Source: Sphingorhabdus sp. EL138 (GTDB lineage: Bacteria > Pseudomonadota > Alphaproteobacteria > Sphingomonadales > Sphingomonadaceae). From it: DNA of 64,000 bases. The notes under the pieces are model-generated. The model saw only the letters and a program-made list of their open reading frames with translations. It was not told the DNA's origin and did no database searches. Positions 1-64,000 of the stretch are shown here, piece after piece (within the stretch, counting starts at the first letter, position 1; each line of letters begins with the position of its first letter). The stretch is taken from NCBI RefSeq assembly GCF_945882965.1, contig NZ_CAMCWY010000015.1, positions 1-64,000 of the forward strand, in the 5' to 3' direction. Both the position numbers and the translations under genes were made by a program.

Positions 1-149
1 CGATCTCGAGGCCAAGCTCATCGAATGGGAGAACTTCTACAACTTCAACCGACCGCACGGTGCTTTCAACGGAAAAACACCCTATGAAGCCCTTCGCGAA
101 AGGCTATAATCTCTCCCAGTCGATGTCCCGCTAGATCGTCAACCTTACA
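1..149 (+). mobile_element. Right end of an insertion sequence, with transposase C-terminus
   Basis: Positions 2-109 encode the last 35 residues of a DDE transposase of the IS3/IS481 kind (…YNFNRPHGAF…KTPYEALRERL, then TAA). The YN-x-RPH and KTP motifs are typical of the end of the integrase core. The element runs off the left edge. Its right end is placed near 149, because there the leftward integrase reading frame stops resembling its family and the element end reads TGT on the minus strand, as IS481-type ends do. The exact end and the target duplication cannot be confirmed without the left end. Confidence 0.7.
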
Positions 150-590
150 ATCTGCTGCCGTGATGTCTTTGACCGGTAGATGGCCAATCCCGGGCATTAG
201 GTTGCTAAGGAAGTACTCTGCTTTTGTTACCGTTGGTTGGGCAAGGCCTTCGCGCTTTCGCTTTGCGATGTATTCAGTAGCAATAGCGGCAAAGGTGTTG
301 CCGCCATCTTCTACTGCTTGGCGCTTTGAACGTTGTTTTAGCAGTGAGGGGTCCATGCCTTCAGTGACCAATTTGCGCGCTTTGTCCTTACTCTGGCGGG
401 CATCGGCCAGCTTTACTTGGGGGTACTGTCCAAGCGCCAACGATTTTTCCTTACCGGCGAAGCGGTACTTCAGTCGCCAAAGTTTTCCGCCTGCGGGTGT
501 GACTAATAGAAACAAGCCTTCTGTATCAGCCAGTTTGTAAGGCTTTGCTTGAGGTTTCGCGTTACGGGCTTGTGTATCAGTTAATGCCAT
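66..590 (-). pseudogene. P4-type tyrosine integrase, truncated by an IS
   Basis: The N-terminal part of a phage/island integrase: the DUF4102-like domain (residues 1-about 90, MALTDTQARNAKP… with LALGQYPQ) is followed by the start of the SAM-like core-binding domain (ITAAD, about residue 147). From about residue 148 the frame continues 26 codons into IS sequence and ends. The catalytic domain with the R-H-R-Y residues, normally reaching about 400 residues, is missing, so no active recombinase can be made. The gene starts 172 bp from the 3' end of tRNA-Leu, the usual place for an integrase using a tRNA as attachment site. It probably integrated an island extending left of this window. Confidence 0.85.
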
Positions 591-663
591 TGGGGGTATC
601 TTTCACAGTGTTACCCCCTGATCCCGAAAATACCCCCAATTATACCCCCATTTGCGGGGGTAT
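591..663. promoter_or_regulatory. Five copies of a GGGGGTA motif upstream of the integrase
   Basis: GGGGGTA or its complement TACCCCC occurs at 592-598, 612-618, 631-637, 643-649 and 656-662. The last two form an 8-bp inverted repeat (ATACCCCC…GGGGGTAT). The first copy lies directly against the integrase start codon (588-590), where the ribosome binding site would be. The array could bind integrase or excisionase arms or a repressor of the integrase. The function is inferred; only the repetition is seen. Confidence 0.5.
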
Positions 664-762
664 GTAGGCGAACGGCCCAGAACGGCAACGAACAACGAAA
701 GTAAAATAGGCATGTTTTCCGGGCCTTTCAAGGCCAAGGATGAACATATTCGAACAGAAAAA

Positions 763-849
763 TGGTGCCCGGAAGAGGACTCGAACCTCCACGCCGTTAC
801 CAGCGCCAGCACCTGAAGCTGGTGCGTCTACCAATTCCGCCATCCGGGC
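763..849 (-). tRNA. tRNA-Leu (anticodon CAG)
   Basis: An 87-nt cloverleaf read on the minus strand. The acceptor arms GCCCGGA/TCCGGGC pair, and the D-loop contains GGCGGAATTGGTAGACGC. The anticodon stem-loop is CCAGC-TTCAGGT-GCTGG with CAG, a long variable arm is present as expected for leucine tRNA, the T-arm reads GGTTCGAGTCC, and CCA is encoded. Its 3' end faces the broken integrase, consistent with use as an attachment site. Confidence 0.95.
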
Positions 850-1046
850 ACGAGACAGGCAGGCTTTTTCCGCATGTCGGGTAGGCCCGTTCCTTTAAGC
901 GGTCGGGTGATATTGTCAACGTCTGTGCCGCGCGCGTGGCGGATTAAATGTCGCCGCTGTGCGCACGATGCGCAGGTCGGCCTTGAAAGCTGCCTAGCGG
1001 TGGTGCAAAGCGCGCGCAGGACTTCACGCGGGCTGACGGAGCATAT

Positions 1047-1970
1047 ATGCAAGGCAAGTTGATAACGGTTTTTGGTGGCGGCGGGTTTTTGGGCCGCTAC
1101 GTCGCGCAGACGCTGCTCGGTCAAGGCGCGCGGTTGCGTATTGCGGGCCGCAACGCCAATAGCGCCAATCATATCAAGCCGCTGGGCAATTTGGGCCAAG
1201 TGCAATTGATGGCAGCCGACATCCGCAAACCCGCCAGCGTGCAGCGTGCATTGATGGATGCCGACGCTGTGGTCAATCTCGTCGGTAGCTTTGCCGATAT
1301 GGATGCCGTTCAGAATATTGGCGCAGGCATCGTGGCACAGGCCGCTGCGTACGCCGGTGTTGGCGCTTTGGTCCATATCTCCGCCATTGGCGCGGACGCA
1401 CATAGCGACGCCGTATATGGCCAAAGCAAAGCGGGCGGCGAAGCGGCGGTGCATGCGGCATTTCCCGCCGCCGTCATCTTGCGGCCATCGATTGTGTTCG
1501 GCCGCGAAGACCAGTTTATCAACCGCTTTGCCGGGCTGATCCGCATGTTGCCGGTCGTTCCTGTTATTGGCGCGGCCACGAAGTTTCAGCCTGTCTTTGC
1601 TGGCGACGTTGCCAAGGCTGTTGCCGCCGCTTTGCTGCATCAGGATGGCCGCGTGCTGGAGCTTGGCGGGCCGGAGATATTCTCCATGATGGAGCTGAAC
1701 CGCTGGATCGCCAAAGCGATTGGCCGCGACCCTCTGTTTATTGAAGTGCCCGATATGGCTGCAAAGATGCTCGCCAAGGGTACAGGGTGGATGCCCGGCG
1801 CGCCGATTACCGATGACCAGTTTAAGATGCTTGGCCGCGACAATGTGGTGACAGGCACCGACGGGCTGGCGGCATATAGCATCGTGCCGACGCCGTTGGA
1901 TGTCATTGCCGACGATTGGTTGAACATTTACCGCAAGCATGGCCGCTTTGGCAGCAGTCCCAAAGCATGA
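1047..1970 (+). CDS. Complex I NDUFA9-like NAD(P)-binding protein
   Basis: A 307-residue protein of the atypical short-chain dehydrogenase/epimerase superfamily. It opens with a Rossmann nucleotide-binding motif (VFGGGGFLGRYV, residues 8-19) and keeps the SAIGAD and YGQSKAGGE segments that mark the active-site region of this fold. Alphaproteobacterial homologues are annotated as the NDUFA9 (39 kDa) subunit family of NADH dehydrogenase, and are also seen as stand-alone NAD(P)H-binding proteins. A GACGGAG ribosome binding site precedes the ATG. The stop overlaps the uppP start (ATGA), so the two are co-translated. Confidence 0.8.
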   Translation: MQGKLITVFGGGGFLGRYVAQTLLGQGARLRIAGRNANSANHIKPLGNLGQVQLMAADIRKPASVQRALMDADAVVNLVGSFADMDAVQNIGAGIVAQAAAYAGVGALVHISAIGADAHSDAVYGQSKAGGEAAVHAAFPAAVILRPSIVFGREDQFINRFAGLIRMLPVVPVIGAATKFQPVFAGDVAKAVAAALLHQDGRVLELGGPEIFSMMELNRWIAKAIGRDPLFIEVPDMAAKMLAKGTGWMPGAPITDDQFKMLGRDNVVTGTDGLAAYSIVPTPLDVIADDWLNIYRKHGRFGSSPKA

Positions 1971-2767
1971 GCGATACGATGATCGCGTTGCTCCTCGGTT
2001 TTATTGAGGGGCTGACGGAGTTTTTACCCGTATCCTCCACGGGGCATCTTATTTTGGCGGGCGAGCTGGTTGGTTTTACCGATAGTAGCTCCGTCGCGTT
2101 CAAGATTGCCATTCAGCTCGGCGCGATCCTGGCGGTGCTTTTGGTATATTGGCGGCGGTTTTGGGCGGTTGGAACGGGGCTGTTGAAGCGGGAGGCTGGC
2201 CCCGTCGCGTTCACGCGCAATATCCTCTTGGGCTTTGCCCCCGCTTTGGTGATTGGCGTGTTGGCCTATGATGCCATTCGCTCAGCAATGCAGACGCCGG
2301 AGATTGTGGCTATCGCGTTGATCGTTGGCGGCATCATCATTTTGTTGCTGGAGCGCGTGGTGAAGACGGTGCGCTTTAACACGGTTGAGGAAATCCCCTT
2401 TGGCACGGCTTTGGCGATTGGCCTTGTCCAGTGCACGGCGATGTTGCCGGGCGTGAGCCGTTCCGGCGCGACGATCATGGGCGGGCTTATGATGGGTGTT
2501 GAACGCAAGACAGCGGCGGAGTTTTCCTTCTTCTTGGCCGTGCCCACGATGATGGCGGCGACGGTATATGCCTTGTGGAAAGACAGGGCGCTTTTGAACG
2601 CGGACGATTTGGGGATGATCGCGATTGGCTTCATGATGGCGTTTCTGGTCGCGGTGGTCGTGGTGAAGGCGTTTGTCGCCATTGTCAGCAAATATGGATT
2701 TGCGCCCTTTGCTTATTACCGAATCATCGCGGGAACAGCGGCATTGATATGGCTGACGATGCGGTAG
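1967..2767 (+). CDS. uppP: Undecaprenyl-diphosphatase UppP
   Basis: A 266-residue integral membrane enzyme that dephosphorylates undecaprenyl pyrophosphate so that the lipid carrier can be reused in peptidoglycan and polysaccharide synthesis. Both family signatures are present: GLTEFLPVSSTGHLIL near the N-terminus and PGVSRSGATIMGGL about two thirds along. About seven or eight hydrophobic segments are visible. The start at 1967 is chosen over an upstream in-frame start because it overlaps the previous stop as ATGA and gives the family length. Known members can confer mild bacitracin resistance when overproduced (BacA). Confidence 0.93.
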   Translation: MSDTMIALLLGFIEGLTEFLPVSSTGHLILAGELVGFTDSSSVAFKIAIQLGAILAVLLVYWRRFWAVGTGLLKREAGPVAFTRNILLGFAPALVIGVLAYDAIRSAMQTPEIVAIALIVGGIIILLLERVVKTVRFNTVEEIPFGTALAIGLVQCTAMLPGVSRSGATIMGGLMMGVERKTAAEFSFFLAVPTMMAATVYALWKDRALLNADDLGMIAIGFMMAFLVAVVVVKAFVAIVSKYGFAPFAYYRIIAGTAALIWLTMR

Positions 2768-2926
2768 GTTCCGATGCGGACCTTTTAATTTGAAATATTA
2801 TTGCGCGCGCGTAAATTATCGTCTCAAAATCGCTTAACTTAGTCAACAAAGCTGCCCTATTATTGGATTTTTGCGTGACAGCGCGCGTTTGCCGCGTTAC
2901 GCGCAGCGCTTCTTAAGGAGCGTGTT

Positions 2927-4369
2927 GTGGCAAAAGATCCAATGCTGAAATTTGTTTCGAAGCCGCAGGCTTATCCGCTCAAGCGGGAAGCCGAATTGCG
3001 CGCCGAAGATTTTGCCGAAATCGCAGATCGCTATGCGCCCGCCGCAGCAGCAGATCAGGCGTCGCGTTGTTCGCAATGCGGTGTGCCTTATTGCTCGGTG
3101 CATTGTCCGCTGCACAATCATATTCCCGATTGGTTACGCCTGACCGCCGAAGGGCGTTTGCGTGAGGCCTATGAAATGTCCAGCCTGACCAGCAGCATGC
3201 CCGAAATCTGCGGCCGGATTTGCCCGCAGGATCGCTTGTGCGAGGGTAATTGCGTTATTGAGTTTTCGGGCCATGACGCGGTCACCATTGGCTCCGTTGA
3301 AAAATATATCACTGACACCGCTTGGGAGCAGGGCTGGGTTGAACCTGTCGAGGTCGGGCCATCGCGCGGGCAATCGGTTGGCATCATCGGCGGTGGACCG
3401 GGCGGACTGACCACGGCAGAATATCTGCGCGTCGCGGGCTATGACGTCCATGTCTACGACCGCTATGACCGCATGGGCGGGTTGATGACCTATGGCATCC
3501 CCGGTTTCAAGCTGGAGAAAGACATTGTCATGCGCCGTGTCAAACGGCTGGAGGATGCGGGCATTCATTTCCATGCCAATTTTGAGGTTGGCCGCGATGC
3601 CTCGCTGGATGATCTCCGCGCAAAGCATGACGCGGTGTTGATTGCGACTGGCGTGTATAAGGCGCGCGCAATTGCCACGCCGGGTATCGGGCTAGACGGC
3701 ATTGTCCCGGCGCTGGATTATCTCACCACCTCCAACCGCAAGGGCTTTGGCGATGCGGTGCCTGCTTTTGAAAGCGGCGCGATGAATGCGCATGGCAAAG
3801 ACGTAGTCGTCATTGGCGGCGGCGATACCGCGATGGATTGTGTCCGCACCGCCATCCGCCAAGGCGCAAAGTCGGTCAAATGCCTCTACCGCCGCGACCG
3901 TGATAATATGCCAGGGTCACAGCGCGAAGTGGCCAATGCCGAAGAAGAAGGCGTCGAATTTGTCTGGCTATCGGGTCCAAAGGGCTTTGACGGCAATGGC
4001 AAAGTCGAGTGCGTGCATGTGGCGAAGATGCGACTTGCCGCCCCTGATGCGTCGGGCCGCCGGACGCCGGAGAATGACCCCGAAGGCGACTTCACGCTGA
4101 ATGCCGATATGGTGATTACGGCGCTCGGCTTTGAGGCCGAAGACTTGCCGGCATTGTTCAACGCGCCGGACCTCAACGTCACCCGCTGGGGCACCGTGCG
4201 TGTCGATCATACGACGCAGATGACCAACCTCGACGGCGTATTCGCCATTGGCGACATCGTGCGCGGCGCAAGCCTTGTCGTGTGGGCAATCCGCGATGGG
4301 CGGGATGTCACGCAGCATATGCATAATTATTTGAAATCCAAAGCACGCAGCGAAAAGGTTGCAGCATGA
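2927..4369 (+). CDS. gltD: Glutamate synthase (NADPH) small subunit
   Basis: The 480-residue flavoprotein that passes electrons from NADPH via FAD to the large subunit, for glutamate synthesis from 2-oxoglutarate and glutamine. Two cysteine groups (C48/C51/C56/C60 and C95/C99/C104/C109) make up the N-terminal iron-sulfur domain. They are followed by an FAD-binding GIIGGGPGGL motif near residue 150 and an NADPH-binding VVIGGGDTAMD motif near 293. The start is GTG, chosen because AAGGAG lies six bases upstream (2915-2920). The stop overlaps the gltB start by four bases, so the two subunits are translationally coupled. Confidence 0.96.
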   Translation: MAKDPMLKFVSKPQAYPLKREAELRAEDFAEIADRYAPAAAADQASRCSQCGVPYCSVHCPLHNHIPDWLRLTAEGRLREAYEMSSLTSSMPEICGRICPQDRLCEGNCVIEFSGHDAVTIGSVEKYITDTAWEQGWVEPVEVGPSRGQSVGIIGGGPGGLTTAEYLRVAGYDVHVYDRYDRMGGLMTYGIPGFKLEKDIVMRRVKRLEDAGIHFHANFEVGRDASLDDLRAKHDAVLIATGVYKARAIATPGIGLDGIVPALDYLTTSNRKGFGDAVPAFESGAMNAHGKDVVVIGGGDTAMDCVRTAIRQGAKSVKCLYRRDRDNMPGSQREVANAEEEGVEFVWLSGPKGFDGNGKVECVHVAKMRLAAPDASGRRTPENDPEGDFTLNADMVITALGFEAEDLPALFNAPDLNVTRWGTVRVDHTTQMTNLDGVFAIGDIVRGASLVVWAIRDGRDVTQHMHNYLKSKARSEKVAA

Positions 4370-7300
4370 CCATATTTTACCCCACCCCCGAACATGAACG
4401 CCTTGCCCGTGAAGGCATGTATCATCCTGAATCCGAAGGCGATGCCTGCGGCGTTGGGTTGATTGCAGCGACCGATGCCAAGCCTTCACGCCGCGTTGTG
4501 GCGGCGGGGATTGAGGCGTTGAAGGCCGTTTGGCATCGTGGCGCAGTTGATGCGGATGGCAAGACCGGCGATGGCGCAGGCCTGCATATCGACTTGCCCG
4601 TCCGTTTCTTTGACGATGCGATTGCGGATAGCGGCCACCGCCCCATGCCCAACCGGTTGGCGGTTGGCATGGTGTTCCTGCCGCGCACTGACCTCAGCGC
4701 ACAAGAAAATTGCCGCACGATTGTTGAGGCGGAGATTATCGACGCTGGCTACACCATTTATGGCTGGCGTCAGGTGCCGGTTGATGTGTCCGTGATTGGC
4801 GATAAGGCGCAAGCCACGCGGCCCGAGATCGAGCAGATCATGATTGCAGGTCCAATGCCCGATGAAGTGGACGCGAGCGAGTTTGAAAAGAATCTCTACC
4901 TCGTCCGTCGCCGGATCGAAAAGAAGATCATCGCTGCGCAAATCCGCGATTTTTATATCTGTTCGCTGTCGTGCCGCTCGATTGTCTATAAGGGCCTGTT
5001 CCTTGCGGAGTCGCTGTCGGTATTTTACCCCGACCTGCAAGATGATCGCTTTGAAAGCCGCGTTGCAATTTTCCATCAGCGTTATTCGACCAACACATTC
5101 CCGCAATGGTGGTTGGCGCAACCATTCCGTGGCCTTGCGCATAATGGCGAGATCAACACCATCCGTGGCAACCAGAATTGGATGAAAAGCCATGAGATCA
5201 AAATGGCGAGCATCGCCTTTGGCGCGCAGTCGGACGATATCAAGCCCGTCATTCCCGCTGGGTCTTCGGACACCGCCGCATTGGACGCCGTGTTTGAAAC
5301 CCTGGTCCGTTCGGGCAAGGAAGCGCCAACGGCCAAGCTTATGCTCATCCCAGAAGCGTGGCAGTCAAACCCGAATTTGCCCGCTAACCACCGCGCCATG
5401 TATGAATATATGTCCAGCGTCATGGAGCCATGGGATGGTCCTGCCGCCTTGGCGATGACCGATGGCCAATGGGCCGTCGCAGGCGTTGACCGCAACGCGC
5501 TACGTCCGTTGCGCTACACCCGGACGTCGGACAATTTGCTGGTGATCGGTTCCGAAACCGGAATGGTTGTCCTGCCCGAAACGACGATATTGGAAAAAGG
5601 CCGCCTTGGCCCCGGGCAGATGATTGCCGTCAATCTGGATGAAGGCAAATTATACCGCGACGGCGAATTGAAAGACCGCATTTCGGCCGAGCAGGATTAT
5701 AGCGCATTGGTCGGCGGCTTCCGCCGCATCACCGACTTGCCCGAGGCTGGCGACGACAGCACGCCCGCTTGGTCGCGCGCGGAACTCACCCGGCGTCAGA
5801 TCGCCGCTGGCATGACATTGGAAGATGTCGAAATGATCCTCGCGCCGATGATTGAGGATGGCAAGGAAGCCATCGGGTCCATGGGTGACGACACGCCGCT
5901 GGCCGTTATCAGCGACAAGCCGCGCCTGATTAGCCAATTCTTCCGCCAGAATTTCAGCCAAGTCACCAACCCGCCCATCGACAGCTTGCGCGAACGGCAT
6001 GTGATGAGCCTGAAAACGCGTTTTTCCAACCTTGCCAATATCCTTGAGGAAAAGAGCCAGAATGCCGATGTCTTGGTGCTGGACAGCCCAGTCCTAACGG
6101 CGCGCGATTGGCGCAGGCTGAAGGCTGCGTTCGGGCCATTGGGTGCCGAGATTGATTGCACCTATGACATCTCCGACGGGCAAGAGGGCCTGCGGGCCGC
6201 CATTACGCGTATTCGCGAAGAAGCGGTGGCCGCGGTACGCATGGGCAAATCCGAACTGTTTCTGACCGATGACAATATCAGCGCGGATCGCGTCGGTATC
6301 GCGATGATCCTTGCAGCAGCGGCTGTGCACACGCATTTGGTCCGCAATGGCCTGCGCAGCTATTCGTCGATCAATGTCCGTTCTGCCGAATGCTTGGACA
6401 CGCATTATTTCGCCGTACTGATCGGCGTTGGCGCGACCACGGTGAACGCGTATCTTGCCGAGGCGGTGATTGCCGACCGGCATATGCGCGGCTTGCTTGG
6501 CGGCTATACGCTCACGCAAGCTGTCGAAAATTACCGCATAGCGATCAACGAAGGTCTGTTGAAGATCATGTCCAAAATGGGCATTGCGGTCATTTCCAGC
6601 TACCGTGGCGGTTATAATTTTGAGGCGGTTGGCCTGTCGCGCGCTTTGGTCAATGATTTCTTCCCCGGCATGCCGAACAAAATTTCGGGCGAAGGGTATC
6701 ACTCGCTGTATGTCAACGCGCGCGACCGTCATGATGATGCGTTTGATGCCGCTGTTGCCCGCCTGCCTGTCGGCGGATTTTACAAGCAACGCGACGGTGG
6801 GGAAGAACATGCCTATTCCGCTGGCCTCATGCATTTGCTGCAAAGCTCCGTCGCGAATGACAGCTACTCAACCTACACGCAATTTGCGCAAGGCGTGAAG
6901 GACTTGCCGCCGATTTACTTGCGCGATTTGCTGGAATTCAACTTCGCCAAAGAACCCGTCGCGATTGACGAGGTTGAGGCGATCACCGAAATCCGCAAAC
7001 GCTTTGTCACGCCCGGAATGTCCCTTGGCGCTTTGTCGCCAGAGGCGCATGAGACGCTCGCCATTGCCATGAACCGGATCGGCGCAAAGGCCGTATCGGG
7101 TGAGGGCGGCGAGGACAGCAAGCGTTTCAAGCCTTATGAAAATGGCGACAACGCCAACAGCGTTATCAAACAGATCGCCAGTGGCCGCTTTGGCGTTACC
7201 GCCGAATATCTGGGCGCGTGCGAGGAAATCGAAATCAAGGTCGCGCAGGGCGCAAAGCCGGGTGAAGGCGGGCAATTGCCAGGCTTCAAGGTAACCGAAA

Positions 7301-8892
7301 TGATTGCACGTCTACGACACTCAACGCCGGGCGTGACGCTGATTTCACCGCCACCGCATCACGACATTTATTCGATCGAAGATCTGGCGCAGTTGATTTA
7401 CGACCTCAAGCAGATCAACCCGCGCGCGCGGGTCTGTGTAAAGCTTGTCAGTGCGGCGGGTATTGGTACGATTGCGGCAGGTGTGGCAAAGGCGCATGCA
7501 GATGTCATCCTGGTCTCCGGCAATGTCGGCGGCACAGGTGCAAGCCCGCAAACCAGCATCAAATATGCCGGCACGCCTTGGGAAATGGGCCTGTCCGAAA
7601 CGAACCAAGTGCTTACGCTCAATGGCCTTCGGCACCGCGTCAAGTTACGCACCGATGGCGGTTTGAAGACCGGACGCGACATCGTCATCGCCGCGATTTT
7701 GGGCGCTGAGGAATTTGGCATCGGCACGCTCAGCCTTGTTGCCATGGGCTGTATCATGGTGCGGCAATGCCATTCAAACACTTGCCCTGTTGGCGTGTGC
7801 GTTCAGGATGAGGCCTTGCGCAAGAAATTCACGGGCACACCGGAGAAAGTCATCAACCTGATGACCTTCATTGCCGAAGAAGTGCGCGAAATTCTGGCCA
7901 AGCTTGGCTATCGCAGCCTTGATGAAGTTATTGGCCGCACAGAGCTGCTTCGGCAGGTTAGCCGAGGTGCCGAACATCTCGATGATCTCGACCTTAACCC
8001 CATATTGGCCAAGGTCGATGCGCCCGACAGCGCGCGCCGTTTCAACATCCCGACCTTCCGCAATGAAGTGCCCGACAGCCTTGATGCGCAGATGATCCAT
8101 GATGCGCGGCCCGTGTTTGAACGGCGTGAGAAGATGCAGCTAACCTATAATGTCCGCAACACGCACCGTGCGGTGGGCACACGGTTCAGCTCCGAAATCA
8201 CGCGGCTATATGGCATGAAGGGCCTATCCGAAGGGCATGTCCATGTGCGTCTGCGTGGATCCGCTGGCCAATCGCTTGGCGCATTTTTGTGCCAAGGCAT
8301 TACGCTCGAAGTATTTGGCGATGCCAATGACTATGTCGGCAAGGGCCTGTCGGGCGGGACAATCATATTGCGTCCGACGGTCAGCAGCCCGCTGACCAGC
8401 CAGCAAAATAGCATCATCGGTAACACCGTGCTCTATGGCGCAACATCAGGGCATTTGTTCGCGGCAGGACAAGCCGGGGAACGTTTTGCCGTCCGCAATT
8501 CGGGCGCGCATGTCGTGGTTGAAGGCTGCGGCTCCAATGGTCTGGAATATATGACCGGTGGCATGGCGGTTATCTTAGGCAAGATCGGCAGCAATTTTGG
8601 CGCTGGTATGACCGGCGGTATGGCGTTCGTGCTCGATACCGAACGCGACTTCACCCAAATGGCAAACCCGGAAAGCATCATATGGCAACGCCTTGAAAGC
8701 GCTTATTGGGAAGAGGCGCTAAAAGTCCTGATCACCGCGCATGCCGAAAAAACCGATAGCGCTTGGTCGAAATCAATCATTGAAGATTGGGATCGCAGGC
8801 GCGGCGAATTTTGGCAGATTTGTCCAAAGGAAATGCTCACGCGGCTTAGCCAGCCTTTGTCCGACCATGAAGCATTGGAAGCGGCGGAGTAA
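4366..8892 (+). CDS. gltB: Glutamate synthase (NADPH) large subunit
   Basis: A 1508-residue enzyme with the full domain series: N-terminal class II glutamine amidotransferase, central domain, FMN-binding (beta/alpha)8 synthase domain, and C-terminal GXGXG beta-helix. The catalytic Cys is expected at residue 28 (DACGVGL), exposed after removal of a 27-residue propeptide. The cysteine cluster for the 3Fe-4S centre is MGCIMVRQCHSNTCPVGVC near residues 1125-1143. It releases ammonia from glutamine and adds it to 2-oxoglutarate. Length and motif order are normal. It sits directly downstream of gltD, the reverse of the common gltB-gltD order in enterobacteria. Confidence 0.97.
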   Translation: MTIFYPTPEHERLAREGMYHPESEGDACGVGLIAATDAKPSRRVVAAGIEALKAVWHRGAVDADGKTGDGAGLHIDLPVRFFDDAIADSGHRPMPNRLAVGMVFLPRTDLSAQENCRTIVEAEIIDAGYTIYGWRQVPVDVSVIGDKAQATRPEIEQIMIAGPMPDEVDASEFEKNLYLVRRRIEKKIIAAQIRDFYICSLSCRSIVYKGLFLAESLSVFYPDLQDDRFESRVAIFHQRYSTNTFPQWWLAQPFRGLAHNGEINTIRGNQNWMKSHEIKMASIAFGAQSDDIKPVIPAGSSDTAALDAVFETLVRSGKEAPTAKLMLIPEAWQSNPNLPANHRAMYEYMSSVMEPWDGPAALAMTDGQWAVAGVDRNALRPLRYTRTSDNLLVIGSETGMVVLPETTILEKGRLGPGQMIAVNLDEGKLYRDGELKDRISAEQDYSALVGGFRRITDLPEAGDDSTPAWSRAELTRRQIAAGMTLEDVEMILAPMIEDGKEAIGSMGDDTPLAVISDKPRLISQFFRQNFSQVTNPPIDSLRERHVMSLKTRFSNLANILEEKSQNADVLVLDSPVLTARDWRRLKAAFGPLGAEIDCTYDISDGQEGLRAAITRIREEAVAAVRMGKSELFLTDDNISADRVGIAMILAAAAVHTHLVRNGLRSYSSINVRSAECLDTHYFAVLIGVGATTVNAYLAEAVIADRHMRGLLGGYTLTQAVENYRIAINEGLLKIMSKMGIAVISSYRGGYNFEAVGLSRALVNDFFPGMPNKISGEGYHSLYVNARDRHDDAFDAAVARLPVGGFYKQRDGGEEHAYSAGLMHLLQSSVANDSYSTYTQFAQGVKDLPPIYLRDLLEFNFAKEPVAIDEVEAITEIRKRFVTPGMSLGALSPEAHETLAIAMNRIGAKAVSGEGGEDSKRFKPYENGDNANSVIKQIASGRFGVTAEYLGACEEIEIKVAQGAKPGEGGQLPGFKVTEMIARLRHSTPGVTLISPPPHHDIYSIEDLAQLIYDLKQINPRARVCVKLVSAAGIGTIAAGVAKAHADVILVSGNVGGTGASPQTSIKYAGTPWEMGLSETNQVLTLNGLRHRVKLRTDGGLKTGRDIVIAAILGAEEFGIGTLSLVAMGCIMVRQCHSNTCPVGVCVQDEALRKKFTGTPEKVINLMTFIAEEVREILAKLGYRSLDEVIGRTELLRQVSRGAEHLDDLDLNPILAKVDAPDSARRFNIPTFRNEVPDSLDAQMIHDARPVFERREKMQLTYNVRNTHRAVGTRFSSEITRLYGMKGLSEGHVHVRLRGSAGQSLGAFLCQGITLEVFGDANDYVGKGLSGGTIILRPTVSSPLTSQQNSIIGNTVLYGATSGHLFAAGQAGERFAVRNSGAHVVVEGCGSNGLEYMTGGMAVILGKIGSNFGAGMTGGMAFVLDTERDFTQMANPESIIWQRLESAYWEEALKVLITAHAEKTDSAWSKSIIEDWDRRRGEFWQICPKEMLTRLSQPLSDHEALEAAE

Positions 8893-8906
8893 AATAAGCA
8901 CTGCGC

Positions 8907-8934
8907 GCAGGCTGAACATCGCGGTTCAGCCTGC
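8907..8934 (+). terminator. Hairpin after gltB, possible terminator
   Basis: A perfect 11-bp inverted repeat (GCAGGCTGAAC / GTTCAGCCTGC) with a 6-base loop starts 14 bases after the gltB stop. No T-run follows, so it may act as an mRNA 3' stabiliser or a Rho-linked end rather than a classical intrinsic terminator. Confidence 0.5.
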
Positions 8935-9037
8935 ATGTTGGCTGCTGTGCCTGATGCGCGCAAAGAATCGTTGCTGGCCAATGGCCGCTTTCCCTGCTTT
9001 ATCCGTGCCCTCAAATTGTGACGGAGAAGCCTTATTT

Positions 9038-10789
9038 ATGCGTAGCCTGTTCATCGCCGGGTGCTTATTTGCCCTGTCCGCGCCTGCTTATGCCGATGCC
9101 AATGATGATCTCACGGCCTTGGTCGATGACGTCTGGGCAAAGGCGCTCAAAGAAGCGCCTGTCTACGCAAGCGCTCTTGGCGTGAATGATTATGCCAATG
9201 AACTTGGCGATTATACGCTGGCGGCGCAGGACCGCAGGGCAGCCGATGCCGCACAGTTTCTGACCCGCCTGAATGCCATTCCGTCAAATGCGTTAAGTGC
9301 TGCGGCGAAGGTCGAGGCGGGCATATTACGACGGTCGTTGGTGTCTACAATCGAAGGCAATCAGTTCGGTCAGCGCGCCATCAACTTCACGACCTATTCA
9401 AGCTGGCACCAACAACTCGCCAGCATGTCGCGGAACTTGCCGTTCAAGACCAAGGCAGATTTTGAAAGCTACAATGCCCGGCTCACGCAATATGGCCGCG
9501 TCAATGACGAAAATATCGCGGTCGCCAATGTCGCGATCAAGGGCAGGTTTACGCAGCCTTGCGAAACGTTGACGGGTTTTGAAGGGACAGTGCGCGGCCT
9601 GATCGCATCCGACATCCGCCAGTCGCGTTTCTATGGTCCTTATGCGGCCAAGCGCCCCGAGAGCATTTCGGAAAGTGATTTCGCAGCGCTCGCAGAAGAA
9701 GCGGCGGCGACCATCCGCAACGTCATCCACCCTGCGCTGGCCAAGCAGTTGGCGTGGTACTCCGAAAGCTACAAGCCCGCTTGTGCCAAGGCCCCCGGCG
9801 TGTCCGCGCAGGCCAACGGCGCGGCTTATTAAGCCTTTCGCATCCGCGAAGAAACCACCACCAACCTGACGGCGGAGCAAATCCACCAAATTGGCCTGAG
9901 CGAAGTATCCAGCATTCGCGCCGAAATGGTCGATGTCGCGACAAAGGCAGGCTATCCCAGCCGCGAAGCCTTTATCGAACATCTGCGTACTGACCCGCAA
10001 TATTATGCCAAAACGCCGGAAGAGCTGATGGAAAAGGTCGCGCGGGTGACCAAAATCATTGACGGCAAAATGCCGAGCCTGTTCGGTCGCATGCCCCGAC
10101 TGCCATATGGCATAAAGGAAATTCCGGCTGAAACAGCCGAAGGCACGACAACGGCTTATTATAATCCAGGGTCGCCGGAAATCGGGATATCCGGCACCTA
10201 TTTTGTCAACACTTCGAAGCTGAACCAGAGCCCATTTTGGGAAGTTCCGGCGCTTTCGGTGCATGAGGCTGTGCCGGGGCACCATCATCAGATCGCGTTG
10301 CAGCAGGAGCTGCCCTTGTCCGATTTCCGAAAATATGGCGCGTCGTTCACGGCCTTTACCGAAGGATGGGGGCTGTATTCCGAACGGCTTGGTATCGAAA
10401 TGAGGCTTTATGACACGCCTGCCAAGGATATGGGGCGGCTATCCTACGAAATGTGGCGCGCATGCCGCTTGGTGGTCGACACCGGCATTCATGCCAAGGG
10501 TTGGAGCAAGCAGCAGGCCATCGCATTCATGACCGACAACAGCGCTTTGTCCGCCGCGAATATCGAGGCGGAGGTAAACCGGTATATCAGTTGGCCGGGT
10601 CAGGCGCTCGCTTACAAATTGGGCGAGCTGAAAATTCGCGAATTGCGCAATATGGCGACAAAGGAACTCGGGCCCAAATTTGATCTGGCCGCGTTCCATG
10701 ATGCGGTGCTTGGGCAAGGGTCTGTACCGCTGGACGTGCTTGAGCAGCAGATAAAGGACTGGGTCGCGGCGGAAAAAGCGAAGGGCTAG
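9038..10789 (+). pseudogene. DUF885 family hydrolase interrupted by an in-frame stop
   Basis: A 583-codon frame for an exported DUF885 protein (signal peptide MRSLFIAGCLFALSAPAYA). A TAA at 9830-9832 (codon 265) interrupts it; the frame then continues without any shift to 10789. The sequence around the stop, …NGAAY-stop-AFRIREETTTNLT…, matches the family pattern GAAYYA-x-R, so a Tyr codon seems to have become TAA by one base change. The downstream half keeps the HEAVPGHHHQ metal-binding motif and the ITEGW-like FTEGWGLYSE segment. Either the gene is recently inactivated, or a shorter protein starts at ATG 9926, or the base is a sequencing error. Confidence 0.85.
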
Positions 10790-10797
10790 CCTGTACC

Positions 10798-11382
10798 TTA
10801 TTTGGGTTCGGGAAGCGGTTCAGCATCGACGCTGGCCGCCTCTTTGGCTTCCAAATCGGCTTGCACTTTTGCTTCCCGCTCGGCCCGGCCTTTTTCAAAT
10901 TCGACGACGCGCGCTTCAACCTCAGCGGCTTCGGCATCAATGCCCGCCATGCGCTTGGCACGTTCAGCGGCGATCAAGCGGCCAAAGGTGATGCCGGGGT
11001 CTTGTGCTTTTTCGGCATAAGCCTTGTTAATCTCCGCCAAGCCGCAGCCGGTAAAGCCGCCAGCGCCAGAAGGTAAGCAGCTCATCGTGCCGCTTGCCGC
11101 GACATATTCGTAGGATTTAATCCGCACTGACATGGCTTCGTTGCGCCGGTCATTGGGGACGTCGCGCAAGCTGGTCGGAATACGATAGCGGTCTGCCTCT
11201 CCCATGCGGGCGCAGACGACAATTTCATCGCCAACGCTTTCGGGGCATTTGTCGTCGCCATAGATGATAAGCTGATTGATTTTTTCATCGCCAGGCTTTG
11301 CAGCCGGCGCATCATGCGCCGACGCCTGAACCGATAGCATCAAGGCGATGCCCGCGAGCGATATTCTGACCGTTGCTTTCAC
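10798..11382 (-). CDS. Exported protein of unknown function
   Basis: A 194-residue protein with a clear signal peptide (MKATVRISLAGIALMLSVQASA). The mature part has four cysteines, including a CPESVGDEIVVCAR stretch and a SGTMSCLPSGAGGFTGC stretch that could form disulfides. It ends in a highly charged Glu/Ala-rich helix (about residues 135-190), probably a coiled coil. The GDEIVVCAR segment recurs in uncharacterised sphingomonad periplasmic proteins, but I assign no function. It is the last gene of a leftward group after coq7, separated by about 63 bases, and is convergent with the DUF885 gene. Confidence 0.75.
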   Translation of the reverse strand: MKATVRISLAGIALMLSVQASAHDAPAAKPGDEKINQLIIYGDDKCPESVGDEIVVCARMGEADRYRIPTSLRDVPNDRRNEAMSVRIKSYEYVAASGTMSCLPSGAGGFTGCGLAEINKAYAEKAQDPGITFGRLIAAERAKRMAGIDAEAAEVEARVVEFEKGRAEREAKVQADLEAKEAASVDAEPLPEPK

Positions 11383-11445
11383 GAGATCATCTCCAAGAAT
11401 GTGTTGGCCTGTTTTGAACGGCGCAGGCTGAATGCTGTATGAAGC

Positions 11446-11994
11446 TCATATATGTTTCGACACGGCAATGGCGGTGCGGCAACCCATGCGGACCAACGCG
11501 CTCATAAACGGATAGGCAGGCGCGCGTTCCGCGCCTTGCGCCAAGGCCGTGGCCTTATGTTCCAATTCGTCGGCTTGAAAATCCAAAATCATCGCCGATA
11601 ATTCGGGGTCACTATCGCCAATTTCGGCAAGTTGTTCGCTATAATGGCGGTCGATTTCGGTCTCGACAGCGACGGTGCACGCCATGGCCGCCTCCGGCCC
11701 GACTGCCGCAGACACCGCGCCAAGCGCAAAGCCCGCAACATTCCAGATCGGGTGCAAGGCCGTGGGACGGACGCCGCGTTCAGCCATCATCTTGTCAAAG
11801 GCGTTCAGATGGCGTTCCTCTTGCTCGGCCATATGCGCGATGCTGCGCGCCGCAGGGGTGCGGTCGCCCATCACCGCAAGCTGTCCGGCGTAAATCCGTT
11901 TCGCGCCAAACTCACCCGCTTGGTTCACGCGAATCATGCGCTCCATTTCCTGTGTCCGCTGCGCGGAGGTCTTTAGATTTTCTTGCTGTGCCAT
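11446..11994 (-). CDS. coq7: Demethoxyubiquinone hydroxylase (Coq7 family)
   Basis: A 182-residue ferritin-like di-iron monooxygenase catalysing the last hydroxylation of the ubiquinone ring. The iron ligands are visible as repeated E/ExxH motifs: NQAGEFGAKRIY, AEQEERHLNAF, VETEIDRHY and DELEHK. Length fits bacterial Coq7. The start overlaps the 3' end of the dsbB-like gene by 22 bases, so the two are probably co-transcribed. A second ubiquinone gene, coq4, lies 30 kb away. Confidence 0.92.
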   Translation of the reverse strand: MAQQENLKTSAQRTQEMERMIRVNQAGEFGAKRIYAGQLAVMGDRTPAARSIAHMAEQEERHLNAFDKMMAERGVRPTALHPIWNVAGFALGAVSAAVGPEAAMACTVAVETEIDRHYSEQLAEIGDSDPELSAMILDFQADELEHKATALAQGAERAPAYPFMSALVRMGCRTAIAVSKHI

Positions 11995-12452
11995 ATCGTC
12001 GCCAAGATGAGCATTGCACCGCCAAACGACAAGAGAAAATTATACCCTGCAAGAGAAATGCCAAATAAGGTCCAAGGCGCAACGTCACAACGCACCAAGG
12101 GGGCATTCATGATCGACTTGAGCAAATCATCACCGCTACCCGAAATGGTTGCGGTGCAAGCGGTCAGCCCTTCCCAATAGCCATATTCCACGCCCGCCTG
12201 AAATCCGCCAATCAGGGCGCTGGTGGCCATGGCGAGAGCAGAAAGCGCGACGAGAGTTTTACGAAAGCCCGCATTGCTGACGCCAAAGGCGACCAGAGCA
12301 ATCGCCACCGCGGCAAAATGCGGATAACGCTGCCACCAGCACATCTCACACGGGAAAAGCCCGCCAATATACTGCGACCCATAAGCGCCGCCCAGCAATG
12401 CGGCGGGTAACAAAAATGCCAACCAATGGGCTGTATCAAATTTTGGTGTCAT
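11973..12452 (-). CDS. DsbB-like disulfide bond formation protein
   Basis: A 159-residue inner-membrane protein with four predicted helices. A periplasmic CxxC pair lies in the motif PCEMCWWQRYPH (about residues 35-46) and a second cysteine pair (C…APLVRC) in the second periplasmic loop, as in DsbB. DsbB reoxidises DsbA and passes electrons to quinone. Coupling to the ubiquinone gene coq7 by a 22-bp overlap is in keeping with quinone dependence, though that link is my inference. DsbI-like paralogues cannot be excluded. Confidence 0.85.
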   Translation of the reverse strand: MTPKFDTAHWLAFLLPAALLGGAYGSQYIGGLFPCEMCWWQRYPHFAAVAIALVAFGVSNAGFRKTLVALSALAMATSALIGGFQAGVEYGYWEGLTACTATISGSGDDLLKSIMNAPLVRCDVAPWTLFGISLAGYNFLLSFGGAMLILATIWHSKKI

Positions 12453-12525
12453 ATGAGGTGATATCTAGAGAACTGTCATGTTGAGGCAAGTTGTAAGTGA
12501 CTACACAGTGCCACGGCTCCCAAAC

Positions 12526-12658
12526 CGTCACCCTGAACTTGTTTGACCGATGGTCACTTCGTTCCAGGGTCCATGTTGCCGTTCATGCTCTGGGTTTGCC
12601 GCACGATGGATGCTGGAGCCGAAGGCGTGCAGCGCACAAACAAGTTCAGCATGACGGG
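12526..12658. repeat. Dispersed repeat family A, copy 1
   Basis: A composite palindromic element, outer arms GTCACCCTGAACTTG… and …CAAGTTCAGCATGAC, with inner segments GACCGATGGTCACTTCG and GGATGCTGGAG. It lies between ctpA and the dsbB-like gene. Related copies occur near 18.95, 19.59, 30.52, 42.88 and 57.29 kb, always between genes. Confidence 0.8.
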
Positions 12659-12673
12659 GAGCAGGAACCACCC

Positions 12674-14062
12674 TCAATTCTTAGCTTTGCCCTTCATGGG
12701 CTTCGCCGCCAGTTTCATCGTCCGGGGTCCAAGCCGTTGAAGTGTTTCCATGGCGTAATAGAGTTGGAAATCCTCAATCCCCTTTGCCTTCAACTGCTCG
12801 GCAGTCATGGCGAAGCGGGGATCGTCGGTGATGTCCTGTTCCAGATCCTTACTGTCGTCTTTCAATTCATTGACCAAATGACGGCGCAGGTCGGACTCGC
12901 GGATTGACACACGGCTTTTATAATCCAGGTCCGTCAACTGCGGCACGCGAATATCGGGCTTGATCCCGCCTTCCTGAACCGAACGACCTGATGGCAAATG
13001 GTAACGCGCAACCGTCAGGCGCAAGCCAGTGTCGCGCGTCAGGGGAAGGACGTTCTGCACCGATCCCTTGCCAAAGCTGCGTTCCCCCATGACCAAGGCG
13101 CGATGATGGTCTTGCAAGGCGCCCGCAACGATTTCGGAAGCCGAAGCTGACCCTGCATCCACCAACACAATGATCGGCGCGCCGCCGGTCACGTCACCGG
13201 GAACGGCACGTTCCGCCCACCAGCGGTTTACATTGCGCGGGTCGCGGCCCCGTTCGGACACAATCTCACCCTTCGTCAAAAACGCATCGGATACGACAAC
13301 CGCCTCATCCAAGATACCGCCGGGGTTGGACCGCATGTCAATGATGTACCCAAGCGGATTGCCGCCCACACTCTTCTTGATGCCAGCGACCGCTGCAACA
13401 ACATCGGCACCTGTTTTTTCGGAAAAGCCAGTCACGGAGATAACGCCGATGCGGTCTTTCACTTCCCATTGCACCGGTTTCAGGTCGATAATCGCCCGCG
13501 TCAGTGTGACGTCAAATGGTCCATCGCGGCCAGGACGGAAGATTGTGAGCTTAATCGTCGTGCCCGGCACGCCGCGCATGGCCTCCACCGCTTCATCCAA
13601 GGTGCCGCCGACAATCAGCTTGCCGTCCAGATGGGTGATGAAATCGCCGGACTTAATGCCTGCCTTGTCGGCGGGCGTGTCCTTGGTCGGCGCGATGACC
13701 TTCACCGCTTCATCCTCAAGCGTTACGGAAAGCCCAAGGCCGCCATATTCGCCATCAATTTGCGTCCGCAGCGAACTGAAGTCGGAGCGATCCAGAAAAC
13801 CGCTATGCGGATCAAGGCTGGACAACATCCCCTGAATCGCGCCTTCCATCAATTTTTTATCGTCGACCTTGTCGACATAGCTGGATTTGACCTTGCGATA
13901 GACAGCAAGAAATTCGTCGAGATCCTCAATCTGCTGCGCCTTATATTGTTGTTGCTGCATATTTTGCGCCACGAGCACCGTGGCGGGCACGGCTATGGCC
14001 ACGACAATCGCCAAAGTGGAGGGCAGCAACCAGTTCTTCATAGACAATTTCCATTTCATCAT
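12674..14062 (-). CDS. ctpA: Carboxy-terminal processing protease (S41 family)
   Basis: A 462-residue S41A serine protease. An N-terminal hydrophobic anchor (about residues 11-32) is followed by a helical region, a PDZ domain with its EYGGLGLSV entry, and the protease core. The catalytic Ser is in AGSASASEIVAG and the Lys in GERSFGKGSVQ. Such Ctp proteases cleave periplasmic proteins, often peptidoglycan hydrolases, usually with a TPR adaptor. It lies about 60 bp after rlmH in the proA-nadD-rsfS-rlmH series. In many sphingomonads an EnvC-like gene sits at this position, and none is present here. Confidence 0.95.
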   Translation of the reverse strand: MMKWKLSMKNWLLPSTLAIVVAIAVPATVLVAQNMQQQQYKAQQIEDLDEFLAVYRKVKSSYVDKVDDKKLMEGAIQGMLSSLDPHSGFLDRSDFSSLRTQIDGEYGGLGLSVTLEDEAVKVIAPTKDTPADKAGIKSGDFITHLDGKLIVGGTLDEAVEAMRGVPGTTIKLTIFRPGRDGPFDVTLTRAIIDLKPVQWEVKDRIGVISVTGFSEKTGADVVAAVAGIKKSVGGNPLGYIIDMRSNPGGILDEAVVVSDAFLTKGEIVSERGRDPRNVNRWWAERAVPGDVTGGAPIIVLVDAGSASASEIVAGALQDHHRALVMGERSFGKGSVQNVLPLTRDTGLRLTVARYHLPSGRSVQEGGIKPDIRVPQLTDLDYKSRVSIRESDLRRHLVNELKDDSKDLEQDITDDPRFAMTAEQLKAKGIEDFQLYYAMETLQRLGPRTMKLAAKPMKGKAKN

Positions 14063-14122
14063 GTCGGCTTCGTATATCCTGCCTTAACCTTGTGTGAAAG
14101 CAGCTTTGCAACCGCTATGCCC

Positions 14123-14560
14123 TTAACCCTCACGATGATAAGGATGGTTGGCAATAATCGATGTTGCGCGGAACAATTGTTCGGCGAGCATCGCGCGTGC
14201 CATTAAATGCGGCCAGGTTGCCGTGCCAAAGGCGATCAGCTTGTCTGCGCTTGCACGCGCCGTGTCATCAAAGCCGTCGGCGGCACCAATGAGAAAGCGC
14301 ACTTCGCGAACGCCATCGTCGCGCCAGCGTTCCAACAAGCGCGCCAGTTCAACTGAGCTGAGCTGAGCGCCTTTTTCATCCAAAATGATGGTTTTGTAAG
14401 GAGAATCGGACGCGGGTAGCTCCCCGCCCCTCCCCTTATCAGGAAAGTCAGGTAGTTCGCTATGCTTGGTGGGCCAGCTAATCCGTTTCAGATAGCGGTC
14501 GACCAGTTCCGATTCGGGGGAGCGCCCAATTTTGCCGCGCGCGATGATGTGCAGGCGCAT
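14123..14560 (-). CDS. rlmH: 23S rRNA pseudouridine-1915 N3-methyltransferase
   Basis: A 145-residue SPOUT methyltransferase acting on helix 69 of 23S rRNA. It shows the family start MRLHIIARGKIG, the cofactor-binding loop VRFLIGAADGF, and the characteristic C-terminus IIANHPYHREG. The start at 14560 is preferred to an in-frame ATG six codons upstream because it matches the family N-terminus. It follows rsfS by 24 bases, the common rsfS-rlmH pair of ribosome-associated genes. Confidence 0.95.
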   Translation of the reverse strand: MRLHIIARGKIGRSPESELVDRYLKRISWPTKHSELPDFPDKGRGGELPASDSPYKTIILDEKGAQLSSVELARLLERWRDDGVREVRFLIGAADGFDDTARASADKLIAFGTATWPHLMARAMLAEQLFRATSIIANHPYHREG

Positions 14561-14584
14561 CGCCATCGGGGCGGACAATCGGTC

Positions 14585-14983
14585 TTATTGCGACGCGACT
14601 TCGGGCGCGTCGCCAAAGGCCCACATGCGTTCCAGATTGTAGAAACTGCGGACTTCGGGGCGGAACAGATGCACAATGACATCTTCGGCATCAATCAGCA
14701 CCCAGTCCGCCGACGGCAGACCTTCAATGCGGGCGTGACGACCGACCTTTTTGATGCGCTCAGCAAGTTTCTGCGCCATGGACGCGACTTGGCGCGACGA
14801 ACGGCCAGAGGCGACCACCATATGGTCGGCAATGTTGCTTTTCCCTTCAAGCGGGATGGTGACCACCTCTTGCGCCTGATCATCATCGAGCGATTGGAGG
14901 ATCAGCGCGTGCAGCGCGTCAGGGGTCAATGTGGGTTCCTTGGACTTTGCGGTCGGCGCAGGAACGGAAGCAGTGTCGATCAA
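14585..14983 (-). CDS. rsfS: Ribosomal silencing factor RsfS
   Basis: A 132-residue member of the RsfS/Iojap family that binds ribosomal protein uL14 and blocks subunit joining under starvation. Conserved features include DHMVVASGRSSRQV, GLPSADWVLIDAEDVIVHLF and the FYNLERMW segment near the C-terminus. The first 20 residues are a non-conserved Ala/Pro/Lys tail. It lies between nadD (9 bases upstream) and rlmH. Confidence 0.95.
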   Translation of the reverse strand: MIDTASVPAPTAKSKEPTLTPDALHALILQSLDDDQAQEVVTIPLEGKSNIADHMVVASGRSSRQVASMAQKLAERIKKVGRHARIEGLPSADWVLIDAEDVIVHLFRPEVRSFYNLERMWAFGDAPEVASQ

Positions 14984-14992
14984 GATGGCTCC

Positions 14993-15673
14993 TTAAAGCA
15001 CAATATTTCGGGTAACGCCGTCACGCGTTCCAAGTTCCTTATATCGGTGAAACCAATATGGGTCAGCGCGCCGAAGAGCGGTGGCCGAACGCGGATCTCG
15101 ACGAAAGCGCAAAAAGACAAGCGCTGGCGTACTCCATTTCGTCCAGTGATGACGCTGTTCCGGACGCCGGACAAACCGTCTGAACCAGGCCGTTGCGGGA
15201 CCCGCAACAACTTGGGGGCTATAGCCGGGTCTGGCGATAACTGCAATCGGCATCAAGCGGGCAATGTCGCGCCACTGCCGCCAATGATGAAATTGTACCA
15301 AATTGTCCGCCCCCATGATCCAGATAAACCGGATTTTCGGATAAAGCGTGACCAGTTTTGCCAGGGTTTCGGCGGTGTAGACGGTGCCAAGGTCGCGTTC
15401 GATGGCGGTGACCTTAATCGGGGTGCGGCGGGCTTGCGCCTTAGCCGATGCCATGCGCGCGGGCAATGGGGCCATGTCGGATTTGGGTTTTAACGGGTTG
15501 CCCGGCGACACCATCCAATAATATTCATCAAGGCCAAGCGAATCCATCGCAAACAGGCTGATCGCGCGGTGCCCGCCGTGCGCGGGGTTGAACGACCCAC
15601 CCATCAGGCCAATAGTTTTCAAGGGCGCAGGTCTTTTCAAGGGCGAGTCTGGCCCTGCCCGCGTACGATCCAT
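14993..15673 (-). CDS. nadD: Nicotinate-nucleotide adenylyltransferase
   Basis: A 226-residue enzyme converting nicotinate mononucleotide and ATP to deamido-NAD. The nucleotidyltransferase signature GLMGGSFNPAHGGHRAIS (residues 22-39) and the IMGADNL motif are intact. The annotated start overlaps the end of proA by 37 bases; a start a few codons further in would still leave the catalytic domain whole. The C-terminus ends with a basic stretch as usual. Confidence 0.93.
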   Translation of the reverse strand: MDRTRAGPDSPLKRPAPLKTIGLMGGSFNPAHGGHRAISLFAMDSLGLDEYYWMVSPGNPLKPKSDMAPLPARMASAKAQARRTPIKVTAIERDLGTVYTAETLAKLVTLYPKIRFIWIMGADNLVQFHHWRQWRDIARLMPIAVIARPGYSPQVVAGPATAWFRRFVRRPEQRHHWTKWSTPALVFLRFRRDPRSATALRRADPYWFHRYKELGTRDGVTRNIVL

Positions 15674-16890
15674 TTATACGTTGTCAGCCCCTCCAGCGCG
15701 ACCGGGCCACGTGCATGCAGGCGGCCCGTAGCGATACCAATCTCTGCGCCCAAGCCAAATTCGCCGCCATCGGCAAATTGGGTGGAGGCATTGTGCATGA
15801 CAATCGCGCTGTCGACCTCTGCCAAGAAACGGACAGCAGCGGCGGCATCCTGCGTGATGATCGCATCGGTATGGTGCGACCCATGGCGCGCGATATGGGC
15901 CATGGCTTCATCAAGGCCGGACACGACGCAGGCCGAAATGACCGAGTCGAGATATTCGGTATCCCAATCCCGCGCATCGGCAGGGACGGTCCGTGCATCC
16001 AACTCCATCAGCACATCGTCCGCCCGCACTTCGCAACCTGCGTCAATGAGCGCCGTGATCAACGCGGCAGGCGCGGGATAATCCTGATCAATCAATACCG
16101 TTTCCGTCGCGCCGCAAATACCGGTCCGCCGCATTTTGGCGTTGACCACAATCGCCTGCGCCATTTCGGGGTCCGCATGCTTATGCACATAGCTATGGCA
16201 GATACCGTCAAGATGCGCGAGCACAGGGACGCGGGCTTCGTCCTGAACACGCGCCACAAGCGATTTTCCGCCACGCGGGATGATCATGTCAATCGCCCCT
16301 TGCGCGCGCAGCATGTCACCGACCAGCGCACGATCCTGCGTCGGAACAAGCTGAATAATATCTGCGGGCAAGCCAGCTTGCGTGATGCCCTGCACCATCG
16401 CCGCATGAATGGCGCGGTTGCTGTGTACCGCCTCGCTACCGCCGCGCAGGATAACGGCATTTCCCGACCGCAGTCCCAAGGCCGCAGCATCGGCGGTCAC
16501 ATTGGGCCGGCTCTCATAAATGATGCCTAACACGCCGACAGGCACGCGGACGCGCTCCATCACTAGGCCATTGGGACGCGCGCGGGTGTCGATGATTTGC
16601 CCCACCGGGTCCGCCAGCGTTGCGACCTGTTCGACCGCAGACGCCATCGACGCGACGCGCGCGGCATCCAGCTTCAGCCGGTCCAGCATCGCGGGCGAAA
16701 TACCGGCCGCTTCGGCAGCATCGACATCTTTGGCATTGGCCGCGAGGATATCCGCCATACCATCACGCAATGCCTTCGCCGCACCCAGTAACGCTGCCGT
16801 CTTCGCCGCGTCACCGACGCCAGCCAAATGCCGCGCCGCGGTGCGCGCTTTGGCCGTAAGATCGGTTATCAAAATGTTGCTGCCTGTCAT
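15637..16890 (-). CDS. proA: Gamma-glutamyl phosphate reductase
   Basis: A 417-residue aldehyde-dehydrogenase-fold enzyme reducing gamma-glutamyl phosphate to the semialdehyde for proline synthesis, using NADPH. The active-site Cys is in MRRTGICGATET (about residue 256). The IIYESRPNVTADAAAL and PRGGKSLVARV stretches are typical. It is the first gene of the leftward group proA-nadD-rsfS-rlmH-ctpA. The adjacent proB found in many bacteria is not in this window. Confidence 0.95.
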   Translation of the reverse strand: MTGSNILITDLTAKARTAARHLAGVGDAAKTAALLGAAKALRDGMADILAANAKDVDAAEAAGISPAMLDRLKLDAARVASMASAVEQVATLADPVGQIIDTRARPNGLVMERVRVPVGVLGIIYESRPNVTADAAALGLRSGNAVILRGGSEAVHSNRAIHAAMVQGITQAGLPADIIQLVPTQDRALVGDMLRAQGAIDMIIPRGGKSLVARVQDEARVPVLAHLDGICHSYVHKHADPEMAQAIVVNAKMRRTGICGATETVLIDQDYPAPAALITALIDAGCEVRADDVLMELDARTVPADARDWDTEYLDSVISACVVSGLDEAMAHIARHGSHHTDAIITQDAAAAVRFLAEVDSAIVMHNASTQFADGGEFGLGAEIGIATGRLHARGPVALEGLTTYKWIVRGQGQTRP

Positions 16891-17094
16891 TGCCTGATAC
16901 TATTAGAGAAATAGTTCCAAAAGGGAAAGCGATCGTCCCCATTTCGCGTGCATCGCATAGGGAACAAATGCGAATCGACCCTATATATCTGAATATACGT
17001 AACTTTACGATTTTAATGTAAATAATGCATACCGATTCAGACATAGGCGGTGGCGCATTTGAGGGGGGGGTCCACTGCTCATCGCATGACTCAC

Positions 17095-17113
17095 CCGACT
17101 CGTCACGAGTCGG
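17095..17113. promoter_or_regulatory. Short perfect palindrome in a divergent intergenic region
   Basis: CCGACTCG-TCA-CGAGTCGG, an 8-bp perfect inverted repeat with a 3-base centre, lies between the divergent proA and LytM genes. It is preceded by a run of eight G and an A/T-rich stretch (16980-17035). It could be an operator or an RNA hairpin in the LytM leader. No function is shown. Confidence 0.4.
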
Positions 17114-17150
17114 CTATGCTTGATTCGCCCTGCCCCATCTCCTCTGCTAG

Positions 17151-18353
17151 GTGATTGGCTCCAAAATAACGGGGTGGGTCGTGTCGCTAAAAATCAGAAT
17201 GTCCGGTTGGAAAAACCGGATAGCTGGATGGTTTGTTGACCGCGAATTTTTCATGCGGGCCAATGGCCAAGTCCGGTTCTTGAGAATATCGGCGCAATTG
17301 CAACGCCGTTCCGCTGTTATCCTTGCGTCCGTTATCGGTGTTTGGTTGGTTGTCACTTTTGGCATGGCCATCAATCAAGCCACCGTTAACGCACAGCGCC
17401 TTGCGTTGACCGACCAAGAGGCAAAGGTTGAATCCGCCGAAGAACGCGTGGCGAGCTATCGTGGTTCTATCGAGGAAGTGACGCAGGATTTGAAACGCCG
17501 TCAAGAAATGCTTGAAAGCCTGAGCGACCAATATTTCGGTGATGTACCGCAGGCCGAAGTGCAAACACCCGCAGCCGATGCGCGCGAAGAAGAAAAGGCC
17601 ATGAAGACCATTAGCGCGATGGTCCCCGAGGCCGCAGGCCTTGCCCGCATTGAGGTGCGACAAATTCGCTTCGCCGAAAAAATGACGAAAGTGGCGCAAG
17701 CGCGAACATTACAAGCAGAAGCCGCAATCCGCCAATTCGGGCTAAACCCCGAAGTGTTGGCTCGCCAAGCCCGCAATGCGCAAGGTGGTCCGTTCGAGCC
17801 CTTTTTTGGCAAAGGGAAAAAGGAAGCGCGCGACCCGCTTTTCTTGAATCTTGCCGTCGCGCTTGGTCGCATGGACGCGATGGAGCGCGCTCTGGCCGCA
17901 ATCCCTACCTCAATGCCAGTTGCATCGATGATGATGTCGAGCGGCTTTGGCTATCGCGCTGACCCGTTCACCGGTGCCGCCGCGATGCATGCCGGTCTCG
18001 ATTTTAAAGGCGCCATTGGAACCCCCATCCTTGCCGCAGCAAAAGGCAGGGTCGTGTTGGCCGGTTTTAACGGCGGCTATGGCAACAGCGTCGAAATCAG
18101 ACATGCCAATGGTATTGTAACACGTTATGCACATTTGTCGGGTTTAAATGTCAGAAAGGGTCAGATGGTTGAACGCGGCGTTCGAGTCGGACGGATGGGC
18201 AACACGGGTCGGTCGACCGGCAGCCATCTGCATTTCGAGGTGCGCCTAAACGGTCAGGCGATTAACCCTCGTAAGTTTTTGGAGGCAAATCCAGATGTTC
18301 TCAAGGTCCAAACAGTCGCCGGACACCGTGCCGACTCTGCCGCAAAGGAATAA
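17151..18353 (+). CDS. Membrane-anchored M23 (LytM) peptidoglycan endopeptidase
   Basis: A 400-residue protein with a cytoplasmic N-terminus, one membrane segment (about residues 58-80), a periplasmic coiled coil (about 85-125) and a C-terminal M23 domain (about 265-380). The zinc ligands are visible as MHAGLDFKG (H-x3-D) and SHLHFEV (H-x-H), so the enzyme should be active in cutting peptide cross-links. The start is uncertain: ATG 17151 or GTG 17181. Its last 59 bases overlap the bactofilin gene, a pairing known for cell-shape modules in which bactofilin filaments position a LytM hydrolase. Confidence 0.9.
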   Translation: MIGSKITGWVVSLKIRMSGWKNRIAGWFVDREFFMRANGQVRFLRISAQLQRRSAVILASVIGVWLVVTFGMAINQATVNAQRLALTDQEAKVESAEERVASYRGSIEEVTQDLKRRQEMLESLSDQYFGDVPQAEVQTPAADAREEEKAMKTISAMVPEAAGLARIEVRQIRFAEKMTKVAQARTLQAEAAIRQFGLNPEVLARQARNAQGGPFEPFFGKGKKEARDPLFLNLAVALGRMDAMERALAAIPTSMPVASMMMSSGFGYRADPFTGAAAMHAGLDFKGAIGTPILAAAKGRVVLAGFNGGYGNSVEIRHANGIVTRYAHLSGLNVRKGQMVERGVRVGRMGNTGRSTGSHLHFEVRLNGQAINPRKFLEANPDVLKVQTVAGHRADSAAKE

Positions 18354-18774
18354 TGCAAACGTGCGCAACAATTCAGTTCACACATTCTCGATTATTGCAT
18401 CCGACGTCGAAATCATCGGCAATGTGTCGGCGCGAGTCGACCTTCATATCGATGGTAAGGTGCAAGGCGACGTAACCTGCGGTAATTTGGTGCAGGGCGA
18501 AGGCAGCTTTATCGCAGGCAACGTCACTGCCGAATCGGCCAAGCTTTCGGGCCATGTCGAAGGTTTGATCGAAGCCAATGACCTCGTCATCGAATCGTCC
18601 GCGCGTATCAAAGGCGACGTGGTCTACAGCAACCTGACCATCGCACCCGGCGGCCAGGTTGTAGGAAAGTTCAGCAACAAGTCCACGGCCAAGCCAAGCA
18701 TATCAGGCGCACCGGTCAATGTCGGCAAGGGTGCTGATCCCTTTATCCTAACAATGGATGCCAAAGTCGCGTAA
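18295..18774 (+). CDS. Bactofilin (polymer-forming cytoskeletal protein)
   Basis: A 159-residue bactofilin. A short disordered N-terminal tail (residues 1-27) precedes a beta-helix core of repeating hydrophobic rungs (GNVSARVDLHIDGKVQGDV…GNVTAESAKLSGHVEG), and a disordered C-terminal tail follows. Bactofilins polymerise without nucleotides and scaffold local cell-wall synthesis or hydrolysis. The gene starts inside the LytM gene in another frame, so the two are tightly coupled. Comparable pairs are BacA/LmdC in stalked budding alphaproteobacteria and CcmA/Csd1 in Helicobacter. Confidence 0.92.
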   Translation: MFSRSKQSPDTVPTLPQRNNANVRNNSVHTFSIIASDVEIIGNVSARVDLHIDGKVQGDVTCGNLVQGEGSFIAGNVTAESAKLSGHVEGLIEANDLVIESSARIKGDVVYSNLTIAPGGQVVGKFSNKSTAKPSISGAPVNVGKGADPFILTMDAKVA

Positions 18775-18866
18775 ATGGGGATTGCCCTAAGGTTCAAGGC
18801 GGGAGCGCAGGCTTTAGAGGTGTCTCGCCTTCGCGCGACACGAACGGCTTTTATCTTTGCGCAAAT

Positions 18867-18927
18867 CCTCTGCGTCCCCTGCGCCTCTGCGTGCAAAATA
18901 GATTCACGCAGAGGCGCAGAGAGAGGG
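18867..18927. repeat. Dispersed repeat family D, copy 1
   Basis: A roughly 60-bp inverted repeat, CCTCTGCG…GCGCCTCTGCGTG on the left and CACGCAGAGGCGCAGAG on the right, spaced by about 12 A/T-rich bases. A second copy lies at 42954-43020. Both are just after a gene end, here bactofilin. Confidence 0.75.
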
Positions 18928-18948
18928 AAGGTAAACATTCCCCACACT

Positions 18949-19059
18949 CGTCATTCTAAACGTGTTTCACCTTCGGTGACTGTCGTTCCAGAATCCATCG
19001 AGCAGCATGCCCTGCGCCAGAATTAACAAACGGACCCTGAACCAAGTTCAGGGTGACGG
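18949..19059. repeat. Dispersed repeat family A, copy 2
   Basis: It contains CACCTTCGGTGACTGTCGTTCCAGAATCCAT-like inner arms and the outer arm ACCCTGAACCAAGTTCAGGGTGACG. It lies downstream of repeat D in the gene-free stretch between the bactofilin and amtB genes. Confidence 0.75.
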
Positions 19060-19590
19060 AGTGCGCAGCAACCCCATAATTTCCAACACGCGTAACATTA
19101 TTTCCTACAAAATTGGGGCGCGTATGAACGCATAGAAAAAAGGGACGGCCGACGCGGAAGCGCTGGTGCTGCTTCCGGCTGATGGCGTTGGTTGATCAAG
19201 GCTCGTTTGTTCCATCAGTCTAATTCTAGGAGCCGCCTTTATCTTGGCTGGGCTGCTTTCCTTGGGGGTGAAGGTTCCTAAAGACCCCAAGGCCGTCCAT
19301 AACAGACGGGGCGGATTGCGCCGCCACACCCAGCCGCTTGTGCGCTGTTCAGAGCTTGATGCAACAGGCCCTTTTGAGAGGCTGAAGCAAGCACCCTATC
19401 GCGCCGGCCGTGCCAGCGAGTTCCCCCGACAGCGTTCCCATCATTCCGACCCACGTTCTAGACCGCGGCCTGACTGACGCGAATCAGATAACCCATCTGG
19501 TTATTTGTAGGAAAGCGTTTTTTTGTGCGGCGGAGGAATGGTGTCGTTGCGAGTGACAAGCGGATAGCATGCGCGACCCCTCAAACCCCT
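19060..19590. other. Gene-free stretch between two repeat copies
   Basis: About 530 bases with no convincing protein gene. The longest frame (74 codons, 19105-19329 leftward) lacks the codon bias of neighbours and has no recognisable domain. Small hairpins are visible (GGAAGC…GCTTCC near 19160, GGCGGATTGCGCC near 19312, ATAACCCATCTGGTTAT near 19487). No tRNA, tmRNA or RNase P signature was found. It may be decayed sequence or hold an unrecognised small RNA. Confidence 0.5.
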
Positions 19591-19719
19591 GTCATCCTGA
19601 TCTTGTTTGACCGATGGTCACTTCGTTCCAGGATCCATTTATCCGTTCTAGCTCAGAGCCCGCTGCACGATGGACCCTGGAACGACAGTCACCGAAGGTG
19701 AAACAAGTTCAGGGTGACG
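19591..19719. repeat. Dispersed repeat family A, copy 3
   Basis: Left arm GTCATCCTGATCTTGTTTGACC, inner GATGGTCACTTCGTTCCAGGATCC, right arm ACAAGTTCAGGGTGACGAG. It shares its long inner segment with copy 1 (12526-12658). Confidence 0.8.
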
Positions 19720-19758
19720 AGGTGGGAGGATTACGGCCCGCACCTGTTCGCACCGCAT

Positions 19759-19790
19759 AAAAAAGGCCCGGACCATCGCGGGTCCGGGCC
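19759..19790 (-). terminator. Intrinsic terminator of glnK-amtB
   Basis: Read leftward, a perfect 10-bp stem (GGCCCGGACC / GGTCCGGGCC, 6-base loop) is followed by six T. It lies about 95 bases after the amtB stop. Confidence 0.9.
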
Positions 19791-19884
19791 ATGAGTTGGA
19801 TGTTCGCGGGAGGAACATCGGGAGGTGGCGGGGCGTAAAAGGGAGAGGAAAAAACGCCCCGCCACCAAGCGGCGAATTTTAGAT

Positions 19885-21375
19885 TTAGTAGTTGTAAGCG
19901 CGCTCGCCATGCTCGGTAAGGTCAAGGCCTTCACGTTCGGCGTCTTCCGTTGGACGCAGGCCCATGGTCATTTTCAGGCCATAGAACAGGACGGCGGAGA
20001 CCACAGCGGTCCACAAGACCGTCGTACCCACGGCCCAAGCCTGAGCCATCACCTGACCAGCCATGTCATATTCGCCCGGGATGGCGGGGAAGACCGTGTA
20101 GTCGATCCAGCCCTGACCACCCAATGCGGGGTCAGCGACAATGCCGGTGGCGATCGCGCCGACAATACCGCCGATGCCGTGAACACCGAAGACATCCAGC
20201 GTATCGTCATATTTAAGCTTGTTCTTCACATAAGCGACAAAGACGTAGCAGAGACCCGATGCCGCAGAGCCAAGCAGGATGGAGGTCATTGGCGCTGCAA
20301 ATCCGCTGGCTGGCGTGATTGCAACCAGACCAGCAACAGCGCCGGTAACCGCACCCAGAAGCGAAGGTTTACCATGGTGGAACTGTTCAATCAGGCACCA
20401 TGCAACCGCAGCAGCAGCAGTCGCAACAAAGGTGTTGATGAATGCAAGGGCAGCAAGGCCATTGGCTTCCAAATTGGAGCCAGCGTTAAAGCCGAACCAG
20501 CCCACCCAAAGCAAAGATGCACCAATCATAGTCATGGTCATTGAGTGCGGCGGAGTTGCTTCTTTGCCATGGCCGACGCGCTTGCCAATGATGAGGCAGC
20601 CAACAAGCCCTGCGATACCGGCATTGATGTGAACGACAGTACCACCTGCAAAGTCAAGTGCACCCCAGCCCCACAGCAGACCCATATCGGTTGGTGCATC
20701 AACCAGAAAGTCTGGTCCGGCCCAATACCATACCATATGTGCGATCGGGAAATAGGCGAAGGTGAGCCACAATACCGTAAAGATCATCAATGGTGCGAAT
20801 TTGATACGCTCCGCAAAGGCCCCGACGATCAACGCCGGCGTGATGCAGGCAAAGGTCATCTGGAACACTACAAAGGCATATTCGGGGATGTACACATTGT
20901 TGCTGAACGTTGCCGCATAGGTCGTGGTGTCGACGCCCTGAAGGAATATCTTCGAGAAGCCGCCGATGTAGGCATTGCCGCTGGTGAACGCCATCGAGTA
21001 ACCATAAGAAACCCAGACCAAAGCCGCGACCGATACGATCATGAACACCTGCATCAACAGGCTCAGCATATTCTTTGTGCGGACAAGGCCGCCATAGAAC
21101 AACGCGAGCGCCGGGATCGACATCAGCAATACCAAGGCGGAGCTAATCAGCATCCAGCTTGTATCGCCCTTGTCGACCATGCCCGCCATTTGTTCAACCG
21201 TTGGCGCCTTGATCGGGCCGTCGGCAACAGCGACAGCGGCCGCAACTTCGGCTACAGCAGCGCCAGCCGCTGCTGCGCCGTCGGCTGCTTTCTCCACAGC
21301 CTCCTGCGCGAAGGCGGGCAAAGCGGCAAACAATGTTGCCCCCGCCGCACCCAAAAATTTCAGTGTCTTTGACAT
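19885..21375 (-). CDS. amtB: Ammonium transporter
   Basis: A 496-residue Amt/Rh channel for ammonium uptake in the inner membrane. A signal sequence (MSKTLKFLGAAGATLFAALPAFA) and an unusually Ala-rich linker (about 24-52) precede eleven expected membrane helices. Family motifs include ALALFYGGLVRTKNMLS, MVWYWAGPDFL, DFAGGTVVHINAGIAGL and the C-terminal GVHGIGGIVGA. The C-terminal tail (GLDLTEHGERAYNY) is the usual GlnK-interacting end. It follows glnK by 31 bases in a nitrogen-regulated operon. Confidence 0.96.
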   Translation of the reverse strand: MSKTLKFLGAAGATLFAALPAFAQEAVEKAADGAAAAGAAVAEVAAAVAVADGPIKAPTVEQMAGMVDKGDTSWMLISSALVLLMSIPALALFYGGLVRTKNMLSLLMQVFMIVSVAALVWVSYGYSMAFTSGNAYIGGFSKIFLQGVDTTTYAATFSNNVYIPEYAFVVFQMTFACITPALIVGAFAERIKFAPLMIFTVLWLTFAYFPIAHMVWYWAGPDFLVDAPTDMGLLWGWGALDFAGGTVVHINAGIAGLVGCLIIGKRVGHGKEATPPHSMTMTMIGASLLWVGWFGFNAGSNLEANGLAALAFINTFVATAAAAVAWCLIEQFHHGKPSLLGAVTGAVAGLVAITPASGFAAPMTSILLGSAASGLCYVFVAYVKNKLKYDDTLDVFGVHGIGGIVGAIATGIVADPALGGQGWIDYTVFPAIPGEYDMAGQVMAQAWAVGTTVLWTAVVSAVLFYGLKMTMGLRPTEDAEREGLDLTEHGERAYNY

Positions 21376-21406
21376 TATCTGGTTCCCCTAGCTTGATTTC
21401 ACCGCG

Positions 21407-21745
21407 TCAAAGCGCAGTTTCGTTGGTGTCGCCGGTGCGGATGCGTAACGCACCAGCGAGATCGAATTCGAAAATTTTGCCATCGCCAATCGCCCCGGTT
21501 TCTGCGGCATGCTGAATGGCCTCAATGACCGCAGGGGCTTGATCGGATGCACATGCAACCTCGATTTTGACCTTGGGCACCATGTTGGTTGCATATTCGG
21601 CACCACGGTAAATTTCGGTCTGACCCTTCTGCCGGCCAAAGCCTTTGACCTCAGTCACAGTCATGCCCGACACGCCCAAAGCTGTGAGCGCCTCGCGCAC
21701 CGGATCCAGCTTGTGCGGTTTAATCACAGCGATAATATATTTCAT
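21407..21745 (-). CDS. glnK: Nitrogen regulatory PII protein
   Basis: A 112-residue PII signal protein. The uridylylation site Tyr51 lies in the T-loop motif TEIYRGAEY, and the C-terminal signature GDGKIFEFDLAGALRIRTGD is complete. PII binds ATP/ADP and 2-oxoglutarate and blocks AmtB when nitrogen is plentiful. The start at 21745 (MKYIIAVIKPHKL) gives exactly the family length; the frame is open 26 codons further upstream but through the promoter. It precedes amtB, so it is the GlnK type. Confidence 0.96.
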   Translation of the reverse strand: MKYIIAVIKPHKLDPVREALTALGVSGMTVTEVKGFGRQKGQTEIYRGAEYATNMVPKVKIEVACASDQAPAVIEAIQHAAETGAIGDGKIFEFDLAGALRIRTGDTNETAL

Positions 21746-21792
21746 ACAGCCCCCCCGATGGTTGTGCAGTTCGATGGTTGTGCACTGCAATA

Positions 21793-21808
21793 TGCAAACG
21801 CCGTGCCA
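21793..21808 (-). promoter_or_regulatory. Sigma-54 promoter of glnK-amtB
   Basis: Read leftward, the sequence is TGGCACGGCGTTTGCA, an exact match to the -24/-12 consensus TGGCACG-N4-TTGCA. The -12 element lies about 50 bases before the glnK ATG. The A/T-rich stretch upstream (about 21830-21930) leaves room for NtrC and IHF sites, which I cannot define reliably. The expected behaviour is induction by NtrC-phosphate under nitrogen limitation. Confidence 0.9.
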
Positions 21809-21930
21809 GAAACCAAAAAGCACGCAAAAGCATCGATATTCGGATATTTGGGGCGTGATGCCGCGCGACGTGCAGGCAGTATATGCCTATTATTTAATCA
21901 GTCATTTTTAGCTGCACAATATTTAGGCAA

Positions 21931-22635
21931 TTATCCAATCTTTAGGCTTGCCCACAACGGCAGATGATCCGACGCCTGCTTTGACAAAGCCGAAATATGG
22001 CAATCGGCGGCGCGCACCGTCACCTCATGGCTGACGATGATGCGATCAAGCCGGGCGACGGGGCGCGCGGTATGAAAGCTGTTGGGCGTTTGCACCAACC
22101 GGTGATGGTGAAAGACAAGCTCACTCAGCGCGCCTTTGTCCGACCATTGGTTGAAATCGCCCATCATCACCGTTGGCATATGAAGCGGTTTGGCATCAAT
22201 CGCGGCGAGCAAGGCGCGAATTTGCTTGCGCCGCCATAGCCCCGACAGATCGAGATGCACGCCAATTACGCGCAAGCTATGCCCGTGCACCGACAGCTCC
22301 GCCATCACCGCCCCGCGCGGTTCCAGCGTTGGCATGTCGACCTGCTGCGCATGGCGCACCTCAATGCCCTTGCGCACCAAAATCGCATTGCCGTGCCAAC
22401 CCAGCGCCGCCATATGGACATTCAGCATTACCGGCACATAAGGCGTCTCCGCCGCCAACATCGCCAGCGGCAACGCGCTCACCCGCGCACCAAAGCGGCG
22501 GTCCACCTCTTGCAACGCAACGATATCTGCGTCGATTTCATTGAGCACGGACAATATGCGCGCCGGATCACGGCGTTGATCAAGCCCCACCGCCTTGCGA
22601 ATATTATAGGTCGCAACCTTGATCGCGTGGTTCAT
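21931..22635 (-). CDS. Endonuclease/exonuclease/phosphatase family protein
   Basis: A 234-residue EEP-fold metal-dependent phosphoesterase. The conserved segments are VATYNIRKAVG, VALQEVDRRFG, GVHLDLSG, MMGDFNQW and SDHLPLWA, which carry the Asn, Glu, His, Asp/Asn and final Asp/His of the active site. There is no signal peptide. The substrate is unknown: members act on DNA, phospholipids or inositol phosphates. It follows tldD by 57 bases and is probably in its operon. Confidence 0.85.
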   Translation of the reverse strand: MNHAIKVATYNIRKAVGLDQRRDPARILSVLNEIDADIVALQEVDRRFGARVSALPLAMLAAETPYVPVMLNVHMAALGWHGNAILVRKGIEVRHAQQVDMPTLEPRGAVMAELSVHGHSLRVIGVHLDLSGLWRRKQIRALLAAIDAKPLHMPTVMMGDFNQWSDKGALSELVFHHHRLVQTPNSFHTARPVARLDRIIVSHEVTVRAADCHISALSKQASDHLPLWASLKIG

Positions 22636-22692
22636 ATCCGGATCATGCGGTTAGTTCGGCCATAGCGCCATTCTGGGCCAGATATGCGCCGA

Positions 22693-24120
22693 TCAACCCG
22701 CCGTTCCGCCCACCGTCAGCGCGCTCACTAAAGTCGTGGGTTGCCCGACGCCCGCAGGCACGCTTTGCCCCGCCTTGCCGCAAACGCCGACGCCTTCATC
22801 AAGCGCCATGTCATTGCCAAGACCGATGATCTTGTTCAACGCAGTTGGACCATCGCCGATCAGGGTCGCACCCTTGATCGGGTCGCCAAGCTTGCCGTTC
22901 TTGACCAAATAGGCCTCGGTGCAGCTAAACACGAACTTGCCTGACACGATATCGACTTGGCCGCCGCCAAAGCTTTTGGCGAAAATGCCGTTTTTGACGC
23001 GGCTTAAAAGCTCGGCTGGATCATCATTGCCGCTGCGCATGAAGGTGTTGGTCATGCGCGGCATCGGTGCATGGGCAAAGCTTTCGCGGCGGCCATTGCC
23101 GGTGGGCTCCACACCCATCAGGCGGGCATTCATGCGGTCCTGCATATAGGCGCGCAAGATGCCGTCTTCGATAAGGACATTCTCCTGAGTCGGCGTGCCT
23201 TCATCATCAATCGACAGCGATCCGCGCCGGTTCTGCATCGTCCCATCGTCGACCACAGTAACGCCGGGCGCGGCAACGCGCTGCCCAATTTTGCCGGAAA
23301 AGGCGCTGCTGCCCTTGCGGTTGAAATCGCCTTCCAAGCCATGGCCAACCGCCTCATGCAACAACACGCCGGGCCAGCCGGGGCCAAGCAACACGGTCAT
23401 TTCGCCAGCGGGCGCAGCGACCGAACACAGGTTCGTCAGCGCCTGCGCCAGGGCGACGTCAATGGCATGTTCCCATTCATGCGCTTCAAACAATTTATCG
23501 TACAGATAGCGCCCGCCAAAACCATAGCTCCCGGTTTCGCGGCGTTCGCCATCTTGCGCGACGATGGCGACATTGAGGCGGACCAAGGGTCGGACGTCGG
23601 TGGCGACAAAACCATCAGCGCGGACAATTTCAACCACGCTCCAGCTAGCCGACAGGCCCACGCTGACTTGTGCCACGCGCGGGTCACGCGCGCGCGCGGC
23701 GGCGTCGATTTGCTGACACAAAGCAACCTTTTGGGCAAAGGGCACCAGCTCCAACGGGTTACCATCGGTGTATAAATGCCGGTTGTTCTGGCGCGGTGGC
23801 GGCGCGGGCTGATCCTTGGCCGGATCAAGCAACTTCAGCGTCTCACCCGCACGGCGAATCGCGGCCTCGCTTATGTCATTGGCGTGGCTGAACCCAGTCA
23901 TCTCGCCCGAAACCCCGCGCAGGCCAAAGCCCGAGCCCGTCGAATAATCCGCCATTTTCAAGCGGCCATCGTCAAAGCCAAAGCTCTCGGTCGCGCTATA
24001 TTGGAGATAGAGCTCGCCATCATCGCACGCCTTCAGCGCGTCCCGCGTAATGCGCTGCGCGGCGTCAGGGTCAAGCAGGCCGGGTTGATAGAGATAGGAA
24101 CGTGGGTCAGTGTAAGTCAT
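22693..24120 (-). CDS. tldD: Metalloprotease TldD
   Basis: A 475-residue member of the TldD/PmbA family. The zinc site motif HEAVGHGLEGDFNRKGSSAF (HExxxH, about residue 255) identifies the catalytic TldD subunit, which forms a heterodimer with TldE/PmbA and degrades unfolded peptides and toxin or peptide precursors. The start at 24120 (MTYTDPRSYLYQ) matches the family; an upstream in-frame start 24 codons earlier does not. The partner TldE gene is not in the window. Confidence 0.93.
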   Translation of the reverse strand: MTYTDPRSYLYQPGLLDPDAAQRITRDALKACDDGELYLQYSATESFGFDDGRLKMADYSTGSGFGLRGVSGEMTGFSHANDISEAAIRRAGETLKLLDPAKDQPAPPPRQNNRHLYTDGNPLELVPFAQKVALCQQIDAAARARDPRVAQVSVGLSASWSVVEIVRADGFVATDVRPLVRLNVAIVAQDGERRETGSYGFGGRYLYDKLFEAHEWEHAIDVALAQALTNLCSVAAPAGEMTVLLGPGWPGVLLHEAVGHGLEGDFNRKGSSAFSGKIGQRVAAPGVTVVDDGTMQNRRGSLSIDDEGTPTQENVLIEDGILRAYMQDRMNARLMGVEPTGNGRRESFAHAPMPRMTNTFMRSGNDDPAELLSRVKNGIFAKSFGGGQVDIVSGKFVFSCTEAYLVKNGKLGDPIKGATLIGDGPTALNKIIGLGNDMALDEGVGVCGKAGQSVPAGVGQPTTLVSALTVGGTAG

Positions 24121-24184
24121 TGGACCTATATGGGGCGGTGCGGCGACGGTTGAAAGGATAATTTGTGTTTGTGCGCACCAAAAT

Positions 24185-24328
24185 CTCCCCATCGACTTGC
24201 GATGGGGAGATGGCAGTCGAAGCGTTTAGCTTCGAATGACGGAGGTGCCTCTTAACGTTGAAAACTCCTCCGTCACGCTTCCACTGCGTTCCAGCGCGCC
24301 ACCTCCCCATCGCAAGTCGATGAGGAGG
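24185..24328. repeat. Dispersed repeat family B, copy 1
   Basis: Outer arms CTCCCCATCGACTTGCGATGGGGAG (24185-24209) and CCTCCCCATCGCAAGTCGATGAGGAGG, with inner arms CGAAGCGTTTAGCTTCG and GACGGAGG…CCTCCGTC. It lies between the divergent tldD and tgt genes. Other copies are near 28.9 and 54.4 kb. Confidence 0.8.
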
Positions 24329-24390
24329 ATTGTACGTCTTCCGCTCCTCCAAACGCAAAGTTGGTTTTCTCAAACGCAATACCCTCCTAA

Positions 24391-25527
<1,137 letters not shown>

Positions 25528-25616
25528 GCGGGTTTTCTCGCCCGTTCCGTCATTCCCGCGAAAGCGGGGGCAGCGGACAGTCAAAAACCAATCTGTGGCT
25601 TCGTCTCTCACACCAT

Positions 25617-25644
25617 CGTCATTCCCGCGTAGGCGGGAATGACG
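25617..25644. repeat. Dispersed repeat family C: palindrome between tgt and glnE
   Basis: CGTCATTCCCGC-GTAG-GCGGGAATGACG is a perfect 12-bp inverted repeat. A partial copy (CGTCATTCCCGCGAAAGCGGG) lies at 25548-25568 and another at 47985-48007. The 3' arm ends 14 bases before the GGAGG of glnE, so the RNA hairpin would sit in the glnE leader and also end the tgt message. Confidence 0.75.
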
Positions 25645-25669
25645 AAGAGTGTGTAGTGGAGGTTAGGTT

Positions 25670-28354
25670 GTGAGCAACGTCGCAAAAGCCATCGCCCGCA
25701 CGCAGGCGCATAGCCCGTTTCTCGCCGGACTGATTGACCGCAACGATGACCTTATGCCGCTGATCCACGCAGGCAATTTCGACGATGCGCTTGTCTGCGC
25801 CCTTGCCCGCAGTGCAGATTCGGTCGGCACCGCATTGCGTAAACAGCGCCAAGGGGTCGCTTTGGTGACCGCCATTGCGGACTTGTCTGATGTCTGGGAC
25901 CTGACGCGCGTCACGCACATCCTTTCCGACTTTGCCGACCATGCGCTGGATCAGGCCATCGCCGCTGCGATACAAGAACGTGTGCCGGGTGCGCCTAATC
26001 AAGGTTTTGCCGTCATCGCGCTGGGCAAGCATGGCGGGCGGGAGTTGAATTATTCGTCCGACATTGACCCGATATTCCTGTTCGATCCCAAAACCCTGCC
26101 CCATCGCGAGCGCGACGATGTGGCCGAGGCGGCGGTGCGTTATGGTAGGCGGGTGATTGAGCTTTTGTCCGCGCTTGACGGGGATGGCTATGTCTTTCGC
26201 GTCGACATGCGGTTGCGTCCGTCGCCGGAGGTCAGCCCCATCGTTCTGCCAGTCGAAGCGGCCATCGGCTATTATGAATCGTCCGCCTTGGCGTGGGAGC
26301 AGGCTGCCTTTATCCGATCACGGGTGAGTTCCGGCGACCGCGCGCTGGGCGATTATTTCCTAAATGCCATTCAGCCGTTCATCTGGCGCAAATCGCTCGA
26401 TTTCGGGCAGTTGAAGAATATCAGCGCGATGACGGCGCAAATCCGTGACCATTATGCCAAGGGGCAGAAAATGGGCCTTGGTTTTGACCTGAAACGTGGC
26501 CATGGCGGCATAAGAGAATGTGAGTTTTTTGCCCAAGCGCATCAGCTTATCCACGGCGGCCGCGACCCGGCATTGCGCGTGCCAGACACGCGCGCAGCAT
26601 TGCAGGCGCTGGCGGCGGCTGGACCGATCAGCGCGCAAGAGGCGGAGACCTTGTCCGCGGCTTACACGCAGCTGCGGATATTCGAACATCGCTTGCAAAT
26701 GCACAGCGACCGGCAAACGCATGAGATACCGCAGAACCGCGAAACCGCCGATGCTGTCGCGGGCTTGCATGGCTTAACCGATGCCGACGCGCTGATTGAC
26801 GCGATTGCGCCGATCACCGCTTTGGTCGCGGCAATTTATGACCGCATGGTTGATGCAGGGGGCAGCGCAGGGCCCAGATTGGCGGACGAAGGTCTGCCGC
26901 TGGAGGAACAGCTCACTGATCTAGGCTATGCGGACCCTGCCGCCGTGATGCAGCGATTGGCCCGCTGGCGTAGTGGCAAAATCCGCGCGATCCGCAGCCC
27001 ATCGGCGCGTGATGCATTTGAGGCGGTGTTACCCGCGATCATGGCGGCGCTGGCGCAAGTACCCGATTCGGATCGTGCGATTGCGCGCTTCGACAATATG
27101 ATTGAGGCAATGCCCAGCGCGATTAACGTCTTCCGCCTGTTGGAGGCGCGGCCCGGCCTTGTGCAACTGGTCGCGGATATCTTAAGCTACGCGCCAACTT
27201 TGGCCGATGATCTGGGCCGCCAAAGCCGCTATCTCGATGCGTTGATCGATACCAGCGCCATGCATTTGCCCGGCGACGTGTCGGCGTTGCAGGACGCGAT
27301 GCAGCGCCGGATTGGTAACGCCGATTATCAATCCACCCTCGACATTGTGCGCGATTATGTTGGCGAAAAACGCTTTGCACTGGGCGTGCAGTTGATTGAG
27401 GGGCGCAGCGACGCTCTCGCTATAGCGCAAGCGTATGCGCATTTAGCCGAGGCGTCATTGGAGACGCTGACGACCGCAACAGTGACCGAATTTGAAAAGG
27501 CACATGGCAAAATACAGGGCGGCGAGCTGCTCATTTTGGCTTTGGGCAGGCTTGGTGGTGAGGCGTTGACGCATGCATCGGACCTCGACATCATCCTGCT
27601 ATTCACTGGCGATCATCTGGCGGAGTCCGATGGGCCGCGCAGCCTTGGCGCAACGCAATATTTTAACCGATTGGCGCAGCGGGTGATTGCGGCAATGTCC
27701 GTGGCAACGGCCTCGGGCGCTTTGTACGAAATTGACACACGCCTTCGACCATCAGGCGCAGATGGGCTATTATGTGCGTCGGTAAAAAGCTTCGACCAAT
27801 ATCAAAGGGAAAATGCATGGACGTGGGAGCATATGGCGCTGACCCGGGCGCGCGTGCTTTTTGGATCAGCGGGCGCGCGAACGCATGTCGCCAAAATCAT
27901 CCATGACGTTTTGCATACAAAGCGCGACATCCAAAAACTGCGCCATGATATTGCGACGATGCGTAAGGATATGGCCGCGCATAAGCCGCCAAAGGGCGCA
28001 TTGGATGTAAAGCTGCTGCCCGGCGGATTGGTGGATATGGAGTTCATCATTCACGCGCTTCAGTTGGAAACGCATGACGGCATGCGGCCGCAGCTTGGTC
28101 CGGCGATTGACGCGTTAGTGGCGGCGGGGCACCTGCAAGCTGACTTTGCCAAGGCCTTTGCCTTGATGGCGCGGTTGTTGGTGATGGTGCGCCTGATAGC
28201 GCCCGATTGCGCAACCCCGCCCGAGGCGGCACAAGTGCTTATTGCGCATAGCTTAGGCTTTGACGATTGGGATGGATTAACGCACGCGCTTAGGGCGTAT
28301 CGCGGGGTTGTCATTAACCAATGGCAAAGCCTATTTGGCCCACGCGATTTTTGA
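25670..28354 (+). CDS. glnE: Glutamine synthetase adenylyltransferase/deadenylylase
   Basis: An 894-residue bifunctional regulator that adds AMP to glutamine synthetase or removes it, in response to PII and glutamine. The two nucleotidyltransferase domains have their metal-binding motifs: LNYSSDIDPIFLFD (D131, D133) and LTHASDLDIILLF (about residue 635). Helical regulatory domains lie after each. The start is GTG, supported by GGAGG at 25658-25662. Slightly shorter than the E. coli enzyme but complete. Functionally linked to glnK-amtB and gltBD in this window. Confidence 0.95.
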   Translation: MSNVAKAIARTQAHSPFLAGLIDRNDDLMPLIHAGNFDDALVCALARSADSVGTALRKQRQGVALVTAIADLSDVWDLTRVTHILSDFADHALDQAIAAAIQERVPGAPNQGFAVIALGKHGGRELNYSSDIDPIFLFDPKTLPHRERDDVAEAAVRYGRRVIELLSALDGDGYVFRVDMRLRPSPEVSPIVLPVEAAIGYYESSALAWEQAAFIRSRVSSGDRALGDYFLNAIQPFIWRKSLDFGQLKNISAMTAQIRDHYAKGQKMGLGFDLKRGHGGIRECEFFAQAHQLIHGGRDPALRVPDTRAALQALAAAGPISAQEAETLSAAYTQLRIFEHRLQMHSDRQTHEIPQNRETADAVAGLHGLTDADALIDAIAPITALVAAIYDRMVDAGGSAGPRLADEGLPLEEQLTDLGYADPAAVMQRLARWRSGKIRAIRSPSARDAFEAVLPAIMAALAQVPDSDRAIARFDNMIEAMPSAINVFRLLEARPGLVQLVADILSYAPTLADDLGRQSRYLDALIDTSAMHLPGDVSALQDAMQRRIGNADYQSTLDIVRDYVGEKRFALGVQLIEGRSDALAIAQAYAHLAEASLETLTTATVTEFEKAHGKIQGGELLILALGRLGGEALTHASDLDIILLFTGDHLAESDGPRSLGATQYFNRLAQRVIAAMSVATASGALYEIDTRLRPSGADGLLCASVKSFDQYQRENAWTWEHMALTRARVLFGSAGARTHVAKIIHDVLHTKRDIQKLRHDIATMRKDMAAHKPPKGALDVKLLPGGLVDMEFIIHALQLETHDGMRPQLGPAIDALVAAGHLQADFAKAFALMARLLVMVRLIAPDCATPPEAAQVLIAHSLGFDDWDGLTHALRAYRGVVINQWQSLFGPRDF

Positions 28355-28368
28355 AAAGGAACGATAAT

Positions 28369-28827
28369 ATGACCGATATCAGTGACACGCTGCCCGACGT
28401 GACCGTTGCCGATAGTGCCGGTAATGCGGTTAATCTGGCGGCGCTTTCAGGCCCGTTTGTGTTGTATTTCTACCCCAAAGCCGACACGCCGGGTTGCACA
28501 AACGAGGCAAAGGATTTTACCGAATTGGCAGCTGAATTCGCGGCGCTGCATTGCCCGGTTTACGGCATGTCAAAGGACAAGCCCGCCAAGCTCGCCAAAT
28601 TTGCCGCCAAATATGCGCTGGACGTCATATTGCTGTCGGACGAGCTAAGCGATGCCACCGAGCAAATGGGCGCTTGGGTCGAAAAATCGATGTACGGCAA
28701 AAGCTATATGGGCATTGACCGGTCAACCTATCTGATCGGCAAGGACGGCAAAGTGGCGCAGATCTGGCGCAAAGTGAAGGTCAAAGAGCATGCGGCCGAG
28801 GTTTTAGCGGCGGCGAAGGCTTTATAG
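28369..28827 (+). CDS. bcp: Thioredoxin-dependent thiol peroxidase (Bcp/PrxQ)
   Basis: A 152-residue peroxiredoxin. The peroxidatic Cys43 is in YFYPKADTPGCT. The resolving Cys that follows five residues later in E. coli Bcp is replaced by Lys48; the only other cysteine is C62. The protein therefore works either as a one-Cys enzyme or with a distant resolving cysteine. The start at 28369 is supported by AAAAGGA 8-14 bases upstream. It follows glnE by 14 bases. Confidence 0.92.
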   Translation: MTDISDTLPDVTVADSAGNAVNLAALSGPFVLYFYPKADTPGCTNEAKDFTELAAEFAALHCPVYGMSKDKPAKLAKFAAKYALDVILLSDELSDATEQMGAWVEKSMYGKSYMGIDRSTYLIGKDGKVAQIWRKVKVKEHAAEVLAAAKAL

Positions 28828-28849
28828 GATTGCGCCCCTAAAAGGCCCC

Positions 28850-28936
28850 TGCGTCATGCGAAGCTAATCGCTTCGGCTCGATGGGGGGGGAAGTTGGGCT
28901 ACTTATTCTCCCCATCGACTTGCGATGGGGAGGTGG
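28850..28936. repeat. Dispersed repeat family B, copy 2
   Basis: CGAAGCTAATCGCTTCGG and then CTCCCCATCGACTTGCGATGGGGAGGTGG (28908-28936). Both parts match copy 1. It lies downstream of bcp; the rest of the 28828-29271 gap contains no visible gene. Confidence 0.7.
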
Positions 28937-29271
28937 ATTGACCGGGCGTCAGCTCGGGCAAACCGGAGTGGCCGCTAAATATATCCATCTATAACGCGCA
29001 TAGAATCATGTTGATCACCCGCGGCTCTCACTGGAACAAATCAGCGTCGACTGCGTTCGAAGTATCGGTAAACCCGCATTTTGCCAGTCGCTATAGCCTC
29101 GATTCAACGACTCAACGCGTTTGAGCGGCGGCTTGTCCCGCGATTATTACACAGATGTTGCATTCGTTTGGGCCATCGGACACCGCCCTCTTCAAAGGGG
29201 TGGGCAGAACAACTGCCATTGTCAAACTTCGGTACTGCGCCAGAAACGGTGCGGGTCGCAACAACAAGGTA

Positions 29272-30012
29272 ATGACACACATGGTATCCAGCGCTTTGGC
29301 TTCGTGCCAATCACTGATCCTGAGAGCTGCCTCCGCGATTGGCATTTTAGTTGCTGTATCAGCAGCCACACCCGCTATCGCAAATTCAGCCGCCGCTTCA
29401 TCTGACACGTTCCGCATTTCACCCGAAGATTTGAAGGCCAACCAAACCGCTCTTGGCGTTTCCGACCCTGAATTCCGGGCCTTGAACGACAGCTGGGGCC
29501 GCATCAACGGCACTGTTCACAAGGTCGAGGTTGCCGTTCCTTCCATCAACCCTGTCGAGATCATGAAATTCTCCAGTGGTTACGGATATCGCAATGCACC
29601 CATACGTGGTGCCAGTCGCAACCACAAGGGCCTGGACATTCCCGGTCCAGTGGGCACACCCATTTTTGCAACCGCAGATGGCACTATTGGCCGCGCCGAA
29701 TGGGTTGGCGGCTATGGCAAATTTGTTGAAATCAACCACGGCAACGCGGTGCAGACACGTTATGGCCATTTGTCGGCGATGAACGTGACCCCCGGCCAAC
29801 GCATCCGCAAGGGCGACATTTTGGGCTATATGGGCTCAACTGGCCGCTCCACCGGAAGCCATCTGCATTATGAAGTGCGTATCGCTGGTGAAGCGATCAA
29901 CCCGATTGCTTTCTTGGCCCCGCAGAAGTCAGACCCGAGTGGCGCAAAATTCTTGCTTGCCTCAAAAACTGCTGATAGCAAAGCTGCTGGCGGTCCTGCT
30001 GAAGGTGAGTAA
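29272..30012 (+). CDS. Exported M23 (LytM) endopeptidase
   Basis: A 246-residue protein with a signal peptide (hydrophobic stretch LRAASAIGILVAVSAATPAIA). After a short linker the M23 domain begins at SGYGYRNAPI. The zinc ligands are HKGLDIPG and SHLHYEV, so it should be catalytically active. The start at 29272 or 29281 is chosen because the frame upstream is not signal-like. It is related to the M23 domain of the bactofilin-linked protein at 17151 but lacks its anchor and coiled coil. A role in wall remodelling is inferred from the family. Confidence 0.88.
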   Translation: MTHMVSSALASCQSLILRAASAIGILVAVSAATPAIANSAAASSDTFRISPEDLKANQTALGVSDPEFRALNDSWGRINGTVHKVEVAVPSINPVEIMKFSSGYGYRNAPIRGASRNHKGLDIPGPVGTPIFATADGTIGRAEWVGGYGKFVEINHGNAVQTRYGHLSAMNVTPGQRIRKGDILGYMGSTGRSTGSHLHYEVRIAGEAINPIAFLAPQKSDPSGAKFLLASKTADSKAAGGPAEGE

Positions 30013-30135
30013 GCGGACAGTCTAACGCATCACCTTTGGGAGAGGGTGTAATCTTGGGGCTGGCATCGGAAACTTTGCCGCCCCTTTTCTTTGCTGGCAC
30101 TTTCCTTTGGGCCTAGCATGGCTTACATGGATGCT

Positions 30136-30471
30136 ATGACAGACATTGAAGTCATTTTCATGACCCCAAACGCTGCGCGCCGCGTGGCCGAAATCGCGAC
30201 CAAGTTGGGCAAAGACCCTGTGCTGCGTCTGTCGGTTGAAGGCGGCGGCTGTTCCGGCTTTCAATATCGCTTCGGCTTGGCCGACTCGATTGAGGCCGAC
30301 GACATTCAGGCGCAGGGCGATGGCGCGTCGCTAGTCATTGACCCCATTAGCCTTGATCTCGTGCGCGGGTCAGCGGTGGACTTCGTAGAATCGCTTGGCG
30401 GCAAGAGTTTCAAGGTAACAAACCCGCAAGCCCAAGCCGGTTGCGGCTGTGGATCCAGCTTTTCGGTTTAA
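30136..30471 (+). CDS. erpA: A-type iron-sulfur cluster insertion protein
   Basis: A 111-residue A-type carrier (ErpA/IscA/SufA). The three cluster-binding cysteines are C39 (GGGCSGFQY), C103 and C105 (AGCGCGSSF). The start at 30136 (MTDIEVIFMTPNAARR) gives the family length. ErpA and IscA cannot be fully separated by sequence alone; the D/E-rich pattern after GFQY resembles ErpA. It stands alone between the LytM gene and xthA. Confidence 0.88.
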   Translation: MTDIEVIFMTPNAARRVAEIATKLGKDPVLRLSVEGGGCSGFQYRFGLADSIEADDIQAQGDGASLVIDPISLDLVRGSAVDFVESLGGKSFKVTNPQAQAGCGCGSSFSV

Positions 30472-30520
30472 GCCGTTCGGTTGCCTGACTTCCTAATCCC
30501 ACTTTGAACGCCATCCACAT

Positions 30521-30610
30521 CGTCACCCTGAACTTGGTTCAGGGTCCATTTTGCCTCTCATACTCAGTTTTGTGCTCCAGGATGGATGCTGAAACAAGTT
30601 CAGCATGACG
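30521..30610. repeat. Dispersed repeat family A, copy 4
   Basis: CGTCACCCTGAACTTGG…GGTCCAT on the left, GGATGGATGCTGAAACAAG…GCATGACG on the right, between erpA and xthA. Confidence 0.8.
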
Positions 30611-30661
30611 GTCGGTGAAAAAGTAGGTTCAGCGTGCAGGCGTATTACGCTAGGAGGCATC

Positions 30662-31435
30662 ATGCGTATTGCGACTTACAATATTAACGGCGTCAAGGCG
30701 CGCCTGCCCCGATTGCTGGAATGGCTGGAGGAAACGCAGCCCGACATTGCCTGTTTGCAAGAGGTGAAGTCGCAGGATGAGGGCTTTCCCGACGCGGACT
30801 TTGAACGCGCCGGTTATGGCGCAATCTGGCATGGGCAAAAGTCGTTCAATGGCGTCGCCATTCTCGCCAAGGGCGCACAGCCAATCGAGGTGCAGCGCAC
30901 TTTGCCCGGCGATCCGTTGGACGAACATGCGCGCTATTTGGAGGCCGATGTTTTCGGGCTGCGCGTCGCGAGTATTTACCTGCCCAATGGCAACCCGCAA
31001 CCGGGGCCCAAATTCGACTATAAGCTGGCGTGGATGCAGCGCCTATATGCCCGGGCGGCAGAGTTGCTGGCGGCGGAAATCCCTGCGGTGTTGGCAGGCG
31101 ATTATAATGTCATACCCCATGCGCATGATATCTGGGCCCCGGCGGCGATGTTGGATGACGCGCTGCGTCAGCCCGAAAGCATTGGCGCTTACCGCGCGTT
31201 GCTTGGCCAAGGCTGGACCGACGCGCTGGCCACGCATTATCCGCAAGGCGGGGTGTGGACGTTTTGGGATTTTCAAGCCGGTGCATGGCAACGCGACCAT
31301 GGCTTTCGCATTGACCATCTCTTGTTAAGCCCAGCCGTTGCCGACCGCCTCAATAGTTGCGGCGTCGACAAGGAACACAGAGGCCGCGAAAAAGCCAGCG
31401 ACCATGCCCCTACTTGGGTGGAGCTGACGGACTAA
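30662..31435 (+). CDS. xthA: Exodeoxyribonuclease III
   Basis: A 257-residue AP endonuclease/3'-5' exonuclease of the ExoIII family, used in base-excision repair. Motifs are MRIATYNINGVKARL, ACLQEVKSQD (metal-binding Glu), SIYLPNGNP, LAGDYNVIPH, GFRIDHLLLS and the C-terminal SDHAPTWVEL. The start at 30662 is supported by TAGGAGG six bases upstream. It has the same fold as the 21931 protein but is clearly the DNA-repair branch. Confidence 0.93.
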   Translation: MRIATYNINGVKARLPRLLEWLEETQPDIACLQEVKSQDEGFPDADFERAGYGAIWHGQKSFNGVAILAKGAQPIEVQRTLPGDPLDEHARYLEADVFGLRVASIYLPNGNPQPGPKFDYKLAWMQRLYARAAELLAAEIPAVLAGDYNVIPHAHDIWAPAAMLDDALRQPESIGAYRALLGQGWTDALATHYPQGGVWTFWDFQAGAWQRDHGFRIDHLLLSPAVADRLNSCGVDKEHRGREKASDHAPTWVELTD

Positions 31436-31497
31436 AACAGTCATTGTAGCGCTCGCTACATTTGTTATGATGTTGCTCCAGTTTCAGGAGCCAAACC

Positions 31498-31848
31498 ATG
31501 ACCTTGTTCCGCATATTTCTCATCACCATCATTGCCATTGTCGGCGTCTACACCGCCATCGTCATCGCCAATCATGGCATGGGGCTGTATCCGATATTTT
31601 TCGGCGACATCGCGGATATGACATGGCCGGGGCAGTTTAATCTCGACTTTTTGTGCTTCCTCATCATGTCCGGTGTCTGGGTCGCATGGCGGCACGCATT
31701 TTCGGTGAGCGGGCTGGTCTTAGGATTTGCGGCGTTCAACCTTGGCGCGCCGTTTCTGGCGGCCTATCTGCTGATCGAAAGCGTCCGAAATAAAGGCGAC
31801 AGCGCAGCCATATTGTTGGGCAAAGCACGGGCGGCAAACCGGCGTTAA
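31498..31848 (+). CDS. Small membrane protein of unknown function
   Basis: A 116-residue protein with three or four hydrophobic segments (about 3-23, 47-65, 69-92). Its layout, an HGMGLYPIFFGDI segment, then LDFLCFLIMSG and FLAAYLLI, resembles DUF2834-type membrane proteins, but I am not certain of that match. No catalytic residues stand out. Its stop codon overlaps the end of the convergent TetR gene. Confidence 0.75.
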   Translation: MTLFRIFLITIIAIVGVYTAIVIANHGMGLYPIFFGDIADMTWPGQFNLDFLCFLIMSGVWVAWRHAFSVSGLVLGFAAFNLGAPFLAAYLLIESVRNKGDSAAILLGKARAANRR

Positions 31849-32387
31849 AGCGCCTTGGCGTTGACGTCATCAAGACCAATGCTTTTGAGGAACAGCATGC
31901 CTTCCATGCTGACCAGCAGGCGCGCGGCATCCACCTCCAACTGCGCCGCGCTATCCGCCTTCAACTGCATTTTGCCCCAGTCCAGAAAACCACGGCCAAT
32001 CTGTTCGCCGACGCCGCGATAATAGGCGTCGCCCATTGCCGCGCGCGCCGCAACCTGAAGCCAGATGCGCATATAAGGCCATAACGCATCCTCAAACAAA
32101 AGCTGCGCCAACTGGCGGCGTAGATCCTCCAGCGGCAATGGATCAGGCGCGGTCCGGTCGGATATCCGCCCCACCAACCGCGCCGAGATTTGCTCCAGCA
32201 CCGCTGTGATAATTGCGGCCTTATCGGTAAAATAATAGAGCAGCATCCGGTCACTCGTCCCCGCCGCCTTGGCCAATGGACGCAGGCTCGCCGCCGACAA
32301 TCCCTCTGCTAAGACATAATCGGTCAATCGCTGAATAATCTCGGCGCGGCGGGTGTTGGTTTTGGTCACCAGCGCAGCATAGCGCAT
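31845..32387 (-). CDS. TetR family transcriptional regulator
   Basis: A 180-residue protein with an N-terminal helix-turn-helix ([34 protein letters not shown], about 27-60), the usual TetR DNA-binding domain. The C-terminal ligand domain is specific to a subgroup and gives no ligand clue. It diverges from guaA with 67 bases between; the target could be its own promoter, the small membrane protein or a distant gene. A GTG six codons in is an alternative start. Confidence 0.88.
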
Positions 32388-32454
32388 TGCGCCCGCGCGG
32401 CAAAGCCAGTGCTGGCAACTAGACAGCGCGCGCCAGTATCTCTATCCGCGGACA

Positions 32455-34029
32455 ATGCCAGAATCCAAAATACATTGCGAGCCTTCCGACTCCATCCTGA
32501 TCATCGATTTCGGATCGCAGGTCACCCAGCTTATTGCCCGCCGCGTGCGTGAGGCGGGGGTCTATTCCGAAATTGCCCCGTTCAACAATGCCGAGGCGGC
32601 GTTTGCGCGGATGCAGCCAAAGGGCATCATCCTGTCCGGCGGCCCAGCGTCCGTCACCACCCAAGGCAGCCCGCGCGCGCCGCAATGCGTGTTCGACAGC
32701 GGCATACCCATCCTTGGCATTTGCTATGGCCAACAAACAATGATGATGCAGTTGGGCGGATATGTCAGCGAAGGCGAAGGCGGCGAATTTGGCCGTGCCT
32801 TTATCGAGGTAGAAAAGCCTTGCGCGCTTTTCGATGGCCTTTGGCAGACGGGTGAAAAGCATCAGGTGTGGATGAGCCATGGCGACAAGGTCACCAGAAT
32901 TGCCCCGGGCTTTGACGTTGTCGCCACCAGCGACGGCGCGCCTTATGCTTTCATCGCTGACGAAGCGCGGCAATATTATGGCATCCAGTTTCACCCCGAA
33001 GTTGTGCACACCCCCGATGGCGCAAAGCTGATCTCCAGCTTCGTCCATAATGTCTGCGGCCTATCGGGCGATTGGACGATGGCTGAGTTCCGCGGGACGA
33101 AAATCGCCGAAATCCGGGCGCAAGTCGGTTCAGGCCGGGTTATTTGCGGACTATCCGGCGGTGTCGATAGCTCAGTTGCCGCAATCCTCATTCACGAAGC
33201 CATTGGCGATCAACTGACCTGCGTCTTTGTCGACCATGGCTTGCTGCGGATGAATGAACGCGAACAGGTCGAAACCTTGTTCCGCGACCATTATAACATC
33301 CCGCTTGTTGTCGTGGACGCTGAGGAACGCTTCATGGCGGGCTTGGCGGGTGTCACCGACCCTGAGGCCAAACGCAAATTCATTGGCGCTGAATTCATCA
33401 ACGTGTTCGACGAAGAAGCTCATAAAATTGGCGGTGCGGATTTCCTAGCACAAGGCACGCTTTACCCCGATGTGATCGAAAGCGTCAGCTTCACTGGCGG
33501 GCCATCGGTTACGATCAAAAGCCACCATAATGTCGGCGGCCTGCCCGCGCGGATGAATATGCAACTGGTTGAGCCGTTGCGCGAATTGTTCAAGGATGAA
33601 GTCCGCGTTTTGGGCCGCGAATTGGGCCTTAACGACCAATTTGTCGGTCGCCACCCCTTCCCCGGCCCAGGCCTTGCGATCCGAATCCCCGGCGAAGTGA
33701 CCAAGGAACGTTGCGACGTGCTGCGCAAGGCGGACGCGGTCTATCTCGAAGAGATCCGCAATGCCGGATTGTATGATGCGATTTGGCAGGCGTTCGCCGT
33801 CCTCCTGCCCGTCCGCACCGTGGGCGTGATGGGCGATGGCCGCACCTATGACAATGTCTGCGCCTTGCGCGCCGTCACCTCCACAGACGGCATGACGGCG
33901 GACATTTATCCTTTTGAAAGCGCCTTCCTAAGCCGTGTGTCAACGCGCATCATCAACGAGGTAAAGGGCATTAACCGCGTGGTGTACGACTATACGTCAA
34001 AACCGCCCGGAACTATTGAGTGGGAGTAG
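32455..34029 (+). CDS. guaA: GMP synthase (glutamine-hydrolysing)
   Basis: A 524-residue two-domain enzyme making GMP from XMP, glutamine and ATP. The N-terminal class I amidotransferase has the nucleophile elbow GICYGQQTM and the catalytic His-Glu in [11 protein letters not shown]. The ATP-pyrophosphatase domain carries the P-loop [12 protein letters not shown] (about residue 231). The C-terminal dimerisation domain ends in the conserved KPPGTIEWE. Complete and of normal length. Confidence 0.97.
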
Positions 34030-34042
34030 GCGGTAAACCGAA

Positions 34043-34252
34043 ATGCCCGCCCCACTTTCACCCGCGCAAATCAGCGAGATCGTCGAAATGGCCCTGTCCG
34101 ACCATATCAGTTTCACACAGATTTCGGCGCAGCATGGGGTGACGCCTGACGAAATCAAAGTCATCATGCGTACCGAGTTAAAACCGGGAAGCTATCGCGC
34201 ATGGCGCAAGCGCGTCCGCGATTTCGGGGACCGGCGGGCGCATTATAAATGA
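34043..34252 (+). CDS. TIGR03643 (DUF2805) family protein
   Basis: A 69-residue protein with the family pattern: IVEMALSDHISF, then QHGVTPDEIKVIMR, and the basic C-terminus LKPGSYRAWRKRVRDFGDRRAHYK. It looks like a small helix-turn-helix-like fold with a basic tail, but the function of the family is unknown. It lies 13 bases after guaA and is probably co-transcribed with it. Confidence 0.85.
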   Translation: MPAPLSPAQISEIVEMALSDHISFTQISAQHGVTPDEIKVIMRTELKPGSYRAWRKRVRDFGDRRAHYK

Positions 34253-34280
34253 TATTAATGGCAATGAACGGACCCAGCAC

Positions 34281-34628
34281 ATGACCCTCACCCTCTACGG
34301 CATCCCCAATTGCGACACGGTCAAAAAGGCGCGCACGTATCTTGATGGGCGCGGGCTTGGCTATCATTTCCATGATTATAAAAAGGCGGGCGTGACGGCG
34401 GCGGATTTGGGGCGGTGGAGCGAGGTTGTTGGTTGGGAAAGGCTACTGAACAAGGCGGGCACCACGTTTAAGATACTGCCCGATGCCGACAAGGCCGACA
34501 TTGACGCGGCCAAGGCGATTGCGTTGATGGTTGCCAACCCGTCGATGATTAAACGGCCCGTGGTTGAAGGTGGCAAGACTTTGCTGGTGGGCTTTGCCCC
34601 GGCGGTCTATGATGCCGAATTGTCGTAA
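34281..34628 (+). CDS. ArsC/Spx-family reductase (YffB-like)
   Basis: A 115-residue thioredoxin-fold protein. It begins MTLTLYGIPNCDTVKKART with a single N-terminal cysteine (C11), followed by the KRPVVEGGKTLLVGF segment typical of the ArsC/Spx family. It most resembles the YffB subgroup, whose members are glutathione-linked reductases rather than proven arsenate reductases. No arsenic-resistance genes are nearby, so a housekeeping redox role is more likely. Confidence 0.85.
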   Translation: MTLTLYGIPNCDTVKKARTYLDGRGLGYHFHDYKKAGVTAADLGRWSEVVGWERLLNKAGTTFKILPDADKADIDAAKAIALMVANPSMIKRPVVEGGKTLLVGFAPAVYDAELS

Positions 34629-34641
34629 AAAGGAAACGCTG

Positions 34642-34923
34642 ATGGTAACCGCTCGTTGGAATAACATGGTCATCGCGCAGTCGGATGACACTGTCGTGGT
34701 CGAGGGCAATCATTATTTTCCGCGCGATTGCGTCAATGCCGACTTTCTTCAAGACAGCGACAAAACTTCGGTCTGCGGATGGAAGGGCACAGCGCATTAT
34801 CATTCGCTGATCGTCGATGGCAAAACCAACGCAGATGCGGCGTGGTATTATCCAGAGCCCAAAGACGCAGCGCGCGAAATCACTGACCGCCTTGCCTTTT
34901 GGAAAGGCGTTGAGATTAGCTAA
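34642..34923 (+). CDS. DUF427 domain protein
   Basis: A 93-residue protein covering one DUF427 domain: ARWNNMVIAQSDDTVVVEGNHYFPRDCV, CGWKGTAHYHSLIVDG and AAWYYPEPKDAAREITDRLAFW. The CxWKG-x-AxYxS pattern is the family signature. The biochemical function is unknown. The start at 34642 has AAGGAA about five bases upstream. It lies 13 bases after the ArsC-like gene. Confidence 0.88.
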   Translation: MVTARWNNMVIAQSDDTVVVEGNHYFPRDCVNADFLQDSDKTSVCGWKGTAHYHSLIVDGKTNADAAWYYPEPKDAAREITDRLAFWKGVEIS

Positions 34924-34973
34924 ATCCGCGTTGCTGTCATCGCGCTGACATTATATTGCGCAAGGGCGGTTTT

Positions 34974-36035
34974 ATGAAAACCACCTTGCTTATTATCGCC
35001 GCTGTGCTCAGCGCATGTTCGCCCACGGAAGGCCAAGCCATGGAAAAACCGATTGACGGCAACGTCATCATCATCGCCCATCGCGGCGCGAGTGGCGAGC
35101 GGCCCGAGCATACGCTGGCAAGCTACACCCTCGCGATTGAACAGGGCGCGGATTATATTGAGCCTGACCTTGTGTTGACCAAGGATGGCATTTTGGTCGC
35201 GCGGCATGAGAATGAGATTTCGGAAACCACCAATGTCGCGGACAAGGAGGAATTTGCCGACCGCAAAACCACCAAGACCATTGACGGCCAGAGAATGACT
35301 GGTTGGTTTACCGAGGATTTCACGCTCGCCGAGCTTAAAACCCTGCGCACGAAAGAACGCCTGCCGCAATTGCGCAAGGCCAATATGGCCTATGACGGGC
35401 AGTTCGAAATCCCGACCTTTGACGAGATCCTTGCACTGGCCAAGGAACAAAGCGCGGCAACGGGGCGGACGATTGGCGTCTATCCCGAAACCAAGCATCC
35501 AAGCTATTTCACCGCGATTGGCCTGCCGCATGAAGCGCCGTTGCTGGCCGCGCTCACCAAATTTGGCCATATCGAAAAAAGCGCGCCTGTGTTCATTCAA
35601 TCGTTCGAGGTCGAAAACCTCAAAGCCTTGCGGCCCAAGACGACATTGCGCCTGATCCAGTTGATGGCGGAAATAGGCGGCCCACCCGATCGCAGCGATT
35701 TGACTTATGCCGCGATGGCAAGCGCGCAAGGCCTGAAAACCGTGGCGACTTATGCCGATGGTATTGGCCCCAATAAGGCGCTGGTCATCCCGCGCACGTT
35801 GATGGGTAATCTCGGCGATCCGACGACCCTTGTCGCGGACGCACATAGACTGGGTCTTGCAGTCCACCCATGGACATTCCGCCGCGAAAATTATTTCCTG
35901 CCGCTCGCACAAAAATCCGGTATTGATCCGCGCGGGCATGGTGACTTGAACGCAGAGATAAAAGGCTTCTTGGCCACCGGCATTGACGGCATTTTCAGCG
36001 ACAATGTCACAGAGGCGGTTGCGGCGCGCCAATAA
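34974..36035 (+). CDS. glpQ: Glycerophosphodiester phosphodiesterase, lipoprotein
   Basis: A 353-residue GDPD enzyme of the periplasmic GlpQ type, releasing glycerol-3-phosphate from phospholipid head groups. The N-terminus has a lipobox (VLSAC, Cys at about residue 15), so it should be a lipoprotein. Active-site segments are AHRGASGERPEHTLASY, DYIEPDLVLTKDG and HPWTFR. The gene symbol is by family resemblance. It is located between the DUF427 gene and panB, with no glp transport genes nearby. Confidence 0.87.
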   Translation: MKTTLLIIAAVLSACSPTEGQAMEKPIDGNVIIIAHRGASGERPEHTLASYTLAIEQGADYIEPDLVLTKDGILVARHENEISETTNVADKEEFADRKTTKTIDGQRMTGWFTEDFTLAELKTLRTKERLPQLRKANMAYDGQFEIPTFDEILALAKEQSAATGRTIGVYPETKHPSYFTAIGLPHEAPLLAALTKFGHIEKSAPVFIQSFEVENLKALRPKTTLRLIQLMAEIGGPPDRSDLTYAAMASAQGLKTVATYADGIGPNKALVIPRTLMGNLGDPTTLVADAHRLGLAVHPWTFRRENYFLPLAQKSGIDPRGHGDLNAEIKGFLATGIDGIFSDNVTEAVAARQ

Positions 36036-36090
36036 GGCGGGGACTCTATTTGCTTTTGCCTACGGCGTTTAGCGGCTAAGCCCTTGCGCC

Positions 36091-36957
36091 ATGTCCACAC
36101 ATCCTAAAACGCTCACTTTCGATACATCCACCAGCCGCGCGAATCCGACGCCGTCGCCGATGAAGCGCCTTACCGTGCCGCGCATCCGTCAGCAAAAGGG
36201 GAAGGAGCCGCTGGTGATGCTGACGGCGTATACCGTACGCATGGCGCAGTTGATGGATCCGCATTGCGACATGCTGCTGGTTGGTGATTCGTTGGGCCAA
36301 GTGATTTACGGCCTGCCGCATACCGTGGCGGTCACGCTGGAGATGATGGCGGCGCATGGCGCGGCGGTTGTGCGTGGCAGCTATCACGCGGCGGTCATCG
36401 TCGACATGCCCTTTGGATCGTACGAAGCCTCGCCCGAACAAGCATTTGTCAACGCATCGCGGTTGTTGAAAGAAACGGGCGCGGCGGCGGTAAAGCTGGA
36501 AGGCGGCAAAGTGCTTGCCCCGACGGTCGAATTCCTGACCTCGCGCGGTATTCCGGTGATGGCGCATGTCGGATTAACGCCGCAGGCGGTGAACATCCTT
36601 GGCGGCTATGGTGTGCGCGGTAAAAGCGATGAGGAAGCCAAATCAATTGTCGAAGACGCGGTTGCAATGGCGGACGCAGGCGCGTTTGCGATGGTGATTG
36701 AAGGCGTGCTTGAACATATCGCCATTGAAATCACACAGAAAATCGCCTGCCCAACCATCGGCATTGGCGCGTCTGCGCAGTGCGACGGGCAGGTTCTTGT
36801 CGCCGAAGATATGTTGGGCCTGTTCGACCGCGTACCAAAATTCGTTAAGAAATTCGGCAACATGGGCGTCAGCGTCGAAAATGCCGTGCGCGAATATGCC
36901 ACTGGCGTCCGTGACCGCAGCTTCCCGGGACCCGACCAGCTGTACGAGCCTGTATAA
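36091..36957 (+). CDS. panB: 3-methyl-2-oxobutanoate hydroxymethyltransferase
   Basis: A 288-residue TIM-barrel enzyme for the first step of pantothenate synthesis, using methylene-tetrahydrofolate. Conserved parts are MLTAYT, LLVGDSLGQVIYG (metal-binding Asp), VVDMPFGSYE-like VIVDMPFGSYE, AVKLEGG and HVGLTPQ. The first about 22 residues are a poorly conserved extension; ATG at residue 24 is an alternative start. panC is not adjacent. Confidence 0.94.
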   Translation: MSTHPKTLTFDTSTSRANPTPSPMKRLTVPRIRQQKGKEPLVMLTAYTVRMAQLMDPHCDMLLVGDSLGQVIYGLPHTVAVTLEMMAAHGAAVVRGSYHAAVIVDMPFGSYEASPEQAFVNASRLLKETGAAAVKLEGGKVLAPTVEFLTSRGIPVMAHVGLTPQAVNILGGYGVRGKSDEEAKSIVEDAVAMADAGAFAMVIEGVLEHIAIEITQKIACPTIGIGASAQCDGQVLVAEDMLGLFDRVPKFVKKFGNMGVSVENAVREYATGVRDRSFPGPDQLYEPV

Positions 36958-37034
36958 AGCAGGCTGGCCTATCGGGCCGAGTCGGGCTAAGGACAGCACT
37001 AACCAATTTTGACTTAACAATTTCGGAGGCCCTT

Positions 37035-37799
37035 TTGGCTTTGACACCGACTGAAAAGCCCGCAGACAAAGACCGGAGCGGCAGTGACGAGGCATTTTTG
37101 CGTGAGGTCGACGATGCCGTCCGCGCGAGTGATCTCACCAGTTTTTGGACGCGGTATGGCCGCTGGCTTTTGGCGGCTGTCGTGGCCGGGCTTTTGGCTT
37201 TTGCGGGCTGGATTGTCTATCACAACCAAGTCCAGGCCGCCGCAGACCTGCAAAGCGAAGAATTTGTCGACGCAATGGACAAATTGCGCGCGGGGCAAGA
37301 AAAAGAGGCGCGCGCCAAATTGGCAACGCTCGCAAAGGCCGATCAACCCGGATATCGCGCCATGGCGAAATTGATGGAGGCAAATCTACTCGGCGAAGAT
37401 GGTGAGACCAAGAAGGCGATCGCCATTTATGCAAAGGTTGCAGGCGACGACAGCCTGCCACAGACATTCCGCGATCTGGCCCTGATCCGCCAAGTTAGCG
37501 CAGAGTTTGACTCGATCCCGCCGCAGCAAGTGATTGACCGATTGAAACCATTGGCCGTCGCTGGCTACCCCTATTTCGGTAGCGCGGGCGAGTTAACGGC
37601 CTTAGCCTATATGAAAATGGGTAAGGACAATTTGGCTGGCCCCATTTTTGCCCAGATTGCGAAACAGGAGGACGCGCCGCAAACCTTGCGCAGCCGTGCG
37701 CAGCAAATGGCAGGTGCGCTTGGCATCGATACCGTTCAGCTTGAGGCAAACCGCAATGCGGCATCGAAGGCTGGCGATACCGCCGCCAAAGGAGAGTGA
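37035..37799 (+). CDS. YfgM-like tetratricopeptide membrane protein
   Basis: A 254-residue protein with a cytoplasmic N-terminus, one membrane helix (about residues 45-64) and a periplasmic TPR-like domain, as in YfgM, which binds the SecYEG translocon and periplasmic chaperones. The start is TTG, chosen because GGAGG lies five bases upstream (37025-37029). Its end overlaps the bamB start. The order yfgM-bamB-der is conserved in many proteobacteria and supports the call. Confidence 0.85.
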   Translation: MALTPTEKPADKDRSGSDEAFLREVDDAVRASDLTSFWTRYGRWLLAAVVAGLLAFAGWIVYHNQVQAAADLQSEEFVDAMDKLRAGQEKEARAKLATLAKADQPGYRAMAKLMEANLLGEDGETKKAIAIYAKVAGDDSLPQTFRDLALIRQVSAEFDSIPPQQVIDRLKPLAVAGYPYFGSAGELTALAYMKMGKDNLAGPIFAQIAKQEDAPQTLRSRAQQMAGALGIDTVQLEANRNAASKAGDTAAKGE

Positions 37800-39145
37800 T
37801 GTTGAAGACCATATCCAAATTGCTTCTGGCGCTCGCCGCGACAACTTCGCTGGGTGGCTGCGCCGTCCTTGACGGTGTGCGCGGTGATGCCGGTAAGAAA
37901 AACAACACGCCGACCGTCGGTTCACGCGTCAGCATCTTGGGCACAGAGCGTGACACCGAGGTCGATGCGTCCTTAGCGGACATAGCCGTCACCCTGCCGC
38001 CAGCGACGGTCAACGAAGCATGGGCGCAGCCCGGCGGCAATGCGTCAAAATCACCCGGCCATGTCGCGCTTGGTCAAAACCTGACGCGCATTTGGACCGC
38101 AGATGTTACCGGCGCCAACCCGCGCGCGCGCCTTGCCGCGAGCCCAGTGATGAGCGATGGCCGCGTCTATGTGGTGGACACCACCGCGCGCGTGACGGCA
38201 TTTGACGCGAACACAGGCGCACAGATCTGGTCGAACGCGCTTGAGGTTGACCGCGATGGTAAGCCATCCCGTTATGGCGGCGGCGTCAGCGCCACTAACA
38301 GCAATGTTTTTGCGACCAATGGCGTTGGCGATGTCGCCGCGCTTGCGGCGGACACTGGCGCGCTTGTGTGGAAAAAGCGTCCAGCCGGTCCCTTGCGCGG
38401 TGCACCGACATTGTCCAACGGCAACCTATATGTGATGACACAGGACAACCAGATTTACGCGCTGCGCCAAAGCGATGGCGAGCCGCAATGGAAAGAAGCC
38501 GGCCCTGTTGCCGCATCGGGCATATTTGGCGTTGGCGCCCCTGCTGCGGCGCAAGGCACGGTCATCGCTGGCTATTCCAGTGGCGAGCTTGCCGCCTATC
38601 GGTATGAAAATGGCCGCAGCCTGTGGAATGACACCTTGTCGCGCACCGCAATGTCGACGTCTGTTTCGACGCTGACAGATATTGATGCCGACCCTGTCAT
38701 CGACCGTGGCCGCGTCTTCGCGCTGGGCAAAGGCGGACGCATGGCGTCCTATGAACTCGTGACTGGCCAGCGCATTTGGGAAATCAACATTGCGGGTATT
38801 TCGACACCTGTGACGGCGGGCGAATGGGTGTTTGTCATGACCGACGAAGCACGGTTGCTGAGCGTTGCGCGTTCAAGCGGCAAAATCCGGTGGATTTCAA
38901 AGCTGCAGCGTTACAAAAATGAAAAGAAGAAAAAGGGCCCGATTAGCTGGTATGGCCCGATACTCGCTGGCGACCGTTTGATCATCGCCAATTCGCGCGG
39001 TGGAATCTGGGCAATTGCGCCGGAAAACGGGACCGCGACTAAGGTCGCTGACCTGAAATCCGATGTGTCACTTCCACCGATTGTCGCCAACAACACATTA
39101 TATGTTCTGGACGATTCCGGCCGTATTTCCGCGTTTCGCGGCTAG
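37799..39145 (+). CDS. bamB: Outer membrane protein assembly factor BamB
   Basis: A 448-residue lipoprotein (lipobox LGGC, Cys at about residue 21) with an eight-bladed PQQ-like beta-propeller; repeated units such as GRVYVVDTTARVTAFDANTG and NLYVMTQDNQIYALRQSDG are visible. BamB is a scaffold in the BAM complex that inserts outer membrane proteins. ATG 37799 is preferred to GTG 37796; GGAG is four bases upstream. It is about 60 residues longer than E. coli BamB, as in other alphaproteobacteria. Confidence 0.92.
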   Translation: MLKTISKLLLALAATTSLGGCAVLDGVRGDAGKKNNTPTVGSRVSILGTERDTEVDASLADIAVTLPPATVNEAWAQPGGNASKSPGHVALGQNLTRIWTADVTGANPRARLAASPVMSDGRVYVVDTTARVTAFDANTGAQIWSNALEVDRDGKPSRYGGGVSATNSNVFATNGVGDVAALAADTGALVWKKRPAGPLRGAPTLSNGNLYVMTQDNQIYALRQSDGEPQWKEAGPVAASGIFGVGAPAAAQGTVIAGYSSGELAAYRYENGRSLWNDTLSRTAMSTSVSTLTDIDADPVIDRGRVFALGKGGRMASYELVTGQRIWEINIAGISTPVTAGEWVFVMTDEARLLSVARSSGKIRWISKLQRYKNEKKKKGPISWYGPILAGDRLIIANSRGGIWAIAPENGTATKVADLKSDVSLPPIVANNTLYVLDDSGRISAFRG

Positions 39146-39166
39146 GCCTTAAAGGAGAGTACCGGC

Positions 39167-40570
39167 ATGTTGCCGACGGTAGCCATTATCGGTCGGCCTA
39201 ATGTCGGCAAGTCCACTTTGTTCAACCGGCTGGTGGGCAAGAAACTCGCGCTTGTCGATGACACGCCAGGTGTAACGCGTGACCGCCGGGAAGGCGAAGG
39301 CCGCTTGTTCGATCTGGAGTTCACCATTGTCGATACGGCGGGTTATGAGGATGAAGATCCCGACACCCTGCCCGGCAGAATGCGGATGCAAACAGAGGCA
39401 GCGATTGCAGGTGCCCAAGTTGCCCTGTTCCTGATCGATGGCCGCGTTGGTGTGACCCCCCTGGACGCAGAAATTGCCCGCTGGCTGCGCAGCAGTGAAA
39501 CGCCGGTCGTGCTTGCGGTCAATAAGGCCGAGGGCAAGCAGGGCGATAATGGCATCTTGGAAAGCTATGCGCTTGGCTTTGGTGACCCCATCGCAATCAG
39601 CGGCGAACATGGCGAAGGCATGGCGGATCTGTTTCAATCCTTGCTGCCCCATATCGACGGCGGCGCGTTCGAGGTACCTGACCCCGAAGCACCCGACGCG
39701 ATATTGAAGCTTGCGATTGTCGGGCGTCCCAATGCCGGTAAATCGACGCTGATTAACAAGTTATTGGGCGAAAACCGCCTGATTACGGGTCCTGAAGCCG
39801 GGATTACCCGCGACAGTATTTCGGTGGACTGGATCTGGACGGACCCAAGCCCAAAAGAACGCGAGCCCGATGAAGAAGGCATCATCCCGCCGATGCTGAC
39901 CGACCGCCGCGTCCGCTTGATCGATACCGCAGGTATGCGCAAGCGTGCCAAGGTGCAGGACAAATTGGAAAAGCTTTCAGTCGCCGATGCGCGCCATGCG
40001 ATCGACTTTGCCGAAGTTGTCGTGCTGCTGCTCGATGCAACTAAGGGCCTTGAGGTGCAGGACCTGAAAATTGCTGACCATGTCATTCAAGAGGGCCGCG
40101 CGCTGATCATCGGGATCAACAAATGGGATGTGGCCGTTGATGGTGCCGGCCTGTTCAGAGGTATTCGTGCCGCGTTGGAAGAGGGCCTGTCGCAGTTAAA
40201 AGGTGTTCCGATGGTCGCCGTATCCGGGCTTACTGGAAAAGGCCTCGACCAGATGATTTCCGCCGCGTTCGATGCGCGGGAAGCGTGGAACAAGCGCGTG
40301 CCAACGGGCATACTGAACCGCTGGTTTGAAGCCGCAATTTCCGCAAATCCGCCACCTGCCCCAGGCGGCAAGCGGATTAAACTGCGCTACATGACTCAAG
40401 CGCGTAACCGTCCGCCGACATTTGTCATCTTTGGCAACCGGACCGACGAGCTGCCCGCCAGCTATGCGCGCTATTTGCTCAACGGTATTCGCCGCGATCT
40501 GGATTTTGGCGCCGTGCCCGTGCGTATCAACTTCCGTTCGTCGAAGAACCCGTTCGCCGATAACGGTTAG
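39167..40570 (+). CDS. der: GTPase Der (EngA)
   Basis: A 467-residue ribosome-assembly GTPase with two tandem G domains: GRPNVGKST (residues 8-16) with DTAGYED, and GRPNAGKST (about residue 185) with DTAGMRKRAK. The KH-like C-terminal domain ends in RSSKNPF. It acts in late 50S maturation. A short acidic insertion (KEREPDEEGIIPP) lies in the second G domain before its DTAG motif. It follows bamB by 21 bases with AAGGAGAG as ribosome binding site. Confidence 0.96.
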   Translation: MLPTVAIIGRPNVGKSTLFNRLVGKKLALVDDTPGVTRDRREGEGRLFDLEFTIVDTAGYEDEDPDTLPGRMRMQTEAAIAGAQVALFLIDGRVGVTPLDAEIARWLRSSETPVVLAVNKAEGKQGDNGILESYALGFGDPIAISGEHGEGMADLFQSLLPHIDGGAFEVPDPEAPDAILKLAIVGRPNAGKSTLINKLLGENRLITGPEAGITRDSISVDWIWTDPSPKEREPDEEGIIPPMLTDRRVRLIDTAGMRKRAKVQDKLEKLSVADARHAIDFAEVVVLLLDATKGLEVQDLKIADHVIQEGRALIIGINKWDVAVDGAGLFRGIRAALEEGLSQLKGVPMVAVSGLTGKGLDQMISAAFDAREAWNKRVPTGILNRWFEAAISANPPPAPGGKRIKLRYMTQARNRPPTFVIFGNRTDELPASYARYLLNGIRRDLDFGAVPVRINFRSSKNPFADNG

Positions 40571-40622
40571 GGATTGTCGAGCACAGCGTACCCGGCCGCG
40601 AAGGTCTTTTTCCTTGATAGCA

Positions 40623-41852
40623 TTAGCGACGCATGGCTTGCATTTTTCCGCGCGCCAAGCTGCGCCACAGCCATTCCAGTGGGCCGTAATGAAATTTCAT
40701 CAGCCATGGCTTTGACCATAAGAGCATCACTGCCCACGCCCCCAGCACAAACAGCCACAATCCTGCACGGCCGAAATGCCCGAACAAGCCAAAGCCATAG
40801 CCATAAAATATCGTGGTCATGATGATGCTCGTGCCGAGATAGTTGCTGAATGCGGCGCGTCCAGCCGCGGCGACGCGCGCCAACATCGGGTGGTTGCGGT
40901 AATGCCCAATGCGCAAAATCAACACCGCCGCATAGCCAATCGTCAGCATCAGACGCGGAATTACACCCCAGACGTAAAAGACCGCAAGCGCGGTGATCCG
41001 GTCGAAGTCAACGGCGACTATCCAAACCGCCAGAGCGGCAGTCAGCAGCAACCCAGCTGGCACCATCCGCATCACCCAGCGCCGGTAATCGGCTGCGTCC
41101 CAATCCCCTGTCATGAACCCGCTTTTTTGCATCGCCATGCCAATCATCATCAGCGGCAAAGTTTCGCCAACGGACTGCACCACCAAGATCAGTGGCGCGC
41201 TCCATTCGTCGAGCTTATCCACTGTTATCGCGACGTAGCTGCCCCGGTGCAGCGCGAGGTCAGGCGCAATGTTAAAAGCAAGGTCCGCACCATCCATCAA
41301 TGCGCGAAACTGGCGCGCCATGTCTGCGCTCGCATCAGGCCGGGTTGCGAAATATTGAAAGGCCTGAAGCCCGCCAAATTGTGCCCCCCAGAGCGCCAGC
41401 CCAACCGCAAAGATTATGAACGCAACCTTTATCAGCTTTGCTGGCGGCCAATCGCGGAAGCCAAAAGCGATCATGCCGATAATCGCATAGAGGAACAAGA
41501 TATCACCGAACCAGATGAAGAAATAATGCGCGAGACCAAATAGAGCGAGCCACGCCATGCGGCGGTAATGGACCTGCGCGGCGCTTTCCCCCTTTGCCGT
41601 GGCGCGGTCGATGATAAGCATCATGCTCGCGCCGAACAAAAGCGAGAATAGTCCGCGCATTTTGCCATCAATGAAGATGAAGGAAAATGCCCATGCAATT
41701 TGGTCAGCCAATGTGTCGGTACCATAGGCCGCAGGGGTGATATAGGCCCATTCGGGCATGGCAAAGCCGATGATGTTCATCGCCAATATGCCCATCACGG
41801 CAAAGCCGCGCATCGCGTCCAAGCTGATATGCCGTTGTTCGATATTCTGCAT
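40623..41852 (-). CDS. DUF418 (YeiB-like) membrane protein
   Basis: A 409-residue integral membrane protein with about ten hydrophobic segments. It opens with RHISLDAMRGFAVMGILAMNI, the signature of the DUF418/heparan-alpha-glucosaminide acyltransferase-like group. The C-terminal DUF418 part includes GRAAFSNYLGTSIIMTTIFYG and GPLEWLWRSL. The function is unknown; acyl transfer across the membrane has been suggested for relatives. It is convergent with der. Confidence 0.88.
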   Translation of the reverse strand: MQNIEQRHISLDAMRGFAVMGILAMNIIGFAMPEWAYITPAAYGTDTLADQIAWAFSFIFIDGKMRGLFSLLFGASMMLIIDRATAKGESAAQVHYRRMAWLALFGLAHYFFIWFGDILFLYAIIGMIAFGFRDWPPAKLIKVAFIIFAVGLALWGAQFGGLQAFQYFATRPDASADMARQFRALMDGADLAFNIAPDLALHRGSYVAITVDKLDEWSAPLILVVQSVGETLPLMMIGMAMQKSGFMTGDWDAADYRRWVMRMVPAGLLLTAALAVWIVAVDFDRITALAVFYVWGVIPRLMLTIGYAAVLILRIGHYRNHPMLARVAAAGRAAFSNYLGTSIIMTTIFYGYGFGLFGHFGRAGLWLFVLGAWAVMLLWSKPWLMKFHYGPLEWLWRSLARGKMQAMRR

Positions 41853-41924
41853 GCTTTGCCCCCGTGTATTAAGCCATTAATACAGCGCCCATCTATGCCG
41901 GTCCAGCCCTTTAAACTTTTGTTA

Positions 41925-41953
41925 TTGACACTCGTGTAGGTAGTTTTTAACTA
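41925..41953 (+). promoter_or_regulatory. Putative promoter of coq4
   Basis: TTGACA (41925-41930), a 17-base spacer and TAACTA (41948-41953), 26 bases before the coq4 ATG. A small palindrome ACACTCGTGT (41928-41937) overlaps the -35 box and could be an operator. Confidence 0.45.
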
Positions 41954-41979
41954 TATCTATTCCTAGTTTAGGATTCGTT

Positions 41980-42756
41980 ATGACTGAACTGTATTTTTCG
42001 CACCCTGATCGCCCGCCGGCTAAATTGCAGCCACTGAAGGCGTGGCATCATTTTCGCAAGCTGATTGCCAACAAAGAAGACACAGAGCAGGTCTTTCACA
42101 TCATTGCGGCCTTAAGCGGTAGCAAGTTCGGTAAGATGGCGCGGAAATTTTGGCAAACACCAAAGGGCAGAGCGTTGCTTGAAAGCAATGAGCGCCTGAT
42201 TGACATGCTCGATGACCATGACAGCATCAAGAAGCTTCCGGCAGGCACCGTTGGCCGTGCCTATGTCGAATTCATGGAACGCGAAGGTTTGAGCGCTGCG
42301 GGTCTTGAGGCGGAATATGCCCAATTCCGGACATCATATCCCGTTTTTGGCGATGTGGTTGAACGTTATGGCGACCGTTTGCGCGATACCCATGACATGC
42401 TGCACATCCTCACCGGCTATGGCCGCGACGCGCTGGGTGAACAATGCGTGCTTGGCTTTACCTATGCGCAAAACCACAATCTTGGCGTCGGCTTCATTGC
42501 TTATGCGGGCGGATTAGAGTTGAAATACCGCGTTGCGAAATCGGCGCCGATTATGAAAGCGGTGCACGAAGGCTATCGTATCGGCAAAGCGGCAAAGAAC
42601 ATCGTTCAGGAAGATATCGCAGCCTTGCTGCGTGAGCCGTTGGTCGATGCCCGTAAGCGCTTGGGGATAGCAGAGCCAGTGACGTACAAGGCCGCGCACG
42701 CAGCGATGCGTTCAAGCGGCATTGATCCGTATAATTTGTTGGCACCTGCCGTTTAA
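41980..42756 (+). CDS. coq4: Coq4 family ubiquinone biosynthesis protein
   Basis: A 258-residue Coq4 protein. The metal-binding motif DTHDMLHILTGYGRD (HDxxH, about residues 135-149) is intact. In eukaryotes Coq4 organises the Q-synthesis complex and has been linked to C1 decarboxylation/hydroxylation of the ring; many alphaproteobacteria carry a homologue. It stands as a single-gene unit with its own promoter. With coq7 this window holds two ubiquinone genes, but they are not linked. Confidence 0.9.
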   Translation: MTELYFSHPDRPPAKLQPLKAWHHFRKLIANKEDTEQVFHIIAALSGSKFGKMARKFWQTPKGRALLESNERLIDMLDDHDSIKKLPAGTVGRAYVEFMEREGLSAAGLEAEYAQFRTSYPVFGDVVERYGDRLRDTHDMLHILTGYGRDALGEQCVLGFTYAQNHNLGVGFIAYAGGLELKYRVAKSAPIMKAVHEGYRIGKAAKNIVQEDIAALLREPLVDARKRLGIAEPVTYKAAHAAMRSSGIDPYNLLAPAV

Positions 42757-42882
42757 ACCTTAGGCGCTCATTCCCTGTGCCTTGACTGCGGTCGAGGGCG
42801 GGAGCAGCCGACACACATATCAACTATGCTCCACACGAGCGGGCACGGGTGGAGTACACGCTTCGTTGCGCTTATCCCCCCA

Positions 42883-42911
42883 CGTCACCCTGAACTTGGT
42901 TCAGGGTGACG
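42883..42911. repeat. Dispersed repeat family A, minimal copy
   Basis: A perfect 13-bp inverted repeat, CGTCACCCTGAAC-TTG-GTTCAGGGTGACG. It represents only the outer arms of family A, between the convergent coq4 and purL genes, where it could act as a terminator in both directions. Confidence 0.85.
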
Positions 42912-42953
42912 AATATGCGGGTGGGTCGCACCGACATTATCCTTGTGTTTTAC

Positions 42954-43020
42954 CTCCGCGTCCTCTGCGCCTCTGCGTGAATCCATTTTGCACGAAGAGG
43001 CGCAGAGGACGTAGAGAGGA
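42954..43020. repeat. Dispersed repeat family D, copy 2
   Basis: GTCCTCTGCGCCTCTGCGTG…CACGAAGAGGCGCAGAGGAC, an imperfect inverted repeat matching 18867-18927, 46 bases beyond the purL stop. Confidence 0.75.
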
Positions 43021-43065
43021 AAGATGAAAATTGGGCGCATGCACGCCACCGATCGACGTCAAGCT

Positions 43066-45264
43066 TTAGCTTTCCATCCAGTCCTTGAAGAAGCTGTCAT
43101 GGGCATAACGCAGTGACGCAATGGGCACGTCAAACCCCGGCCCTGCGACCGATGTCCCGCCAACAGTGCCTATCCGCGTCATCGGAATGCCTGCGGCCTG
43201 AATTTGGTCCGCAGCGGCGCTGGTCACGACATAGCGCGCCTGATCTTCGCCAAACGCCGTGAATGCGTCGCCGATTTCTTCGAGCGCACATCCCTTGCCA
43301 CTGGCCAACGCCATTTCGGTCAAGGCCACAAGCAAACCACCGTCGGCAACGTCATGCACCGCATTGACCTTGCCGTCTTGAATCAGCTGGCGGACAAATT
43401 CTGCGTGCGCGCGTTCTTGGCCGAGGTCGACCGATGGCGCGGCGCCGTCTTCGCGGCCATGCAGTTCGCGCAGCCACAGGGACTGACCTAGATGTCCCGC
43501 ATTGTCGCCAATGACAAAAATGCCGTCGCCGTCTTGCTTGAATGCAATCGTTGCCATCTTGCTGAAGTCTTCAAGCACACCAACGCCGCCAATGGCCGGT
43601 GTTGGCAAAATCGCGCTGCCGCCGCCAGTGGCCTTGCTTTCATTATAAAGCGACACATTGCCCGACACGATCGGGTAATCCAGCGCACGGCACGCGTCGC
43701 CCATGCCCTCTAAACAGCCGACAATCTGCGCCATGATTTCGGGGCGCTGCGGGTTGGCGAAGTTCAGGCAGTTGGTGATCGCCAGCGGCGTTGCGCCAAC
43801 GGCGCTGATATTACGATAGGTTTCGGCAACAGCCTGCTTGCCGCCTTCATACGGGTCGGCGTAACAATAACGCGGCGTGCAATCGGTGCTCATCGCCAGC
43901 GCGCGGTTGGTTCCGTGGATGCGGACGACCGCAGCATCGCCGCCCGAAAGCTGCGCGGTGTCGCCGCCGACCTGACTGTCATATTGCTGCCAGATCCACG
44001 CACGGCTCGCGAGGTCGGGGCAGGCCATCAGCCTCAATAAATCTCCGCCGATGTCAGTGCTGGCGGGAATGTCGCCAAGCGGTTTGACGTTGGCCCATGC
44101 CTTATATTCATCCTTCGACGCGGCGGGACGGTCGTACAAAGGCGCATCTTCGGCGAGCGGGCCAAGCGGGATGTCGCAGACGATTTCCCCCTTCCACGTT
44201 AGCACCATATGGCCCGTGTCAGTGACTTCGCCGATCACCGCAAAATCCAGTTCCCATTTGTCAAAAATCGCCTTCGCGAATTTCTCACGGCCGGGCTTCA
44301 AGACCATAAGCATGCGCTCCTGGCTTTCGGACAGCATCATTTCATAGGGCGTCATGCCTTCCTCACGGCATGGCACTTTGTCCATGTCGAGGATGATGCC
44401 CGCCTTGCCATTGGTTGCCATTTCGACGCTGGAGCTGGTTAAACCCGCCGCGCCCATATCCTGAATCGCGACAATCGCATCCGACGCCATCAGTTCAAGG
44501 CACGCCTCAATCAGCAGCTTTTCGGTGAACGGGTCGCCGACCTGAACCGTGGGGCGCTTTTCTTCGATATCTGCGCCAAAATCCGCCGAAGCCATCGTCG
44601 CGCCATGAATACCGTCACGACCAGTCTTTGACCCGACATAGACGATTGGATTTCCAAGGCCAGTTGCCGCAGAATAAAAAATCTTGTCCTGATCCGCAAC
44701 GCCAACGGTCATCGCGTTCACAAGGATATTGCCATCATAAGCGGGATGAAAATTGGTCTCACCGCCAACGGTCGGCACGCCAACACAATTGCCATAGCCA
44801 CCAATGCCCGCAACGACGCCCTGCACCAGATGCTTCATCTTCGGATGGTCGGGCCGTCCAAAACGCAGCGCATTCATATTGGCCACTGGCCGCGCGCCCA
44901 TGGTGAACACATCCCGCAAGATGCCACCTACGCCCGTTGCCGCACCTTGATAAGGTTCGATATAAGACGGGTGGTTATGCGATTCCATTTTGAAGATCGC
45001 GGCAAGCTTAGTGCCATTTGGACCTTCGCCGATGTCGATAACGCCCGCATTTTCGCCAGGACCGCAAATGACCCAAGGGGCCTCAGTCGGCAATTTCTTC
45101 AAATGGATGCGTGAGGATTTATAAGAGCAATGCTCCGACCACATCACCGAGAATATGCCAAGCTCAACCATGTTGGGCTCACGCCCCATGGCGTGCAAGA
45201 TACGCGCATATTCTTCTTCATTGAGACCATGGTCGGCGATGATGTGAGGCGTGATTTCAGACAT
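43066..45264 (-). CDS. purL: Phosphoribosylformylglycinamidine synthase subunit PurL
   Basis: A 732-residue ATP-dependent synthetase subunit of the small-PurL type, which needs separate PurS and PurQ. Recognisable parts are [11 protein letters not shown] near residue 43, [10 protein letters not shown] (substrate/metal binding), [15 protein letters not shown], and a second half with [19 protein letters not shown]. It makes FGAM in purine synthesis. purS and purQ are not in this window. A strong leftward terminator lies only 36 bases upstream of its start codon (see 45300). Confidence 0.96.
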
Positions 45265-45299
45265 GACACGGCCTTAGCGAGACGACGATTTTTGTGCCA

Positions 45300-45339
45300 C
45301 ATAAAATAAAATGGGCACTGGCATCGCTACCAGCGCCCA
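45300..45339 (-). terminator. Leftward intrinsic terminator just upstream of purL
   Basis: Read leftward: TGGGCGCTGG-loop-CCAGTGCCCA, nine of ten pairs, then TTTTATTTTAT. It ends a transcript coming from the right, 36 bases before the purL ATG. It may end an upstream RNA or act as an attenuator within the purL leader. Confidence 0.8.
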
Positions 45340-45660
45340 CTGCGTCTGATTTTTGGAAGTCCCTGACCACGGGGGCCATTCTTTCCTCTAACCGACGTCC
45401 GGTTCCCCAATCCAGTCCGAAGACCTTTGTGGTTCGCCTCAGTACATTGGGTATCCTATCTGGCGTTGTACCACTTGCGTGGCCCCGCACTCGATATTCG
45501 TTTTCTTCGTACCCACCATCCTGGCTACATTTCCTGCCTTGCGACGGGTTGCCATCCAATTTGGCGATCCGGCATTCTTTCTTTTCCGCTCCGCTGTACC
45601 GTTTCCGGTCCGGCTTTGCTTCGTAGCGTTCCTGCCTGATGAATTGAAGGTCTCATAGCT
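45340..45660 (-). ncRNA. Unassigned purine-rich transcript region upstream of purL
   Basis: About 320 bases, purine-rich on the minus strand, ending in the terminator at 45300-45339. A frame stays open across it (about 115 codons without a good start), but third positions are not GC-biased and AGG, ATA and CGA codons are frequent, unlike neighbouring genes. It is therefore more likely a small RNA or a long purL leader than a protein gene. It does not match tmRNA, RNase P, 6S or SRP signatures that I know. Confidence 0.35.
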
Positions 45661-45907
45661 TACGAGTCGTTCAAAGCATCATTTGCTGAGTTACCCACAG
45701 CGCGCGCACTTCGTGGTGGACAAAATGGAGAACAAGTATGGAGCACAAAACGATACGGCCCCCAAGCAGAGCATGGAGGCCGTAAAAATTGTCCGGGGGC
45801 GAGGGGGAGAGAGGAGGAGAGTGCCACCCGGTCAATGTGCGTTCCGGCAGTCGCTTGCCGTTGAGCAGCAACTAGGGGCCCGATGAATTTGCTGCAATTG
45901 CGAAAAG

Positions 45908-45944
45908 AATGGAGCTAGTTGCGTCTTTTGCAACTAGCTCCATT
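45908..45944 (-). terminator. Terminator downstream of the SDR gene
   Basis: A perfect 15-bp stem (AATGGAGCTAGTTGC / GCAACTAGCTCCATT) with a 7-base loop, followed leftward by CTTTTCG. It lies 51 bases after the stop of the SDR at 45995-46789 and should end the acyl-CoA dehydrogenase operon. Confidence 0.85.
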
Positions 45945-45994
45945 TCTGCTGGAAACGTGTTAATTTCGTTCCCAAATCATCACAAAATTAGCAG

Positions 45995-46789
45995 TTAAGG
46001 GGCGATTCCATTGCCCGGCAGCGATGCGTTAACAATGCCGCCGTCGCACGCAATCGTCTCTCCAACGATATAATCGCCAGCACGCGCGGCGAGGAAGATC
46101 GCAAGGCCAGCCATATCTTCAGGCGTTCCGATTCGTGGAAACGGGATATTCTTGCCCACGGCATCGGCATGGTCGCGCGCAGCCTTGTTCATGTCCGACT
46201 GAAATGCACCCGGCGCAATGCCCGACACAAGAATATTGTCCTTAACAAGCTCAGCCGCCAGACGGCGCGTCAAATGGATGACGGCGGCTTTCGATGCCTG
46301 ATAGCTATAGGTTTGCCACGGGTTGATCAGCAGGCCATCGATCGATGCGATGTTAATAACCTTGCCGGGGCGATCAAATGTCGCGGCGGCCTTCAACTGC
46401 GGGTGCATTGCCTGAGTCAGGAAGAACAGGGATTTGACGTTCAGGTCCATCACACGGTCCCAGCCAGATTCAGGGAACTGACCAAAATCCGCACCCCATG
46501 CTGCGCCAGCATTGTTCACGAGAATATCGACCTTTTCCTCACGCTCGGCAATTTGCGCGGCAAGCGACAGGCAACCGTCCACGGTCGACAAGTCGCAGGG
46601 CAGGCCAATAACCTGATTGCCGAATTCGGCGACGGTTTCCTCAATCTGGTGGACCTTACGCGCGCTGATATACACGCGTGCTGCACCAGCCTTGAGATAG
46701 CCTTCGACGATCATCTTGCCGATGCCGCGCGATCCGCCGGTGACCAACGCCACGCGGCCATTGAGGTTGAATAAGCTTTGAATATCCAT
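45995..46789 (-). CDS. SDR family oxidoreductase (RhlG-like)
   Basis: A 264-residue classical short-chain dehydrogenase. The cofactor motif TGGSRGIGKMI (residues 17-27) suggests NADP(H), with Ser-Tyr-Lys catalysis in NIASIDGL…YSYQASKAA. The sequence resembles 3-oxoacyl reductases of the RhlG branch. It is the last gene of the leftward group with two acyl-CoA dehydrogenases, so it may act on a 3-hydroxy/3-oxoacyl intermediate. The substrate is unknown. Confidence 0.88.
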   Translation of the reverse strand: MDIQSLFNLNGRVALVTGGSRGIGKMIVEGYLKAGAARVYISARKVHQIEETVAEFGNQVIGLPCDLSTVDGCLSLAAQIAEREEKVDILVNNAGAAWGADFGQFPESGWDRVMDLNVKSLFFLTQAMHPQLKAAATFDRPGKVINIASIDGLLINPWQTYSYQASKAAVIHLTRRLAAELVKDNILVSGIAPGAFQSDMNKAARDHADAVGKNIPFPRIGTPEDMAGLAIFLAARAGDYIVGETIACDGGIVNASLPGNGIAP

Positions 46790-46802
46790 TTGCGGTTTCC
46801 TT

Positions 46803-47939
46803 TTAATAACCGTTCATCGTCGCCACGCGGTCTGCGTGGTAATACGCGTCGCCGAAAAATTCGTTCAAGCTGCGGTCGCGCTTCATATACAGGCCGATGT
46901 CATATTCGTCAGTCATGCCGATACCGCCATGCATTTGAACGCCTTCCCGCACCGAAAGATTGCAGGCAAGCCCGGCTTTCGCCTTGGCCGCCGCGACATA
47001 AATTTCGGCCTTAGCATGGCCTTCGTCCATTAAGGATTGCGCCTTCAGCACAATCGAACGCGCGCCTTCCATTTCGCCATACAAATGCGCGGCGCGGTGT
47101 TGGAGCGCCTGAAATTCACCAATGACGCGGTCGAATTGCTTGCGCGTCTTAAGATATTCAAAAGTCATGTCCATCGCGCCTGTGCCAACGCCAACCATTT
47201 CGGCGGCTGCACCAACGCGGCCAGCGTCCAGCATCTTGGAAAGCACAGCCCAGCCGCCGTCAACGTCACCAATGACAGCGTCGGCATTCACCTGAACGCC
47301 CTCCAGTTTCACATGCGCGGCCATTGCGGAATCGACCAAACGTGCCGCCTCCATCGACAGACCCGCCGCATCCTTGTCGACGGCGAACAATGTCAGGCCG
47401 TCGGTCTCTCCCACCGCGCCTGCGGTCCGTGCGGCGACGATCAGCATGTCCGATGACGTGCCTTGCACAACAAATTGCTTTTGCCCGGTCAGCTTAAAGC
47501 CATTGCCGCTGCGCTGCGCAACGCACGCGATTTTCTCCGGCCGGTGCTTGACGCCTTCTTCAATCGCGATGCCGATCACGGTTTCGCCAGCCAAGATGCC
47601 GGGGAACCAGCGGTCGCGCATGGCCTTATCCGCCAGCTTCAACGCCTCAACCGCCGCGACCGATGTGGTCAAGAAAGGTGAGGGTGAGAGGTTGCGGCCA
47701 ATTTCTTCAAGGACAATACCCGCCTCAATCTGCCCCATGCCCATGCCGCCATCGGCCTCGGGAATCAGGATGCCGGTGAAGCCGATTTCGGCGAATTGCT
47801 TCCACAAGCCTTGGCTGAAACCGTCCTTGCACCCCATGTCGCGGAACTTGCGGAAATGGGTGACGGGCGCTTCGCGCGCCATGAAATCCCGCGCGGTGTC
47901 GCGCAGCATATTCTGGTCATCGTTTAAGGTCATTGCCAT
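46803..47939 (-). CDS. Acyl-CoA dehydrogenase (small-subunit type)
   Basis: A 378-residue FAD-dependent acyl-CoA dehydrogenase. The N-terminal helical domain, the mid domain (KLTGQKQFVVQGTSSDML) and the C-terminal domain with RKQFDRVIGEFQALQHRAAHLY and GVQMHGGIGMTDEYDIGLYMKR are all present. It resembles the shorter, divergent subunit of heteromeric dehydrogenases such as FadE29/ChsE-type or pimeloyl-CoA pairs. The neighbouring gene at 48074 is the likely partner. The SDR follows 13 bases downstream. Confidence 0.9.
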   Translation of the reverse strand: MAMTLNDDQNMLRDTARDFMAREAPVTHFRKFRDMGCKDGFSQGLWKQFAEIGFTGILIPEADGGMGMGQIEAGIVLEEIGRNLSPSPFLTTSVAAVEALKLADKAMRDRWFPGILAGETVIGIAIEEGVKHRPEKIACVAQRSGNGFKLTGQKQFVVQGTSSDMLIVAARTAGAVGETDGLTLFAVDKDAAGLSMEAARLVDSAMAAHVKLEGVQVNADAVIGDVDGGWAVLSKMLDAGRVGAAAEMVGVGTGAMDMTFEYLKTRKQFDRVIGEFQALQHRAAHLYGEMEGARSIVLKAQSLMDEGHAKAEIYVAAAKAKAGLACNLSVREGVQMHGGIGMTDEYDIGLYMKRDRSLNEFFGDAYYHADRVATMNGY

Positions 47940-47984
47940 GTTAAAGCCGCTCCAAATCTATCGCGTCATTCCGACGCTTTATCT

Positions 47985-48007
47985 CGTCATTCCCGCGCAG
48001 GCGGGAA
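47985..48007. repeat. Dispersed repeat family C, copy near 48.0 kb
   Basis: CGTCATTCCCGC-GCAG-GCGGGAA, lacking the outermost bases of the right arm, between the two acyl-CoA dehydrogenase genes. Confidence 0.7.
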
Positions 48008-48073
48008 CCCAACGCTGCGCCGTAAATATAGCTGTCAGGCGTGGGCCCCCACCTACGCGGAGGTGACGCAAAA

Positions 48074-49234
48074 TTAACCGCCCGGCATCTCAAGGATACG
48101 CTTCGACACGACGTTCAGCATCACTTCACTGGTGCCGCCCTCAATCGAGTTCGCCTTGGTCCGCAACCAATTGCGAGCCTTTGACCCGCCATTGGCCCGT
48201 TCGCTTTCCCACTCAAGCGCTTGAGAACCGCCAATCGACATGACCAATTCATTGCGTTTTTTGTTCAATTCGGTACCGACATATTTCATCAGGTTCGAAT
48301 AAGCTGGATGCGCCTTACCCGTTTTCCATTCGTCCATGAACCGTTCGCCATGGGCACGGAAGGTCAGGTTATCGACATCGAACAAGGCCATTTGCGCGCG
48401 CAGCACGGGCTCTTGCGACAAGGTCGCCTTCATCGCCGCGCCGATGGAGGTCACGCCGCCATCGCCGCCCATGCCGGAGATCATTTCGCGTTCATGGCCC
48501 AACAAATATTTCGCCACATCCCAGCCGCGATTGATCTCGCCAACAATCTGGTGCTTGGGCACAACAACATTGTCGAAAAATGTCTCGCAGAAAGGCGAAT
48601 TGCCAGAGATCAGCTTGATAGGCTTGGTCGAAACACCGGGTGTTTCCATGTCGAACAACAGGAAGCTGATGCCCTGATATTTGTTCGTCTTGTCGGTGCG
48701 GACCAAACAGAAAATCCAGTCGGCCTTGTCAGCATAAGACGTCCAGATCTTTTGGCCATTGACCACCCAATGGTCGCCCTTATCTTCGCCAAAGGTCTGC
48801 ATCGACACAAGGTCACTGCCTGAGCCCGGCTCCGAATAGCCCTGACACCAACGGATTTCGCCGCGGGCGATTTGGCCCATATAATGCACTTTTTGTTCTT
48901 CGGTGCCGAATTTCAACAAAGCTGGGCCAAGCATCCAGATGCCAAAGCTGTTAAGCGGCGAGCGGCAGCCAAGCTTTGCCATTTCCTGACGCAAGATTTT
49001 GGTTTCCTGCGGGCTAAGGCCTGCACCACCATAAGCTTTGGGCCAATCGGGCACGGTGTAGCCCTTGGCCACGCAACGCTCCAGCCAAAGCTTCTGCGCT
49101 TCTGATTGAAAAACAAAATTGCGTCCGCCCCAGCAGACGTCTTCGTCACCTTTGGCAGGTGTGCGCATTTCGGCGGGGCAGTTTTCCTCCAGCCAAGCGC
49201 GCGCCTCGGCGCGGAATGTATCAAGGTCGGACAT
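48074..49234 (-). CDS. Acyl-CoA dehydrogenase (large-subunit type)
   Basis: A 386-residue acyl-CoA dehydrogenase with the well-kept motifs RWCQGYSEPGSGSDLVSMQT, WVVNGQKIWTSYADKADWIFCLVRT and a C-terminal NSIEGGTSEVMLNVVSKRILEMP. This arrangement is typical of the FadE28/PimC-like large subunits that pair with a shorter subunit. The start at 49234 is supported by CAGGAGAG upstream; the frame is open 27 codons further but without family likeness. It is first in the leftward group with 46803 and the SDR. Confidence 0.9.
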   Translation of the reverse strand: MSDLDTFRAEARAWLEENCPAEMRTPAKGDEDVCWGGRNFVFQSEAQKLWLERCVAKGYTVPDWPKAYGGAGLSPQETKILRQEMAKLGCRSPLNSFGIWMLGPALLKFGTEEQKVHYMGQIARGEIRWCQGYSEPGSGSDLVSMQTFGEDKGDHWVVNGQKIWTSYADKADWIFCLVRTDKTNKYQGISFLLFDMETPGVSTKPIKLISGNSPFCETFFDNVVVPKHQIVGEINRGWDVAKYLLGHEREMISGMGGDGGVTSIGAAMKATLSQEPVLRAQMALFDVDNLTFRAHGERFMDEWKTGKAHPAYSNLMKYVGTELNKKRNELVMSIGGSQALEWESERANGGSKARNWLRTKANSIEGGTSEVMLNVVSKRILEMPGG

Positions 49235-49339
49235 GCGGCTCTCCTGTTTAATTACTTGATGAATTTTTGGGCGGTCATGCACCGAAACGCAAGCCTTTAT
49301 CGGTGAGTTATGCATGCCGTAACGTCATTTGCATCCCGA

Positions 49340-49367
49340 TTGACAGGCCGGGCAGCAGCCCTAGCAT
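49340..49367 (+). promoter_or_regulatory. Putative promoter of the rightward catabolic operon
   Basis: TTGACA (49340-49345), a 16-base spacer and TAGCAT (49362-49367), about 78 bases before the MFS start, in the 211-base region between the two divergent catabolic operons. Confidence 0.4.
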
Positions 49368-49445
49368 GGGCGCGGGATACAGGGGAGAAACATTGTGCGA
49401 TTCGCCGGAAAACACGCCTTTTCGCGTATTGTGATTTAAACCAAT

Positions 49446-50861
49446 ATGGCACCAGTCGTCGCACTCCCCCGATCGTTAAAGGTCATGCACGGCCTTGGTT
49501 CTGTCGCTTATGGCGTCAAGGATAATGGCTTTTCGGTCTTCCTGTTGATTTTTTATAATCAGGTGCTGGGGATTGACGCCAGCATCGTTGGCACCGTCAT
49601 CATGGCCGCGCTGATATTTGATGCCTTTGCCGACCCGATTATTGGCGAATTGTCCGACCGGACACAAAGCAAATGGGGCAGACGCCTGCCCTGGCTATAC
49701 GCCGCCGCGATTCCGCTTGGTATTATATGGCTATTGCTGTGGCACCCGCCCGAAATGGACCAGACGAGCACGATCATTTGGCTGTTCTGCACCGCCGTCC
49801 TCGCGCGCACATTCGTGGCGATGTGCGAGGTGCCGTCTATCGCCCTCGTGCCCGAACTGACCGGCGATTATGATGAACGTACGCGGTTGATGCGTTATCG
49901 TTTCTTATTTGGCTGGGCGGGCGGATTGCTGATGCTCATTTTCGCTTATGGCATTTTCTTCACAGGCGAAAAGGGCGTGAGCGACCCTGCCGGATATGAC
50001 GCTTATTCGGTGTGGGGGGCGCTGATGATGAGCGGCGCGGTGCTCATCTCCGCGCTTGGCCAGCATCGGCATGTGGCCAAGCAATCCCCGCCTGCTCCGC
50101 GCGGCGCTGGCATTGGCCATGCTTTTGCTGAAGTGAAAGCCACGCTCTCCAACCGCGCCTTTCTGTGGCTCGTCTCCGCGGCGTTATTCGGGCTGATCAA
50201 TCAAGGGATGACCTTTGCGCTCACCAATTACCAACTCGCCTTTTTGTGGCAGCTTCAACAGATGGAAATGCTCTATTATGCGCTGACCCTATTCTCAACG
50301 GTCATCATTGCCTTCATCATTGTTCCCCCCGTCTCGGCGCGATTGGGCAAGAAGCACGCTGCGATCCTGTTCGCGATCATCTCGCTGACCTTCACTACGG
50401 CATTATACGGCAGCTGGCTGCTCGACTTTGTGCCCGGTGCGCCGTCGGACCCTTCGATCCTGTTCATGTTTGCTTTAGTGACTTTAGCCAATAGCGCAGC
50501 CGTGAGTATGATGATGCTGACATCCTCGATGATGGCCGATGTGGTGGAGGCATCGCAGCAAGAAACCGGCAGGCGTTCGGAAGGTTTGTTCTTCGCTGGC
50601 TATTTCTTCATGCAGAAATGCGCCGTTGGCATCGGCACTTTTGCCGCCGGGATGATCCTAAGCTTTGCCAGTTTCCCGCAAGATGCCAAGCCGGGGGAAG
50701 TGGATGTTGTTGTCCTCGACGGGCTGGCATTATATTATATGTGCACTGTCTTGGTCGTCGGCATCATCGGCATTCTTATTCTGCGCCATTTCCCGATTTC
50801 GCGCGAAAGTCATAATGAGCGGTTGCGCGTCTTGAACACAGCAACAGAGTCTGCCATTTAA
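49446..50861 (+). CDS. MFS transporter, GPH (MelB-like) family
   Basis: A 471-residue carrier with twelve expected membrane helices. The segments VAYGVKDNGFSVFLLIFYNQVLG, FDAFADPIIGELSDRTQSKWGRRLPW and ETGRRSEGLFFAGYFFMQK are typical of the glycoside-pentoside-hexuronide:cation symporter group. The position at the head of an acyl-CoA catabolic operon suggests uptake of a growth substrate that is not a sugar, an inference from context. No clear ribosome binding site precedes the ATG; a later ATG at residue 14 is possible. Confidence 0.88.
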   Translation: MAPVVALPRSLKVMHGLGSVAYGVKDNGFSVFLLIFYNQVLGIDASIVGTVIMAALIFDAFADPIIGELSDRTQSKWGRRLPWLYAAAIPLGIIWLLLWHPPEMDQTSTIIWLFCTAVLARTFVAMCEVPSIALVPELTGDYDERTRLMRYRFLFGWAGGLLMLIFAYGIFFTGEKGVSDPAGYDAYSVWGALMMSGAVLISALGQHRHVAKQSPPAPRGAGIGHAFAEVKATLSNRAFLWLVSAALFGLINQGMTFALTNYQLAFLWQLQQMEMLYYALTLFSTVIIAFIIVPPVSARLGKKHAAILFAIISLTFTTALYGSWLLDFVPGAPSDPSILFMFALVTLANSAAVSMMMLTSSMMADVVEASQQETGRRSEGLFFAGYFFMQKCAVGIGTFAAGMILSFASFPQDAKPGEVDVVVLDGLALYYMCTVLVVGIIGILILRHFPISRESHNERLRVLNTATESAI

Positions 50862-50894
50862 CCGATCAATTAAATTTGAAAAGAGGAATGAGTC

Positions 50895-52178
50895 ATGGAT
50901 TTCGATCTCAACGACAAGCAAACTTATTGGCGGGACCGTATCCGCGACCATAATGAACGCTTCTTGCGTCCACGCGTCGCCGATTATTATGCCGAGCAGG
51001 CGGTGGGCGACCGTTGGAAAGTGCTTCAGGTCGTTGAAGAGGAAAAGGCGCGGGCCAAGGCCGCTGGTCTTTGGAACCTGTTCATGCCGCCAACGTCGGG
51101 CCGCGTGCATGTCGACGACAGCATCCATTTCGAAGGCCCTGGCCTCACCAACATGGAATATGCCCTGTGCGCCGAGGAAATGGGCCGCATCGGTTTTGCA
51201 TCCGAAGTCTATAACTGTTCGGCACCAGACACCGGCAATATGGAAGTGTTCCTGCGTTACGGCACCGCCGCACAAAAAGAAAAGTGGATGCTTCCGCTGA
51301 TGAACGGCGAAATCCGTTCGGCATTCTTGATGACTGAGCCAGCGGTTGCCTCGTCAGATGCGACCAACATCGAAACCTCGATCCGCCGCGAAGGCGACGA
51401 ATATGTCCTGAACGGCGTTAAGTGGTGGTCATCAGGTGCAGGCGACCCGCGTTGCAAGATCGCGATTGTCATGGGCAAGACCGATTTTGAAGCCAAGCGC
51501 CATGCACAGCAATCGATGGTGTTGATGGAACTCGATGCCCCCGGCGTCAACATTCTGCGCCATCTGCCTGTCTTTGGTTATGACGACGCGCCGCATGGTC
51601 ATATGGAAATCGAATTGAAAGATGTCCGTATTCCGGCATCGAACATGCTGCTGGGCGAAGGTCGCGGGTTCGAGATCGCGCAAGGCCGCCTTGGACCAGG
51701 CCGCATCCATCATTGCATGCGCACCATTGGTACGGCGGAAGAAGCGCTGGAGAAAATGTGCAAGCGCCTGCAATCGCGCGTTGCCTTTGGCAAGACCGTT
51801 GCCGAGCATAGCGTATGGGAAGAACGCATTGCACGTGCCCGTATCGACATTGAAATGACTCGCCTGCTGTGCCTGAAGGCAGCGGATATGATGGACAAGG
51901 TCGGTAACAAGGCGGCTGCGGCGGAAATCGCGATGATTAAGGTGCAGGCCCCAAATATGGCGTTGAGCATCATCGATAATGCGATTCAAGCACATGGCGG
52001 CGGCGGTGTGTCCGATGATTTCGGTCTCGCATCCGCTTGGGCGCATCAGCGCACCTTACGTCTGGCCGATGGTCCCGACGAAGTGCACGCACGTGCCATT
52101 GCTCGTATGGAATTGGGCAAGCATGGCGGACGTGGCAAAGACGGCCTATCCAGCGGCGACATGGGGGCAACACGGTGA
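50895..52178 (+). CDS. Acyl-CoA dehydrogenase, ACAD10/11-like
   Basis: A 427-residue acyl-CoA dehydrogenase. The segments [48 protein letters not shown] and [16 protein letters not shown] place it with the dehydrogenase domain of ACAD10/ACAD11 and the bacterial LvaC type. In those systems an APH-like kinase phosphorylates a 4-hydroxyacyl-CoA, and this type of enzyme removes the phosphate during isomerisation. Such a kinase lies two genes downstream (53260). A GAGGAATG stretch serves as ribosome binding site. The stop overlaps the next start. Confidence 0.9.
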
Positions 52179-53263
52179 AGGCTGCCGTCCTGATCGAAGC
52201 GGGCAAACCGCTTCAGATTGAGCAGATCAACATTGCCAATCCCGGGCCGCATGAGGTGCTTATCCGCACCGCGGCCTGTGGGCTGTGCCATAGCGACCTG
52301 CACTTTATCGAAGGCACTTATCCGCACCCCCTGCCCGCGATCCCCGGGCATGAAGCGGCGGGCATTGTTGAGGCCGTGGGCAGCGAAGTGCGCACCGTGA
52401 AGGTAGGCGACGCGGTTGTCACCTGCCTCAGCGCATTTTGTGGCCATTGCGAATATTGTGTCACTGGGCGCATGTCTTTATGCCTTGGCGGCGACACACG
52501 CCGTAAAGCAGGTGAGGCTCCGCGCCTCACACGGCCCGACGGCAGCATTGTCAACCAGATGCTGAACCTGTCCGCTTATGCCGAAATGATGCTGGTGCAC
52601 GAACATGCGTGCGTTGCGATTAACCCCGAAATGCCGCTCGATAAGGCGTCAGTCATTGGCTGCGCGGTGACCACGGGTGCAGGCACCATTTTCAACGCAT
52701 GCAAAGTGACGCCCGGCGAAACCGTGGCAGTTATCGGCTGTGGCGGCGTTGGCCTTGCCACGATTAACGCCGCGAAAATTGCGGGCGCGGGCCGAATCAT
52801 TGCCGCTGACCCAATGCCCGAAAAGCGTGCACTGGCGATGAAGCTGGGTGCGACGGATGTCATCGATCCCATGGATGCTGATGCAGCCAAACAAATTCAG
52901 GAATTGACCAAGGGCGGCGTCGATCATGCGATTGAGGCTGTCGGTCGTCCTGCCTCGGGCGAGCTTGCCGTCAAATCGCTCAAGCGCGGCGGGACAGCAA
53001 CGATCCTGGGCATGATGCCGTTGCAGCATTCGGTTGGCCTGTCCGCGATGGACCTGCTTTCGGGCAAGAAACTGCAAGGCGCGATCATGGGTGGCAACCG
53101 TTTCCCTGTTGATATTCCGCGTCTGGTGGATTTCTATATGCGTGGCCTTTTGGACCTCGACAGCATCGTTTCGGAGACAATCCCGCTGGAACGCATCAAC
53201 GAAGGTTTTGAACAGATGAAGCGCGGTGATGCTGCCCGTTCAGTCATCGTTTTTGACCAATGA
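52175..53263 (+). CDS. Zinc-dependent alcohol dehydrogenase
   Basis: A 362-residue medium-chain dehydrogenase. Catalytic zinc ligands are in CGLCHSDLH and GHEAAG, and the structural zinc loop lies in [12 protein letters not shown]…C. The Rossmann motif is [20 protein letters not shown]. It resembles the class III/NDMA-dependent branch. The start is GTG 52175, overlapping the previous stop as GTGA. It probably oxidises a hydroxyl intermediate or substrate alcohol of the pathway. Confidence 0.9.
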
Positions 53264-54342
53264 GCGCAGCGCCAACCCCGATTGATGCGCAGACGGCCTT
53301 TACCGGAACCGTTGCCCCAACGGGCGCGGATATATTGGACGAAGCTAAGCTGGCCGAATGGATGACCGCCAATGTCGCTGGTTTTGAAGGACCAGTGCAG
53401 GCGCTGAAATTTGCCGGCGGGCAGTCAAACCCGACCTACAGGTTGAATGCGAAAAGCGGCTCCTATGTGCTTCGCCGCAAGCCCTTGGGTGTATTGTTGC
53501 CCAGCGCGCACGCTGTGGACCGCGAATATACAGTCATCGCCGGGCTTCATCCCACGGGCTTTCCAGTCGCCAAGCCCTATGGTCTGTGCACCGACGATAG
53601 CGTCATCGGCAGTTGGTTCTACATCATGGACATGGTCGAAGGGCGCACCATCTGGGACGGCGCCATGCCGGGGTCAAACACTGCCGAACGCCGCGTCACC
53701 TATGAGGCGATGATCGACACCCTGGCAGCATTACACAATGTGGATGTCGAAGGCGCTGGCCTGTCCGATTTCGGTAAGCCCGGAAATTATTTCGGGCGGC
53801 AGGTGGAACGCTGGACGAAGCAATATCGCTTGGCAGAAACCGAAGTCATGCCCGAAATGGAGCGGCTCATCGAATGGCTGCCCAAGACGTTGCCCGAGCA
53901 AACACGCACCAGCGTCGTTCATGGCGACTATCGCATTGATAACATGATTTTCGATGCAAAAGAGGCGAAGGTCGTCGCGGTGTTGGATTGGGAATTGTCG
54001 ACCTTGGGCGATCCGCTGGCAGATTTCACCTATGTCGCAATGGCATGGGTGACACAGAATGAAGGCCGGTCGGGCGTCATGGATCTTGACCGCGCAGCGC
54101 TGGGCATTCCCGAACTCGACGCGATGGTCGAACGCTACTGCGCGGCAACGAACCGCGACGGCGTACCGGACATGAATTGGTATCTCGCCTATAATTTCTT
54201 CCGGCTCGCCGGGATTGTTCAAGGTATCAAAAAGCGGGTCATCGACGGCACCGCAAGTTCGTCACATGCGCAAGCCATGGCCGAACGCGTGTTTCCGTTG
54301 GCCGATTCCGCTTGGAAGTTTGCGGAAAAGGCTGGGGCGTAG
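53260..54342 (+). CDS. APH-like phosphotransferase (ACAD10/11 kinase-domain type)
   Basis: A 360-residue kinase of the aminoglycoside phosphotransferase fold. Typical parts are FAGGQSNPTYRL (nucleotide loop), SYVLRRKPLGVLLPSAHAVDRE, the catalytic VVHGDYRIDNMIF (HGD-x-R-x-x-N) and the metal-binding VLDWELSTLGDPLADF. This is the N-terminal half of human ACAD10/11 as a separate protein, and is LvaA-like. It overlaps the alcohol dehydrogenase stop by four bases. It is most likely a hydroxyacyl-CoA kinase rather than antibiotic resistance. Confidence 0.9.
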   Translation: MSAAPTPIDAQTAFTGTVAPTGADILDEAKLAEWMTANVAGFEGPVQALKFAGGQSNPTYRLNAKSGSYVLRRKPLGVLLPSAHAVDREYTVIAGLHPTGFPVAKPYGLCTDDSVIGSWFYIMDMVEGRTIWDGAMPGSNTAERRVTYEAMIDTLAALHNVDVEGAGLSDFGKPGNYFGRQVERWTKQYRLAETEVMPEMERLIEWLPKTLPEQTRTSVVHGDYRIDNMIFDAKEAKVVAVLDWELSTLGDPLADFTYVAMAWVTQNEGRSGVMDLDRAALGIPELDAMVERYCAATNRDGVPDMNWYLAYNFFRLAGIVQGIKKRVIDGTASSSHAQAMAERVFPLADSAWKFAEKAGA

Positions 54343-54353
54343 AATAATCAATC

Positions 54354-54482
54354 CTCCCCATCGACTTGCGATGGGGAGGGGGACAAGCCGAAGGATGGTG
54401 GAGGGGAATGAAGCGTCGCTGTCCCCTCGGTCATCCAAAGCTGCAGCTTTGGCTGCCACCTCCCATCGCAAGTCGATGGAGA
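54354..54482. repeat. Dispersed repeat family B, copy 3
   Basis: Left arm CTCCCCATCGACTTGCGATGGGGAGG, right arm CACCTCCCATCGCAAGTCGATGGAG, with an inner hairpin CAAAGCTGCAGCTTTGG. It lies inside the rightward catabolic operon, between the kinase and SDR genes. Confidence 0.8.
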
Positions 54483-54504
54483 GAGAAGAGTGAGAGGAAT
54501 GCAA

Positions 54505-55266
54505 ATGTCTTTATTCGATATGACCGGCAAGGTCGCCATCATCACAGGGTCGTCGCGCGGCATCGGCCAGGCAATCGCCGAAGAAATGGCGGAACATGGC
54601 GCAAAGGTTGTGATCTCCAGCCGCAATATCGAAGATTGCGAAGCAGTCGCCGCTGGCATCAATGCAAAGCATGTAGGCGCGGCGATTGCGGTGGCCTCAA
54701 GTCTCTCGTCTAAGGAAAGCCTGCAAAATCTGGTTGATGCAGCGCATAAGGCATTTGGCAAGGTCGATGTCTTGGTCTGCAATGCGGCGTCGAACCCGCA
54801 TTATGGCCCGATGGCGACCATCACCGACGAACAACTGCGCAAGACGCTCGATCACAATATCGTCTCACAACATTGGCTGATCCAGATGGTTGTTCCCGAA
54901 ATGATCGAACGCAAATCGGGCTCCATCGTGATCGTGTCGTCCATTGGCGGCCTGCGCGGTTCACCGATCTTGGGCGCTTATGCGATTACCAAGGCGGCGG
55001 ATATTCAGATGACCAAAAACCTCGCACGCGAATATGGCCCGCATAATGTGCGCATCAATTCCATCGCGCCGGGGCTTGTAAAAACCGATTTTGCTAAGGC
55101 GCTGTGGGAGAATCCCGAAAACCTGAAAGCCTCCACCGCTGGCGCGGCATTGGGCCGTATTGGCGAACCGCGTGAGATTGCAGGCGCTGCGGTATATCTG
55201 GCGTCCGATGCATCCACCTTTATGACCGGACAGACAATTGTTGTTGATGGAGGGGTAGTCGTATGA
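54505..55266 (+). CDS. SDR family oxidoreductase
   Basis: A 253-residue classical short-chain dehydrogenase: cofactor loop [14 protein letters not shown], the NAASNPHYG segment in place of the common NNAG, catalytic S-Y-K in [11 protein letters not shown]…GAYAITKAA, and the C-terminal [12 protein letters not shown]. Gene starts at 54490 and 54499 are possible; 54505 gives the family N-terminus with GAGAGG upstream. Probably acts on a hydroxyacyl-CoA or alcohol intermediate; the substrate is unknown. The next start overlaps by four bases. Confidence 0.88.
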
Positions 55267-56075
55267 CCGTTCAACAGGCTCAGGGTGCACTGGCAGGCAA
55301 AGTCGCCATTATCACTGGCGCAGGTTCCGGCATTGGCCGTGCATCCGCCATCCGTTTTGCGGCCGAAGGCGCGAAGGTCGTTTTGGGCGACATGGCGGCA
55401 TCGGTGCATGACACCGCCGCGATGATCGGTGACGCGGCGACCGCCGTCCAAATGGACGCAGGCGACGAAAGTGATGTCGCGGCTTTGGTTGCCAAGGCCA
55501 TCGAACTGCACGGCCATCTGGACGTTGCATTTGCCAACGCTGGCATCTCCGGCGGCATGGAAGGCATCTTCGACAACACTGTCGAGAATTTCACCAGCGT
55601 CCTGCGCGTCAACCTCATCGGCCCGTGGCTGATGGTGAAGCATGCGGGCAAGGTCATGGCCGATGCAGGTAGTGGCGGTTCAATCATCCTGACCGCAAGC
55701 GTCGCGGGCATTCGTTCGGGTGCAGGCGGGCCGCCTTATTCGGCGTCAAAGGCTGGCGTCATCAATCTGGCGATGGTTTCGGCGCAGCAATTGTCGGGCA
55801 CTAATGTCCGCTGCAACGCGATTTGCCCCGGCCTTACCGAAACCGGTATGACCAAGCCGACATTTGATTATGCAAAGGAAAAGGGCGTGACGGACAAAAT
55901 CGGTCGCCTCAACCCGTTGCGCCGTGGCGCGCAGCCGGAGGAACTCGCCAATGTCGCCTTGTTCCTCGCCAGCGATCAGGCCTCTTATGTCAATGGCCAA
56001 GCCATCGCTGTTGACGGCGGGCTATCGAGCTCACACCCCGTGACCCGCCAATTGACTGGACAAACCGCAGTATGA
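55263..56075 (+). CDS. SDR family oxidoreductase
   Basis: A 270-residue short-chain dehydrogenase with cofactor loop [12 protein letters not shown] and an acidic residue after strand 2 (VVLGDMAA), pointing to NAD(H). [31 protein letters not shown] and [12 protein letters not shown] complete the pattern. The paired SDR genes overlap as ATGA, so they are translated together. NAD preference suggests the oxidative direction. The substrate is not known. Confidence 0.88.
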
Positions 56076-57262
56076 GCGCCGAAAATTTAGGTTTCGTTCC
56101 CGAGCGCCTCGCGCGGATTCCCGCCTTCCTTCAGGCCAATTATCTCGACAATGGCAAATTGCCGTTTGCGTCGGTGTTGGTTGGCCGTGGCGATGATATC
56201 GCGTTGCAATGGAGCTCTGGCGTCGCCGATGATGCTATTTTCCGGATCGCATCCATGACCAAGCCAATCACCTCGGTCGCGTTCATGCAGTTGGTGGAGC
56301 AGGGCAAGGTCGCGCTGACGGATCCGGTCGCCAAATATGTCCCCGAATTTGCCAAATTGGGCGTGTTTGTGGGCGGCGGCGGCAATGTTCCCTTTATCAC
56401 GCGCGCACCGTCCACGCAGATGCGGGTGGTTGACTTGCTGCGGCATACAGCCGGATTCACCTATAGCTTTCAGGAACAAGGCAATGTCGACGCGGCCTAT
56501 CGCAAGACCGATGTTGAAAGCTGGAGCAAAAATACCTCGCAAAGCGTGATTGATACACTTGCGCAAATCCCGCTGGAATTCGACCCCGGAACGCAGTGGA
56601 ATTATTCCGTAGCCACTGACATACTCGGCATATTGGTTGAACGGATCAGCGGGCTGTCATTGCCCGAATATTTCCAGACGCATATTTTCCAGCCCTTGGG
56701 CATGAACGATACATTCTTCCAAGTGCCTGCCGACAAGGCTGCCCGTATCCCCGAAGGCTTCAGCTTTGACCCCGAAGCGAAAATGAAGCTGATCGACAAG
56801 GCCGGGGCCGACAGCATGTGGGCCAAAGGATGGTCATTCAATTCCGGCGGCGGCGGTCTGGCGTCGAGCGTTGCGGACTATTATCGGTTCTGCCGGATGC
56901 TGCTGAACGGCGGCGCGCTGAACGGCGCACAAATCCTCAGCCCAAAAACGATAGAATTGATGACCGCCAATCATATTCCCGGCGGCCAAGACCTGACGCA
57001 AATGTCGAAATCTTTGTTCAGTGAGGCCGAAATGGCCGGCATTGGCTTTGGCCTTGGCTTTGCCACGACCATCGACAGCGCTGCGACACTTGCGCCTTGC
57101 TCCAACGGCGATTTTTATTGGGGCGGCATGTATTCCACCGCCTTTTTCGTGGATCCGGTTGAGGACATCATCATGATGTTCATGACGCAATTGCTGCCGT
57201 CCACAACCTACCCCGTGCGCCGCGAGATCAAGACGATGATTTATTCCGCGCTGGCGGCTTAG
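56072..57262 (+). CDS. Serine hydrolase, beta-lactamase/EstB-like
   Basis: A 396-residue protein of the class C beta-lactamase/esterase fold. The nucleophile motif is SMTK (S61, K64), and the second motif is the Tyr in WNYSVATD (YSV, about residue 175). No signal peptide is visible, so a cytoplasmic esterase is more likely than a secreted beta-lactamase. It is the last gene of the rightward catabolic operon (ATGA overlap with the SDR) and could open an ester or lactone substrate, which is an inference. Confidence 0.87.
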
Positions 57263-57286
57263 ACTAACGGTTCCGTTTATATACTA

Positions 57287-57400
57287 TGTCATGCTGGAGC
57301 CGAAGGCGTGCAGAGCACAACTTGGTTCAGCATCCATCGTGCCACGCGGGCCGAAGGGTCTAGAGGCGAAATGGACCCTGAAACAAGTTCAAGGTGACAC
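57287..57400. repeat. Dispersed repeat family A, copy 6
   Basis: ATGCTGGAGCCGAAGGCGTGCAG…on the left, as in the right half of copy 1, and GGACCCTGAAACAAG…AAGGTGACAC on the right. It lies between the convergent serine hydrolase and DMT genes. Confidence 0.75.
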
Positions 57401-57437
57401 AGCCGTGGGTGCGCGAGAGAGCTTTCGGCCCCCCTCC

Positions 57438-58340
57438 CTAAACCGTCGCAACCTCGACCTGATTGACCGGCTCCGGCTTCGCCCTTGCCGCGATCAGGCT
57501 GCCGCTCACGATCAAGGCCGTGCCCAAAAGCACGGGCAAGGTCACCGGCTCGGCAAAGAACAGCCAGCCGAAAAATGCCGCCCAGACAAAGGCGGTATAT
57601 TCGACCGAAATCAAAATCTGTGCCTCCGCGCGTGCATAGGCCCAGCTCATCAGCAACAGTGAAATAACCGCCAGCGCCGCGGCACCGCTGATCATCGGGG
57701 TATCAGACAGGCCAATCGGCTGCAAAAAATATGGCGCGAAAAGGCCAAGCGTTAACGCGACAAATAGATTCTGAAAAAAGGCGATTTCAATAGGCCCCGC
57801 GACCTGCGCCTGCCGCCGGGCGAGGATGAGATTATACGCAAACACCACTGCCGAAAACAACACCGCCGCAGCGCCCCAGAGATGCCCACTGGTATAGTGT
57901 CCGCTCAACCGGCCAGCCATGATGATCACTACCCCGCCAAGCCCTGCAAGCGACGCCCAGATGGCGGAACGGCCTATCGTCTCCCCCAGCATAACAGCGG
58001 CGAAATATAACGCGATGACAGGCGCGATGAAGCTAAGCCCAATGGCCTCGGCCAGCGGCAATTGCGTCAACGACCAGAAAAAGCTGACCGCCATGACCGA
58101 CACGATTATGCTGCGCCACACATGCATTTTCAGGATGTGCGCTGGTGGCCATTTTTGTCGCGTTCCGACAAACAATAGGCCCATGAACAATGCACCAAAG
58201 CTATTGCGCCACATCACGGCATTATAGGCACCCAGCGAAAGCGCCAGATCCTTCATCGCCGCATCCATTAGCGAAAATGTTCCGACCCCCGCAGCAGCCA
58301 CCATGAACGGGATGAACGGACGCGGGTGGAGTTCAGCCAT
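57438..58340 (-). CDS. DMT superfamily (EamA) transporter
   Basis: A 300-residue membrane protein with ten expected helices in two EamA repeats, for example NAVMWRNSFGALFMGLLF and SVEYTAFVWAAFFGWLFFAEP. Members export metabolites or amino acids; RhaT/RibN-like assignments are possible but not decidable here. It starts two bases after the stop of the GNAT gene, so it is co-transcribed with ispG and the acetyltransferase. Confidence 0.88.
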   Translation of the reverse strand: MAELHPRPFIPFMVAAAGVGTFSLMDAAMKDLALSLGAYNAVMWRNSFGALFMGLLFVGTRQKWPPAHILKMHVWRSIIVSVMAVSFFWSLTQLPLAEAIGLSFIAPVIALYFAAVMLGETIGRSAIWASLAGLGGVVIIMAGRLSGHYTSGHLWGAAAVLFSAVVFAYNLILARRQAQVAGPIEIAFFQNLFVALTLGLFAPYFLQPIGLSDTPMISGAAALAVISLLLMSWAYARAEAQILISVEYTAFVWAAFFGWLFFAEPVTLPVLLGTALIVSGSLIAARAKPEPVNQVEVATV

Positions 58341-58342
58341 GT

Positions 58343-58828
58343 TTACAGGCTGTGCGTGGCAAGATTATCGAGCGCCGCACCATCGACGCGGTAGACGGTC
58401 CATTCGTCCATCGGCACTGCGCCCAGCGCCTTATAAAAATCAATTGCGGGCGTGTTCCAATCCAGCACCGACCATTCAAGCCGCGCACAATCCCGTTCGA
58501 CCGCAAGCGCGGCAAGCCTGCCCAGCAACGCCTTACCAAGCCCCGACCCGCGCGCATCGGGACGGACAAACAAATCCTCCAGATAGATTCCGGGCCGCCC
58601 TTCGAAGGTCGAAAAATTATGGAAGAACAAAGCAAAGCCCTGCGCCACATTGTCAATCTCGCCAATCAGAACCTCAGCATAAGGGCGCGGTCCAAACAGC
58701 TTTTGCGCCATGACCGCTTCATCAAACCGCACGGCATGGGCCAGCTTTTCATATTCCGCCAGATCGCGGATAAATTGCCCGATGCGCGATATATCAGCGG
58801 CGGTGGCGGGACGTATCGAAAGGCTCAA
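58343..58828 (-). CDS. GNAT family N-acetyltransferase
   Basis: A 161-residue acetyltransferase. The acetyl-CoA loop is [19 protein letters not shown] (R-x-x-G-x-G/A), preceded by the strand [10 protein letters not shown], as in the diamine acetyltransferase-like subgroup. The C-terminal part has [34 protein letters not shown]. The substrate is likely a small amine or polyamine-type compound, but this is family-based. It overlaps the ispG stop by four bases. Confidence 0.9.
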
Positions 58829-59964
58829 GCCGCTTTCCCGTGCAGCGTATCCATGCTGACGCTGGTGCCAGCGTCAATCTCTGCGGCTTTCGCTTCGACC
58901 AAGCGCACGATATGCGCGACCATGTCGTCATTTTCGACATGATGGTCGGTGACGCCAGACAGATAAACCATATGCTTGCCATTGCCGCCGCCCGTGATGC
59001 CGATGTCGGTCTCGCGCGCCTCGCCGGGGCCGTTGACGACGCAGCCCAGAACCGAGAGCGACATGGGTGTCTTAATATGGCCAAGCGCATCCTCAAGCTT
59101 TTGCACCGTGCGGATGACGTCAAAGCCTTGGCGCGCGCAGCTTGGGCAGCTGACGACGCGCACGCCGCGAGTGCGCAGGCCAAGCGCTTTCAGAATTTCA
59201 TAGCCAACGCGCACTTCTTCTTCGGGTTCCGCAGACAGGCTGACGCGGATTGTATCGCCAATGCCTGCCCACAACAAATTGCCCATCCCGATGGAGGATT
59301 TTACTGTCCCGCCAATAAGGCCGCCCGCCTCGGTTATGCCAAGATGCAAGGGGCAGTCGACGGCGTCGGCCAAACCCATATAGGCGGCAACCGCCAGAAA
59401 AACGTCCGATGCCTTCACCGCGACTTTGAATTCGTGGAAATCATGGTCCTGCAGCAGCTTGATATGGTCAAGCGCACTCTCAATAAGCGCCTCCGGGCAA
59501 GGCTCGCCATATTTTTCGAGCAGGTCTTTTTCTAAGCTGCCTGCATTAACGCCGATCCGGATCGCGCAGCCATTGGCTTTGGCGGCGTTGACGACTTCCT
59601 TCACGCGTTCCGATGAACCGATATTGCCGGGGTTGATACGCAAGCACGCCGCGCCCGCGTCCGCCGCCTCCAACGCGCGTTTGTAATGAAAATGAATGTC
59701 AGCGACGATGGGCACATTGGCCGCGCGGACAATCTGTTTCAGCGCCGCCGTGCTCTCCACATCGGGGCAGGAAACGCGGATGATATCGACGCCTGCATCC
59801 TCACACCGGCGGATCTGGTTGATCGTGGCCGCAGCATCGCTGGTCAGCGTATTGGTCATGGTTTGCACCGAAATCGGGGCATTGCCGCCAACAGGGACAT
59901 TGCCGACCATGATCTGGCGAGACTGACGGCGCGCAATATCGCGCCAAGGACGAATAGAAGACAT
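58825..59964 (-). CDS. ispG: 4-hydroxy-3-methylbut-2-en-1-yl diphosphate synthase
   Basis: A 379-residue 4Fe-4S enzyme of the methylerythritol phosphate pathway (GcpE). A TIM-barrel N-terminus contains VQTMTNT and [13 protein letters not shown]. The cluster cysteines lie in [10 protein letters not shown] (two Cys) and [11 protein letters not shown] (one Cys). The start at 59964 ([14 protein letters not shown]) matches the family; the frame is open 14 codons further. Isoprenoids feed ubiquinone, linking loosely to coq4 and coq7. Confidence 0.95.
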
Positions 59965-60089
59965 GGACGTGATATAGGCGGCTTGGGATTTTCCCGCAAT
60001 CATCATCCTGAACTGTTTTCAAGATAGTTAAAGCGCGAATTAGAGCAGACCGCTTTGATTTACGCGTGGATACAAACTAAGAAGGAGAC

Positions 60090-60926
60090 ATGAAACGCTT
60101 CCTTATTTTGCTCGCCCTCTTGTTCGCGCCATTGGCACCTGCCCAAGCGTATTGGGAATATGGCCATCAAACCGTCGCGCAGATTGCGCAGGCCAATATG
60201 TCCCCCATAGCGCGCGTGAGTATGCAGCGGCTGCTTCGCGCCGCGCCAATGTTGGGCACGCCCACATGCGCTATGCGTAATATCGGCGATGTCAGCGTCT
60301 GGGCGGATTGCATTAAGGGCGATCGTCTGCGCTGGGGTTATACCAACAGCTGGCATTACCAAAATGTCGACATCTGCAAGCCGTTCGACCTGAAAAGCGC
60401 CTGTGCCGACGGCAATTGCGTTTCAGCGCAGATTGACCGCAACTTTGCGCTTCTATCGAACAAGGCCCTGCCCGCGCATGTCCGGTTGGAGGCGCTTGCG
60501 TTTCTGGTGCATTTTGTCGGCGACATCCATCAGCCATTACATGCTGGCGACCGTGCCGATCGCGGCGGCAATGACCTGAAAACCACTTATGGTGTGATGC
60601 CTGGATATAATCTCCATTCGGTGTGGGACGGGCTTTTGGCCGACCGCGCGCTGTCGGGAGCGCCCTTTATTGTCCGCGTATTTTCGCCAGCGGAGAAAGC
60701 AGCGGTCGTGCAAGGCGATGTGGGCCTGTGGAGTGAAGAGAATTGGGCCGTGTCAAAAAATATCTCCTATCCGCGCGCTATGGATGGCGACCCTTGTGGC
60801 GCAAAACCATCCGCACCGGTCATCATTGACGAAGCCGACGTGGCTGCATCACGCGCTGCATTGCGCCAACAGGTCGAACGCGGCGGCATCCGTTTGGCGC
60901 GGTTGTTGGACGAGGCTTTACGCTAA
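60090..60926 (+). CDS. S1/P1-type nuclease
   Basis: A 278-residue secreted zinc nuclease. A signal peptide (MKRFLILLALLFAPLAPAQA) is followed by YWEYGHQTVAQIA, where the Trp and His near the mature N-terminus belong to the trinuclear zinc site. The other ligands are in the SWHYQNVDIC segment, VHFVGDIHQPLHAGD, GGND and NLHSVWD. Six cysteines fit the disulfides of the family. It probably digests single-stranded nucleic acid in the periplasm or outside for phosphate or nucleoside recovery. Confidence 0.92.
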   Translation: MKRFLILLALLFAPLAPAQAYWEYGHQTVAQIAQANMSPIARVSMQRLLRAAPMLGTPTCAMRNIGDVSVWADCIKGDRLRWGYTNSWHYQNVDICKPFDLKSACADGNCVSAQIDRNFALLSNKALPAHVRLEALAFLVHFVGDIHQPLHAGDRADRGGNDLKTTYGVMPGYNLHSVWDGLLADRALSGAPFIVRVFSPAEKAAVVQGDVGLWSEENWAVSKNISYPRAMDGDPCGAKPSAPVIIDEADVAASRAALRQQVERGGIRLARLLDEALR

Positions 60927-60950
60927 GTCCGAAAGCTCCAAAAATCAACA

Positions 60951-60990
60951 AAAAGGGCTGCGCAGATTGTCGCCTGCGCAGCCGCTTTTT
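60951..60990. terminator. Bidirectional terminator between S1/P1 nuclease and M3 peptidase
   Basis: A perfect 10-bp stem (GGCTGCGCAG / CTGCGCAGCC) with an 8-base loop, AAAA on the left and TTTTT on the right. It serves both convergent genes. Confidence 0.9.
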
Positions 60991-61006
60991 ATAATATCGC
61001 AGCGCC

Positions 61007-63142
61007 TTATTCGCCGGTGGGAAATCCGCGCTTTTTCATGATATATTTGACGTCGGGGTCACGACCACGAAACGCGCGAAAGGCTTCAATCCGGTCGGTT
61101 TCGTTGCCCGTTGCCAGCAACATCGACCGGAACCGCTCCGCTGTTTCCTTGTCCCAAACATCGCCCGTTTCGGTGAAGGCAGCCCAAGTGTCGGCATCCA
61201 TCGTTTCGGACCAAAGATAGCTGTAATAGCCCGCCGAATAGCCATCATCGGCAAAAAGATGGTTAAACTGCGGCAAACGGTGCCGCATCGCCATTTCCTG
61301 TGGCATGCCGATTTCTGCAAGCGTATCGCGTTCAAAGGCGGCGGGATCAGCCACAGGCTCGCTTCGATTATGCAGCTTCATATCTAGGATCGCGCTCGAC
61401 AGATATTCGACCGTGGAAAAACCTTGGTTGAACGTGTCGCTCGCCCGGATTTTCTCCACCAAAGCTGCAGGTATTGGTTCACCTGTCTTATAATGCTTGG
61501 CATAAGTATTGAGCACATAAGGCGTCAGCAGCCAGTTTTCATTCACCTGACTTGGGAATTCAACAAAATCGCGGGGTGCCTCGCCAAGGCCCGGCCACAT
61601 GATGTCGTAGTTCAGATAATGGATTGCATGGCCAAATTCATGGAACAATGTAGATGCATCGTCGATACTAATCAACGTCGGCACGCCGTCGGCGCCTGGA
61701 ACGAAGTTGTTGTTGTTCGACGCGAGCACAATGTTGTTCTTGCCGCCCAATGCGTGCTGGCTGCGATACGTCGTCATCCATGCGCCCGACCGTTTGCCAG
61801 CACGGGCAAAATTGTCGAGATAGAATAGGCCAATGACCTTGCCGTTGCGCTTCACTTCAAATGTCCGCACTTTGGGTTCGAACACCGGAACCGTGCCCGT
61901 GTTTTCGGTGAAGGTCATGTCATAGAGCTTACCCGTAGCATCAAACATGGCCGCGACCATGTTATCGAGCTGAAAATATGGCTTAACCGCCTCCTGATCG
62001 AGGTCATATTTCGCCTTGCGCACCTTTTCGGCGTAGAAACGATAATCCCATGGCGCGATGGTGATATTGTCCGCATTGGCGATGCCTTGCATATCCCCCA
62101 CTTCTTCCTTCACGCGGGCAACCGCGGCAGGCCAGACCTTCATCATCAGCTCCATCGCCTTATTGGGGTCCTGCGCCATCGTATCAGCCATCCGGTAATG
62201 CGCATGGGTTGCAAAGCCCAAAATTTCGGCGCGCTGCTGACGTAGCTTCAGGATTTCGGCTATGGTTGCATTGGTGTCATTGGCATCCTTATTATCACCG
62301 CGCTTGGTGAAGGCACGCCAGACTTTTTCGCGCAGATCGCGGCGCGTTGAATTTTCAAGGAATGGCTGCACCGCTGAACGGGTGTTGACGACGGCCCATC
62401 CGCTTTGGCCCTTCGCCTTGGCTGCGGCTTGCAACGACGCGACAAAACTTTCTGGTAGGCCAGCCAAATCGGCCTCTTGCGTCATCAAAATGAAGGTTTC
62501 CTCATCGGCGAGAACCTTTTCGGAAAAAGCGGAAAACTTGCTCGACAGGTCGGTCTCAATGCCGATGACTTGCGCTTTTTGTGCCGCATCAAGCATAGCG
62601 CCATTTCGGACCAAGCCGTCATAGGTCCGCTCCAACAGGCGGTTCTGCTGTGAATCGAGACCCAGATTGGCGCGCTGGTCATATAGATATTTTACGCGCT
62701 GAAAATACCGCGCATCCAACGACAATTCGGAGAAGAACGCACTCAGCTTCGGCTCCCACTCGGCCTGAATTTTGCGCACTTCGGGGCTGGACAAGTTAGA
62801 CGAATGGACGCCCCAGATGGAGAATAACCGGCCAATTTTTTCACCCGACAGCTCGCTGGCCGTGATCGTATTGTCAAAGCTAATGGCCTCGGGCTTTGCA
62901 AGCATGGCTTCGAATTCAGCCTTCGACGCATCCATCGCGGCTTTGAATGCAGCCGGAAATTGCGCTACTTTCACCTGATCCCATGGTGGAACACCGTCAT
63001 AAGGGCCAGTCCATTCCTGCAGCAATGCGGGTTCATTCGCCGCTTGGCTGGCATTCATGTCCTTTGTTTGTGCAACCGCTGTCATTGATACTCCTGACAA
63101 TAAAAGCGCCGCGGCGCTCATCATGATGTTATGTGTTCTCAC
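61007..63142 (-). CDS. M3 family metallopeptidase (dipeptidyl carboxypeptidase type)
   Basis: A 711-residue oligopeptidase with a signal peptide (MMSAAALLLSGVSMTAVAQ), so it is periplasmic. The zinc motif is LFHEFGHAIHYLN (HEFGH, about residue 495), with the third ligand Glu further on in DFVEFPSQVNENWL. It resembles Dcp, which removes C-terminal dipeptides. The long N-terminal helical domain is complete. It is convergent with the nuclease gene; the region upstream (63143-63539) has no gene. Confidence 0.92.
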   Translation of the reverse strand: MRTHNIMMSAAALLLSGVSMTAVAQTKDMNASQAANEPALLQEWTGPYDGVPPWDQVKVAQFPAAFKAAMDASKAEFEAMLAKPEAISFDNTITASELSGEKIGRLFSIWGVHSSNLSSPEVRKIQAEWEPKLSAFFSELSLDARYFQRVKYLYDQRANLGLDSQQNRLLERTYDGLVRNGAMLDAAQKAQVIGIETDLSSKFSAFSEKVLADEETFILMTQEADLAGLPESFVASLQAAAKAKGQSGWAVVNTRSAVQPFLENSTRRDLREKVWRAFTKRGDNKDANDTNATIAEILKLRQQRAEILGFATHAHYRMADTMAQDPNKAMELMMKVWPAAVARVKEEVGDMQGIANADNITIAPWDYRFYAEKVRKAKYDLDQEAVKPYFQLDNMVAAMFDATGKLYDMTFTENTGTVPVFEPKVRTFEVKRNGKVIGLFYLDNFARAGKRSGAWMTTYRSQHALGGKNNIVLASNNNNFVPGADGVPTLISIDDASTLFHEFGHAIHYLNYDIMWPGLGEAPRDFVEFPSQVNENWLLTPYVLNTYAKHYKTGEPIPAALVEKIRASDTFNQGFSTVEYLSSAILDMKLHNRSEPVADPAAFERDTLAEIGMPQEMAMRHRLPQFNHLFADDGYSAGYYSYLWSETMDADTWAAFTETGDVWDKETAERFRSMLLATGNETDRIEAFRAFRGRDPDVKYIMKKRGFPTGE

Positions 63143-63539
63143 CTAATTTTGCTCCTCTGGGTCATGCTGCATTTATTCTGACGCCGCATGAACATCAGGA
63201 TAGCGCATCGCGTAGGGTAAGCAAACCTCCTGTCCGCCAAAACTGTTTCCTCCAATATGGAGATAAGTTTTACATATGCGTTATCGTTTTTTCGTGCGTT
63301 CGCAAAAGCATAATCTTATCAGGTGGTTGTTCAAAAGATTATGCCAGAGTTCTCACCTCACCCCGCCACAGGCCAAAATGGACGCATTGCGATGGTCAGC
63401 GGGTATTCATTGAGCTTTCCGCCGAAACATCGGCAAAAATGGATGATTATTTTGCAACGATCGGTTCGCGCTTTTCGCCAATCATTTAAATGGCCTTGCC
63501 AAATGTGATTCACTTTGGCACATGCTCGTCTCCCGAGAG
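63143..63539. other. Gene-free stretch before tRNA-Val
   Basis: About 400 bases. It should hold the promoters of the M3 peptidase (leftward) and of tRNA-Val (rightward). A 118-codon rightward frame (63133-63489) starts inside the peptidase gene, has no family likeness and is probably chance. A small GCCGA-AACA-TCGGC hairpin is near 63422. Confidence 0.5.
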
Positions 63540-63615
63540 GGGCGCTTAGCTCAGTTGGTAGAGCATCTCGTTTACACCGAGAGGGTCAGCGGTTCGAGCC
63601 CGTTAGCGCCCACCA
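63540..63615 (+). tRNA. tRNA-Val (anticodon UAC)
   Basis: A 76-nt cloverleaf: acceptor GGGCGCT/AGCGCCC, D-arm GCTCAGTTGGTAGAGC, anticodon arm TCTCG-TTTACAC-CGAGA with TAC, T-arm GCGGTTCGAGCCCGT, encoded CCA. There is no sign of an integrase or att duplication next to it. Confidence 0.95.
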
Positions 63616-63835
63616 TATTTTTCAATGGCGTAACGGCCATTATCCGCGCAAATCCCGATGAAAATTCATTTCTAGTGGTCAGGCGGCAAGGGACCCACCC
63701 TTTTTATTGCGGCAATGATTTGGCCTTGCTGCCTCGCCTGCTCCTCGCGGCACCGATTCGGTTTCCAAAACTTGTGCTATGCGGCCCTCCGACCCAGCTT
63801 TGGTGTCATCCAAGGCCTGCCCCCCTCGCAACCCC

Positions 63836-63868
63836 AAAACCCACCCGGCGCGTCGGCGGCGCCGGGTG
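63836..63868 (-). terminator. Terminator of the gene at the right edge
   Basis: Read leftward, a perfect 10-bp stem (CACCCGGCGC / GCGCCGGGTG, 7-base loop) followed by GGTTTTGG, 14 bases after the stop of the partial gene. The T-run is short. Confidence 0.6.
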
Positions 63869-63881
63869 CGTTACTGCAATA

Positions 63882-64000
63882 TCAGGCTTTGGCTTTCAGG
63901 CTCTCCGCGACCTTAACGCCATGCCGCTCAAGCGCTTCAACGATTTTGACTGCGCCTTCCAAATCGCCCCAGAACATGGGGCCGCCGCGATAGATCGGCC
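63882..64000 (-). CDS. 3' end of a leftward gene, perhaps 3-hydroxyacyl-CoA dehydrogenase
   Basis: Only the last 38 residues are in the window, beginning [17 protein letters not shown] and ending in KAKA. An RGGPMFW segment preceded by Gly-Phe-Pro-like residues is common in the C-terminal domain of bifunctional enoyl-CoA hydratase/3-hydroxyacyl-CoA dehydrogenases (FadB/FadJ), which would suit fatty-acid degradation. The tail is too short for a firm call. Confidence 0.45.

Follow-up and report, generated by a model that had tools for sequence, protein, structure and literature searches.

Mammalian ACAD10 and ACAD11 are described, in the parts of two papers considered here, as 4-hydroxyacyl-CoA kinase-dehydrogenases (PMC12440821, PMC11342911). 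According to the same portion of the second paper, the bacterial LvaA/LvaC orthologs Q63VL0 and Q63VL1 replaced the halves of ACAD10 with 4-hydroxyhexanoyl-CoA, and the split kinase/ACAD is a known bacterial form that has already been assayed (PMC11342911). As far as the sections considered describe them, the lva clusters of Pseudomonas putida and P. citronellolis combine a kinase, an ACAD and an SDR (PMC6692424, PMC9399607). Among the openly licensed papers listed in searches for the cluster described here, none was recognised as describing it.

It lies in a window of 64,000 nt, the whole stretch of DNA that was analysed (Sphingorhabdus sp. EL138, contig NZ_CAMCWY010000015.1, positions 1–64,000, forward strand). 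The seven-gene operon at 49446–57262 on the + strand, given in a preliminary description as carrier, ACAD, ADH, kinase, two SDRs and hydrolase, exists with the families claimed (Pfam profiles MFS_2, Acyl-CoA_dh, ADH_zinc, APH, two adh_short and Beta-lactamase). Its genes were said to be joined mostly by 4-bp overlaps, which is the case at four of the six junctions (ACAD/ADH, ADH/APH, SDR1/SDR2 and SDR2/esterase); the MFS-to-ACAD spacing is 33 bp, and about 150 bp, including a palindromic repeat, separate the kinase (APH) gene from SDR1. The genes are thus real, but the extent originally marked is too narrow: the conserved unit also takes in the opposite-strand genes at 45995–49315 and a FadB-like gene at the window edge. 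In the list of window ORFs nothing stood out as a regulator gene; lva operons have LvaR, a regulator of sigma-54 type. In the following list, counts out of 75 full loci give those in which the gene is found within 8 kb of the kinase.

45995–46789, − strand: SDR_up, short-chain dehydrogenase adjoining the ACAD pair (Pfam adh_short; 51/75 full loci)
46803–47939, − strand: ACADb, acyl-CoA dehydrogenase subunit-like
48074–49315, − strand: ACADa, acyl-CoA dehydrogenase subunit-like
49314–49367, + strand: conserved intergenic block and sigma-70-like boxes between the two gene groups (aligned relatives)
49446–50861, + strand: MFS_2 (GPH-type) carrier (Pfam PF13347, E 1.5e-108; 47/75 full loci)
50895–52178, + strand: ACAD11/LvaC-like acyl-CoA dehydrogenase, proposed 4-phosphoacyl-CoA phosphate-eliminating enzyme (LADGPDEVH; 70/75 full loci)
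52175–53263, + strand: zinc alcohol dehydrogenase, GTG start (Pfam ADH_N and ADH_zinc_N; 64/75 full loci)
53260–54342, + strand: APH-fold kinase, proposed 4-hydroxyacyl-CoA kinase
54357–54480, no strand: dispersed palindromic repeat in the kinase–SDR1 gap, recurring in the genome
54499–55266, + strand: SDR1 (Pfam adh_short_C2; 40/75 full loci)
55263–56075, + strand: SDR2 (Pfam adh_short_C2; 47/75 full loci)
56072–57262, + strand: beta-lactamase-fold esterase (Pfam Beta-lactamase)
63882–64000, − strand: 3′ end of a FadB-like enoyl-CoA hydratase/3-hydroxyacyl-CoA dehydrogenase gene (80% identity to the FadB-like protein of a related locus, L072)

The kinase and the ACAD of the operon each match one half of mouse ACAD11 (8v3v; E 1.6e-73 for the kinase half and 8.2e-130 for the ACAD half); the ACAD also matches ACAD11 entry 8v3u (E 1.7e-130), and the kinase matches 3dxp (E 1.1e-111). 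Both catalytic Asp residues are kept here; at those sites the kinase half of entry 8v3u has A and the ACAD half of entry 8v3v has N. Aligned to ACAD11, the ACAD keeps the HCMR motif of ACAD10, ACAD11 and LvaC and the upstream Arg, and the kinase, aligned to 8v3u/8v3v, keeps the catalytic Asp, the Asn and the Arg residues for the CoA substrate (R86 of the ACAD11 paper was located by its description, beside the alpha-C Glu, our own numbering differing by two). Among relatives, the kinase H, G, D, N and two Arg are invariant in 119 of 119 rows; of the 92 ACAD rows, 90 keep R/R/H/C/M/R unchanged, the other 2 being gapped, and all 92 have the catalytic Asp. Because the halves match mouse ACAD11 and the named active-site residues are kept, the reading of this core as a putative 4-hydroxyacyl-CoA kinase with a phosphate-eliminating ACAD is well supported, and the preliminary assignment of both proteins to the ACAD10/11 type stands.

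Set against ACAD10/ACAD11 as described in the sections considered, the locus has both catalytic halves with both catalytic Asp residues, HCMR and the upstream Arg, the Arg beside the kinase Glu and the Arg of the GRQV stretch; unlike in the mammalian enzymes, these halves are two separate proteins, with the Zn-ADH gene in between. In its separate kinase and ACAD genes, predicted to catalyse the same reactions, it resembles Q63VL0/Q63VL1, likened here by their description in part of PMC11342911. The split seen earlier in this locus is therefore genuine but not novel, being the bacterial form already assayed in that source.

An APH fold could also belong to a kinase whose target is an antibiotic, a sugar or a sterol alcohol, the neighbours then forming a loose catabolic collection. 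NCBIfam returns weak aminoglycoside kinase matches (34 bits against a 205-bit cut-off), and in another bacterium a phosphotransferase-family kinase acts on 25-hydroxysteroids, according to the portion of the paper considered (PMC8449060). The ACAD11 kinase domain match and the conserved residues argue against such a role, which we hold to be extremely unlikely. So does co-occurrence: in a set of 150 genomes from the phylum, 38 have the kinase or ACAD11, and 36 of these have both (p values ignore shared ancestry). The two genes lie within 5 kb of each other in 20 genomes. Counting against the 4-hydroxyacyl-CoA reading, they are not within 5 kb in 16 of the 36, and only 2 of the 11 full loci with a kinase of less than 55% identity have ACAD11 close by. 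An aminoglycoside resistance kinase in particular is disfavoured, the NCBIfam scores being far under cut-off and the match being of ACAD11 type instead. All 37 genomes searched from the window's genus carry the kinase, including several near 2 Mb in size; this suggests a substrate met routinely in the environment. Two further APH genes occur in this genome: one (contig C3, L203) adjoins a DUF7064 protein, with a ligase close by and no ACAD11-type gene near it within the fetched stretch, and the other lies in region L204.

The ADH, its start taken as GTG at 52175, resembles class I/III ADH in a PDB search. SDR1, whose best PDB match is DHRS4, starts at ATG 54499, with possible alternatives at 54505 or GTG 54490; its distance from the kinase is at most 54 bp in 27 of the 30 relatives having SDR1. 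In the 150 genomes, SDR1 occurs in 16, 15 of them with the kinase, and SDR2 in 7, all with the kinase; as points against the 4-hydroxyacyl-CoA reading, only 5 of the 16 genomes with SDR1 have it within 8 kb of the kinase, and 4 of the 16 matches are only 40–47% identical. The esterase matches 7pp3 (Esterase, E 3.8e-109) and has an SxxK motif, SMTK, at residue 61, a combination that places it in family VIII (beta-lactamase fold); it is among the less conserved members (30/75 full loci). A lactone or hydroxy-ester substrate would fit the esterase and SDRs.

The FadB-like gene spans contig positions 63882–65888 (−), with 119 bases inside the window, and its protein scores under the cut-off of NCBIfam FadB/FadJ. 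In relatives it adjoins the esterase; here the 80% homolog sits 6.6 kb downstream of it, so a missing FadB could be rejected, and in the nearest relatives FadB is within 9 kb of the kinase in 0 of 13. The operon itself holds no CoA ligase (Pfam, AMP-binding search), as originally noted, but AMP-binding ligases are plentiful elsewhere in the genome: 20 stretches match, representing fewer genes, and none of them lies on contig C15.

Taken as a whole, the locus probably serves beta-oxidation as a peripheral unit that handles 4-hydroxyacyl-CoA esters, for which six steps may be proposed. The MFS_2 carrier would import the substrate and the esterase would open an ester or gamma-lactone (step 1); a ligase encoded elsewhere would activate the product with CoA (step 2); and the two SDRs of the operon, possibly aided by the Zn-ADH, would bring C4 to a form acceptable to the kinase (step 3), either by reduction of a 4-oxo group, as by LvaD, or by S-to-R inversion through the ketone. 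The APH-fold kinase is then predicted to phosphorylate the 4-hydroxyl (step 4) and the ACAD11-like enzyme, with FAD, to eliminate phosphate, giving 2-enoyl-CoA (step 5); judged from orthology and conserved residues, these two steps are the firm part. The FadB-like protein would hydrate and oxidise the 2-enoyl-CoA, and ACADa/ACADb may begin further rounds (step 6).

That the operon serves levulinate, as an lva operon proper, is suggested by a kinase, ACAD and SDR of the same classes as LvaA, LvaC and LvaD in the lva literature considered, the two SDRs here being candidates for the LvaD type. LvaB, which we take to be a DUF6285 member, has no counterpart by a search for this domain, which gave 0 matches in the genome itself and is found in 23 of 61 searched genomes; nor was an AMP-binding ligase found on the contig. 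The missing LvaB-like partner is thus confirmed but not distinctive: the P. citronellolis lva region, as analysed by its authors in the part of the paper considered, is also without LvaB (PMC6692424). Unlike the lva clusters as described in portions of PMC6692424 and PMC9399607, this cluster has no ligase or ActP-type permease, and instead a second SDR, the Zn-ADH, the esterase, the MFS_2 carrier and the ACAD pair. The levulinate operon is accordingly disfavoured, and we consider it quite improbable. This comparison of Lva proteins rests on the papers, because the Pseudomonas-like genomes L187–L191 gave no recognisable lva operon.

Another counterpart is a plasmid operon of Novosphingobium capsulatum (U0041_RS21235 to RS21275: ACAD11-APH-SDR-SDR-FadB-CoA ligase-ACADs), in which ACAD11 (71% identity), APH (60%), SDR1 (64%) and SDR2 (60%) follow in the same order. 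It differs in having a TetR/AcrR regulator beside it and FadB and a CoA ligase within it; the ADH, MFS_2 and esterase are unmatched within the fetched 19 kb, and its ACADs are only 33–36% identical to ACADa/ACADb. An ortholog of its ligase in the present genome is unsupported (best match 34% identity).

ACADa (possible alternative start ATG 49234) and ACADb match separate subunits of one solved complex, Tcur3483 (6wy9 chain A, E 4.2e-41) and Tcur3481 (6wy8 chain A, E 7.4e-41), presumably a steroid side-chain enzyme. As two neighbouring genes, each like a different subunit, they have the features expected of a two-subunit dehydrogenase, and the pair is kept in 67 of the 75 full loci. ACADb also matches IpdE2 (140 bits against a 450-bit cut-off). 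These matches would suit a dehydrogenase for bulky CoA esters, the substrate being a 4-hydroxyacyl-CoA that is branched or stems from a ring compound (steroid, terpenoid or similar). The best NCBIfam matches of the pair, however, are pimeloyl-CoA dehydrogenase subunits; because these too are far under cut-off, any class given to ACADa/ACADb is tentative. We regard a bulky substrate as unlikely. Steps 4 and 5 are common to it and the main reading.

Between the two gene groups, a conserved block, ATGCCGTAACGTCA, at 49314–49327 is followed by sigma-70-like boxes TTGACA (49340) and TAGCAT (49362) with a spacing of 16; all 15 aligned rows, the window counted, share block and boxes without a difference. 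That the gene group is more than a chance finding is shown by a median dN/dS of 0.026–0.067 for the ten genes at 45995–57262 (14–16 near relatives each), against 0.042 for a control gene that we take to be ispG.

The preliminary interpretation is thus partly supported: the core chemistry is already known, and what is new is the larger conserved unit around the kinase/ACAD core. A more specific proposal, advanced here as speculation, is that of a dedicated route, conserved among sphingomonads, for a common, unrecognised 4-hydroxy acid (lactone-derived or bulky ring-derived), in which the conserved SDR1/SDR2 pair would invert the alcohol at C4 by way of the ketone, letting a stereoselective kinase use both isomers, with ACADa/ACADb specialised for the same substrate. 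Most likely, the cluster lets its host use 4-hydroxy acids, such as those derived from lactones, the hydroxyl being first phosphorylated and then removed. The kinase/ACAD reaction was assigned to the mammalian enzymes only in 2024–2025, going by the parts considered of PMC11342911 and PMC12440821, and the cluster offers a direct handle on the 4-hydroxy acids that bacteria encounter in their natural surroundings.

The preliminary description placed seven rightward genes at 49446–57262, mostly joined by 4-bp overlaps, and ORF calls and family matches bear this layout out, with such overlaps at four of the six junctions. The operon, the leftward genes upstream of its carrier and an element within it are as follows:

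45995–46789 (−): SDR_up
46803–47939 (−): ACADb
48074–49315 (−): ACADa
49446–50861 (+): MFS_2 carrier (MFS)
50895–52178 (+): ACAD11-like dehydrogenase (ACAD11)
52175–53263 (+): zinc alcohol dehydrogenase (ADH)
53260–54342 (+): APH-fold kinase
54357–54480: palindromic element, in the gap between kinase and SDR1
54499–55266 (+): SDR1
55263–56075 (+): SDR2
56072–57262 (+): beta-lactamase-fold esterase

Upstream of the carrier, a sigma-70-like pair, TTGACA (49340) and TAGCAT (49362), and the block ATGCCGTAACGTCA (49314–49327) each show no difference in any of 15 aligned rows, the window's among them. On inspection of the ORFs near the operon, no regulator gene was recognized.

The kinase matches 3dxp (E = 1.1e-111) and the kinase domain of mouse ACAD11 (1.6e-73), and the window's ACAD matches the dehydrogenase half of ACAD11 (1.7e-130). 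The two solved ACAD11 entries, 8v3u and 8v3v, differ at both catalytic positions: 8v3u has A in place of the kinase Asp, and 8v3v has N in place of the ACAD Asp. Aligned to them, the window's kinase and ACAD have Asp at both. Excerpts of one study assign binding of the 4-phospho group in ACAD11-type ACADs to an upstream Arg and an HCMR motif that conventional ACADs lack, and describe the ACAD step as requiring no electron acceptor (PMC12440821). The window's ACAD carries these residues, which do not vary among 90 of 92 ACAD rows of relatives (the other two are gapped), and the named kinase residues are the same in all 119 rows. According to parts of another report, the halves of ACAD10 can be replaced in vitro by bacterial orthologs of LvaA and LvaC, and the ACAD10 kinase favors the R isomer about fourfold (PMC11342911). 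Judged by sequence, kinase and ACAD together belong to an already known enzyme type.

Co-occurrence was scored in 150 genomes from the phylum, the window's own among them (E ≤ 1e-45 for kinase, 1e-75 for ACAD, 1e-58 for SDR1 and 1e-52 for SDR2). Kinase and ACAD each occur in 37 genomes, both in 36 and either in 38 (Fisher p = 2e-32, a statistic that ignores shared ancestry), and they lie at most 5 kb apart in 20 of those 36. SDR1 was found in 16 genomes, 15 of them with the kinase (p = 8e-10), and SDR2 in seven, all with the kinase (p = 4e-5), counts in which misses are possible because at most 17 candidates were scored per genome. Twelve of the 16 SDR1 matches are at least 52% identical and four only 40–47%. 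By coordinates, SDR2 and the kinase are no more than 5 kb apart in six of seven genomes, and SDR1 and the kinase no more than 8 kb in five of 16. A genome of another class (L200) holds ACAD11 (58%), SDR1 (53%), kinase (43%) and SDR2 (50%) in a single cluster with no ADH or esterase match. Its SDR matches are likely, but not certain, orthologs of SDR1 and SDR2, since across the compared loci most SDR identities are either under 40% or over 60%, and these fall among the few at 45–60% (one SDR1 and five SDR2 matches).

The wider neighborhood was compared in 120 loci (the best 80 of 587 candidates plus 40 stretches picked from 50 genomes with a match), reduced to 118 by removal of two duplicates; 86 are flanked by over 6 kb on both sides, with kinase identity at least 55% in 75 and lower in 11. 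Within 8 kb of the kinase, these 75 loci hold ACAD11 in 70, ACADa and ACADb in 67 each, ADH in 64, SDR_up in 51, MFS and SDR2 in 47 each, SDR1 in 40 and esterase in 30, counts that are not independent events, the loci being related by descent. Control neighbors of the window, which we take from their translations to be PurL, DMT, GNAT and IspG, occur in 6, 13, 12 and 12, each time in a locus whose kinase is at least 90% identical. Among the 11 loci below 55%, ACAD11 is nearby in two and other unit genes in none. Order is also conserved across all loci whose kinase is at least 55% identical: ACAD11 and kinase share a strand, with ACAD11 upstream, in 88 of 89 loci; ADH lies between them in 80 of 80 loci with both; and wherever ACADa is present (77 loci), the opposite strand encodes it. 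Loci of the Sphingomonas type have the ACAD pair downstream, not upstream. In two order-level relatives (L033, 9079–11454; L035, 8922–11392), a kinase 51–52% identical adjoins not an ACAD11 gene but a purD-like gene (GARS domains), whose cluster was found in nine loci.

The palindromic element within the operon is matched five times in the window, where 0.05 matches would be expected, and its half-site 19 times in the genome, compared with none for a reversed control. Six other contigs carry exact half-site matches, and a further two carry matches with one mismatch. Copies of this dispersed repeat lie at 54357–54480, parting kinase from SDR1, and at 24188–24324 and 28911–28929; they measure 124–137 bp where both ends were found, with ends near CCCATCGACTTGCGATGGG. 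Among 30 relatives with SDR1, 27 have a kinase–SDR1 gap of at most 54 bp, measured up to the first possible start codon.

The absence of an LvaB-like partner holds for the whole genome, which has no match to DUF6285, presumably LvaB's family. According to a study of P. citronellolis, the region examined there is likewise without LvaB (PMC6692424). In nine of ten further loci (L151–L160), the DUF6285 match lies within an open frame of 452–562 residues, far exceeding the 91 positions of the domain, so the domain may be fused to another. The operon also lacks a CoA ligase, as first described, with none on its contig; 20 AMP-binding stretches, some of them parts of a single gene, lie elsewhere in the genome. 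On contig C3 of the window's genome (L203, 9111–11320), a second, divergent APH gene (414 aa) adjoins a DUF7064 protein; an AMP-binding ligase lies close by, as does a TonB-dependent receptor. An ACAD11-like gene (70% identical) is flanked by linX and gorA, with linA and linC nearby and no kinase adjoining, on Sphingobium sp. TKS plasmid pTK4, typed as conjugative (L181, 9001–10239); other sphingomonad plasmids have matches of about 70%.

Of the 120 loci, 23 carry a FadB-like cluster, and a FadB-like gene lies within 9 kb of the kinase in 15 of the 75. The window genome's homolog, 80% identical, is at contig 63885–65876 (−), separated from the operon by a gene block that did not show up in the more distant loci. 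Adjoining it, just past the window (contig C15, 66014–66895), is a gene whose make-up by eye resembles the NAD_binding_2 (3-hydroxyisobutyrate-dehydrogenase-like) gene near FadB in Sphingopyxis loci. An N. capsulatum plasmid operon has the same core as the window and, after it, FadB, a CoA ligase and ACADs, which supports a CoA-ester pathway. The simplest candidates for the substrate are lactones or straight-chain 4-hydroxy acids. Since ACADa and ACADb each match one subunit of the Tcur3483/Tcur3481 complex, the substrate may instead be bulky. That the kinase acts on another kind of substrate is very improbable, even counting in its favor the 25-hydroxysteroid kinase described in part of a published report (PMC8449060). 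The conserved surrounding unit, of which no description turned up in the literature searched, is a variant setting of the known kinase/ACAD pair.
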